DNA from: Tyzzerella sp.
GTDB taxonomy: Bacteria; Bacillota; Clostridia; Lachnospirales; Lachnospiraceae
Length of the DNA: 41,703 nt
Direction of reading: 5' to 3'
Assembly: GCA_017472665.1 (NCBI GenBank)
Contig: JAFUOS010000006.1
Location: 1-41,703, forward strand
In this document: positions 1 through 41,703 of the stretch, piece after piece
How the letters are laid out: every line of letters begins with the position of its first letter
Numbering within the stretch: the stretch's first letter is position 1
Notes under the pieces: generated by a model
What the model was told of the DNA's origin: nothing
What the model saw: the letters and a program-made list of their open reading frames with translations, nothing else
The model's database searches: none
Position numbers and translations under genes: made by a program

Positions 1-2213
1 ATATAAGCATTAATCTTATCCTGTTCCATTCCTTTTGCCCAGAAACGTTCACGGCTTCTTCTGACATACCAGTTACTCATGTCGTCTACGAAATCCTGAA
101 GTGCTCTTGCGCTTTCTGGAATTCTGTAATTTTCAAGGTTCTCATCTACTGTCTTAATTAATGTATTCAACTTAGACAGTAACCATTTATCCATGACAGT
201 TAATTTGTCATATTCTAATGCATATTTTGTTGCATCGAATTGATCGATTTCTGCATAGAGAACATAGAACGCATAGGTGTTCCATAGAGTTCCCATAAAC
301 TTGCGCTGTCCTTCTGTTACTGCTTTTCCGTGGAAACGGTTTGGCAGCCATGGTGCACTGTTACTGTAGAAATACCAGCGGATTGCATCTGCTCCGTATT
401 CCTCCAATGCCTCGAATGGATCTACCGCATTTCCTTTGGATTTGCTCATCTTTTGTCCATCTTTATCCTGCACGTGGCCAAGTACGAGAACGTTCTTGTA
501 TGGTGCTTTGTCGAAAAGTAAAGTCGAAATCGCAAGCAATGAGTAGAACCATCCACGGGTCTGGTCTACACCTTCTGAGATAAACTCTGCAGGGAATTGC
601 TGTTCAAACACTTCTTTATTTTCAAATGGATAATGATGTTGTGCAAATGGCATAGAACCACTGTCGAACCAGCAGTCGATTACTTCTGGTACGCGGTGCA
701 TTTCTTTGCCACAGTGCGGACATTTAATCGTCACTTCATCGATGAATGGACGGTGAAGTTCGATATTATCCGGGCAATTGTCGGACATTGATTTTAATTC
801 TTCAATACTTCCGATAGAGTGCATGTGACCACATTCACATTCCCAGATATTCAGTGGAGTTCCCCAGTAACGGTTACGGCTGATACCCCAGTCCTGAACG
901 TTTTCCAGCCAGTCGCCGAAACGTCCTTTTCCGATACTTTCCGGAATCCAGTTTACAGTGTTGTTATTGCGGATTAAGTTTTCTTTTACATCGGTCATCT
1001 TGATAAACCAAGATTCACGAGCGTAGTAAATGAGTGGAGTATCACATCTCCAGCAGTGTGGGTAGCTGTGTTCGAAGTTTGGTGCTGAGAATAATAATCC
1101 TCTCTTTTCCAAATCCTCCAGTACCATCGGGTCAGCTTTCTTGCAGAATGTGCCGGCCCATGGAGTCTCTGCTGTCATTTCTCCCTTTTCATCTACTAAT
1201 TGAAGGAATGGAAGGTCGTATTTACGTCCTACGTTCGCATCGTCTTCACCAAATGCAGGTGCAATGTGAACAACACCAGTACCATCTGTTAAAGTTACGT
1301 ATGTGTCACATGTTACATAGTAAGCTTTCTTATTTAATGTTACAAATGGGAATAATGGTTCGTATTCTTTTCCTTCTAAATCTTTTCCAATGTAAGATTC
1401 TAATACTTCTACATCACCTTCTAATACAGAGCTAACGAGAGCTTCTGCCATGTAGTATGTGTATTCTCCATTTTTCACTTTTACATAAGTTTCATTTGGA
1501 TTTACACAAAGGGCAACGTTTGATGGCAATGTCCAAGGCGTAGTTGTCCAAGCCAAGATATATGCATCTTCGCCTTTCACTTTGAATCTTACAACTGCGG
1601 ATCTTTCTTTTACATCTTTGTAGCCTTGTGCTACTTCGTGGCTTGATAGAGGCGTTCCACAACGTGGGCAGTAAGGTACAATTTTATAACCTTTGTATAA
1701 AAGTCCTTTGTCCCAGATTTGTTTGAGTGCCCACCATTCAGATTCGATAAAGTTATTATCATAAGTAATATATGGGTGTTCCATATCTACCCAGAAACCA
1801 ACGGTAGAAGAAAATCCTTCCCACATGCCTTTGTATTTCCAGACACTGTCTTTACAGTGTGCGATAAATGGCTCTAAACCATATTCTTCAATCTGTTCTT
1901 TTCCATCAAGACCAAGCATCTTTTCTACTTCAAGCTCTACTGGGAGTCCGTGGGTATCCCATCCGGCTTTTCTTGGTACCATGTAGCCTTTCATGGTACG
2001 GTATCTTGGAATCATATCTTTGATTACACGTGTTAATACGTGGCCAATGTGTGGTTTTCCATTGGCGGTCGGAGGTCCGTCGTAGAATGTGTAGTTTTGC
2101 CCTTCTTTACGATTTTCCATACTTTTTTCAAAAATGTGATTATCAGCCCAAAACTTTTCTGTTTTCTTTTCGCGATCTACGAATTTCAGATCGGTAGATA
2201 CTTTCTGGTACAT
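1..2213 (-). CDS. ileS: Isoleucyl-tRNA synthetase, 3' end outside window
   Basis: Cytoplasmic class I aminoacyl-tRNA synthetase that charges tRNA-Ile. The gene begins at 2213 with ATG behind a strong AGGAGG site and runs off the left edge, so about 737 N-terminal residues of a protein usually near 900-1050 are visible. The HIGH signature appears as KPHIGH near residues 50-58, inside the typical [14 protein letters not shown] context. The editing-domain signature [13 protein letters not shown] is present. The KMSKS loop appears as [11 protein letters not shown] near residues 588-598. The T-box leader directly upstream independently supports an amino-acid-responsive synthetase gene. The C-terminal anticodon-binding and zinc regions lie outside the window. 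Confidence 0.98.
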
Positions 2214-2237
2214 AAAATTTCCTCCTGTTTTAATTAG

Positions 2238-2251
2238 GGACAGGGTGTCCC
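2238..2251 (-). repeat. Small hairpin just upstream of ileS RBS
   Basis: GGGACA-GG-TGTCCC palindrome between the T-box terminator and the AGGAGG of ileS. It could stabilise the 5' end of a processed mRNA. No function can be assigned from sequence. Confidence 0.5.
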
Positions 2252-2268
2252 TTTTTGCAATTTGATAC

Positions 2269-2297
2269 AAAAAAATCCCGCCCTGTAATAGGACGAG
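2269..2297 (-). terminator. T-box regulatory terminator
   Basis: On the minus strand the arms CTCGTCCT (2297-2290) and AGGGCGGG (2284-2277) pair, followed by a run of seven T (2275-2269). It lies directly after the T-box core, so it is the alternative fold to the antiterminator. Confidence 0.88.
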
Positions 2298-2636
2298 ATA
2301 TAATATCCGCGTTAACCACCTGTTACATCATACTATCATATGAGTTCCTATTAACGGTGGAATGCCGTCAGCGCTTACTTGAGATTTTTATAGAGTCTGT
2401 CTTGACAGACTCCTGCGCCTCCGTCGGTCGCTTGCGACAACTTCATCTTACGACGGAGTGTGCATCCTCCCGGAGGGTTTTGTTTTGCAAAACAAAGAAA
2501 TCAGGTTCGGCTGCTGCAACTCGGAAGTGATTTTCAAATATATCCTACTCGCATCAGGCTCTCACCGTCCCTGACTCGCTTTGCCTTTGGAATATATACT
2601 ACTGTCTTCGTCAACGTTTTTTCAATATTCTTCCTT

Positions 2637-2665
2637 ATTATAGGAAGAAACCCTTGATAAGTCAA
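2637..2665 (-). promoter_or_regulatory. Promoter of ileS T-box transcript
   Basis: Minus-strand -35 TTGACT (2665-2660), 17-base spacer and a consensus -10 TATAAT (2642-2637). The -35 and spacer lie within a perfect AGAAACCCTTGA / TCAAGGGTTTCT inverted repeat (2646-2673). Confidence 0.85.
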
Positions 2666-2691
2666 GGGTTTCTTGAAGTTTGTTTTATTTA

Positions 2692-2720
2692 TTGACTTTC
2701 CCTTGTTTCAATCTTAGTAT
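2692..2720 (+). promoter_or_regulatory. Promoter of DUF1015 gene
   Basis: TTGACT (2692-2697), 17-base spacer, TAGTAT (2715-2720). It is divergent from the ileS promoter, with the two -35 elements about 27 bases apart. The -10 matches consensus at only four of six positions. Confidence 0.5.
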
Positions 2721-2801
2721 ATAAATATCCTTTAAAACTATATTATAAAACAAGGATTTTTATCTAAAGTAGCTGACAAAACCAAGAAGGAGCCTCCTAA
2801 C

Positions 2802-4037
2802 ATGAACATATTTCAATCAACAAACATCTTAATACCGCAAGCAGAATCCATGGAAAAATGGTCCGTCATCGCATGTGACCAATACACATCCCAACCCGAA
2901 TATTGGGAAAGGGTAAGAAAATACACAGAAGGCGCCGTTTCTTCTTTGAATCTGATCCTTCCGGAAGCCCAGATGGACAATGCCAATATATTAATCGACA
3001 AAATTAACGAGAACATGAAGGCTTATATGGCAAATGGTATTTTTAAAGAATATAAAAATGCATATATCTATGTAGAGAGAACACTCGTAAACGGAACCAT
3101 AAGAAAAGGAGTAATTGGTGCTGTTGACTTGGAAACATACGACTATTCAAATGATTCCACATCGGCTATCCGCGCAACAGAACGCACCATTGCAGAACGT
3201 ATACCACCACGCATGGCTATCAGAAGAAATGCTTCGCTGGAATTGCCACACATTTTGATGTTATGCGATGACGAAAAACATATGCTTATCGAATCTTTAG
3301 AGCATATAAAAGAACTATGCCCGAAGTTATATGACTTTGACTTGATGGAAAACGGTGGACATATCGCAGGTTGGCTTGCGGAAGACCAGCACGCAGCCCT
3401 ATTTGACAAAAAATTAGATGAATATGCGCTGGCAAACGCTGAAAAATATCAAAAGATAGGCAGAAAACCTATGGTATTCGCCGTAGGAGATGGAAACCAC
3501 TCTCTTGCAACAGCAAAAGCCTGCTACGAAGAGCTGAAGAAAAACCATCCAGACAAAGATTTGTCCAATCATCCTGCAAGATATGCATTAGTAGAATTGG
3601 AAAACCTTCACGATGAATCACAGCAGTTTGAACCGATTCACAGAATTGTGACGGATATCGATGCAAATGTTTTGCTTAATGTAATGAAAGAAACTATCTG
3701 TGCAAAAGACGGCTATCCAATCGTGTGCTATATTGGTCAAAAAGAAGAAACTGTATATCTGGACAGAAATCTCGGAGAACTTCCGGTCGCAATTTTACAG
3801 AAGTTTCTAGATGAGTATTTAGAAAAAATTTTTGGAAAAATTGATTACATACACGGGAATGATGTGGTAAAAGAACTGGCTTCCAAAGACAACGCTATAG
3901 GATTTCTTCTCCCTAACATTGAGAAAAATCAGTTCTTTAAAGGAATTGTTATGGATGGCGTGTTGCCGAGAAAGACATTTTCTATGGGGCACGCACAGGA
4001 AAAACGATATTATTTAGAAGCAAGAAAAATCGTATAG
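2802..4037 (+). CDS. DUF1015 family protein
   Basis: A 411-residue soluble protein of the DUF1015 family, found widely in Clostridia, whose biochemical role is not established. It opens with the typical MNIFQSTNILIPQ segment and carries the family's most conserved motif, VGDGNHSLATAKA, near residues 228-240. The DGNHS core is the family hallmark and suggests a ligand or catalytic site. No signal peptide or membrane segment is seen. The ATG has an AAGGAG site 9 bases upstream. It is monocistronic, divergent from ileS and convergent with the downstream LCP-like gene, with a shared hairpin between them. Confidence 0.93.
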   Translation: MNIFQSTNILIPQAESMEKWSVIACDQYTSQPEYWERVRKYTEGAVSSLNLILPEAQMDNANILIDKINENMKAYMANGIFKEYKNAYIYVERTLVNGTIRKGVIGAVDLETYDYSNDSTSAIRATERTIAERIPPRMAIRRNASLELPHILMLCDDEKHMLIESLEHIKELCPKLYDFDLMENGGHIAGWLAEDQHAALFDKKLDEYALANAEKYQKIGRKPMVFAVGDGNHSLATAKACYEELKKNHPDKDLSNHPARYALVELENLHDESQQFEPIHRIVTDIDANVLLNVMKETICAKDGYPIVCYIGQKEETVYLDRNLGELPVAILQKFLDEYLEKIFGKIDYIHGNDVVKELASKDNAIGFLLPNIEKNQFFKGIVMDGVLPRKTFSMGHAQEKRYYLEARKIV

Positions 4038-4049
4038 AAGAATTACAAT

Positions 4050-4077
4050 GGCGAGGTCGGAATCTATCCGCCTCGCC
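4050..4077. terminator. Hairpin between convergent genes
   Basis: GGCGAGG-t-CGG pairs with CCG-CCTCGCC: ten base pairs with one bulge and a 7-base loop. It sits between the ends of two convergent genes. Neither side has a pure T run, so termination efficiency is uncertain. Confidence 0.6.
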
Positions 4078-4103
4078 TCAGCACTTTCTTACTGTCTTAA
4101 ATT

Positions 4104-5195
4104 CTATTTTTTCAATATCTCACCATCTTCAACCCTGCTCATCAAATCCACGATCTCCTTCACCGACTCCGAATCCGGATTCATCACATAATCCGCAACC
4201 TCCGGTGAAGAATACGTATAACTGCTGAAAATCGTACCCGTCGCCTCCACAGAACTCTTCTTCCACGAGCCGCCTTCCAAAAGCTCCTGCTTCACAAACT
4301 CCTGCACCTCATATTTCGTCATATTTGTTTTCACATAATCCGAAATATGAGAAATATTATTATAAATTTCTTTCACCGTATCCAAGGAAACCTGACTTTT
4401 AAACATATCTTTCTGTTCGTCTAACCACTCAAAATCAACCTTTAGATAATAAGAAATCTCAGTCTCATAAAGATTACTAAGTGCTGACATCGAGGCCTCA
4501 ACCCCAAAGGTACCTGCCTGCTCCAGTTTGTCTTTTTGACCATTGGAAACACCCGGAATCGTCACATAATATTCACCCGGCGTCGCTGTCACAAGAATCT
4601 GCTTTGTCTCTGGATTCACCGTAGCAATCATGTTTACAGTACTAATGCTATTTCCATCAATGTCATCATACACATCTCGAATATAAACATTGAAAGAATC
4701 TTCCGCCACCGAAAACACCTGACTGGAATTCATGAAATCCATCGTATTCGTCTGCTTCTCCGTTTCTGCTTTGTACGGAGCACCGGTAACCGCTTCCAGC
4801 ATGTAATTTGCAACTCCCACGCAAATAGTTCCAAGTACCAAAATGAGCATAATAAAACAACCAAAAATCCTTCCGATAATGGCACAAACTTTCTTCCGTT
4901 TCTGTGTCGCATACGTAATCAGAAACAGTACTGCCACAATCGCTATCACCGCCATCGTATATTTAAATGGAAGTACACCCAATGTAAACAGGGTTCCTAT
5001 AAAGACCAATGACAAAACACACTGCAATACCGTAAAAATAATGCCAACTCTCTTAGATCTCTTTTGCTTCTTTTCTGTCTTTTTTGCAAGTTCTCTTTCT
5101 GCAGACTTTTTACCCCCATCTGGTGTAGACTTCGCAGGATTATTAAACTGTTGTTTTGTCTCCTCAATCTTCTGCAGCTTTTTCTTTTTTCTCAT
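4104..5195 (-). CDS. LytR-CpsA-Psr (LCP)-like membrane protein, degenerate
   Basis: A 363-residue protein with a lysine-rich cytoplasmic head (1-48), about three hydrophobic helices (about 50-130) and an extracellular part resembling LCP enzymes, which attach teichoic acid or other glycopolymers to peptidoglycan. The recognisable LCP stretch is FNVYIRD...TVNMIATVNPETKQILVTATPGEYYVTI followed by EISYYLKVDFEWL. Where active LCP proteins have a RSDVN-type motif and an IPRD loop, this one has STVN and TPGE, so the key Arg and Asp residues are absent. The central active-site stretch with repeated Arg also appears deleted, and the protein jumps to the usual C-terminal ESV...I region. It lies 22 bases after the dac gene in the same operon. 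It is probably a non-catalytic relative. Confidence 0.72.
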   Translation of the reverse strand: MRKKKKLQKIEETKQQFNNPAKSTPDGGKKSAERELAKKTEKKQKRSKRVGIIFTVLQCVLSLVFIGTLFTLGVLPFKYTMAVIAIVAVLFLITYATQKRKKVCAIIGRIFGCFIMLILVLGTICVGVANYMLEAVTGAPYKAETEKQTNTMDFMNSSQVFSVAEDSFNVYIRDVYDDIDGNSISTVNMIATVNPETKQILVTATPGEYYVTIPGVSNGQKDKLEQAGTFGVEASMSALSNLYETEISYYLKVDFEWLDEQKDMFKSQVSLDTVKEIYNNISHISDYVKTNMTKYEVQEFVKQELLEGGSWKKSSVEATGTIFSSYTYSSPEVADYVMNPDSESVKEIVDLMSRVEDGEILKK

Positions 5196-5217
5196 GTCGT
5201 ACCCTCAATTATATTAC

Positions 5218-6597
5218 TTATAAATCCCTCATCTGCTCTTCTCGCTGCTTTCTGTACTGCATACGTCTGAGCCTGCGTTTCTTCTCAAGTTGTTTTCTCT
5301 TATAATAAACAAAACCTACCAAGGCAACAAATCCAATGACAATGACTGCCAAGATTCCAAGAATCAACTTCACAATAAATGGAAGTCCTGTCTTTTTCTC
5401 CTGATTTTCCTCTTTCACTTCTTCTTTAATTCCATGAATTTCATTGTAATATTCATCAGTAATAGTAACTTCAACAACGCCTACTTCTTGTCCTTCGTAG
5501 GTATATGTCACCTTACCGGTTTTATCTTTTAACTCTGTAGGTGCTTCGAACGAAGATTCAAGCTGTTCTACTGTAACTCCCGAAGGCAAAACCACATAAC
5601 TGTCATCGGCCACTTTGGAAACATTTTCATTACCAACCATCTTCTTTGTAATTGGCACTTTTGTAAAATTATCAAATGCGTAATCTAACATAGCTCTCGT
5701 GTCAATATATGCATTCGTTCCGCCACCATGCGTTCGCATAACAACTGCAACCAGATTGGTGTCATCTTTCGTTGCAAATGTAACCAGTGTTGTAAGCGCC
5801 TGATCTGTATATCCCGTCTTTCCACCAACACAATACTCATAATAATTTGCATTGGCCTTCCAAATCATCTTATGATTCTGCTGAAATGTTCTGGTTTCCG
5901 CTGTAATATTTGTCGCTGGAATCGTATACTGCTGTGTATTCGTAATTTCACGGAATTTGTCATATTGGAATACCGCAGAACCAATCAGTGCCATATCTCT
6001 TACAGAGGTGTAATGTTCTGGGTCATGCAAGCCATGAGTATTCATAAAATGGGTATTTTTACAGCCCAGTTCCTGGACCGTCGCATTCATCACTTCTAAA
6101 AACTTGTCGTATCCGCCTTCCATATGTGCGCCAATCGCATGAGATACTTCGTTTGCCGATGCCAGAAGCATGCCATAAAGTGCATCTTCCATGACAAGTT
6201 CCTCGCCATCTTTAATCCCAATGTGAGCATCTCCATACTCTAAAAATCCAATGTCATCCCATGTAAATGTGACAGTCTCATCCAGCTCATAATTTTGCAA
6301 TGCGATTAATGCGGTCGCTACTTTTGTAATACTTGCCGGATAATGCTGGTCGTCAATGTTTTTCGCATACAAAATCGCACCACTGTCGATATCCATAACA
6401 ATTCCGGATTCGCTGTAAATCTGCGGTCCTGTTGCCCAGCCTTCTAAAGTATTGGAATCTACTTCCAAATTATATACACTATCTACTTCCGTTGATGGGA
6501 TTTCCACTACATTAGCAGCATTTACTGTCATTCCGACACTTCCAACTGCCAATATAGCTGCCATCATCCCCGAAAGCAGTATATTTTTCAACTTCAT
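5218..6597 (-). CDS. D-alanyl-D-alanine carboxypeptidase (PBP5-like, S11)
   Basis: Membrane-anchored penicillin-binding protein that trims the terminal D-Ala of peptidoglycan stem peptides. From the ATG at 6597 the protein has 459 residues. A signal peptide ends near NAA (about residue 28). The serine peptidase motifs are in order: SITK (Ser89-Lys92), SAN (147-149) and KTG (260-262, GGKTGYT). A C-terminal helix (LPFIVKLILGILAVIVIGFV) and a basic tail replace the usual amphipathic anchor. I prefer the 6597 start over an upstream in-frame TTG at 6615, because GGGGAGG lies 9 bases before this ATG and the TTG extension consists of that site itself. It is the first gene of a two-gene operon with the LCP-like gene. 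Confidence 0.95.
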   Translation of the reverse strand: MKLKNILLSGMMAAILAVGSVGMTVNAANVVEIPSTEVDSVYNLEVDSNTLEGWATGPQIYSESGIVMDIDSGAILYAKNIDDQHYPASITKVATALIALQNYELDETVTFTWDDIGFLEYGDAHIGIKDGEELVMEDALYGMLLASANEVSHAIGAHMEGGYDKFLEVMNATVQELGCKNTHFMNTHGLHDPEHYTSVRDMALIGSAVFQYDKFREITNTQQYTIPATNITAETRTFQQNHKMIWKANANYYEYCVGGKTGYTDQALTTLVTFATKDDTNLVAVVMRTHGGGTNAYIDTRAMLDYAFDNFTKVPITKKMVGNENVSKVADDSYVVLPSGVTVEQLESSFEAPTELKDKTGKVTYTYEGQEVGVVEVTITDEYYNEIHGIKEEVKEENQEKKTGLPFIVKLILGILAVIVIGFVALVGFVYYKRKQLEKKRRLRRMQYRKQREEQMRDL

Positions 6598-6632
6598 TTC
6601 AAATATCCTCCCCAAAATCTCTACCTTGTTTT

Positions 6633-6661
6633 ATCATACCCCATTTTATCTTTTCGTTCAA
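6633..6661 (-). promoter_or_regulatory. Promoter of dac operon
   Basis: Minus-strand TTGAAC (6661-6656), 17-base spacer, TATGAT (6638-6633), about 36 bases before the ATG. Confidence 0.65.
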
Positions 6662-6700
6662 GGCAAAATATGGTACTATTTAAGCAGTCATATTAAGTAA

Positions 6701-6905
6701 GATTTACAGTTAAAATATTTTCGAGAAGACATTGGAAGATTGTGATGAAAAACTTGCAACTGTCATACAGAAAATGGTCAGCCACTTTCACCGTTCATCT
6801 TTACGAACTTGAAAATGGCTGACTAATCACATCTCTGTATGGCAGTTGCTTAGCTTTTCACACAATCTTTCATCTGTTTGCGAGAAAATATTTTGACTGG
6901 AAATC
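6701..6905. repeat. 205-bp imperfect inverted repeat
   Basis: The outer arms GATTTaCAGTtAAAATATTTTC (6701-6722) and the reverse complement at 6884-6905 match at all but two positions. The match continues inward with gaps (GAAGATTGTG, CAACTGTCATACAGA against CAACTGCCATACAGA) to an inner GTCAGCCA/TGGCTGAC pair (6777-6784 and 6826-6833). No coding sequence is present. It fills the interval between the aconitase X small subunit and the dac promoter. It could be a MITE-like element or a large RNA hairpin. No clear target duplication is visible. Confidence 0.8.
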
Positions 6906-6921
6906 GTAGGCAATAAACTCC

Positions 6922-7365
6922 TTACTCCACTACAACAACTCCATCTTCCTTAATCGTAATCTTCATTCCATCCTTCACATAATCCAAAAACTCATCCCCA
7001 AGGCAATCCACTACCGGCATCGAAACATTGTCAAGCCACACATCCGCTAGAATTGCTCCTGCTGCCGCAAGGGAATCAATATGATTTGCAAATAACATAC
7101 AAGCCGGCTGACGTTCCATTGCACATGCACAGTACAGAACTAACCCTCCTGTTGTGGAGCCGATGGTCTGTGGCAGGCAAAGTGCTTTTCCAGCAAGTGG
7201 TTTTCCATATAAATCTGGATTATTCTGGTCACCACATTTTGCTGTTTTATCACCAAATTGTAATGGCGATTGAAGTGAAGCTAATGTATTAAATCCTTCG
7301 TGAGAAACCACCGCTTCTGCTACCGCTCTCCCTGGTGTTACTACACGTCCTTTAAATTCCTTCAT
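6922..7365 (-). CDS. Aconitase X swivel domain / small subunit (DUF126)
   Basis: About 147 residues, matching the aconitase X small (swivel) subunit. This subunit completes the active site of a two-subunit hydro-lyase; characterised relatives dehydrate cis-3-hydroxy-L-proline or phosphomevalonate. The family motif GKALCLPQTIGSTTGG is present around residues 58-74, with the conserved serine in IGSTTG. The preceding gene ends with TAG overlapping a possible GTG start. I take the ATG at 7365, two bases after that stop, because GGGGG lies 9 bases upstream. It is the last gene of the five-gene operon. The substrate cannot be deduced. Confidence 0.93.
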   Translation of the reverse strand: MKEFKGRVVTPGRAVAEAVVSHEGFNTLASLQSPLQFGDKTAKCGDQNNPDLYGKPLAGKALCLPQTIGSTTGGLVLYCACAMERQPACMLFANHIDSLAAAGAILADVWLDNVSMPVVDCLGDEFLDYVKDGMKITIKEDGVVVVE

Positions 7366-7367
7366 CA

Positions 7368-8642
7368 CTATTTGCCCCCTTTCGTGATTTGTGCCAAGAT
7401 TTCATTATCTGTATAATAGCGTGCCGTTGTGTATGTACGCAATTTGTTTGATGATGTGATAACCGGCATCGATTTACACAACGGATTGTTCATATACATG
7501 AGCGGACAAATATAGGATGTGATAACCCCTGTTTTCTCAAGTCTCGCCGCATACTCTGTCTTATTAAATTCTTCCAATACTTTTGGTGCCGCGGTAAATA
7601 CAGTTGGAATCACAACTTTGCTATTACCAGCCTCTTTCAGTCCTGCTTCCACGCGTTCTGTCCAAGTCTTCAATTGTTCCAAACTCATATGTGGACATCC
7701 CATAAAGCAAAGTTTTGGTGTCGCATCTTTATTCTTCCACATAACTGGATAATTGTTTTTCACGCGTTCCAATTCTGCATCATCGATAATATACACTTTT
7801 GCATCTGGCACAATCAAATCTTTCCCACATTCTTTTGCTTCTGGAGTTAAGTTTTCCACATGATAAAGGCCTACTGCACCATTTGATGCGGTTGCAGCAC
7901 CAAAATCCTTCAAGTAAGTGCGTGCTGCGTCGTTAAGTTCTGTTCCAATCCATTTGTCAAGACCTACAATATAAGGAACATCTTCCATGACCTTCATACC
8001 GATTGCAGATCCAAGAAGCTGCGCTTCTGGTTTCTTCTTTGTTTCCACTTTGATAATCCAGGTCGCTTTCCTTCCTTCATCTGTCAGAAGTCCAAAGTAA
8101 GGAACATATCCTACCACAGAACCCATGATATCCATGATACCTGAGTTACGGTTACAGCGTGCACCAAGTACGGAGTTTGCGTAAACTACTGCGGAAGACT
8201 CTGCCCAGCTAAGCACTTCTCCTTTCTTCGGTACATTTCCCACTTCATCCATGTAACAAGTACATGTAAATGCGTCCTTCTCCATAAGACCGAGTTTATT
8301 TAACTGGCCCTCATAGAAATCCTGTTTGCTGTACATGAATTTGTTAAAAATCAGTTTCTGCAAGAAGTTTGCTGGTACATTTGGATCCAATGGACGTGGG
8401 TCCACAGAAAATTTCTGTTTTGATACAGCTCCTGCTTCCAATAATTTATCCATCAGTTCATATACTGGTCCCAGTAATTTCAAACCGAAAGAAGTTACCA
8501 AATGGTTATATTCGGAAGTAACTGGCACCATCTTTTCTGCACCAAATGCTTCCCCGAACATCACCAGCGTTTTCATAACCTTTGCAAGTGTCTCGCCTTG
8601 GGCGCCATCTAATATGGCTTGTTGTTCTTTTGTTAATTTCAT
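7368..8642 (-). CDS. Aconitase X catalytic domain / large subunit (DUF521)
   Basis: A 424-residue catalytic subunit of an aconitase X-type dehydratase. Candidate iron-sulfur ligands sit in GARCNRNSG, in GCPHMS and in YICPLMYM, followed by the family's TSSNKLRTYT-like C-terminal motif. I place the start at the ATG at 8642 (MKLTKEQQAILDG, the usual family beginning, with GGAG 6 bases upstream) rather than the in-frame ATG at 8672. It is translationally linked to the small subunit gene. Together they should form a cytoplasmic Fe-S hydro-lyase. Its neighbour, a double-bond reductase, suggests the dehydration product is then reduced. Confidence 0.93.
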   Translation of the reverse strand: MKLTKEQQAILDGAQGETLAKVMKTLVMFGEAFGAEKMVPVTSEYNHLVTSFGLKLLGPVYELMDKLLEAGAVSKQKFSVDPRPLDPNVPANFLQKLIFNKFMYSKQDFYEGQLNKLGLMEKDAFTCTCYMDEVGNVPKKGEVLSWAESSAVVYANSVLGARCNRNSGIMDIMGSVVGYVPYFGLLTDEGRKATWIIKVETKKKPEAQLLGSAIGMKVMEDVPYIVGLDKWIGTELNDAARTYLKDFGAATASNGAVGLYHVENLTPEAKECGKDLIVPDAKVYIIDDAELERVKNNYPVMWKNKDATPKLCFMGCPHMSLEQLKTWTERVEAGLKEAGNSKVVIPTVFTAAPKVLEEFNKTEYAARLEKTGVITSYICPLMYMNNPLCKSMPVITSSNKLRTYTTARYYTDNEILAQITKGGK

Positions 8643-8694
8643 ATTAATCTCCATTCTGCCATGAGAATCCATGGCTTCCTTCCATATATAAAGC

Positions 8695-10758
8695 TTATAG
8701 TTTCATCGCAACGTCCCATGCGCCCCAGATAACGGTACGCAGGTTACCAACCTTCGCAGCATCACCAATCACATGTACGTGCTTGCTCTTTGGTGCAAGT
8801 GGTGCCGGATTGTAGCCTACTGAAAGGATGACGCTGTCTGCATCAATCTTAAATGATTTACCGTCTTTGTCAGTAACCATAACACCGTCTTTCAACACTT
8901 CTCCGAGTTTTGTTTCCAAATGAACTGGAACTTTGTTTGCGTTAAAGAAATCACGGAGGAAACTTGAGTTTGCAAGACAAACTCCTTTCACTGCAATCAG
9001 GTCATTCTGCATTTCTACGATAGTCGGTTTCTTTCCTTGCAAATACAAATCATATGCGATTTCACAGCCAGATAAGCCTCCACCAATAATCACAACATTT
9101 TCGCCAACTTGCTTTTGTCCAAGTAAGTATTCTGTTGCATCCATTGCGAATTCCACACCTTTCACAGGAATCTTCTTCGCTTTTGCACCAGTTGCAATAA
9201 TTACTTCATCTGCACCAAGTGAATCTACATCTTTTACTTCTGTATTTAACTTCACTTCGATTGGGTATTTCGTAAGTTCTCGTTCATACCAGGCAATCAA
9301 AGCTTTATCTTTTTCCTTGAATGATGGAGCTGCTGCCGCAATGAAAATGCCTCCAAGTTTATCGTCTTTTTCATACAACGTTACGCTATGTCCTCGTTTT
9401 GCACAAACGAGAGCTGCTTCCATACCACCGATACCGCCGCCGATAATAGCAATATTTTTCTTTTTCTTAGCAGGTTCAATCTTGTATTTTTTAGATTGCA
9501 TAACAGGTGGTACCAATGCGCAGCGAGCAAGTCCTCTTGTATCACCAAAATCTTGTGCATTTGCATGTCCTTTCCAGTGCGAAAAGTTGAAACATGCATT
9601 GTGACAGCAGATACATGGCCGGATATCTTCTACTCTATCTTCTATTAATTTAGTAATCCATTCGCCATCTGCAAGGAACTGACGTGCAATACCAACACCA
9701 TCAATACGTCCCTCTTCAATTGCTTTTGCACCAACTTCTGGTTCCATACGTCCTGCACAGACAACTGGAATATCCACAAACTTCTTGATATGAGCAACAT
9801 CATCCAAATTACAGTTTTGTGGCATATATTGCGGTGGATGAGCCCAGTACCAAGAATCGTATGTACCATTATCACAGTTGAGCATATCGTAACCGGCATC
9901 CTGCAAATATTTTGCTGCCTTTTCGCTTTCTGTCATGTCACGTCCAATTTCTGTATATTCTTCACCAGGAACTGCTCCTACACAGAAATCTTTTACTTTC
10001 GACTCTACTGAGTAGCGAAGAGATACCGGATAATCTTTACCACAAGCAGCCTTAATTGCTTTTACAATATCTACTGCAAAACGGTATCTGTTTTCAAAAG
10101 AACCGCCATATTCGTCTGTACGTTTATTGGTATACGGCAAAGTAAACTGATCTAACAGGTAACCCTCGTGAACAGCATGGACCTCCACACCATCAACGCC
10201 TGCTTCCTTACAAAGTTTTGCCGTTTTTGCAAATGCCTCTACAATTGTTTCAATCTCTTTCACGGTCATTGGGCGGCATGTTACATCTGGTGCCCATCTT
10301 GAAGGCAATTCACTCGGACTTGCAAGTTCGTGATCCGTATCAATAATTGGTTTTGCAATGGTACGCAGAACTTTGTTCTTATGTAACAACAATACATGGT
10401 CGGTAATTGCCCATGATCGTCCCATTCCCGCTGTAATCTGAACAAATAATTTTGCTCCTGTCTTATGAATCTCTTCCATGAATGGCTTAAGTTCTTTGAA
10501 CATCTTCTCATTCTGCCATAACCATCTTCCACCAAGTGTATCCTTGATTGGAGCAATGCCAGGAATGATAAGCCCTACATTGTTTTGCGCTCTTTCGATA
10601 AATAATTTGGCCGCTTCTTTGTCAAAATGATTCGGTTCCATCCACCCAAACAGAGATGTCCCGCCCATTGGACACATCACAATTCTGTTCTTAATCTCCA
10701 CGTTTCCGATCTTCCATGGAGTAAATAGTGGATCGTATTTTGGATTCTTGTTTTTCAT
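8695..10758 (-). CDS. Old Yellow Enzyme-like NADH:flavin oxidoreductase (enoate reductase / BaiCD-type)
   Basis: A 687-residue multidomain flavoprotein. An FMN-binding TIM barrel occupies about residues 8-380 (VDGVEVHAVHEGYLLDQF, a family signature). A [4Fe-4S] cluster motif, CICCHNAC plus ARCALVPP, lies near 384-415. A FAD/NAD Rossmann region follows, with GGGIGG near 440 and GGGLSG near 556. This is the architecture of 2,4-dienoyl-CoA reductase, 2-enoate reductase, BaiCD/BaiH bile acid reductases and trimethylamine dehydrogenase. These move electrons from NAD(P)H to a C=C bond, or the reverse. The start overlaps the end of the phosphoesterase gene by 4 bases (ATGA), showing translational coupling. 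The exact substrate is unknown. Confidence 0.93.
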   Translation of the reverse strand: MKNKNPKYDPLFTPWKIGNVEIKNRIVMCPMGGTSLFGWMEPNHFDKEAAKLFIERAQNNVGLIIPGIAPIKDTLGGRWLWQNEKMFKELKPFMEEIHKTGAKLFVQITAGMGRSWAITDHVLLLHKNKVLRTIAKPIIDTDHELASPSELPSRWAPDVTCRPMTVKEIETIVEAFAKTAKLCKEAGVDGVEVHAVHEGYLLDQFTLPYTNKRTDEYGGSFENRYRFAVDIVKAIKAACGKDYPVSLRYSVESKVKDFCVGAVPGEEYTEIGRDMTESEKAAKYLQDAGYDMLNCDNGTYDSWYWAHPPQYMPQNCNLDDVAHIKKFVDIPVVCAGRMEPEVGAKAIEEGRIDGVGIARQFLADGEWITKLIEDRVEDIRPCICCHNACFNFSHWKGHANAQDFGDTRGLARCALVPPVMQSKKYKIEPAKKKKNIAIIGGGIGGMEAALVCAKRGHSVTLYEKDDKLGGIFIAAAAPSFKEKDKALIAWYERELTKYPIEVKLNTEVKDVDSLGADEVIIATGAKAKKIPVKGVEFAMDATEYLLGQKQVGENVVIIGGGLSGCEIAYDLYLQGKKPTIVEMQNDLIAVKGVCLANSSFLRDFFNANKVPVHLETKLGEVLKDGVMVTDKDGKSFKIDADSVILSVGYNPAPLAPKSKHVHVIGDAAKVGNLRTVIWGAWDVAMKL

Positions 10759-11369
10759 AATTCGTTCGTCCTTTCTTCTTCATACTCAAATACATATCTG
10801 TCAAACGCATTAATCACCTGTGTATCTTTATACTGATCACAGCGTTTATGCTTTAGCCCATATCGCATATGAACATGCCCATGTAAAAAATACTTTGGCT
10901 GATATTTTTCCATCAGTGTGCGAAATACTCGAAATCCTCTGTGCGGCAAATCATCTCCATCATTAATTTCATATGCTGGAGCATGGGTCACCAGAATATC
11001 AAATCCTCCCCGCCAGAATAGCTGCAGCCAAAGCTTTCGAACTCGCTTTCGCATTTCCCTCTCTGTGTACTGATTCGTACCGGGGCGGTACCGCATGGAA
11101 CCGCCAAGTCCCAGAATACGGACACCTTTGTACACATAAATCTGGTCCTCAATGCTGACACAGCCCTCCGGTGGATATTTTTCATATTTGTCATCATGAT
11201 TACCATGGACATAAATGACAGGGGCAGTGGTAAATGTTGCAAGAAAAGATAAGTACGATGGCTCCAAATCCCCACATGAAATAATTAAATCAATTCCTTC
11301 TAATTTACTTTTTTCGAAAAAATCCCACAAATATGGAGATTCTTCATCTGCTATCGCTAGTATTTTCAT
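10755..11369 (-). CDS. Calcineurin-like metallophosphoesterase
   Basis: A 204-residue single-domain metallophosphoesterase. Metal-ligand motifs are visible: an altered first motif (IADEES instead of DxH), GDLEPS, GNHDD, THAP and GHVH. In the first motif the usual histidine is replaced (AIADEE), so one metal site may be altered. No membrane or secretion signals are seen. It lies between the BMP-like receptor gene (5-base gap) and the flavoprotein gene (4-base overlap). It is therefore surely cotranscribed, although its role in the pathway is not evident; it might process a phosphorylated or nucleotide ligand. Confidence 0.88.
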   Translation of the reverse strand: MKILAIADEESPYLWDFFEKSKLEGIDLIISCGDLEPSYLSFLATFTTAPVIYVHGNHDDKYEKYPPEGCVSIEDQIYVYKGVRILGLGGSMRYRPGTNQYTEREMRKRVRKLWLQLFWRGGFDILVTHAPAYEINDGDDLPHRGFRVFRTLMEKYQPKYFLHGHVHMRYGLKHKRCDQYKDTQVINAFDRYVFEYEEERTNEL

Positions 11370-11374
11370 GAATC

Positions 11375-13273
11375 TTACCCTTTCTTATCAATTCCCTGCT
11401 GCAAGAATACCGGAATTGCACTCTCTATCAATTCTTCTTTTGTTGGAATGTGACCGATTACGTTTTCAGCCAGCCAGTCCATATTCACGATTTCCTCTGG
11501 TGTGAGACTTCGCTGTGGGTCGTTTTGAACGATTCCATCCTGAGAATACAGCACCCCCGTAAACGGATTAAACTCACCGTTCATAATCGTGGTTTTCAAA
11601 AGCTCAATCAGACGATTTGTTCCGATTGGCAGATTTCTCGAGCAAACAACATCAATGACTCCGGCCGACATGCCCCACCAGTAGTTGATTGCCTTATTTG
11701 CAGAATCATCATCATACTTCCAGCTTCCATCCATGATTGCACGAATTAACTGCTCGTAAAATTTCCCCCAGTGCAGAAGCGGCATCGCAAGGTTACGCGT
11801 CCTTCCATCTTCCACATGATAAATTCCGAAATACCTTGACGCTTCGTCCGGAATCATCATATCTCTCGCAGAAATGCAGGAAGGCTGTACCTCTTTCACA
11901 TGTTCCATCGCATCATGATCTTTAATACAGTTCCAATCCAAATATACTTTTGCACGTGGATTAATCATCTTTGCTCCGAGTGCAAACGCATTAATGTTCG
12001 CAATCGTACCGTAAATTGGATAATCTGCGATGTAAGAAATCTTGTCGTTTTCCGCCATTGCTCCGGCAATTGCTCCCATCAGAAATTTTGCTTCATGCAT
12101 TCTGACATAGTAGGTACGAATATATCTGTGAGACGTATTCACAGAACAGTTTACGAACTTGACACTTGGATTTTCGATGGCTGCCTTTACGCTCGCCTGT
12201 GTAAATGCAGGCGTAGTTGTAAAAATCAAATTGCAGCCTTCCCTCAGCGCTTCATTGATAAACGATTCCACATTTTCCTTTGTGACGTTCACATAATAGT
12301 AGGTCTCCACTTCATCTGGAAACATCTGTTCCAAATGCAGACGACCGAGTTCATGCCCATAGGTCCATGCCGAAGAAGCCGGAGTTTTTTCATATATGAA
12401 TGCAATTTTTAATTTTGACACACTCAGCGAATAAAGCTTACCAAGAAGTTTCCTCTTTTCCGTTGGGTCCAATTTTAGTTCAATATCCTCTTCTGCTCCC
12501 AAAAGGTTAAATTCTTCCCAGCTCTTTTCTATTGTTGTCTTTAATTCTTTTGCAGACATCGCACAGATATTTTCATATCCATGTACCTGCACCAATGCCA
12601 AGAAGGCATCTCCTGTGGTGCCAGACTGCGAACTTTTCTTCTTCTCATATTCATACTTAAATCTCAGATAAATGGAGCGGAAGGACTTGCATTCATCCTC
12701 AGACCATGTCTCCCCTGGTTCTTTTCCTACCAATTCCTGCAATTTTTCAAAACTTCCCTCTTTGGTAAACCAAATATAATTAATCTGAGTCAGCGCATAA
12801 AAATCCATGAATTCATAATAAATTTTATTTTCTGGTTCTTCTGTACGTCTTGGAACAAGACGAGTAACCATACCCGGGGTAAACGGCACGCCAAAATACT
12901 TCATGACACTGACACGCTTATTCCCTTCTTCCACATAAAACTGATTCATGTACTCATATGCTTTAATCGGTTCACGAATTCCTTCTTCTACGTGACTGGT
13001 ACTTAGATGAGTCCATTTCTGCCCAAATTCTGTATCTTGATCTAATATTGGCATAAAGTTGCTGGCAAAAGCATTGCTTCGCCCATTTGTCTTTGTTCCA
13101 ACAATCTGGTCCACCGGAATCTCTACCAACCCAAGCGGAATCTCTGAGTACTGCCCTTTGGGTGGTAAAATATCATCCAAAACCTCCAAAGTTGGATTTT
13201 CTCCACGCAACATCCGATGCTGATATTCTTTTTTTCCTAATTTATAAGCTCTTTCATAATCTTCTAAAGCCAT
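11375..13273 (-). CDS. Cytosolic BMP-type ligand-binding protein with ParB-like N-terminal domain
   Basis: A 632-residue protein. The C-terminal half (about 285-600) matches BMP/PnrA-type substrate-binding proteins, which bind nucleosides or related ligands (KIAFIYEKTPASSAW, IADYPIYGTIANINAFALGA, WGMSAGVIDV). No signal peptide or lipobox exists, so unlike transport receptors it should be cytosolic. The N-terminal part (about 45-150) resembles a ParB/sulfiredoxin-like fold: VDQIV, EGIREPIKAYEY, FYVEEGNKRVSV, with the GNKR turn equivalent to the ParB nucleotide-binding box. The ATG has AAGGAGG at ideal spacing. It is the first gene of the five-gene operon. A role as an intracellular ligand sensor is inference. 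Confidence 0.85.
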   Translation of the reverse strand: MALEDYERAYKLGKKEYQHRMLRGENPTLEVLDDILPPKGQYSEIPLGLVEIPVDQIVGTKTNGRSNAFASNFMPILDQDTEFGQKWTHLSTSHVEEGIREPIKAYEYMNQFYVEEGNKRVSVMKYFGVPFTPGMVTRLVPRRTEEPENKIYYEFMDFYALTQINYIWFTKEGSFEKLQELVGKEPGETWSEDECKSFRSIYLRFKYEYEKKKSSQSGTTGDAFLALVQVHGYENICAMSAKELKTTIEKSWEEFNLLGAEEDIELKLDPTEKRKLLGKLYSLSVSKLKIAFIYEKTPASSAWTYGHELGRLHLEQMFPDEVETYYYVNVTKENVESFINEALREGCNLIFTTTPAFTQASVKAAIENPSVKFVNCSVNTSHRYIRTYYVRMHEAKFLMGAIAGAMAENDKISYIADYPIYGTIANINAFALGAKMINPRAKVYLDWNCIKDHDAMEHVKEVQPSCISARDMMIPDEASRYFGIYHVEDGRTRNLAMPLLHWGKFYEQLIRAIMDGSWKYDDDSANKAINYWWGMSAGVIDVVCSRNLPIGTNRLIELLKTTIMNGEFNPFTGVLYSQDGIVQNDPQRSLTPEEIVNMDWLAENVIGHIPTKEELIESAIPVFLQQGIDKKG

Positions 13274-13314
13274 AAGTAACCTCCTTTGAGGATATATTTT
13301 CCATTACATTACCA

Positions 13315-13343
13315 ATTATAACACATAAAAAAAGTGCTGAGAA
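13315..13343 (-). promoter_or_regulatory. Promoter of BMP/aconitase X operon
   Basis: Minus-strand TATAAT (13320-13315) with TTCTCA (13343-13338) 17 bases upstream. The -35 lies inside the terminator hairpin of the fatty acid operon, so the two transcription units are packed back to back. Confidence 0.6.
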
Positions 13344-13363
13344 TGTATTTCTCTGCACCTTTT
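13327..13363 (-). terminator. Terminator of fatty acid operon
   Basis: On the minus strand GGTGCaGAGAA pairs with TTCTCaGCACT, followed by a run of T. It lies 20 bases after the marR stop codon. Complementary A and T tracts on both sides make it potentially bidirectional. Confidence 0.85.
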
Positions 13364-13382
13364 GTAATTTTATCCTTTTATT

Positions 13383-13823
13383 TTATTCTCCATATGACCG
13401 AAAGAACACACACAGCCCCTCCAGACATTTAATCAGCACCGGAACTTCATCTTCCTTCAATTGTTGAATCACCGCATCCACCATCTTTTTATGAAAGTCA
13501 GCGTGATGATGATATGCTCTTTCTCCTTTTTCTGTCAAATGCACGTATACAACTCTTCGGTCTTCTTCACTTCGACTGCGAACTACATAGTTTTTTTTCA
13601 CCAAACTGTTCATGGACGTGGTAAGAGACCCCAGCGTAATTTTCTGAGCATGGGCAATATCCGACATTTTTCTATCTTGATCAAGTCCAATTGCCTCGAT
13701 AATATGCATATCATTATCTGTTATGTCTTCAAACTCTCCAGTAATAATCGCTTCTCTTTCTAAATCCCAAATATGTCTGAATAAATATACTAGTACATCG
13801 TTAATGCTTTCGTATGCGTCCAC
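13383..13823 (-). CDS. fabT: MarR family regulator, probable FabT-like fatty acid repressor
   Basis: A 146-residue MarR protein with a winged helix-turn-helix at about residues 45-110 (KMSDIAHAQKITLGSLTTSMNSLVKK, then the wing SEEDRRVVYVHLT). Its position at the end of the fatty acid operon matches FabT, the MarR repressor that binds TTTGA-N3-TCAAA palindromes with long-chain acyl-ACP as corepressor. Such a palindrome lies in the fabH promoter region. Start is GTG at 13823 with AAGGAG 8 bases upstream. Functional assignment rests on context and site match, not on ligand residues. Confidence 0.82.
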   Translation of the reverse strand: MDAYESINDVLVYLFRHIWDLEREAIITGEFEDITDNDMHIIEAIGLDQDRKMSDIAHAQKITLGSLTTSMNSLVKKNYVVRSRSEEDRRVVYVHLTEKGERAYHHHADFHKKMVDAVIQQLKEDEVPVLIKCLEGLCVFFRSYGE

Positions 13824-13864
13824 GTAAATTTCTCCTTCTGTAAGCTTCCATCCCTATATCGCTT

Positions 13865-13894
13865 ATTATACACAATCCCCCACCAAAGAATCAA
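13865..13894 (-). promoter_or_regulatory. Possible internal promoter for marR
   Basis: Minus-strand TTGATT (13894-13889), 18-base spacer, TATAAT (13870-13865), embedded in the last codons of the preceding gene. It would let the regulator be made independently of the fab operon. Confidence 0.4.
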
Positions 13895-14933
13895 TTACTT
13901 CCTTCACGGTTTCTATTTTTTCTGCTTTCCATGCATTTGCACCGCAAAACAGGAGTCCATCCTCCACTTTTCCTTTCACCGCATTCAGTAGTGCCTGCGT
14001 AATACAGTACGGAATTTCTGCCGGATTACAATTTCGGAGGCATCCCAGACATTTCGCAGGTGACTGCTTCTTGCCTTCCATAATCTTTTCCATGAATGAA
14101 TTTAAAATGGCTCGTCCAGGCATACCAACTGGACTTTGTACAATTACGATATCTTTCTCATTCGCATGAAGATAACTCTCTTTAAATCGAATATCTGCAT
14201 CACATTCCTCGGTCGTTACAAATCGGCTCGCAACCTGTACTGCATCTACTCCCAAATCAAACGCGTGCTTCACATCTGCCGCATCTGTAATCCCACCTGC
14301 CAAAGCTACGGGAATCTCCACACCATATTTTTCTGCATACTCTTTTACAACCTGCATAATGCGGATTACTTCCTCATCATAAGCTTCTTGATGGAATTCT
14401 TCCAGTTGTGTTTTATCAAACCCAAGATGCCCGCCTGCTTTTGGTCCTTCAATCACAACCAAATCTGCTGTGCGTTTATATTTCTTATCCCAGTATCTTA
14501 AAATAACCTTTGCAGATTTTTCAGTAGAAACAATCGGCGCAATTTTCGTGTTGCTTCCTTCTGTCAATTTTGGCAGCTCCGTTGGGAGACCTGCTCCTGA
14601 TATAATAATGTCGGCTCCCGTTTTCACTGCTGCTTTTACGTATTCCTCGTAATGGCGCATTGCTACCATAATATTGAATCCGACAATTCCATCTGGAGAA
14701 ATCTTTTTGGCTGCCTCATATTGCTTCTGGATGGCCCTTAAGTTTGCCTCTTTTGTATTTGTCTCAAAATCTGGTTCCTGAAATCCGATTTGTGCAGCAG
14801 AAATGATGCCAATTCCACCTTCTTTTGCTACTGCCCCTGCAAGCCTTCCAAGACTAATTCCAATTCCCATTCCACCTTGAATGATTGGCTTTTTTGCTTC
14901 CAAACTTCCTATTTTCAAAGGCTGATATTTCAT
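13866..14933 (-). CDS. FabK-like / nitronate monooxygenase family flavoprotein
   Basis: A 355-residue TIM-barrel FMN protein of the 2-nitropropane dioxygenase/YrpB superfamily, which also contains enoyl-ACP reductase FabK. It starts with KPIIQGGMGIGISLGRLAGAVAKEGG and has GPKAGGHLGF and ALAGGITDAADVKHAFDLGVDAVQVASRF, the FMN phosphate-binding region. It is longer than FabK, with a cysteine-bearing C-terminal segment (KCLGCLRNCNPAEIPYCITQAL, four Cys). It lies between accDA and the MarR gene within the fab operon and is distinct from the true fabK at 21828-22766. It could be an accessory enoyl reductase or a nitronate-detoxifying enzyme; the sequence alone does not decide. Confidence 0.85.
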   Translation of the reverse strand: MKYQPLKIGSLEAKKPIIQGGMGIGISLGRLAGAVAKEGGIGIISAAQIGFQEPDFETNTKEANLRAIQKQYEAAKKISPDGIVGFNIMVAMRHYEEYVKAAVKTGADIIISGAGLPTELPKLTEGSNTKIAPIVSTEKSAKVILRYWDKKYKRTADLVVIEGPKAGGHLGFDKTQLEEFHQEAYDEEVIRIMQVVKEYAEKYGVEIPVALAGGITDAADVKHAFDLGVDAVQVASRFVTTEECDADIRFKESYLHANEKDIVIVQSPVGMPGRAILNSFMEKIMEGKKQSPAKCLGCLRNCNPAEIPYCITQALLNAVKGKVEDGLLFCGANAWKAEKIETVKEVIDSLVGDCV

Positions 14934-14964
14934 GCTTATCTATACCTTTCTTTCCTTATACTAA

Positions 14965-16683
14965 CTACATTTTTCGGAATCTTTCATACCTGTTATCTAC
15001 TAATTCCTGCGCACTCAGTTTTGTATATTTCTCAATAAACGCCGCTAAATACAGCTCCATTTTGGCTGTGACTTCTTTTAAAGTGTCGACCGTAAATTCT
15101 TCCGGTTCTGCAAAAACCTGTTCCACGATTCCAGTCTTTTTCAAATGCTGGGCCGTCAGTTTCATTACACCTGCTGCTTCCTGCGCCAGACTGCTGTCCT
15201 TCCACAAAATGCTTGCAAATCCTTCTGGCGACAAAATAGAGTAAATCGAATTTTCCAAAACCCAGACTTCATCTGAAGTGGCCATTGCAAGAGCACCGCC
15301 GCTTCCGCCTTCACCGATAATGATAGAAACAATCGGCACCTTTATGCCCGACATTTCATACAAGTTGCGCGCAATCGCTTCCCCCTGACCGCGTTCTTCT
15401 GCTTCAATTCCACAGAAAGCACCCGGAGTATCTACAAAACAGATGATCGGTCTTCCGAATTTCTCTGCCTGTTTCATGAGACGCAAGGCTTTGCGGTAAC
15501 CATCTGGCGACGGCATACCATAGTTTCTTTCTATATTTTCTTTTGTATTTTTTCCTTTTGCCTGTGCAATGACAGTCACCGGCATTCCACGAAAACGTGC
15601 AATACCGCCTACAATTGCTTTGTCATCTCTATAATAGCGGTCCCCGTGAAATTCCATAAAGTCTGTAAATAATTCTGAGATATAATCTGTCCCCACAGGG
15701 CGTTCTTGTTTTCTCGAAAGCTGCACTCTCTCCCAAGCAGTTACATTGTGGTTATATTCCTGCTGCAAATTCAGATGCTCTGGATCTTGAAGAACTGAAT
15801 CCTGTATTTCTCCTTTTTCGTGCAGCTGAATAATTTGGGAAATGGTGTCCCGCATATCTTTTCTTTCTACAATTTTATCGATAAAACCATGCTCCAAAAG
15901 AAACTCTGCTCTCTGGAATCCTTCCGGAAGCTGCTGCCCAATCGTCTGTTCAATCACACGCGGTCCGGCAAACCCAATGAGTGCCTTCGGTTCTGCCAAA
16001 ATAATGTCTCCCAACATTGCAAAACTTGCCGTTACTCCTCCGGTAGTCGGATCTGTCAAAACGCTGATGTAAAGCTGTCCTGCATCATGATGGCGTTTCA
16101 AAGCTGCAGAAGTCTTAGACATTTGCATGAGAGAATGGATCCCCTCCTGCATTCTCGCTCCACCAGAACAAGCGAAAATCACAACTGGAAGTTTCTCCGT
16201 TGTAGCACGCTCCACTGCCCGGGTGATTTTTTCGCCGACGACTTTTCCCATACTCGCCATCATAAATCTTCCATCACAAGCCGCTAAGACAACTTCTCGC
16301 CCGTCGATTTTTGCTTTTCCGGTAACTACAGCCTCATCTAATCCTGTTTTTTCTCTCAGCGCCTGTACCTTTTCTTCGTAACCTCTATAGTTCAGAGGAT
16401 TTCCTGAAGTAAGTCCCGTATCCCACTCTTCAAATGTATCTGAATCTGCAATCATTTTGATTCGGTTCATGGCGTGCATGCGGAAATAGTGCCCACATTT
16501 CGGACAGATATAATATCCATTCTTTACATCTTCCGTCATAATCGCCGATTTACACTCATTACACTTTTTCCAGAGTCCCTCCGGAACCTCAGGTGATACC
16601 GTACGTTCTATCGCATTTTGCGATTCTGTCAGAGAAATATATTTCTTCTGATTTGGTTTTTTAAACATACTAGATAGCTTCAT
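14965..16683 (-). CDS. accDA: Fused acetyl-CoA carboxylase carboxyltransferase (AccD-AccA)
   Basis: A 572-residue protein joining the beta subunit (AccD, about 1-285) and alpha subunit (AccA, about 305-572) of the carboxyltransferase that transfers CO2 from carboxybiotin to acetyl-CoA to give malonyl-CoA. The AccD part has the four-cysteine zinc finger (Cys41, 44, 60, 63) and [11 protein letters not shown]. The AccA part has [23 protein letters not shown] and [10 protein letters not shown]. Normally these are two proteins. The start codon overlaps the end of accC by 14 bases, with GAGGAA upstream. Confidence 0.96.
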
Positions 16684-18010
16684 GTCTTAAAAGTTCCTCT
16701 TCTTTCTCTGCAATAAATTCAATGTTATAGTTCCCAGCAAAATAATCTGCATCATTCAAGATTTCATACTGGTAATCTACATTTGTCTCAATTCCTTCGA
16801 TAATTACTTCTCCTAAAGTACTCCGCATTTTCATAATTGCTTCTTCTCGGTTTTTTGCGAAAACAATCAGCTTCGCCAGCATGCTGTCATAGTAAGGGGT
16901 AACTGTATACCCGCTGTAAATGGCTGAATCAATTCGAACCCCTTTTCCTCCTGGGAGATACATGTCTGTAATAGTACCTGGAGTTTTTGCATTAATTCGA
17001 CATTCGATGGAATGCCCTGTCAAATGAATGTCTTCCTGTTTATACGCAAGTTCATTGCCTGATGCAATGCGAATCTGTTCTTTAATCAAATCAATTCCTG
17101 TGACCCATTCTGTAACCGGATGTTCTACTTGAATACGCGTATTCATCTCCATAAAATAAAATTCACCAGTTTCTTCCAACAAAAACTCAATGGTTCCTGC
17201 ATTTTCATACTGAGCAGCCTTTGCAGCTTTTACAGCAGCTTCTCCCATTTTTTCACGAAGTTCTTCTGAAATAGCCACACATGGTGACTCCTCAATCAGT
17301 TTCTGGTGATTTTTCTGGATAGAACAATCACGCTCTCCCAAATGCACGACATTCCCATATTTATCTGCTAAAATCTGAAACTCGATGTGCTTTGGATGCT
17401 GGATAAAGTGCTCCATATACATAGTTCCATCTCCAAATGCTGCTTTCGCCTCTTTCTGGGCTGTCTGAAACGCATTCTCCAGTTCGTCTTCTGTCGCTGC
17501 CACACGCATCCCTTTGCCACCACCGCCAAGCGCTGCCTTTACAATGACCGGATATCCAATTTTTTCTGCAGCCTTCAAGGCCTCTTCTGCTTCAAAAATA
17601 GGTTCGTTGCTTCCCGGAATCACTGGAACTTTGGCCTCAATCATGGTGTTTCTTGCCTGCGATTTATCGCCCAGTTTCCTTATCACTTCCGCCGATGGAC
17701 CGATGAAAATGATGTTACATTTCTCACAAAGTTCTGCAAATTTGTGATTCTCCGACAAGAATCCAAATCCCGGATGAATCGCATCCGCTCCCGATACAAT
17801 CGTCGCACTAATAATTTGTTCCATATTTAAATAGCTGTCGGCCGATGGTGCCCCGCCAATACAATAGGCTTCATCTGCCAACTGTGTATGCAGTGCTTCT
17901 TTATCTGCCTCTGAGTAAACTGCAACCGTTTCGATGCCCATTTCACGGCATGCACGAATAATACGTACTGCAATCTCGCCTCGGTTCGCAATCAATACTT
18001 TTTTAATCAT
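16670..18010 (-). CDS. accC: Biotin carboxylase subunit of acetyl-CoA carboxylase
   Basis: ATP-grasp enzyme of about 446 residues that carboxylates the biotin on AccB. The N-terminus [21 protein letters not shown], the glycine-rich ATP loop GGGGKGMR, the [14 protein letters not shown] active-site segment and the C-terminal biotin carboxylase domain are intact. I use the ATG at 18010, preceded by AGGTGAG. An in-frame GTG at 18019, directly after the fabZ stop, is the alternative and would add three residues. Confidence 0.97.
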
Positions 18011-18019
18011 GGTTCTCAC

Positions 18020-18448
18020 CTATCCAATCATCAATGTCAATTCTGCCTTTACAGCAACTTCTCCATCTACCGATGCAACCGCCTCACCAATTACCACTGG
18101 TCCTTTTTGGCGTATGATTTTTGCTTCCAATTTCAGTTTGTCTCCAGGAACGACTTTTCTGCGGAATCTACAGTTTTTGATTCCTCCAAAGTATCCCAGC
18201 TTTCCTTTATTTTCTTCTTTTGCCAATACAGCAACCGCACCAACTTGTGCCAAAGCCTCTATGATTAAAACACCAGGCATCACTGGTTCCTGTGGAAAAT
18301 GACCGGCAAAAAATTCCTCACGATAGGTCACGCATTTATAACCAACGGCATATTCTCCCGGTTCATAATCTTCAATATAGTCCACTAACAAAAATGGATG
18401 TCTATGTGGGAGAATTTCCTTAATTTCCGAAATACCCAATCTGTTCAT
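18020..18448 (-). CDS. fabZ: 3-hydroxyacyl-ACP dehydratase
   Basis: A 142-residue hot-dog fold enzyme that removes water from 3-hydroxyacyl-ACP. The catalytic His15 lies in [11 protein letters not shown] and the catalytic Glu64 in [12 protein letters not shown]. The [11 protein letters not shown] signature is complete. The second of two close ATGs (18448) is preferred because AAAGGAG is 8 bases upstream, versus only about 2 for the ATG at 18454. It sits between accB and accC, a common order in clostridial fab clusters. Confidence 0.96.
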
Positions 18449-18462
18449 CTGCATTTCTCCTT

Positions 18463-18885
18463 TTATACAATACGGAATAATGGCTGACCATACTCTACAG
18501 ATTCTCCGTTTTCTACGAATACTTCTGCTATCACTCCGTCAAAATCACTTTCGATATCATTCATCAGTTTCATCGCTTCTACGATTGCAACTGTCTGACC
18601 TTTTTTCACGCTGTCTCCAACTGTCACGAACGGCTCTGCATCTTCAGCAGGTGCTGCATAAAATCTTCCTACCAATGGAGATTTTATCACGTTTCCTGCA
18701 GACTCTTCTTCCTGCACCTTCTCCGATACAACTACTTTTGCAGTCGTATCTCCGTGATATTCTACAACCTGCTGCACCACTTCTTTTTGGATACTCAGTT
18801 TTACACCGTCTTGCTCATATTGAAATCCAGTCACAGAAGAATCTGAAACTGTTTTAATTAATGTTAATAAATTTTCAAATTCCAT
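18463..18885 (-). CDS. accB: Biotin carboxyl carrier protein
   Basis: A 140-residue carrier subunit of acetyl-CoA carboxylase. The C-terminal biotinyl domain contains EAMKLMN, with Lys106 the biotin attachment site. The linker (about 40-65) is rich in V and E rather than the usual Pro/Ala. The ATG at 18885 has AGAGGTG 6 bases upstream. A GTG three codons earlier is less likely. Confidence 0.96.
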
Positions 18886-18896
18886 ATTCTGCACCT

Positions 18897-20135
18897 CTAT
18901 TCTTCATATTTTTTCAGCAGAATCGTTGCATTGTGTCCGCCAAATCCCAAAGAATTACTCAGGGCATACTTGATTTCTTTTTCCACTGGAGCACCGATTG
19001 CATAATTCAAATCACATTCTGGATCTGCTTCCTTTGTGCCCATTGTCTGGTGAATAAATCCATCCTGAATAGATTTTGCCGTAACAATACATTCCACCGC
19101 ACCAGCTGCACCAAGAAGGTGACCAATCATAGACTTTGTAGAGTTGATCACTACATCTTTTGCTGCGTCGCCAAATGCTTTTTTGATTGCATAAGTTTCA
19201 AATAAATCATTATGGTGCGTACTTGTTCCATGAGCGTTGATATATTGCACTTCAGAAGGGGTAATTCCAGCTTCTTTCATTGCAAGTTCCATGGCTTTTG
19301 CTGCTCCGCTTCCATCTTCTGCAGGTGAGGTAATATGGAACGCATCTCCTGTTGCGCCATATCCAACTACTTCCGCATAAATTTTCGCACCTCTTGCTTT
19401 TGCGTGTTCTAATTCTTCTAATACAACTACGCCTGCACCTTCGCCAAGTACAAATCCGCTTCTGTCCTTGTCAAATGGAATTGACGCACGCTCTGGGTCT
19501 TCACTGGAAGTAAGCGCTGTTAATGCGGAAAATCCTGCTACACCTGTTGGGCAGACACAGCTTTCTGTTCCACCTGCAAACATAACATCTGCATCATCAT
19601 ATTGAATTGCACGGAAAGCATCTCCGATACAGTTTGTTCCTGTAGCACATGCTGTTACAACATTGGTACATTTTCCCTTCAATCCAAGTTGAATCGAAAC
19701 ATTTCCTGCTGCCATGTTCGAAATCATCATTGGAACCATCAGCGGTGCAACGCGTCCAGGCCCTTTTTCCAAAATGGTTGCATATTGTTTTTCAACCTGC
19801 TGGAGACTTCCAATACCGGAACCAATAATCACGCCACAGCGATAAGGGTCTTCGTTTTCAATTACAAATCCTGCATCCTCACAAGCTTCTTTTGCTGCCA
19901 CTACTGCATACTGCGAAAAAGTTTCCATTCTTTTAGATGCTTTAAAATCCATGCGCTCTTTTGCAACAAATCCTTTTACTTCCGCTGCAATTTTCACTTT
20001 ATAGTCTGTAGTATCAAACTGTGTGATTTTGCCAATTCCGACTTTTCCTTCTTTTACACCACTCCAAAATTCTGGCACGGTATTCCCAATCGGGGTAATT
20101 GCTCCAAGTCCTGTGATTACTACTCTTCGTTTCAT
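18897..20135 (-). CDS. fabF: 3-oxoacyl-ACP synthase II
   Basis: A 412-residue elongating condensing enzyme. The catalytic Cys163 lies in TACATGTNCIGDA. The two histidines lie in NAHGTSTHHND and STKSMIGHLLGAAG. The C-terminal NSLGFGGHNATI is typical. The start is set at ATG 20135 (MKRRVVITGLG) with GGAG 9 bases upstream. The longer in-frame reading to 20180 would overlap fabG and adds no recognisable sequence. Confidence 0.97.
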   Translation of the reverse strand: MKRRVVITGLGAITPIGNTVPEFWSGVKEGKVGIGKITQFDTTDYKVKIAAEVKGFVAKERMDFKASKRMETFSQYAVVAAKEACEDAGFVIENEDPYRCGVIIGSGIGSLQQVEKQYATILEKGPGRVAPLMVPMMISNMAAGNVSIQLGLKGKCTNVVTACATGTNCIGDAFRAIQYDDADVMFAGGTESCVCPTGVAGFSALTALTSSEDPERASIPFDKDRSGFVLGEGAGVVVLEELEHAKARGAKIYAEVVGYGATGDAFHITSPAEDGSGAAKAMELAMKEAGITPSEVQYINAHGTSTHHNDLFETYAIKKAFGDAAKDVVINSTKSMIGHLLGAAGAVECIVTAKSIQDGFIHQTMGTKEADPECDLNYAIGAPVEKEIKYALSNSLGFGGHNATILLKKYEE

Positions 20136-20160
20136 CTTTTTACACTCCAATCTTCTCGTA

Positions 20161-20901
20161 TTACATTGCCATGCCGCCATCTACATGGAGTACCTGGCCG
20201 GTAATATATTTCGCTCCATCAGATACCAAGAATGCCACTGCTTCCGCAATATCTTCGTCTTTTCCAAAATGTCCAAGTGGAATCTGCTTTGCGGCTTCTT
20301 CTTTTACTTTTTCGGATAACACACTAGTCATATCTGTTTCAATAAATCCCGGTGCAATCGCATTTACTGTGATTCCTCTGGATGCCAGTTCTTTTGCTGC
20401 CGATTTTGTCATGCCGATGACGCCGGCCTTTGATGCAGCATAATTTACCTGACCTGCATTTCCACAAACTCCTACAACAGAGGACATATTAACGATACGT
20501 CCACTTTTTTGTTTCATCATTTGTCTTGATACAAAGCGCATGCAATTGAAAGTTCCTTTTAAATTAATATCAATTACGTTTGCAAAATCTTCTTCACTCA
20601 TACGCATCAAAAGTCCGTCTTTTGTGATTCCGGCATTGTTTACGAGAATGTCGATTTTTCCGTATTTTTCAATTACTGCTTTTATAAATTCCTCACAAGC
20701 TGCGTAATCTGCTACATTGCATTGCACAATCTCAGCTTTGCCGCCTGCCTGCGTAATTTCTTCTGCCACTTCCTGTGCCTTTGCTTCAGAACCGTTATAA
20801 TTTACTACAACAGTTGCGCCAAGTTTTGCCAATTTCTTTGCAATCGCTTTCCCGATTCCGCGGGAAGCTCCTGTTACTACCGCAATCTTTCCTTCTAACA
20901 T
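20161..20901 (-). CDS. fabG: 3-oxoacyl-ACP reductase
   Basis: A 246-residue short-chain dehydrogenase that uses NADPH. Visible are TGASRGIG (10-17), NNAG, the catalytic Ser in MSSVVG, and YAASK with the catalytic Tyr and Lys. The C-terminal [12 protein letters not shown] is characteristic of FabG. Start ATG 20901 is preceded by AGGAGAAGG, 10 bases after the fabD stop. Confidence 0.97.
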
Positions 20902-20911
20902 TTTCCTTCTC

Positions 20912-21835
20912 CTATGCTTTCAATTCGCTTATCACTTGATCTACATCATCCCAGGTATTAATGTTATATACCTTTGCGTTACGGTCGATTTTTCTTAAAA
21001 ATCCGTTTAACGTTTTTCCTGGTCCAATTTCTACGAACGTGTCCACACCGTCTGCAATCATTTTTTCCATGCTTTCCTGCCAACGTACAGAAGCAGATAC
21101 CTGTTTTGCCAATAATCCTTTTGTTTCAGAAATATCGTTTATGTACTCGGCTGTCACATTTGTCACATACGGTATTTCCAATCCTGAAAATTCCATCGCT
21201 TCCATTTCTTTGCCTAACTCTTCCCCTGCTGATTCCAGCATTGGTGAGTGAAATGGACCGCTGACATTGAGCATCACTGCTCGTTTTGCTCCTGCATTTT
21301 TCAATGCTTCTGCTGCCTCTTCAACTGCTGCTGTTTTTCCAGTAATTACGATTTGACCCGGGCAGTTGTAGTTTGCGACTGTGACATCCGCGATATCTTT
21401 GATCACATCTTCAATTGCTTCGGCTTCCATTCCTAAAATGGCTGCCATCGCGCCTTCTCCTTTTGGCACGGTATTCTGCATTAGAATACCTCTTTTTCTT
21501 ACCAGCTTGATCGCGTCCATTTCTTTCATGCCGCCAGCCACGCTGATTGCGCAGTATTCTCCAAGACTGAGTCCTGCAGTCACATCCGGTTTTAAACCTT
21601 TTTCTTCCAGTACTTTTGTCATTGCTAAACAAGTAGTTACCATTGCTGCCTGCGTATACTCTGTCAAATCTAACTTGTCATTTTCTTCAAAGCACAATGC
21701 TTTCATATCTATCTGCAAAAGCTCAGATGCTTCGTCATATATTGCCTTTGCTAATTCACTATTTTCATAAAAATCTTTTCCCATGCCGGCTTTTTGTGCG
21801 CCCTGACCCGGGTAAATAAATGCAATTTTACTCAT
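20912..21835 (-). CDS. fabD: Malonyl-CoA:ACP transacylase
   Basis: A 307-residue enzyme that loads malonate onto ACP. The nucleophile Ser90 lies in GLSLGEY, the partner His196 in GPFHSPML, and the N-terminal FIYPGQGAQ is conserved. It overlaps the end of fabK by 8 bases (start within the last codons of fabK), indicating coupled translation. Confidence 0.97.
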
Positions 21836-22766
21836 AGAAATTCATTCCTCCAATAAGTGCATCTGTTTCTGTCACCAGTTTTTGAACCAGTTCCTGACAA
21901 GTGAGTTCCTCTTTTACCATTGCTGCACTCTGTCCTGCCATTACACTTCCGTTTACAACATCACCGTCTACAACTGCCTTTCTAAGGCCTCCCAGTGTTA
22001 AAAGCTCTAATTCTTCAAAACCTGCACCGCTCTTTTCCAATTCCAGATATTTTTTTGTCATCTGGTTACGAAGAGCACGTACCGGATGTCCAGTAGTTCT
22101 TCCGGTTACACGCGAATCAATATCCTTAGCCTTTAAAATTGCCTGCTTATAATTTTCATGAACAATAGACTCTTTCGTCGTTACAAAATGGGTTCCAAGC
22201 TGCATTCCCTTTGCACCAAGCATAAAGGCCGCTGCCATTCCCCTTCCATCTGCGATTCCCCCAGCTGCGATTACCGGTATATTGACCGCATCTACAATCT
22301 GTGGAACCAAAACCATTGTTGTGTTTTCTCCGATGTGTCCTCCTGCTTCACAGCCTTCTGCAACTACTGCATCTGCTCCGCAGCGCTCCATTCTCTTTGC
22401 AAGTGCAACAGAAGCTACGACTGGAATCACTTTGACTCCAGCTTCTTTCCACATCTCCATATATTTTTCAGGATTTCCAGCGCCAGTGGTTACCACTTTT
22501 ACGCCTTCCTCCACAATCACCTTTGCCACTTCATCCGCATACGGACTCATCAGCATAATATTTACTCCGAATGGCTTATCTGTAAGCTTCTTCGCTTCTC
22601 TTATTTGTTCGCGTACCCATTCTGCCGGAGCGCTTGCTGCTCCAATCAGTCCAAGCCCACCGGCATTCGATACGCCGGCCGCAAGATGATACTCAGCAAC
22701 CCAAGCCATGCCTCCCTGGATAATTGGATATTCGATTCCCAGTAATTCGGTTACTTCCGTTTTCAT
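21828..22766 (-). CDS. fabK: Enoyl-ACP reductase II (FMN-dependent)
   Basis: A 312-residue FMN flavoprotein that performs the last reduction of each elongation cycle. It is the triclosan-tolerant alternative to FabI. It starts with YPIIQGGMAWVAEYHLAAGVSNAGGLG and has EGCEAGGHIG, PVIAAGGIADGRG and GAKGMQLGTHF, the FMN phosphate region. No fabI is seen in the window. A second, longer FabK relative lies at 13866-14933. Confidence 0.96.
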   Translation of the reverse strand: MKTEVTELLGIEYPIIQGGMAWVAEYHLAAGVSNAGGLGLIGAASAPAEWVREQIREAKKLTDKPFGVNIMLMSPYADEVAKVIVEEGVKVVTTGAGNPEKYMEMWKEAGVKVIPVVASVALAKRMERCGADAVVAEGCEAGGHIGENTTMVLVPQIVDAVNIPVIAAGGIADGRGMAAAFMLGAKGMQLGTHFVTTKESIVHENYKQAILKAKDIDSRVTGRTTGHPVRALRNQMTKKYLELEKSGAGFEELELLTLGGLRKAVVDGDVVNGSVMAGQSAAMVKEELTCQELVQKLVTETDALIGGMNFYE

Positions 22767-22790
22767 GTTACAACCTCTTTTCTTTCTAAA

Positions 22791-23015
22791 TTATTTTTGT
22801 AATCCTTCGATGTATGTTACTACTTTTCCGATTGAAGTAAGTTCTGCAAGTGAATCTGTGTCGATTTCAACTTCGAAAGCATCTTCAAAAGACATTACCA
22901 TATCCATTAAATCAAGAGAATCTGCTCCCAATTCTTCAAATGTTGTTTCCGCTGTTAAATCTGCTGCATCTACTCCTAAACCGTCTGCTACAATTTCTTT
23001 TACTTTTTCTAACAT
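22791..23015 (-). CDS. acpP: Acyl carrier protein
   Basis: A 74-residue acidic carrier. Ser33 in GADSLDLM carries the phosphopantetheine arm. It is four-helix sized with no extensions. Start ATG 23015 follows AAAGGAG with 8-9 base spacing. It is separated from fabH by 112 bases containing two hairpins, unlike the near-zero gaps elsewhere in the operon. Confidence 0.97.
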   Translation of the reverse strand: MLEKVKEIVADGLGVDAADLTAETTFEELGADSLDLMDMVMSFEDAFEVEIDTDSLAELTSIGKVVTYIEGLQK

Positions 23016-23045
23016 GTTTTTAATCTCCTTTTTTTACATTCATAA

Positions 23046-23125
23046 AAGTTTTATATGTAATCCGTCATACTGTCTGACGGGAATTACCCTTTTCCATTCA
23101 ACTTGGTGCCTGATTTGCACCTTGC
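23046..23125 (-). other. Hairpins in the fabH-acpP gap
   Basis: On the minus strand, GGTGC-AAATCAG-GCACC follows the fabH stop, and CCGTCA-GACAGTA-TGACGG lies further down. Neither is followed by a T run. They may be mRNA processing or stabilising elements that raise acpP expression relative to fabH; this is inference. Confidence 0.45.
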
Positions 23126-23127
23126 CG

Positions 23128-24090
23128 CTACCACTCAACCAGTGTTGCGCCCCATGATAAGCCGGCGCCAAAACCTGCAAGTATTAATTTCTGTCCTTTT
23201 TTCAGCTTTCCACTGCGATTCATCTCATCCAAAAGAATCGGGATACTGGCCGAAGATGTATTTCCATACTCTGAAATATTCATCGGGAATTTGTCGATAT
23301 CTACCTTCATCCTCTTTGCTACCGATTCAATAATTCTCTGATTTGCCTGGTGAAGAATGAACCAATCCATATCTTCCGCTGTATATTCTGTTTTTTCCAG
23401 CAGTTCTGTAATGACCTCTGGCACTTTTTTAACTGCAAATTTGAACACTTCTTTTCCATCCATGCTCAGGAAAGTCTCTTTCGCCTCTTCTTTTTTCTGC
23501 CAATCTCTTTGGTGGCGGCTCTCACATGCGAGCACTTCCCCTTTTACTCCATCCGAATGCATTACACAAGGTTTGATTTCTCCATCCTCTGCACGAATGA
23601 CTGCTGCTCCAGCACCATCTCCAAATAAAATGCAGCTGCCTCGGTCTTCCCAATTTACGATATTAGAAAGACTTTCACTTCCGATAATCAAAACTGTCTT
23701 ACAGACTCCTGCCGCAATATATGCCTGAGCCGTATTATATGCAAATACAAAGCCGCTGCACGCAGCACTCATGTCAAATCCTGCTGCATTGACCGCACCA
23801 AGCTCTTTTTGTACTTCGCATGCCATCCCAGGAGTAATGTGATTTGGTGTAATTGTTGCTACTAAAATCAGATCCAATTCTTCAGCCTTCACCGCTCCAT
23901 TTTCCAAAGCCGCCTTTGCCGCTTTAACTGCCATACTGACTGTTGTATCATCTTTCACGATATGTCTTCGGACGATTCCTGTTCTTTCCCGAATCCATTC
24001 ATCGCTGGTATCAACCAATTTCGCTATATCATGATTATCATAATAATTTTCCGGCACATATGACCCTGTACCACATATTTTTCCAACCAT
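23128..24090 (-). CDS. fabH: 3-oxoacyl-ACP synthase III
   Basis: A 320-residue initiating condensing enzyme that joins an acyl-CoA primer to malonyl-ACP. Catalytic Cys111 lies in SAACSGFVFAYN. The His and Asn are in LHQANQRI and SEYGNTSSAS. The C-terminal GFGAGLSWGATLVEW is typical. Start ATG 24090 follows AAAAAGGAG. It is the first gene of the fatty acid operon. Confidence 0.97.
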   Translation of the reverse strand: MVGKICGTGSYVPENYYDNHDIAKLVDTSDEWIRERTGIVRRHIVKDDTTVSMAVKAAKAALENGAVKAEELDLILVATITPNHITPGMACEVQKELGAVNAAGFDMSAACSGFVFAYNTAQAYIAAGVCKTVLIIGSESLSNIVNWEDRGSCILFGDGAGAAVIRAEDGEIKPCVMHSDGVKGEVLACESRHQRDWQKKEEAKETFLSMDGKEVFKFAVKKVPEVITELLEKTEYTAEDMDWFILHQANQRIIESVAKRMKVDIDKFPMNISEYGNTSSASIPILLDEMNRSGKLKKGQKLILAGFGAGLSWGATLVEW

Positions 24091-24107
24091 TGGTATTCTC
24101 CTTTTTG

Positions 24108-24160
24108 TTTGAGTTTAAATTATTTTGAATTTCAAATATTTTTATTCTCAAATTGTTTGA
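24108..24160 (-). promoter_or_regulatory. Candidate FabT operators at fabH
   Basis: TTTGAATTTCAAA (24124-24136) is a perfect TTTGA-N3-TCAAA palindrome, matching the known FabT site. A related inverted pair, TCAAA-TTG-TTTGA (24148-24160), abuts the -10 element and covers the likely start site. A weaker copy, TTTGAGTTTAAA, lies at 24108-24119. Together they could block transcription of the whole operon, whose last gene encodes a MarR protein. Confidence 0.65.
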
Positions 24161-24189
24161 ACTATAACACACCTGGAAAGATTTAGCAA
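24161..24189 (-). promoter_or_regulatory. Promoter of fatty acid operon
   Basis: Minus-strand TTGCTA (24189-24184), 17-base spacer, TATAGT (24166-24161). Transcription should start near 24154, leaving a leader of about 64 bases before fabH. Confidence 0.7.
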
Positions 24190-24272
24190 GTGTCTTTATA
24201 AATAATTTATAAATGGGGTACCTTCATTATAGATTCGTGTTCAAACAAAAATAGATTGCACAATGAGACCAT

Positions 24273-24300
24273 TGCATGGTACATTTGTACCATAATTAAT
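24273..24300 (+). promoter_or_regulatory. TetR gene promoter with palindromic operator
   Basis: TTGCAT (24273-24278), 17-base spacer, ATTAAT (24296-24301 region). The spacer is nearly filled by the palindrome ATGGTACATTTGTACCAT (24276-24293; 8-base arms with a TT centre). A half copy, TTGTACCAT, recurs at 24348-24356 across the TetR start codon. Position and symmetry suggest autoregulation. Confidence 0.6.
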
Positions 24301-24354
24301 ATTTTATTTCAAGCAGTGCAGAGTCAACTGGGACAAAGGAGGAAATTTTGTACC

Positions 24355-24855
24355 ATGAAAGAACCAAAAAATGCGAACGAAGTTGTGATAGAAAGTATTA
24401 TTCAATCCACATTCGACCTTATGAAACACAAAAGCCTTGACGATATTTCCATTACTGATATTGTCCGGCATGCAGGCGTCAGCAGAAATTCCTTTTACAG
24501 AAATTTTAATGATAAAGAGGATATCATTCGCCGCTGCATTTCAAAGGAAACCGAGTGCTGGCAGGAAGAAGTCCACAAAAAATATACATCTATGTTGGAT
24601 TCAGGCGAGTTTATTCTTTTATTATTAGAGCACATTTACGATTATCGTGATCTGATTGCTCTTCTCATGCGCGATAAAAAAATGTACTTATTGGAAGATG
24701 AATTTGACTACAGATTAAAAATACGGCTGGAATCTGAAAGTGATCCTTGGCATATTGCCTTTATTGCCGGGGGCTTATATAAATTGTTTCTTTATTGGGC
24801 AGAGACAGGTTATCAGAAAACGCCACAGGAAATTGCAGCATATGTAAATTTTTAA
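24355..24855 (+). CDS. TetR family transcriptional regulator
   Basis: A 166-residue regulator. The N-terminal helix-turn-helix is clear at about residues 34-53 (ITDIVRHAGVSRNSFYRNF). The all-helical ligand domain ends with IAFIAGGLYKLFLYWAETGYQKTP, resembling the TetR_C_8-like group in Firmicutes. The ATG at 24355 has AAGGAGG 12 bases upstream; an upstream in-frame ATG at 24256 would run through the promoter and is rejected. It is divergent from fabH and lies 93 bases ahead of potA, so either operon or only itself could be its target. Confidence 0.9.
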   Translation: MKEPKNANEVVIESIIQSTFDLMKHKSLDDISITDIVRHAGVSRNSFYRNFNDKEDIIRRCISKETECWQEEVHKKYTSMLDSGEFILLLLEHIYDYRDLIALLMRDKKMYLLEDEFDYRLKIRLESESDPWHIAFIAGGLYKLFLYWAETGYQKTPQEIAAYVNF

Positions 24856-24864
24856 TTCCATCTA

Positions 24865-24894
24865 TTGCAATATATATAGGCATATTTGTATAAT
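24865..24894 (+). promoter_or_regulatory. Promoter of pot operon
   Basis: TTGCAA (24865-24870), 18-base spacer, TATAAT (24889-24894), about 55 bases before potA. Confidence 0.7.
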
Positions 24895-24948
24895 GAAATA
24901 GGTTAAACCACCGATGTTCTAACAGATATTTTGAAAGGAGAAGGTGAT

Positions 24949-26526
24949 ATGGATAAAAAGAAACTGATTGAGTTTCGTAATATTGTCAAAAGTTTTGACG
25001 GACAGATTATTTTAAAAGGGGTCAACCTTGATATATATGAAAATGAATTTGTAACCTTATTAGGTCCAAGCGGTTGTGGAAAAACAACACTTCTTAGAAT
25101 TCTTGGCGGATTTTTGGAAGCCGATGAAGGAAAAGTTATTTTTGACGGAGAAGACATCAGTCACAAGCCGCCTTACCAAAGGGAACTGAATACCGTATTT
25201 CAAAAATACGCATTATTTCCTCATTTAAGTGTATTTGAAAATATTGCTTTCGGTCTGAAACTGAAAAAAATGAGTAAAGACGTTATTGAACAGAAAGTCA
25301 TGAAGATGCTAAAACTCATTGGGCTGGAAGGCTATGAAAATAAAAATACAACTCTGCTCTCCGGCGGTCAGCAGCAGCGTGTTGCGATTGCAAGGGCGCT
25401 TGTAAATGAACCGAAGGTTCTGCTTTTGGACGAGCCATTGGCAGCATTAGACTTAAAACTGCGAAAAGAAATGCAGTATGAATTAAAACGCATTCAACAG
25501 GAAGTCGGCATCACCTTTATTTTCGTAACTCACGACCAGGAAGAAGCGCTTACCATGTCAGATAAAATCGTCGTTATGAAAAGCGGTGAAATCCAGCAGG
25601 TAGGTACACCAGAAGAGATTTACAATGAACCTGCGAACCGCTATGTTGCAAACTTTATCGGTGAGAGCAACATTCTCTCCGCAACTATGCTGGAGGACTA
25701 TAAGGTGCGATTTGACGATATCACCTTTGACTGTGTGGACTTTGGATTCAAGCCAAACGAACCAGTAGACGTAGTCATTCGTCCGGAAGATATTGACATT
25801 GTAGACGTAAAAGACGGAAAGATGACAGGCGAAGTGTTAAGCGTCCTTTTTAAAGGCGTGCACTATGAAATTATCGTAGAAACCGTTCCCGGTACTAGCG
25901 TGACGGTCAACATGCGTGTCATTCGCAACCATGATGTCACCAGTGAAAATGGAAAAGAAAAAATCAGCGCCAATGATTTCTTCGTAGACTTAGAAGACGT
26001 AAAAGATTTGGACGACAAGGAAATCATCGCCCGTTCCAACGCACAGGCTTGGGACCCGGAAAGCGACGAATATATTTCCATTGCAAAAATTGAATATGAC
26101 CTGCAGGAGGAGATAGGCCAATATCCAGTTACCTTCTCAACCTCAAATGGCACTAGCATTGAGCGCAATATTTACGTCGTAAATCAACCATTCGTAAAAA
26201 ATGAAAAAGCAAACGAAGCCATTATGGCATTTAACTTCTTCAAAACCGTGGATGAAATCACCGAATCCCAAGCTTTGGATACAGACTTAAAACTGTGGGC
26301 CAATGCACAGGGCTGGAAACTGAGTGATGAAGACCAGAGCATCGACATCAGTGTAGATTACGATTTTGACCCGGAAGATGTAAAAGAAGGCGTTTATAAA
26401 ATTACATTCTGGACAACGGGACGTGAATTTAAGATTCACACCACAGACTATTCGGAAGTTGGTCAGGAGGTCGGACTGACATTCTTCCCAGAAGATATTC
26501 ATGTCATGTCAAGGATGATTTTCTAA
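24949..26526 (+). CDS. potA: Spermidine/putrescine ABC transporter ATPase with inserted Ig-like repeats
   Basis: A 525-residue ATPase of a polyamine importer; PotA is normally about 350-380. Walker [10 protein letters not shown] is at 39-47, LSGGQQQR at about 135, Walker B LLLDEP at about 160, followed by a TOBE domain from about 240. Between about residues 336 and 495 the TOBE domain is interrupted by two tandem related segments. Each has a DFF/NFF start, NAQAW or NAQGW, an acidic stretch, then YPVTFST or YKITFWT. They resemble Ig-like repeats of surface proteins. The TOBE C-terminus ([12 protein letters not shown]) resumes afterwards. The ATG at 24949 has AAAGGAG 8 bases upstream. Confidence 0.95.
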
Positions 26527-27363
26527 ATGAAACGCTTTTCACAATTAGCAATCCCATACATTGTTTGGGCGGTGTTAATGTTAGTTCTCCCGATGGCGCT
26601 TATTGCCATGTATTCCTTTATGGAACAGGGAAACAGCATTATTTCATTCTCCCTTACTTTGGAACATTACGTCAAATTTTTTACCGACCCGGATTTTTTA
26701 ATTATCCTTTGGCGTTCCATTGTGATTGCAATTAAAACAACGATTATTTGTCTGCTGATTGGCTATCCGATTGCATATGTGATTGCACGCAGCAGCGAGC
26801 GTATGCAGAACATCCTCGTGCTTTGTATCACATTGCCGACATGGATTAATGCACTTGTTCGTACCTATGCGTGGATTGGACTGCTAAGCGAAGGCGGACT
26901 GATTCAGCAAATCCTGAAGATTTTTGGATTGGGAGGAGTAGAACTTCTCTATACGGAGGCAGCTGTCCTTTTGGGGATGGTGTACAACTTCCTGCCATTT
27001 ATGATTTTGCAGATTAATACGTCTCTGTGTAAGATGGACCACTCTTTATTAGAGGCAGGTGCAGACCTGGGGGCAAGCCCAGTGCAAGCATTTATGCGCA
27101 TCACTCTTCCATTGTCACTCCCTGGAGTTATCAATGGAATTACGCTGGTATTCTTACCAGCAATCAGTTCCTTCTTTATCCCAAAACTTTTGGGCGGAGG
27201 ACAATACTTCTTAATCGGAAACCTGATTGAAAATCAATTTATCACCGTGGGCGAATGGAACTTCGGAAGTGCCATCTCCATGATTATGGCGATTATCATG
27301 ATGCTTATGATGATGGCTGTGCGTAAAGTTGAGAAACGGAATCAGGGTGGAAAGGAGGAGTAA
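26527..27363 (+). CDS. potB: Spermidine/putrescine ABC transporter permease
   Basis: A 278-residue inner-membrane permease with six hydrophobic helices and the EAA-type loop EAGADLGASPVQAFMRITLPLSLPG that contacts the ATPase. The ATG immediately follows the potA stop codon, so translation is coupled. The family is MetI-like binding-protein-dependent transport. Confidence 0.96.
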   Translation: MKRFSQLAIPYIVWAVLMLVLPMALIAMYSFMEQGNSIISFSLTLEHYVKFFTDPDFLIILWRSIVIAIKTTIICLLIGYPIAYVIARSSERMQNILVLCITLPTWINALVRTYAWIGLLSEGGLIQQILKIFGLGGVELLYTEAAVLLGMVYNFLPFMILQINTSLCKMDHSLLEAGADLGASPVQAFMRITLPLSLPGVINGITLVFLPAISSFFIPKLLGGGQYFLIGNLIENQFITVGEWNFGSAISMIMAIIMMLMMMAVRKVEKRNQGGKEE

Positions 27364-27368
27364 TCATT

Positions 27369-29261
27369 ATGAAAAAAGTAAATCGTTCTTTTAGTAAGAT
27401 TTTGATGGCTCTGGTGATTATTTTCTTCTACCTTCCAATCATTTATATGATTGTGTTCTCTTTTAATGAAGGGAAATCATTAACCCACTTTACTGGATTT
27501 TCGCTGCGCTGGTATGAGCACATGTTGGAATCCAGAGATATGATGGAAGCACTTTATACGACTTTTGGCGTGGCACTGATTGCCACTGCTGTTTCCACTG
27601 TTGTTGGAACGATTGCAGCCATCGGTTTAAGTAAATCGAAAAAAATCGTCCGCGATATTATGGACCAGGTAAACAATTTTCCGCTTATGAATCCGGAGAT
27701 TGTAACAGCGATTGGCTTTATGCTGCTGTTTATTACCTTCCAGATTGAAAAAGGGTATGCCACCATGCTGCTGGCCCACATTGCATTCTGTATTCCGTAT
27801 GTCATGCTTTCGGTTATGCCAAAGATTCGTTCCTTGGACCCGAACCTTGCAGACGCAGCGATGGATTTAGGATGTACGCCATGGCAGGCACTGACAAAGG
27901 TTATCGTACCGCAAATCACACCTGGAATTTTCTCCGGTGCGTTGATTGCATTTACGATGTCCATTGATGATTTTATTATCTCTTACTTTGTAACGGGAAG
28001 CGGCGTGAAAAACTTAAGTATTATGGTTTATACGATGAGTAAGCGTGTTAACCCAAGTATCAACGCGATTTCCACTCTCGTAGTCGTGATTATTACGATT
28101 GCATTGTTAATTATCAATATTGCACCTGCGATTTTTGCAAAACGAGAAGAAAAAGAAGAAATCAAAAAACATCGTGTTTTGATTCCGAGCATCGCAGGAG
28201 CGCTTGTACTGATTTTAGTAATCGGATTAATGAATTTTAGTGGCGGAGATTCTTCTCTCCCATATGCCGGCGAAACGCTTTATGTATATAACTGGGGCGA
28301 ATATACTGGAGAGAATTTGATTAAAGATTTTGAAGCTGAGACTGGCGCAACGGTTGTCATGGAAAACTTTGATTCCAATGAGCAAATGTATATTAAGGTT
28401 GCAAATGGTGAGGCTTATGATGTTCTTGTGCCAAGCGATTACATGATTCAGAGGCTTATGGACGAAGGCTATCTGCAAAAACTGAATCAGTCAAAACTCA
28501 CTTGTATGGAGAATTTAGTGGATGCTGTAAAAGGACTTCCTTATGACTCCAAAAACGAATACTCTGTTCCTTATTTCTGGGGAACAGTCGGAATCGTTTA
28601 TGACAAGACCAAGGTTGATGTTGCAGATTTAGAAAAAGAAGGCTTTAACATTTTCTTAGATGAAAAATATAAGGGCGACATTTATTTGTATGACTCTGAA
28701 CGTGATTCCTTTATGATGGCGTTAAAGGCTTTAGGATACTCTATGAACACGACAGATGAAAGCGAGATTCAAAAAGCTTACGACTGGCTCGTACAATGTG
28801 TTGAAACCATGGAACCGGAGATTGTAACGGATGAAATCATCGACAACATGACACAGGGAAGAAAAGCCTTGGGACTCATTTATTCCGGAGATGCAACCTA
28901 TGTCATGAGTGAAAATGAAAACATGGGATTTTATCTGCCGGAAGGCGGTACAAACCAGTGGTCAGATGCCATGGTTATTCCGAAAAATGCGAAGAATCCG
29001 GATTTGGCACATGAGTTTATTAATTTTGTAAGCTCATATGAAGGTGCTTATGATAACTCAAGTTATGTAGGCTATACCTCACCAAATCAGGAGGTTATGG
29101 ATGAATTATCCGGAGTTGGCGGTGACTTCGAAGGACTTGAATCTTATGTTCCGAGAACGGATAACGAAAAGGATGAGGTGTTCGTTTATAATGAAGCGAC
29201 TCGAAAGATGATTAGTAATCTTTGGAGTAAGGTGAAGATTGCGGCAAGTAATGCAAGGTAA
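27369..29261 (+). CDS. potCD: Fused PotC permease and PotD polyamine-binding protein
   Basis: A 630-residue fusion. Residues 1-260 form the PotC permease, with six helices and the EAA loop DAAMDLGCTPWQALTKVIVPQI. A further helix at about 272-292 (VLIPSIAGALVLILVIGLM) then exports the C-terminal part. Residues about 302-630 are a PotD-type solute-binding domain (ETLYVYNWGEYTGENLIKDFEAETG, VPSDYMIQRL, YFWGTVGIVYD). The receptor is thus tethered to the permease instead of being a separate lipoprotein. GGAGG precedes the ATG, 5 bases after potB. Confidence 0.96.
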   Translation: MKKVNRSFSKILMALVIIFFYLPIIYMIVFSFNEGKSLTHFTGFSLRWYEHMLESRDMMEALYTTFGVALIATAVSTVVGTIAAIGLSKSKKIVRDIMDQVNNFPLMNPEIVTAIGFMLLFITFQIEKGYATMLLAHIAFCIPYVMLSVMPKIRSLDPNLADAAMDLGCTPWQALTKVIVPQITPGIFSGALIAFTMSIDDFIISYFVTGSGVKNLSIMVYTMSKRVNPSINAISTLVVVIITIALLIINIAPAIFAKREEKEEIKKHRVLIPSIAGALVLILVIGLMNFSGGDSSLPYAGETLYVYNWGEYTGENLIKDFEAETGATVVMENFDSNEQMYIKVANGEAYDVLVPSDYMIQRLMDEGYLQKLNQSKLTCMENLVDAVKGLPYDSKNEYSVPYFWGTVGIVYDKTKVDVADLEKEGFNIFLDEKYKGDIYLYDSERDSFMMALKALGYSMNTTDESEIQKAYDWLVQCVETMEPEIVTDEIIDNMTQGRKALGLIYSGDATYVMSENENMGFYLPEGGTNQWSDAMVIPKNAKNPDLAHEFINFVSSYEGAYDNSSYVGYTSPNQEVMDELSGVGGDFEGLESYVPRTDNEKDEVFVYNEATRKMISNLWSKVKIAASNAR

Positions 29262-29266
29262 ATAAC

Positions 29267-29313
29267 AAAGGGATGTACATCACTGTTTTAGCAGTATGAT
29301 GTGGCATCCCTTT
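29267..29313 (+). terminator. Terminator of pot operon
   Basis: AAAGGGATG pairs with CATCCCTTT, with inner ACATCA/TGATGT and CTG/CAG pairs, ending 5 bases after the potCD stop region. Only a short T stretch follows. Confidence 0.75.
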
Positions 29314-29403
29314 CCGTTTATAATCGCTCACTCTTTCTCTTATGACTTACAATTTCTTCAAGAAATACCAAATCGTGATTTACTAAATCATAATTTGAAT
29401 AAA

Positions 29404-30291
29404 TTAAACCGCTCTCTCGTCTCCCCAGAAGAACAATGCGACCGTTCCCGGTCCTGTATGGCTTCCAATCGTCGTACCGATACTATTAATAAGTACTTTT
29501 CCATTCAATTTTGGAAAACGTTCTTCTACTAAATCAGCAACTGCTTTCGCATCTTCATAGCAAGCAGAATGGCAAATATAACATTTTCCATTGTAATCCA
29601 ATCCACCTTCCGCATGTTCTTCCATTTTATTTACAATAGTACTAATTGCCTTACGTTTCGTACGAATCTTTTGTACTACAGACAATTTTCCTAAACGATC
29701 TACAAAAATAATCGGACAGATATTTAGTACACCGCCGATAATCCCTGCCGTCTTAGAGATTCTTCCGCCTTTAATAAAGAATGTCAAATCTGATGAGAAT
29801 ACCCAATGATGCATTTTCATCTTATTTGCTTCCAACCATTCATGCACCTCATCAATTGTTTTACCTTCATCTCTTAAATCCGCTGCTTTATCCATAAACA
29901 ATCCAAATCCTGATGCTGCACACAACGAATCAACTACATAGATTTTTCTATCCGGATATTTTTCCTGTAACATATCTTTTGCAATGTTTGCTGAGTTGAA
30001 AGAACCTGAAATACCAGAAGATAAACATACATGTAAAATATCTTTTCCTTCTTTCAAAAATGACTCGAAATACTCTTCATATTCTGCCGCATTTACCTGT
30101 GATGTCTTTGTCTCTGCGCCATTCTGCATTGCGCGGTAAAAATCTTCGAAAGACATTGACTCTCCTAAGTCATCTTTGTATTGCTTTCCATCTAATTCAT
30201 AGTGGAAACATATATAGTGAATATCTCTTTCTGCAAAATGTTCTTTTGTTAAATCTGCTGTGGAGCAGCAGCTAATTACATAATCGCTCAT
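29404..30291 (-). CDS. DegV family fatty-acid-binding protein
   Basis: A 295-residue DegV protein. Members bind a fatty acid, and several (FakB) present it to a fatty acid kinase for phospholipid synthesis from exogenous lipids. Features seen are the N-terminal YVISCCSTADLT strand, KTSQVNAAEYEEYF, CLSSGISGSFNSA (lipid head-group pocket), FFIKGGRISKTAG and the C-terminal IGTTIGSHTGPGTVALFF. No FakA kinase lies nearby. The leader is about 50 bases and carries GTAGT/ACTAC arms. The ATG follows GGGAGG. Confidence 0.93.
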   Translation of the reverse strand: MSDYVISCCSTADLTKEHFAERDIHYICFHYELDGKQYKDDLGESMSFEDFYRAMQNGAETKTSQVNAAEYEEYFESFLKEGKDILHVCLSSGISGSFNSANIAKDMLQEKYPDRKIYVVDSLCAASGFGLFMDKAADLRDEGKTIDEVHEWLEANKMKMHHWVFSSDLTFFIKGGRISKTAGIIGGVLNICPIIFVDRLGKLSVVQKIRTKRKAISTIVNKMEEHAEGGLDYNGKCYICHSACYEDAKAVADLVEERFPKLNGKVLINSIGTTIGSHTGPGTVALFFWGDERAV

Positions 30292-30341
30292 AATAACCTC
30301 CCTATTTGACCGAAACCTCGTAACGTAGTTTTGATTACTAC

Positions 30342-30370
30342 ATTATATCCTTTTCAAGTAGACTTGTAAA
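30342..30370 (-). promoter_or_regulatory. Promoter of degV gene
   Basis: Minus-strand TTTACA (30370-30365), 17-base spacer, TATAAT (30347-30342). Near consensus. Confidence 0.8.
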
Positions 30371-30422
30371 GAAGAATATTCCAATTTAAAAAAACTTTAC
30401 AAACTTATCTTGCATCTCTATC

Positions 30423-30468
30423 AAAAAACAACACGCATTTCTGCATGTTAAGCATTCTTGCGTGTTGT
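30423..30468 (-). terminator. Terminator of antiporter gene
   Basis: ACAACACGC (30468-30460) pairs with GCGTGTTGT (30436-30428) and is followed by a T run on the minus strand, about 50 bases after the antiporter stop. Confidence 0.88.
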
Positions 30469-30516
30469 CTTTTATATATTATGCTATTGTATCTCATACT
30501 TAGATGCAAAATACGA

Positions 30517-31833
30517 TTAATTCTTCGCTGCTTTTGCTTTCTGTGCTTCTTCCAGTTTTGTCTGACGACGTTCTTGTACTTCCTTAGACATTGGTTTGAT
30601 TTCACCGGCAGCCATAAGTGCCTGTCTTGTCATAAGTGGTCCAAACAATTCATAAATCAATACAGCAAACAATGTAATGTTTCGAATCAATGTTCCTGCA
30701 TCGCCAAATTCAGCTGATGAACCAACGATACTACACATACCAAGTGCAACACCTGCTTGTGGGAATAATGTAACACCCAAATATTTACAAATCTGTGGAG
30801 CACATTTTGTTCCTTTCGCACTGATAAAAGCACCAAAGTATTTTCCTAAGCAACGGAAGATGATGTAAACAACACCGATGCCTACGATTGCAATATCTGC
30901 AAATACACTGAGTTCTAACTCCGCACCACTGATTACAAAGAATACTGCAAGAAGTGGTGAAGTCCACTTGTCCGATCTTCCCATCATATCTTCTGATAAT
31001 GGACAGATATTACAGAAAATTGTTCCAAGCATCATACATACCAATAAGGAAGAAAAACTAATATGTACTGGTCCGATTTCAAATTTTAGCATTGAAAGTG
31101 CAACTGTTAAAAATACGAGTGCAAGTGTCATATTCAAACGATTTGTATTTGAGTGGAACATCTTCTCCAACTGAGTTAATATCCATCCCATAATTGCACC
31201 AAGTGCCAATGAACATACAATTTCCATGAATGGATTTAAAATGATTGAAATCAGATCAACCTGGCCGCTGATAAGTGTTTTTGCAATACCAAATGATACA
31301 GCAAATACGATAAGCCCTACTGCATCATCCAATGCAACGATTGGAAGTAACAGTTTTGTAAGAGGTCCGTCTGCTTTATACTGACGAACAACCATAAGTG
31401 TCGCTGCTGGGGCTGTTGCTGTTGCGATTGCACCAAGTACAATCAGTTGTGGCACTGATAATTTTTCTGGCATGATGAAATGTACAGCCAGTAATGCTAA
31501 GTCTACAAACAAGGTTGCTACAAGAGCCTGAACAATACCAATCACAAATGCTTGTTTTCCAGTTTTCTTAAGGTCATCCAATCTGAATTCGCTTCCGATA
31601 GAGAAAGCAATAAAGCCTAACGCAACATCTGCTACAAGACCTAACGCCTCTACAGCTTCCATAGAAGCAAATCCTAATCCTTCAATCCCCAGAGCCCCAA
31701 CACAGTAAGGTCCAATAAGCACACCGGCAATCAGATATGCAGTTACATCTGGCAATTTGAATGGTTTAAATGCTCTAGTCATTAATAATCCTGCCAATAG
31801 GGCAATTGATACAGATAATAATGTATTCATCAT
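30517..31833 (-). CDS. CPA2-type cation:proton antiporter (KefB/NapA-like)
   Basis: A 438-residue membrane protein with about twelve helices of the monovalent cation:proton antiporter-2 family, exchanging Na+ or K+ for H+. The first helices include LPDVTAYLIAGVLIGPY, and FIAFSIGSEFRLDDL follows. The core has ATATAPAATLMVV and VALDDAVGLIVF, where the paired Asp residues fit the ion-binding site. It ends in a charged cytoplasmic tail (QERRQTKLEEAQKAKAAKN) with no RCK/TrkA-N domain. It is monocistronic, with its own promoter and terminator. Confidence 0.92.
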   Translation of the reverse strand: MMNTLLSVSIALLAGLLMTRAFKPFKLPDVTAYLIAGVLIGPYCVGALGIEGLGFASMEAVEALGLVADVALGFIAFSIGSEFRLDDLKKTGKQAFVIGIVQALVATLFVDLALLAVHFIMPEKLSVPQLIVLGAIATATAPAATLMVVRQYKADGPLTKLLLPIVALDDAVGLIVFAVSFGIAKTLISGQVDLISIILNPFMEIVCSLALGAIMGWILTQLEKMFHSNTNRLNMTLALVFLTVALSMLKFEIGPVHISFSSLLVCMMLGTIFCNICPLSEDMMGRSDKWTSPLLAVFFVISGAELELSVFADIAIVGIGVVYIIFRCLGKYFGAFISAKGTKCAPQICKYLGVTLFPQAGVALGMCSIVGSSAEFGDAGTLIRNITLFAVLIYELFGPLMTRQALMAAGEIKPMSKEVQERRQTKLEEAQKAKAAKN

Positions 31834-31899
31834 AACTTTTTTCTCTCTTTCTTTATTAAATTTAAATTAAAAAGATAAACTTTTTTTAAACCAAAAATG

Positions 31900-31928
31900 A
31901 GTATACTCCAGCAATCTTTAAAAATCAA
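31900..31928 (-). promoter_or_regulatory. Promoter of antiporter gene
   Basis: Minus-strand TTGATT (31928-31923), 17-base spacer, TATACT (31905-31900). It leaves an AT-rich leader of about 60 bases. Confidence 0.65.
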
Positions 31929-32063
31929 GAGAAGATTTGTCAATTCATTCACAATTTACCAAATCTAAAGTTGTATAGATTTTCCTTTTTTACATTTTAA
32001 ACACAAAAAATGCACAATTTCATGTTATTATCTTATTTATGATGAAACAAGGAGAACGACAAC

Positions 32064-32597
32064 ATGAAAAAAGAGAACAAACAAATGGCTCAAAAACGCC
32101 GCGCCGAAGAACGTAAAAAACAGGCAAGAAAGGACATGATTATAAAAGCCCTCAAGATTGGAATTCCTACATTACTTCTCGTTTTACTAATCGTAATCTG
32201 TGTAGTAAATCCATTTTCTTCATCTGACAGCGACAGCAGCAGTGATGATACAACTACAGAAGACACCAGCACAGATGATACGAGTACAGACGATACAACT
32301 GCCGCTTCTTACTCGACAGATACTTCTCTCACAGTAGAAAATGGAGACACAGTCAATATCGACTATGTAGGTTCTATTGATGGAGTTGAATTCAGTGGTG
32401 GAAATACAAACGGATATGGTACAGACCTTACGATTGGATCTGGTACTTACATCGACGATTTTGAAGAGCAGCTTATCGGTGCGCATCCGGGAGATACGGT
32501 TGATGTATATGCTACTTTCCCGGAAGATTATGGCAATGAAGAGTTGAATGGAAAAGAGGCATTATTCGAAGTTGTAATTAATGGGATTTATGAGTAA
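32064..32597 (+). CDS. Membrane-anchored FKBP-type peptidyl-prolyl isomerase
   Basis: A 177-residue protein. It has a lysine/arginine-rich cytoplasmic start (1-27), one transmembrane helix (about 28-50: [20 protein letters not shown]) and a low-complexity Asp/Ser/Thr linker (about 52-82). A C-terminal FKBP domain follows (about 90-177: [48 protein letters not shown]). It should assist folding of exported proteins outside the membrane. The ATG follows AAGGAG at 9-10 bases. It is a single gene with a good terminator. Confidence 0.9.
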
Positions 32598-32611
32598 TAA
32601 AATATAGACCC

Positions 32612-32651
32612 AAAAAAGGAATTGTACTGACATTCAGAACAATTCCTTTTT
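32612..32651 (+). terminator. Terminator of FKBP gene
   Basis: AAAAAGGAATTGT pairs with ACAATTCCTTTTT around a 13-base loop, 15 bases after the stop. The matching A and T tracts make it bidirectional, so it also serves the convergent small membrane protein gene. Confidence 0.9.
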
Positions 32652-32666
32652 CCAACTGAAAGAAAA

Positions 32667-33029
32667 TTATAATAAGATATATTTCATACCTTCCAGATAA
32701 TCAAACACTACCGTCCGATACTGACCATTCACACCTTTCATCTGTTCCTTGGAATAATACAACTTCATCACCAGTTCAGTCGGCGTCCCATTAATCTCGC
32801 AGTATTCTTCCGCAATCCGTTCATACATTTTTTCATCATAATGATTCTTATATACAACTATATTAAGCGTTGTCTCGACCACTCTGCCACTATTTGAAGA
32901 CATCACTGTACTATTATTGATACAATATTCCGGCAAATCGATATACCACACAACTCCGGCAAACACTACTACAATGAGTAAAATTAACATTGCAACTTTT
33001 ATTTTTTTTGATTTTAAAATATTCGCCAT
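32667..33029 (-). CDS. Small single-pass membrane protein of unknown function
   Basis: I do not recognise this gene. From the ATG at 33029 (GGGGAAGAT upstream) it encodes 120 residues: a short basic start, one transmembrane helix (about 12-32, VAMLILLIVVVFAGVVWYI) and an exterior mixed alpha/beta domain. The exterior part contains NIVVYKNHYDEKMYERIAEEYCEING and NGQYRTVVFDYLEG. An in-frame extension to 33110 exists but would start inside a hairpin. Its leader carries a terminator-like hairpin, so expression may be attenuated. Confidence 0.72.
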   Translation of the reverse strand: MANILKSKKIKVAMLILLIVVVFAGVVWYIDLPEYCINNSTVMSSNSGRVVETTLNIVVYKNHYDEKMYERIAEEYCEINGTPTELVMKLYYSKEQMKGVNGQYRTVVFDYLEGMKYILL

Positions 33030-33070
33030 ATCTTCCCCTCTGCAAAGAGAATCAAACATTTTCTGAAATA

Positions 33071-33108
33071 AAAAAATGATATCCCTCTGCTTCTTACAAA
33101 GAGATATC
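33071..33108 (-). terminator. Leader hairpin with T run (possible attenuator)
   Basis: On the minus strand, GATATCTCT (33108-33100) pairs with AGAGGGATATC (33088-33078), followed by A and seven T. It starts within a few bases of the predicted transcription start and lies before the gene at 33029, so read-through is needed to express that gene. Confidence 0.65.
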
Positions 33109-33118
33109 ACCCAACTTC

Positions 33119-33147
33119 AATATAACACATTCATCCCAATTATTCAA
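33119..33147 (-). promoter_or_regulatory. Promoter of small membrane protein gene
   Basis: Minus-strand TTGAAT (33147-33142), 17-base spacer, TATATT (33124-33119). Confidence 0.6.
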
Positions 33148-33158
33148 TCAACTATTTC

Positions 33159-33186
33159 TTGTGTTTTCCTTAAAAAACCTTATAAT
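33159..33186 (+). promoter_or_regulatory. Promoter of polysaccharide deacetylase gene
   Basis: TTGTGT (33159-33164), 16-base spacer, TATAAT (33181-33186), about 39 bases before the ATG. Confidence 0.6.
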
Positions 33187-33224
33187 AAAACATAGCAAGA
33201 CAATCTACAAAAGAAAGAGAAAAC

Positions 33225-34916
33225 ATGATGGAATTACGAAAGAAAAAGAAATACATATTCATTGCACTGGCAGCAGTTCTTATTCTGACGCTGGCAACAG
33301 TTTTAACTATATTTGGACTAAATAAATATTCCTTAGAGCTAAGCATTTCAGAAAAAACCATTACCTTAGAATATGGTGTAGATGAGATGCCGGAAGTAAC
33401 TGCTCTTTGCAAAGGCACCCTCATCCACCGAAAAGGAACGCCTGTAAAAACAGTTATGAAAGGTGAAGTGGACCTTGAGGAACTTGGCACTTATAAAGTA
33501 ACTTTTACAGCAAAATATAAAAATATGACCCTTTCAGAAAAACGGACTTTTATCGTGGCAGATACCTTGCCTCCAGAGATTGAATTAGTGTCCGATTCAA
33601 ACCATTTTACAAGTCCTGTTGGTACATATGAAGAAGAAGGATTTACGGCCACAGACAATTACGATGGTGACTTAACCAGTCAGGTCGTTCGGGAAGAACA
33701 CGATGGTATCGTAACATACACCGTAACCGATTCCTCTGGAAATAAAGCCAGTGTGGATCGGACCATTGTATACAAAGATGTCATTCCACCGACAATTACA
33801 TTAACTAATGGCACCGACATTTCAATAAACATCGGAAAAGATTTTTCTGACCCAGGTTTTACAGCAGCCGATGATTGCGATGGAGACTTAACTCAGGCAG
33901 TGACTGTAGAAGGCAGCGTGGATGGACACAAATATGGAACTTATACGCTTACCTATCGCGTGGCAGATTCTTCTGGAAATGTCTGCGAAGTCAAGAGAAA
34001 TGTCAAAATCGGAGACTTTATAGCTCCAGTTATTTCACTACAGGGAGAAACATTTACCTATGTAAAAGTAGGTACCAATTATTCAGACCCAGGATTTACC
34101 GCATCAGACAATATTGATGGCGATTTAACATCAAAAGTCAGTGTGACCGGCGGTGTTGATACGAGCAAAATGGGTAGATATAGTTTGACTTATACAGTTG
34201 AAGATGCTGCTGGAAATACTACGACAGCAACACGCTCCATTTTCGTATATCAAAAACAGGCAATATCAAATCCTGTGAATCCAGGCGATAAGGTTGTGTA
34301 CCTTACCTTCGATGATGGACCGGGACCATATACGGCCAGACTTTTGGATATTTTAGATAAATATGGAGTAAAGGCTACATTTTTTGTAACAAGCCAACCT
34401 TCTTATGCTGCTTATCAGAATATGATTGGAGAGACTTTTAGACGAGGTCATACGATTGCGCTCCATACATATAGTCACGATTATAGTAATATTTACAGCA
34501 GCGAAGATGCGTATTACAACGATTTGGCACGCATCAATGATGTTTGTATAAGCCAAACTGGTGTTGCTCCGACCATTGTACGTTTTCCCGGCGGCACAAA
34601 TAATACCGTAAGCAGAAAATACTGTAGTGGAATCATGACAACATTGAGTCAAAGCCTGTCGTATCATGGATATTTGTATTGCGACTGGAATGTAAGCAGC
34701 GGCGATGCCGGTGGAACAACAAATACGAATACAGTGGTGTCGAATGTGATTTCAGGAATTCAGAGTCATAATGTTTCTGTTGTCTTACAACACGACATCA
34801 AAGGATTTAGTGTGGAGGCGGTGGACCAGATTATTTTCTGGGGACTGGAACATGGATATACATTCCTGCCACTGACGGATAGTTCTCCAATGGTACATTT
34901 TGCACCTAAAAATTAA
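33225..34916 (+). CDS. Polysaccharide deacetylase with Ig-like (DUF5011-type) repeats
   Basis: A 563-residue exported protein. A transmembrane or signal anchor lies at about 11-32. It is followed by a first beta-rich domain and three DUF5011-type Ig-like repeats. Each repeat has a DPGFTA-like or EEGFTATD motif, a DGDLT motif and a terminal TYTV/LTYRVADSSGN motif (about 118-345). The C-terminal NodB homology domain carries TFDDGPG (about 361-367), HTYSHDY (His413-His417), RFPGG, DWNVSSGD and VVLQHD. This is the full catalytic set of carbohydrate esterase family 4. The probable role is de-N-acetylation of peptidoglycan at the cell surface, which gives lysozyme tolerance; substrate by family only. 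Confidence 0.93.
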   Translation: MMELRKKKKYIFIALAAVLILTLATVLTIFGLNKYSLELSISEKTITLEYGVDEMPEVTALCKGTLIHRKGTPVKTVMKGEVDLEELGTYKVTFTAKYKNMTLSEKRTFIVADTLPPEIELVSDSNHFTSPVGTYEEEGFTATDNYDGDLTSQVVREEHDGIVTYTVTDSSGNKASVDRTIVYKDVIPPTITLTNGTDISINIGKDFSDPGFTAADDCDGDLTQAVTVEGSVDGHKYGTYTLTYRVADSSGNVCEVKRNVKIGDFIAPVISLQGETFTYVKVGTNYSDPGFTASDNIDGDLTSKVSVTGGVDTSKMGRYSLTYTVEDAAGNTTTATRSIFVYQKQAISNPVNPGDKVVYLTFDDGPGPYTARLLDILDKYGVKATFFVTSQPSYAAYQNMIGETFRRGHTIALHTYSHDYSNIYSSEDAYYNDLARINDVCISQTGVAPTIVRFPGGTNNTVSRKYCSGIMTTLSQSLSYHGYLYCDWNVSSGDAGGTTNTNTVVSNVISGIQSHNVSVVLQHDIKGFSVEAVDQIIFWGLEHGYTFLPLTDSSPMVHFAPKN

Positions 34917-34921
34917 GACTT

Positions 34922-34980
34922 AAAAAGTGAGTCAGTAAACCATTGAATTTTTATCACATGGTTTATGACTCACTTTTTTT
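34922..34980. terminator. Bidirectional terminator between deacetylase and lysozyme genes
   Basis: AAAAAGTGAGTCA pairs with TGACTCACTTTTT and the inner AAACCAT with ATGGTTT. Its T run overlaps the stop codon of the convergent lysozyme gene. Confidence 0.92.
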
Positions 34981-36421
34981 ATTGTGCAGGCATCAAATAC
35001 TGGCTGATACAATATAATGTCTGTCCATTATATACAACTCTCGACCAGCCATGCTCCGTATTAATCCCCGTTCTTGTCACAACTTCCCCATTTTTAATCG
35101 TTGCCACCACCTGAGACCCGGCGTCTGTAACGCTTGGCATCGACCTCAAGTTCACTTCCTCTTTTGCCGTCACCTGCTCATTTACATCAGTAAACTTCGT
35201 CTTAAACCCTGTCTCCTCTTCCGGCTGCGGAGTATGATAACTCAAATCCGTGGTCAAATAACTAGAAACCGCATAATAAGTATTTCCATTAAACACAATG
35301 CGCGACCAACCACTATTGCTAATGCCTGTCCTCGTCGCAATTTCTCCATTTGAAAGCGTATACATTACTGAACTATCCGAATCCTGACTTGGTTTATTTC
35401 GCAAATTTGTCTTATCTTTTGCCGTCACCTGTTCATTTACATCTTGAAAATTCATGAGTGCCTCCACGTTCGCCTGAACCGATTCTGGAGCCTCACTGCT
35501 TTGCGCTTCCTGTATTTTGTCATATCCAAAATATGCAACATTTACATCTACTGGTTTATCAATTCCTGGAACAGTACCTTGGTTTGTATACTGCCACATC
35601 GCATGCGTCCCCGCGTAACTAGAAGCAGAAGTCTGCGGATATGGAACAGAAGGATACTGTGCCACCCATATTTTATAAGAAGTTTCGATGCGGGAAGTCT
35701 CCCATTTTGCATCTGACTCCATTTCACTCATAGAAGCATAGAACATACCTATATAATCACGCTCTGTAATTCTATTTAAAAATGCTAAAGCTACATCTGT
35801 TCTCTGTGTCTTCGTCATAGAATACTGGCGGCTGCTTGCATTTTCAAATCCTTCACAGTTATACGCAACCGGATAAGTAATCTGATATTTTGAAATATAA
35901 TCGGCCACCCAGTTAGCTTCTTCAATCGCTTCTGCTTCAGAAACCGCAGTTGAGAAAAAATATGCTCCCACTTTGATTCCATATTTCTGAGCTTCCTGCA
36001 TATTATATTTTGCATTTGCATCGGCCACAATTTCACCACTTACCAAAGTACGATATCCGACACGCACCATTGCAAAATCAATTCCGGAGTTTGCAACCTG
36101 CTGCCAATCGATCGTTCCCTGATATTTTGCAACATCAATACCAAGTGTAATTTCATCGGTTTCATTTTCAGAAACAATTTTTGTAACATCTACATCTGCG
36201 CCGGATTCTTCTTCTGTTTCCTGTGCGATTACTTCCTCAGGGTCTGCATTTAATTCTTCCTCTGTGAGGGTGTCGCTGTTTGTTTTTTCATTTTTCGATT
36301 TTGACTTAATCGCAAATACAATGCCGATGATAATTGCAACGACCACTACCGCAGCGATAATTCCAGCTATGATTAATTTTTTCTTTTTATTTCTGTTCTT
36401 GTTAAAACTCCAGTTTGTCAT
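34979..36421 (-). CDS. GH25 lysozyme with two C-terminal SH3 domains
   Basis: A 480-residue membrane-anchored muramidase-like protein. One helix lies at about 16-38, then an acidic linker (50-90) and a GH25 domain (about 91-300) starting LGIDVAKYQGTIDW with Asp96. The catalytic Glu190 lies in YPVAYNCE. The usual DxE pair is NxE here (Asn188), which may weaken or alter activity. Two bacterial SH3 domains follow (about 330-400 and 412-480), each introduced by the same DVNEQVTAK segment and containing NLR and GWSR motifs. The ATG overlaps the stop of the blaR1-like gene (ATGA), so it is the third gene of the blaI-blaR1 operon. Confidence 0.94.
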   Translation of the reverse strand: MTNWSFNKNRNKKKKLIIAGIIAAVVVVAIIIGIVFAIKSKSKNEKTNSDTLTEEELNADPEEVIAQETEEESGADVDVTKIVSENETDEITLGIDVAKYQGTIDWQQVANSGIDFAMVRVGYRTLVSGEIVADANAKYNMQEAQKYGIKVGAYFFSTAVSEAEAIEEANWVADYISKYQITYPVAYNCEGFENASSRQYSMTKTQRTDVALAFLNRITERDYIGMFYASMSEMESDAKWETSRIETSYKIWVAQYPSVPYPQTSASSYAGTHAMWQYTNQGTVPGIDKPVDVNVAYFGYDKIQEAQSSEAPESVQANVEALMNFQDVNEQVTAKDKTNLRNKPSQDSDSSVMYTLSNGEIATRTGISNSGWSRIVFNGNTYYAVSSYLTTDLSYHTPQPEEETGFKTKFTDVNEQVTAKEEVNLRSMPSVTDAGSQVVATIKNGEVVTRTGINTEHGWSRVVYNGQTLYCISQYLMPAQ

Positions 36422-38415
36422 TTAGGTTCTCCTTCATATATATTTAAAACTCCGTAATATTTCTCAACAGTCGACATGTCAGAAACATATAATCCCATAC
36501 TTTCTGGTCCATACCGGAACAGAAAATAATCCATATCATGCAACATATAATAAATTTGATACAGATAATTGACATCATGCGTTTCTACAGCAAGTCGCAT
36601 ACATTCTTCCATTACATCAAAATCATAATCCAACAAATCACTTTTTACAAGACTTCTAAACTCATTTATACGAGAATAAAACACTTCTGCCTTTGGAACG
36701 TCCACTTCGACAATCTCAGGCACACCATATTTTTGATAATATTCTTCTTCCGTCATATCACCATTTGGGTCAAATCCAGGTGCCTTGCATGTAACTGCCC
36801 ATCCAACTTGTATTTTGCCGCTTTGTGTATAGCAATCCCAATATTTACTTTCTGGATTCTTATATTCTTCAAACTGATTCCCATACAAATAACTGCTTTC
36901 CCTGTTCAGATTTTCCACCTTCACCAGTTCTCTCAGTCTAGAAATCTCCTCTTCCGTCATCCCCTCCTGCACCTTTTCGCGCATCGCATAAACCTCGTCT
37001 CTTGTAGGTGCCACAGGACCATCCGAAACCACCGTACTCGTTCCCTGTGAAATTAACCTCTTCATACAACTCGCAAGCTGCTTATCATCCGTCTGCCAGA
37101 CTTCTTCCTCAAACAGCAATTTCGTTTTCTTATCAAACGAAAACATCGTAATGCCATTTCCATAAGTTAATAAAAATTCCTGTTTCCCACAAGTAAATGC
37201 AACCGTAATCTGTTTTTCAGAAGCCGTCTTCTCCTTTCGAATGGAACCTCTTGGAATTTCATTCAATACATAAATAAAATCCGCAAGTATCTCCTCTGGC
37301 ACCTCATAAGCAACCGTATCATCTCCTAGCGAAGCAGCACTGCAACTATCAATGTCTTCCAAACTCACTTTGCTCGTCCATTCATAAGGATTCTCTATCG
37401 CATTATCTGCTGGATTTGCGAAACAAACTGTTCCAACCAATACACATAAAACCGCCATAGATGCGACCACTTTTGTGGCAGGCTTTTTCCAGCTCAACGC
37501 ATTTATAATGCGCCCTTTCGTATCTCCTTCTCCAAAAGCAAGCGCTGTACTTACAAGTGCTCTTTTTCCTGTCGCAAGGCTTAATAAAGATGTCGCATAA
37601 TCCTCCCGGATTTCCTCACCCATTTCTTTCAGCACGGCCTCATCGCAGCCCATTTCCATATCTTTGGTAAATAAGATAAATGCAATCCACACCAACGGAT
37701 TAAACCAGTGAATGCACAGTGCAAAAAATGCCAGCACCTTTATGATATTGTCTTTTCTTCGAATGTGATATCTTTCATGCAAAAGAATATATTCCTGCTC
37801 TTTTTTGCCTAATGAGGACGGCAGATAAATACTTGGGTAATAAAATCCAATCACAAACGGCATATCAATATAATCTGAAATATAAATATCCTCTTCCTCA
37901 TCATATGGAACAGAACCAATTAATTTCTTCTTTAATTTAAGGAATGAAATTACGTTGTAAAGCAGCAATCCTACAATTCCTACAATCCATAAATTACTTA
38001 ATATAGGCAGCCATGTTTTATAAATGGTATCTGGCTCAGAGATTCCATCCTCCGCAGTGACTACGTATGCCTCGCCAATTTCTCCGGATTCATCCAATTC
38101 CACAACTGGTTCCAAACCATGTTTTATCGCAGTATCAAATTCTTCTGTAGTATCTTCATAAATTTTGCGATTTCCAACATAATGCTCTGTTATACCTTTC
38201 ATTACAATTCCATTATTCACATCTTCCGGAATAACGGAAAACGGCAATTCAATGGATACAGGACACAACAAACGAAACAAAACAACAATCCAAAGTACAT
38301 AAGAAAATATCTTCGGTGCCTTCTTTAAACATAATCTTATAAGTAATACAGCTAATATCACAAAACTAGCCTTTAGGCTCATATTTAATATGTTATAAAA
38401 CAACACAAGTTTCAT
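36418..38415 (-). CDS. BlaR1/MecR1-like M56 metallopeptidase sensor
   Basis: A 665-residue sensor-protease. The N-terminal membrane domain has about four helices and the M56 zinc motif HERYH (213-217) with the downstream MGCDEAVLKEMG. A further helix at about 318-336 leads to an extracellular C-terminal region of about 325 residues. This region shows no SxxK/KTG penicillin-binding motifs, unlike true BlaR1, so the signal sensed is probably not a beta-lactam. Activated M56 sensors cause cleavage of the paired BlaI repressor. It starts 4 bases after the blaI stop with AGGAGG. Confidence 0.93.
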   Translation of the reverse strand: MKLVLFYNILNMSLKASFVILAVLLIRLCLKKAPKIFSYVLWIVVLFRLLCPVSIELPFSVIPEDVNNGIVMKGITEHYVGNRKIYEDTTEEFDTAIKHGLEPVVELDESGEIGEAYVVTAEDGISEPDTIYKTWLPILSNLWIVGIVGLLLYNVISFLKLKKKLIGSVPYDEEEDIYISDYIDMPFVIGFYYPSIYLPSSLGKKEQEYILLHERYHIRRKDNIIKVLAFFALCIHWFNPLVWIAFILFTKDMEMGCDEAVLKEMGEEIREDYATSLLSLATGKRALVSTALAFGEGDTKGRIINALSWKKPATKVVASMAVLCVLVGTVCFANPADNAIENPYEWTSKVSLEDIDSCSAASLGDDTVAYEVPEEILADFIYVLNEIPRGSIRKEKTASEKQITVAFTCGKQEFLLTYGNGITMFSFDKKTKLLFEEEVWQTDDKQLASCMKRLISQGTSTVVSDGPVAPTRDEVYAMREKVQEGMTEEEISRLRELVKVENLNRESSYLYGNQFEEYKNPESKYWDCYTQSGKIQVGWAVTCKAPGFDPNGDMTEEEYYQKYGVPEIVEVDVPKAEVFYSRINEFRSLVKSDLLDYDFDVMEECMRLAVETHDVNYLYQIYYMLHDMDYFLFRYGPESMGLYVSDMSTVEKYYGVLNIYEGEPK

Positions 38416-38419
38416 TCGG

Positions 38420-38779
38420 CTACCTCCTGCTGTTATTAATTAATGATTGTAATTCTGCAATCTCCTGTTCTGATAATTCTTTTCTTGATGTAAATGCAGC
38501 TAAAAATGCTGGGAGCGAACCTTGAAATGTTTCATTTACAAATTCCTCGCTCTGCATTGCATAAAATTCTTCGCGGGAAATGACTGAACTTACGATGCCA
38601 TCTTGATTTTGGAAGATTCCCCGCTCACACAACTTTCTTAAAATGGTATAGGTAGTTGACTTTTTCCAACTTAATTCTTCATCGCATAATTTTACCAGTT
38701 CTCCGGATGGGAGTGGTTCGTTTTGCCAGATGATGTCTGCAAAACGGGCTTCGATTACGCCTAGTTTTATGTTTGTCAT
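38420..38779 (-). CDS. BlaI/MecI family repressor (first copy)
   Basis: A 119-residue winged-helix repressor. The DNA-binding part (LGVIEARFADIIWQNEPLPSGELVK, then WKKSTTYTILRKLCERGIFQNQDG) and the C-terminal dimer and cleavage region (LPAFLAAFTSRKELSEQEIAELQSLI) are complete. The ATG at 38779 has AAGGAGGT upstream; an earlier in-frame ATG lacks a binding site. It leads the operon blaI-blaR1-GH25 lysozyme. Confidence 0.94.
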   Translation of the reverse strand: MTNIKLGVIEARFADIIWQNEPLPSGELVKLCDEELSWKKSTTYTILRKLCERGIFQNQDGIVSSVISREEFYAMQSEEFVNETFQGSLPAFLAAFTSRKELSEQEIAELQSLINNSRR

Positions 38780-38822
38780 GGTAATACCTCCTTGGTTTAT
38801 ATTGTTCACAGTGTTATCCCCT

Positions 38823-38909
38823 GGTCTATATTTACCACAATACTGTTTTATTGGTTTATAGTAAATAGACCTCTATTTTTAGTTTACTGCGAATAGACCA
38901 ATTTTGCAA
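38823..38909 (-). promoter_or_regulatory. Promoter and repeated operators of first blaI operon
   Basis: Minus-strand -35 TTGCAA (38909-38904), 17-base spacer, -10 TAAACT (38886-38881). Three related dyads share GGTyTAT/ATAGACC arms: 38823-38836, 38853-38871 (best: GGTTTATAGTAAATAGACC) and 38881-38899, spaced 28-30 bases apart. The last one covers the -10 and spacer. They are probably BlaI binding sites. Confidence 0.65.
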
Positions 38910-38983
38910 GTATGTTTACTTATTTTTAGAATAACAAAATTGAATCTTGGTTTTTCATATTCTTTTGTAATTTCGTTGCTAGC

Positions 38984-39142
38984 ATTTTACCTTTTGGGGT
39001 ATATGTAAAAAAATCGATGTGCAATACCCTCAAAAGCGGTAAAATCCATAAATTTTTGTAGCTTTTCGGGGCATTTTTTCAATATAATAAGAAACCATCT
39101 TGTCATACCCTTGCTTTGTCTGGAATGACGGGTATGACAAGA
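38984..39142. repeat. Two structured inverted repeats in a noncoding gap
   Basis: The gap from 38910 to 39189 has no gene. The first dyad pairs ATTTTACCTTTTGGGGTAT (38984-39002) with 39024-39045, with small bulges. The second pairs TCTTGTCATACCC (39098-39110) with GGGTATGACAAGA (39130-39142), 13 perfect pairs. Both contain GGGTAT/ATACCC arms, so they could also pair with each other. The second may terminate the truncated blaR transcript. Confidence 0.6.
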
Positions 39143-39189
39143 TAATTTTTAGAAATATAGAAATTTCCACAAATAAAAGACAGCATTGT

Positions 39190-40838
39190 CTAATAGCTTA
39201 ACCAAAATTTTTCACGAAATTTTGATATGGAATCTTCATTGATTTCATGGAAATAACTTGAAATAGGATTCGGAATTTCAGATGTAGAAACATCACTTTC
39301 TTCTAAATTATAATATTTGACAATCTCTCTCATCTCATCAATGGTTGTAGCAGGAAGGTTCCATATGTCGTACCAAGAGTCTGTGCGATTTTTTCCACTA
39401 ACCAAAACGCAGGAATAAGAATCAGCGGCCAATTGCCACGCATATACCGCTAATCCTTCTGTCGCATCCAAATTAAAATACTGTGGATACTTTTCTTTCA
39501 AGTCGGCGATAGCTTCTGTTGTAATGTTCTCAGTCTCATCAATACCTCCAACATTGGCCACAGGGCTTTCAATACGGCTTGCAAAGAATTGTATTACAAT
39601 TTCAGAATTATGCACCCTCTTTGTTAAAGAAGGCTTTACTTCGTCATCTACCCATACTGTTGAGCAGTCTTTACTAAAATAATAGCTTACATTCGTATTT
39701 CCATATTGAATCGTTATAGCATTGGATTTCTCACGATCTTCACTACGATTTTTAGAAATAGGATTACGGCTCACTTTAATATCGCCCAAAAATTCAAGCA
39801 CATAATTAATTGCTGCTTCCGATGTAACTTCATAAGAAACATTCTCGCTTTTTATGGTGACTATTTGTGCATCACTTTCAATTTCAACATACAAATTAGT
39901 GCTTTTCGGATTCGTTAGAAAACACACCGCCGTCAAAACACAAACAACTACTGTACCAATAACAATCAAAAATGCAGGTTTTTTGTAGTTCAAAACAGAT
40001 TTTATTCTCCTTTTTACCCCAACTTCGCCGAAAGCAAGTGGACAAGCAGCTACCATCTTACGAGGTATGCTGCAATTTACAAGAGATTCAAATAAGATTT
40101 CTTACTCTCAACTCCCATATCCTTGATAACCTTTTCATCACAAGCAAGCTCAATATCTCCACAGAGCAGCAAATAGGCTATCCATAGGACCGGATTAAAC
40201 CAATAAACAGTGAGTAATAAGAAACCAAGAGGTTTCCACCAATAATCGTATCGCTTCAAATGTGCTTTTTCGTGAGCAATAACATATTCCATATCCTGTT
40301 CGCTCATAGAAGAAGGAAGATAAATGCAAGGGTAAATTACTCCAAAAATAAACGGTGTAGAAATGTGGTCGCACAACCAAACATCATCCTTTAGCAAAAC
40401 TGCTTCACGAACTTTTTTATGGATGCGAAGATAGCTAATGGCGGTATATAAAAACATAGCAATCATGCCGGCAACCCATATAACGGAAGCCACAAATATA
40501 ATGACCTGTATAGGATTAACACTATCTCCAACATTAGGTGCGAGAGATTCTGAAATTATTGGATTTATTGTCGAATTCAGTGCAAGTATGCCACTTTGAA
40601 TTGTAGGTACATCTGAATAAATAATATTGATCGGAATCGTTTCGGCACTTGGTATCAGGCTGAAAATACTTTCAAATGAAAATGGGCATACCAAACGAAA
40701 ACCGACCAATCCCCACATAACAACCGTAATAGACTTCGGAGCCTTTTTTAGCAGTAAGCGAAGCACGATAACGGCAAGGACAAGCCAACTCGCTGTTATA
40801 CTCATATTTAACAATTTAAGAAATACAGCTTCCATCAT
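39190..40838 (-). pseudogene. Frameshifted BlaR1-like M56 sensor (second copy)
   Basis: The reading frame from ATG 40838 gives 253 residues with helices and the zinc motif HEKAH (189-193), then stops at 40079-40077 after SYLNLL. One base further on, the next frame continues the family sequence without a break (LNCSIPRKMVAACPLAFGEVGVKRRIKSVLNYKKP and the extracellular region) to 39190. A single-base deletion in the T/A stretch near 40078 explains this. The intact protein would have about 549 residues. The start overlaps the second blaI by 4 bases. A sequencing error must be excluded; otherwise the sensor is lost or shortened to its membrane protease half. Confidence 0.85.
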
Positions 40839-41200
40839 AATTCCTCCTCATATTCATCAATCATCCGACGCAAATATGCTACTTCTTCAGATGTTAAATT
40901 CTTCCGAGCGGTAAAAGCAGTCAGAAAAGCTGGCAGCGATCCGTCAAAAGTCTCCTTTACAAACTTTTCGCTCTGCATGGAATAAAACTCTTGCTTTGAA
41001 ATCATCGAAGTAACCATTCCCTTATTATTCTGAAAAATGCCTTTATCACAAAGTCTTTTCAAAACAGTGTAGGTTGTAGACTTCTTCCACTTGAACAGTT
41101 CCTCGCTGCGTTTGGATAATTCGGTGGAAGAAATAGGTTCGTTCTCCCAAATAATGTCGGCAAATTGGGACTCGATAGCTCCCATTTGATAATCGCTCAT
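40835..41200 (-). CDS. BlaI/MecI family repressor (second copy)
   Basis: A 121-residue paralogue of the repressor at 38420-38779, with the same winged-helix segments (IESQFADIIWENEPISSTELSK, WKKSTTYTVLKRLCDKGIFQNNKG). The conserved C-terminal GSLPAFLTAFTARKNLTSEEVAYLRRMI is also present. The ATG follows AGGAGG. Its sensor partner is frameshifted, so induction may be lost. Confidence 0.94.
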   Translation of the reverse strand: MSDYQMGAIESQFADIIWENEPISSTELSKRSEELFKWKKSTTYTVLKRLCDKGIFQNNKGMVTSMISKQEFYSMQSEKFVKETFDGSLPAFLTAFTARKNLTSEEVAYLRRMIDEYEEEL

Positions 41201-41218
41201 AATAAAACCTCCTGTTAT

Positions 41219-41291
41219 TCTACATACTGTAGACCACTTATATTCTACATTGTGTAGACCTTTCTTGTCAATAGTTTCTACAAGATGTCAA
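41219..41291 (-). promoter_or_regulatory. Promoter and operators of second blaI gene
   Basis: Minus-strand -35 TTGACA (41271-41266), 18-base spacer, -10 TAGAAT (41247-41242). Palindromes TCTACATACTGTAGA (41219-41233) and TCTACATTGTGTAGA (41244-41258) fit the classic BlaI/MecI TACA-N3-TGTA core, and the second overlaps the -10. A weaker third site lies near 41277-41291. Confidence 0.8.
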
Positions 41292-41295
41292 TAAA

Positions 41296-41336
41296 ATAAA
41301 AAGACGGAAAATTAGGTATTCCTAACTTTCCGTCTT
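41296..41336 (-). terminator. Terminator downstream of tRNA-Arg
   Basis: On the minus strand AAGACGGAAAGTTAGG pairs with CCTAATTTTCCGTCTT around a 4-base loop, followed by a T-rich tract. It ends the serS/tRNA transcript before the second blaI promoter. Confidence 0.92.
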
Positions 41337-41370
41337 ACACATTTTTAATTATTATCTTCTTATTTTAAAA

Positions 41371-41442
41371 CGTTCCCTGCGGGAATCGAACCCACAACTA
41401 GTGCTTAGGAGGCGCTTGTTATATCCATTTAACTAAGGGAAC
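41371..41442 (-). tRNA. tRNA-Arg (anticodon CCT)
   Basis: A 72-base cloverleaf on the minus strand. The acceptor is GTTCCCT/AGGGAAC with discriminator G. The D arm is GTTA/TAAC, the anticodon loop CTCCTAA with anticodon CCT (complement of 41407-41409), and the T arm GTGGG-TTCGATT-CCCGC. It reads AGG codons. The anticodon stem AGCGC/GCACT has one C-A mismatch. No CCA is encoded. Confidence 0.93.
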
Positions 41443-41538
41443 CCATATAAAGCCCAAAACTATGCTTTAGGCACTCCCCCATTGTACCACAACAGGGAAG
41501 TGTCGTAAACTTTTCTTTCTTTATTTTTCTACAAATTC

Positions 41539-41703
41539 CTATCTAATCTCTGTCATTCCACCCATGTATGGTCTCAGTGCTTCCGGAATTCTCACAGAAC
41601 CATCTGCCTGCAAATTGTTTTCCAAGAATGCAATCAACATTCTAGGTGGAGCAACTACAGTATTGTTCAGTGTATGAGCAAAATATTTTCCATCTTTGCC
41701 TTT
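41539..41703 (-). CDS. serS: Seryl-tRNA synthetase, C-terminal 54 residues
   Basis: The gene enters from the right edge and stops at 41541-41539. The visible residues match the end of class II seryl-tRNA synthetase: [20 protein letters not shown] (motif 3, with Arg contacting ATP), [24 protein letters not shown], then TEIR. The rest lies outside the window. Confidence 0.95.

Follow-up and report, generated by a model that had tools for sequence, protein, structure and literature searches.

A flavoprotein of the Old Yellow Enzyme (OYE) type and the two subunits of an aconitase X (AcnX) form a three-gene cassette in Tyzzerella sp. that recurs in changing neighbourhoods and probably carries out a self-contained, two-step reductive dehydroxylation, burning NADH as an electron sink. 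In the window (the whole stretch of 41,703 nucleotides that was analysed), this trio lies next to a pair of genes encoding a BMP-like protein and a metallophosphoesterase. The five genes had been described preliminarily as a single operon and pathway. In the loci compared, they occur as two separate modules: the BMP-phosphoesterase pair and the trio of OYE, AcnX large and AcnX small.

The residues of the AcnX heterodimer and the family to which it belongs suggest that this enzyme, which has a three-cysteine [4Fe-4S] site, would dehydrate a free hydroxy acid to a 2-enoate. The substrate would most likely be a beta-hydroxy acid, as both known AcnX reactions are dehydrations of such acids in the cited text of PMC8184944. 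The FMN/FAD/Fe-S flavoprotein would then use NADH to reduce the double bond and release the saturated acid. The net conversion would be hydroxy acid + NADH to saturated acid + water + NAD+, which would provide a fermenting anaerobe with an electron sink. This combination of an AcnX hydroxy-acid dehydratase with enoate-type reductase chemistry had been proposed at the outset, and it is supported at the sequence level by conserved pairing, unlinked co-occurrence and subtype exchange.

Linkage and co-occurrence of OYE and AcnX

The trio is encoded on the minus strand and comprises the OYE-type Fe-S flavoprotein, which is 2-enoate-reductase-like (10758-8695), the AcnX large subunit (8672 or 8642 to 7368) and the AcnX small, or swivel, subunit (7368-6922). 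OYE and AcnX large are 22 or 52 nt apart, depending on the start chosen for AcnX large: the conserved position is near 8642 and an upstream ATG at 8672 is possible too. The two AcnX genes overlap by 1 nt. Relatives are encoded in at least 585 stretches of one genome collection. The closest 80 of these loci, which are not a random draw, come in many cases from MAGs of the ruminant gut and in two cases from isolates with a species name, Mediterraneibacter glycyrrhizinilyticus (L044) and M. agrestimuris (L066). In this set (best 80 of at least 585), OYE adjoins AcnX in 77 loci, standing before it in 74 and after it in 3, with median gaps of 22 nt between OYE and AcnX and 1.5 nt between the AcnX subunits. 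The E. coli collection that was searched gave no match, and the 25 stretches of viral contigs that fit the pattern contained no relative.

The association extends to genomes in which the two enzymes are unlinked. With identity limits set by eye (about 50% or more for AcnX and at least 50% for OYE), a draw of 200 genomes from the family contained 12 with the AcnX clade, and ten of them also encoded OYE, which was present in 15 of the 200 overall; in a draw from the class, OYE was found in 14/24 AcnX genomes versus 23/391 (Fisher 8e-12 and 7e-14, respectively, both values being inflated by kinship among genomes). Another OYE subtype was adjacent to AcnX in the two remaining genomes of the family draw and in 8 of the 10 remaining in the class draw. 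A contig end cuts AcnX in two genomes, of which one (G419) was left out of these counts and the other (G241) was counted as having AcnX and no OYE. Beyond close relatives, adjacency becomes less frequent (10/12 AcnX genomes in the family draw versus 14 of the 23 judged in the class draw), and distant AcnX genomes often carry an unlinked OYE. All five solitary-AcnX genomes of 0.9-1.2 Mb encode an OYE of 64-68% on another contig. Counting against the pairing, one genome (G256) has an AcnX at 41% and no OYE above 37%.

The phylogenies suggest that AcnX switched OYE subtype in the course of evolution and was rarely without one. Divergent "type 2" OYEs form one clade (SH-aLRT 100), while the AcnX proteins that accompany them are divided by a branch with SH-aLRT 98 that also contains type-1 partners; support is only 82-92 for several of the AcnX branches by which the type-2 partners are scattered, which counts against such exchange. 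Alternatively, the two enzymes might share an enoate without acting in series: the enoate would come from elsewhere, AcnX would hydrate it and the reductase would reduce it, as a way to detoxify or salvage an unsaturated acid. Aconitase-family reactions are reversible, and PMDh was assayed as hydration in the cited text of PMC10040528. Moreover, OYE of the trio's type occurs without AcnX in 5/15 genomes of the family draw and 9/23 of the class draw, which counts against the serial reading and indicates that the reductase has other uses; in two genomes (G081 and G428), OYE follows 2-hydroxyacyl-CoA-dehydratase-like genes. We nevertheless consider this alternative improbable, because the compact arrangement of the genes and the retention of AcnX when OYE subtypes are exchanged suggest that AcnX makes the substrate of OYE.

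The genes around the trio vary. No conserved transporter or extra enzyme was found next to it in the 71 loci that have an upstream neighbour or in the 71 that have a downstream one. Genes that lie within 60 nt and point in the same direction were present upstream in 9/71 loci, seven of them being a MarR gene, and downstream in 10/71, where they are of unrelated kinds and some are probably antisense calls (the greedy longest-ORF caller that was used called some antisense ORFs in GC-rich loci). A MarR gene, distinct from the one found upstream of the five genes in the window, precedes OYE in 7 of the best 80 of at least 585 loci. The initial statement that no transporter is present holds at this locus. 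Elsewhere, a TAXI-TRAP transporter precedes AcnX in a locus with no adjacent OYE (L090), and another locus (L080) encodes a related TRAP permease ~4 kb ahead of the cassette. In one genome, a fumarate-reductase-like operon directly follows AcnX.

The OYE-type flavoprotein

The flavoprotein matches Oxidored_FMN (PF00724, 204.6 bits) and Pyr_redox_2 (PF07992, 136.9 bits), both above cut-off. It combines the FMN barrel, the four-cysteine cluster site and the FAD/NADH domain in one chain, which is the architecture of 2-enoate reductases. Cluster cysteines C382, C385, C389 and C413 are invariant in 10 aligned rows, and in a wider alignment one of 64 rows (L194) has no Cys at one aligned position. 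The motifs HEGYL and DxGxYDxWxxxHPP are present in 24/24 AcnX-linked OYEs, some of which are only 28-31% identical, and are absent in 6/6 paralogues of 29-32% identity.

Clostridial 2-enoate reductases (FldZ, EnoR) resemble this protein in their size of ~73 kDa, FMN OYE domain, four-Cys Fe-S site, FAD/NADH domain and origin in anaerobic Clostridia, and they reduce free enoates with NADH, as described in the cited text of PMC5882074. The likeness noted here is one of architecture. FldZ acts after a CoA-dependent 2-hydroxyacyl dehydratase, whereas the dehydratase of the trio would be a CoA-free AcnX. It is also conceivable that the reductase acts on an unrelated electron-poor compound, such as a bile pigment, a steroid or a xenobiotic, and shares only its regulation with AcnX. 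Related OYE-type enzymes act on bilirubin, bile acids and other compounds, which counts against an enoate role, and the Fe-S flavoenzymes BilR and BaiCD have the same architecture and provide the best NCBIfam scores for OYE. These scores are, however, less than half of the cut-offs (343.7 bits versus 750 for bilirubin reductase and 341.3 versus 825 for BaiCD), and the linkage to AcnX holds across three OYE subtypes, which makes this possibility slightly less probable still than the preceding one. The reading that we favour is the reduction of an enoate formed by AcnX.

The five-gene locus and the BMP-phosphoesterase pair

In this genome, the trio sits behind the BMP-phosphoesterase pair. All five open reading frames lie on the minus strand and are tightly packed, as initially described, and the Pfam matches of the five proteins are above cut-off. 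The BMP-like gene (13273-11375) is separated by 5 nt from the metallophosphoesterase gene (11369-10755), which overlaps OYE by 4 nt (ATGA). The tight packing and this overlap suggest that the five genes are probably co-transcribed here. They also speak for the single pathway of the preliminary description, in which the BMP-like protein would be the ligand sensor and the phosphoesterase would provide a further step. Such a pathway is very unlikely, however, given how the two modules are distributed: BMP and phosphoesterase adjoin without AcnX or OYE in 27/29 other loci (~1.5 kb flanks), BMP and AcnX are on different contigs in four genus-mates that hold both, and another genus-mate (G204) presents BMP, phosphoesterase and DacA in a row with AcnX absent. 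In the genus-mate locus L268, DacA directly follows the phosphoesterase. The fetched flanks of the closest AcnX loci contain neither BMP nor phosphoesterase (0/80, best 80 of at least 585), which argues against BMP as the pathway's sensor. The outcome named at the start as a refutation, that the five genes are not conserved together, was observed for BMP and phosphoesterase, which are conserved as a separate pair.

The BMP-like protein matches Bmp (PF02608, 76.4 bits, above cut-off; best stretch residues 288-447) and carries a PnrA/BMP-like domain in its C-terminal half. Its N-terminal region has no Pfam family, with a single sub-threshold match (E 0.11) over the 287 residues. Inspected by eye for the features of an exported BMP lipoprotein, the N-terminus MALEDYERAYKLGKKEYQ presents no signal or lipobox, and there is no ABC permease among the neighbours at the locus. 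A ParB-type domain in the N-terminus was considered and rejected, as PF02195 at E 10 matches two other places in the genome and not BMP. Comparison of the N-terminus with one of these places using hhalign covered the ParB box (E 0.17, probability 0.4%), and this ParB-like register is suggestive but not significant. The phosphoesterase matches Metallophos (PF00149, 50.0 bits, above cut-off) and scores 24.8 bits as YfcE (TIGR00040), below the NCBIfam cut-off of 56.25. No title on such a BMP-phosphoesterase pair was among the literature matches listed.

The one promoter initially assigned to the five genes was not borne out: the best candidate before the BMP-like gene (13343-13315; 10/12 matches, with TG) is no better than the chance count, with 26 promoter-like sites found in 5000-15000 versus 25.9 expected from shuffling. 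The MarR-type gene upstream (13383-13823) was rejected as a controller, its best NCBIfam model being FabT at 132.5 bits (cut-off 200). It is also a neighbour of genes that were assigned by eye to fatty-acid metabolism. On its other side, the cassette site is bounded by a DacA-like D-Ala-D-Ala carboxypeptidase gene (5218-6615, minus strand; PF00768, 167.3 bits). The interval between AcnX small and DacA contains a very strong hairpin (6725-6885, minus strand) with an MFE of -76.7 kcal/mol and a z of -10 relative to shuffles (folded on 6720-6900), which may be a terminator or a relic. It is present as a single copy in this genome, and no Rfam family matched it. No clear sign of an insertion sequence or of a target duplication emerged from the repeats that surround the cassette, and the base composition of the cassette is not distinct from its surroundings.

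The AcnX clade and its possible role

Both AcnX subunits are well above the cut-offs of their families (PF04412, 316.4 bits versus 31.5 for the large subunit; AcnX_swivel PF01989, 46.3 bits versus 27 for the small one). The closest solved relative of AcnX large is TkAcnX (E 2.1e-52), whose small subunit matches AcnX small with E=7.5e-12. Usable sequences for the residue alignment were obtained from 110/110 loci for the large subunit and 106/110 for the small one (the others being <90% of length), and at least two genomes are represented twice in this set (L021/L081 and L091/L181). Residues C128, C317, C380, E149, S150, K401 and Y405 of AcnX large are each kept in 109-111 of 111 aligned rows. 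In AcnX small, the catalytic-serine motif GSTT (S71) is kept in 107/107 rows and the tested residues in at least 106/107. The alignments indicate that AcnX keeps the catalytic and cluster residues of the family and not the substrate residues of the two known activities.

TkAcnX (type IIb; 7CNR, 7CNS; archaeal mevalonate 5-phosphate dehydratase type) shares with AcnX of the trio its two subunits, three cluster cysteines, the ESS motif, a Lys and a Tyr near the C-terminus and the Ser-Thr match of the small subunit (TkAcnX C342, K361 and Y365 were paired by motif, outside the printed alignment). In contrast, the phosphate-binding residues are not retained here: N79 aligns to D82 (D in 109/111 rows), and the N53 column corresponds to K56 or L57 by alignment, with no dominant Asn (methods differ by as many as 2 residues in how they align this loop). 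AcnX of the trio also differs in its long separate branch, its adjacent OYE and its bacterial genome, in which DXR of the MEP pathway was found (genome 65% complete). Type I AcnX (At) shares the family, the catalytic serine, Glu, Lys and Tyr, as well as a Thr in the position of At T72, but it is one chain, whereas the subunits are separate here. Its third cysteine corresponds to L382 (Leu in 109/111 rows), no W35 or D203 counterpart was seen, and positions 48-54, in the At D203 region, contain no acidic residue. The NCBIfam C3LHyp dehydratase model scores 146.2 bits versus 700 needed. Although family membership and TkAcnX as closest solved relative would favour it, a known AcnX activity, on mevalonate 5-phosphate or cis-3-hydroxyproline, is the least probable reading of all given these replacements, the DXR and the low C3LHyp score.

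In the tree, AcnX of the trio forms its own clade on a long branch, which is probably a published subclass without known function. Like AcnX here, types IIc-IIf (Watanabe 2021) are bacterial, have two subunits and are without the landmark residue of either known activity, according to the cited text of PMC8184944; they are given as without known function in the cited portions of the structure paper and the archaeal-cluster paper (PMC8184944, PMC10040528). D82 and R84 of AcnX large are conserved, charged and near the substrate site, as placed by alignment only. Together with the fumarate-reductase-like operon behind AcnX in one genome, these residues lead us to guess, as a rather unlikely option, that the substrate bears a second carboxylate or polar group. 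A link to tricarballylate or aconitate is retained as an idea; among the papers listed on it, no title or abstract start deals with the gene set.

Tentatively, CoA-independent reductive dehydroxylation of free hydroxy(di)carboxylic acids by this uncharacterised AcnX clade might be a common, undescribed electron sink of intestinal Clostridia. The reductase would be exchangeable, with three OYE subtypes as partners and perhaps, in one lineage, a fumarate-reductase-like complex of the membrane. The known clostridial reductions of hydroxy acids proceed via CoA esters and radical dehydratases, and a CoA-free route would cost less than the CoA-ester route. With a partner assigned to them, the function-unknown bacterial aconitase X enzymes acquire a reaction type that can be tested. 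Since at least 585 relatives exist, with ruminant gut MAGs and named isolates among them, this reaction could shape the organic acid output of the gut and the disposal of electrons by fermenters.

Structure of the array and independence of the BMP-like pair

Positions 13273-6922 of the minus strand carry five consecutive genes, all with Pfam matches above cut-off: a PnrA/BMP-like domain protein (13273-11375), a calcineurin-like phosphoesterase (11369-10755), an Old-Yellow-Enzyme-type flavoprotein with a pyridine-nucleotide domain (OYE; 10758-8695), AcnX (large; 8672 or 8642 to 7368) and the AcnX swivel domain (small; 7368-6922). The first two genes are 5 nt apart, the phosphoesterase and OYE genes overlap by 4 nt (ATGA), OYE and AcnX large are separated by 22 or 52 nt according to the choice of the AcnX start codon, and the two AcnX genes overlap by 1 nt. 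The five genes are likely co-transcribed in the window genome (1.66 Mb, 65% complete). The preliminary description placed them behind a single promoter, which was not borne out: 26 promoter-like sites were counted in 5000-15000 versus 25.9 in shuffled sequences. A hairpin of ~150 nt (6725-6885; z -10) lies between AcnX small and DacA; it is single copy in the window genome and has no Rfam match.

The five genes had also been read as one pathway with the BMP-like protein as its sensor. Neither claim was upheld, as the BMP-phosphoesterase pair and the trio of OYE, AcnX large and AcnX small occur apart. Relatives of the BMP-like protein were detected in 74 of 150 family genomes (E 1e-20), some matching the BMP domain only. 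Among the 29 best-scoring other loci, the phosphoesterase adjoins the BMP-like gene in 27 and neither AcnX nor OYE was found in any (flanks of ~1.5 kb). The GTDB collection yielded at least 585 AcnX relatives, of which the best 80 were kept as loci; BMP and phosphoesterase genes were absent from these 80 (E 1e-10, flanks of at most 8 kb, some shortened by contig ends). Within the genus, AcnX is present in 5 of 10 genomes and the BMP-like gene in 6 (the window genome counted in both). The four other genomes with both carry them on separate contigs, and one genome (G204) has the BMP-like gene only. The gene order of G204 is BMP-like, phosphoesterase, 54 nt, DacA and LCP. The window has the trio between the phosphoesterase and DacA, with LCP after DacA. 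The array is therefore best read as the trio placed in a site vacant in this relative; no clear repeat or base-composition mark of its arrival was detected at the window site.

The BMP-like gene and the phosphoesterase form a kept two-gene module (window 10755-13273; L121-L150, L260-L263; also four genus-mates), for which we know of no role. Similarity to 3s99 and 6pi5 was seen in the BMP part, and the N-terminus presents an invariant EGNKRVSV stretch and matches no Pfam family.

Linkage of the flavoprotein to AcnX

Tight order, co-occurrence, unlinked partners and partner exchange agree in indicating that the trio is a functional unit. In the best 80 of at least 585 AcnX loci, OYE directly precedes AcnX in 74, directly follows it in 3 and is missing from 3, with median gaps of 22 nt (OYE-AcnX) and 1.5 nt (large-small), and this order holds while the surrounding neighbourhoods vary. 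In 7 of these loci (L048, L055, L057, L078, L089, L096, L104) the gene just upstream of OYE encodes a MarR-type regulator, whose binding site could disclose the inducer.

In a draw of 200 family genomes, OYE (50% identity or more) was present in 10/12 genomes with AcnX of the window clade (~50% or more) versus 15/200 overall (Fisher 8e-12), and in 14/24 versus 23/391 genomes of a class draw (7e-14, window-type OYE); both values overstate significance because the genomes are related. Another OYE subtype adjoins AcnX in the two remaining family genomes (G015, G038) and in 8 of the 10 remaining class genomes (G246, G350, G405, G414, G453, G477, G520, G537). As for the last two, G256 has OYEs of 35-37% only, and the AcnX of G241 lies at a contig end, outside the 23 judged class genomes. 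Five genomes of 0.9-1.2 Mb carry a solitary AcnX, and all five have an OYE of 64-68% on another contig.

The OYEs of a second subtype ('type 2', 28-31% identical to the window OYE) form one fully supported clade in the OYE tree, but their AcnX partners are not one clade in the AcnX tree. A 24-row group with support 98, rich in partners of type-1 OYEs, takes in those of L025, L026 and L188, and those of L191, L193 and L194 lie beyond it; the finer placements are supported at 82-92. Despite this divergence, the motifs H-x(1,2)-HEGYL and DxGxYDxWxxxHPP are kept in 24/24 AcnX-linked OYEs. Both are also present in 34 unlinked relatives with at least 41% identity, YE replacing YD in two of them, and are absent from 6/6 paralogues of 29-32% from AcnX-bearing genomes.

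The pairing is not strict, however. The 77/80 adjacency describes the closest of the at least 585 loci; in the broader draws OYE adjoins AcnX in 10/12 family and 14/23 judged class genomes. It lies elsewhere in G081, G109, G212, G218, G298, G330, G377, G428, G490 and G506, and is lacking in G256. Conversely, 5/15 family and 9/23 class OYE genomes are without AcnX, three of these nine belonging to a small-genome family (f9). In AcnX-bearing G428, an OYE relative stands behind two HGD-D genes, a BcrAD/BadFG activator and a small CdhC-like protein (2-hydroxyacyl-CoA-dehydratase-type), and relatives of these genes precede one in AcnX-bearing G081. The OYE subfamily is therefore used more widely; a differing dehydratase beside OYE fits an enoate reductase without proving it. 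In L235 (6433-13881) and L236 (1-8679), an OYE relative is preceded by HGD-D dehydratase-like, BcrAD/BadFG activator and small CdhC-like genes, which looks like another reductase cluster.

Residues and relatives of the two enzymes

The best solved relative of the flavoprotein is NCR (6qkg, E 1e-59), followed by 2,4-dienoyl-CoA reductase. Placed by eye on the alignment, D301 of the window OYE subfamily occupies what we take to be the position of the His that serves 2,4-dienoyl-CoA reductase as proton donor. The flavoprotein scores far below the cut-offs for bilirubin reductase and BaiCD; it shares FMN-barrel, Fe-S and FAD/NADH parts with the clostridial 2-enoate reductases. Among these, FldZ of Clostridium sporogenes is described as carrying out NADH-dependent reduction of cinnamates, and of no aliphatic enoate, and related enzymes as accepting broader enoates (PMC5882074).

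For AcnX, the residues described in TkAcnX are cluster cysteines C110, C283 and C342, catalytic E129/S130 and K361/Y365, and small-subunit S62/T63 (PMC8184944). These correspond to C128, C317 and C380, E149/S150 and K401/Y405, and S71/T72 in the window; as C342, K361 and Y365 lie past the printed TkAcnX alignment, their counterparts were assigned from motifs and, in the case of AtAcnX, from the alignment with that enzyme. All these residues are kept in at least 109/111 large-subunit and at least 106/107 small-subunit rows. In ApPMDh, three cysteines of the kind of C128, C317 and C380 are described as holding a [4Fe-4S] cluster (PMC10040528). Where type I AcnX has its site-C cysteine, the window protein has L382. 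The substrate side is unlike both known AcnX enzymes. N79 of TkAcnX is replaced by D82 (D in 109/111) within a near-invariant DPRP stretch (R84 in 108/111), and the phosphate loop by HLVTSFG (H48 in 110/111, T51 in 109/111, S52 in 110/111), an alignment that moves by up to 2 residues from method to method. The window genome carries DXR. In the tree, a long branch with full support separates the window clade from TkAcnX and AtAcnX. It is probably one of the bacterial subclasses IIc-IIf, which are described as uncharacterised and without landmark residues of either activity (PMC8184944, PMC10040528).

In L032 (9173-12548) and L033 (33-3680), distant AcnX pairs (24-32%) lie near histidine-degradation-like genes, named by eye, and near members of a urocanase-size protein family (670-672 aa) common to the two loci; other AcnX may thus act in imidazole-acid breakdown. 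As a further AcnX context, distant AcnX of L035, L207, L208, L209 and L210 lie beside TRAP-transporter-like genes, some with FAD-oxidoreductase-like neighbours (both by eye), and L035 and L209 have two AcnX copies each.

Substrate and proposed role

In G428, which also carries two OYE relatives, three genes follow AcnX small, the first overlapping it by at most 8 nt (longest ORF). They encode a small membrane-like protein that matches no family, a flavoprotein of fumarate-reductase/NadB-like type (379.6 bits to TIGR01812, whose cut-off of 567 it does not reach) and an Fe-S subunit (117.9 to TIGR00384, exceeding the cut-off of 88). In 256 stretches the set occurs once; L048 has a match to the flavoprotein only (33%), probably a NadB. 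Together with conserved charged residues on the substrate side of AcnX, the set hints weakly at a hydroxy-dicarboxylic acid. In L090, AcnX is preceded by a TAXI-TRAP transporter, which would suit organic acids in general.

The enzyme families are ordinary ones; their combination is conserved widely and was found described nowhere in the titles, opening parts of abstracts and passages of the open-access literature covered. The chemistry first proposed, a hydroxy-acid dehydratase (AcnX) joined to an enoate-type reductase, holds as the best reading, and we consider it rather probable that the trio is a reductive dehydroxylation cassette.
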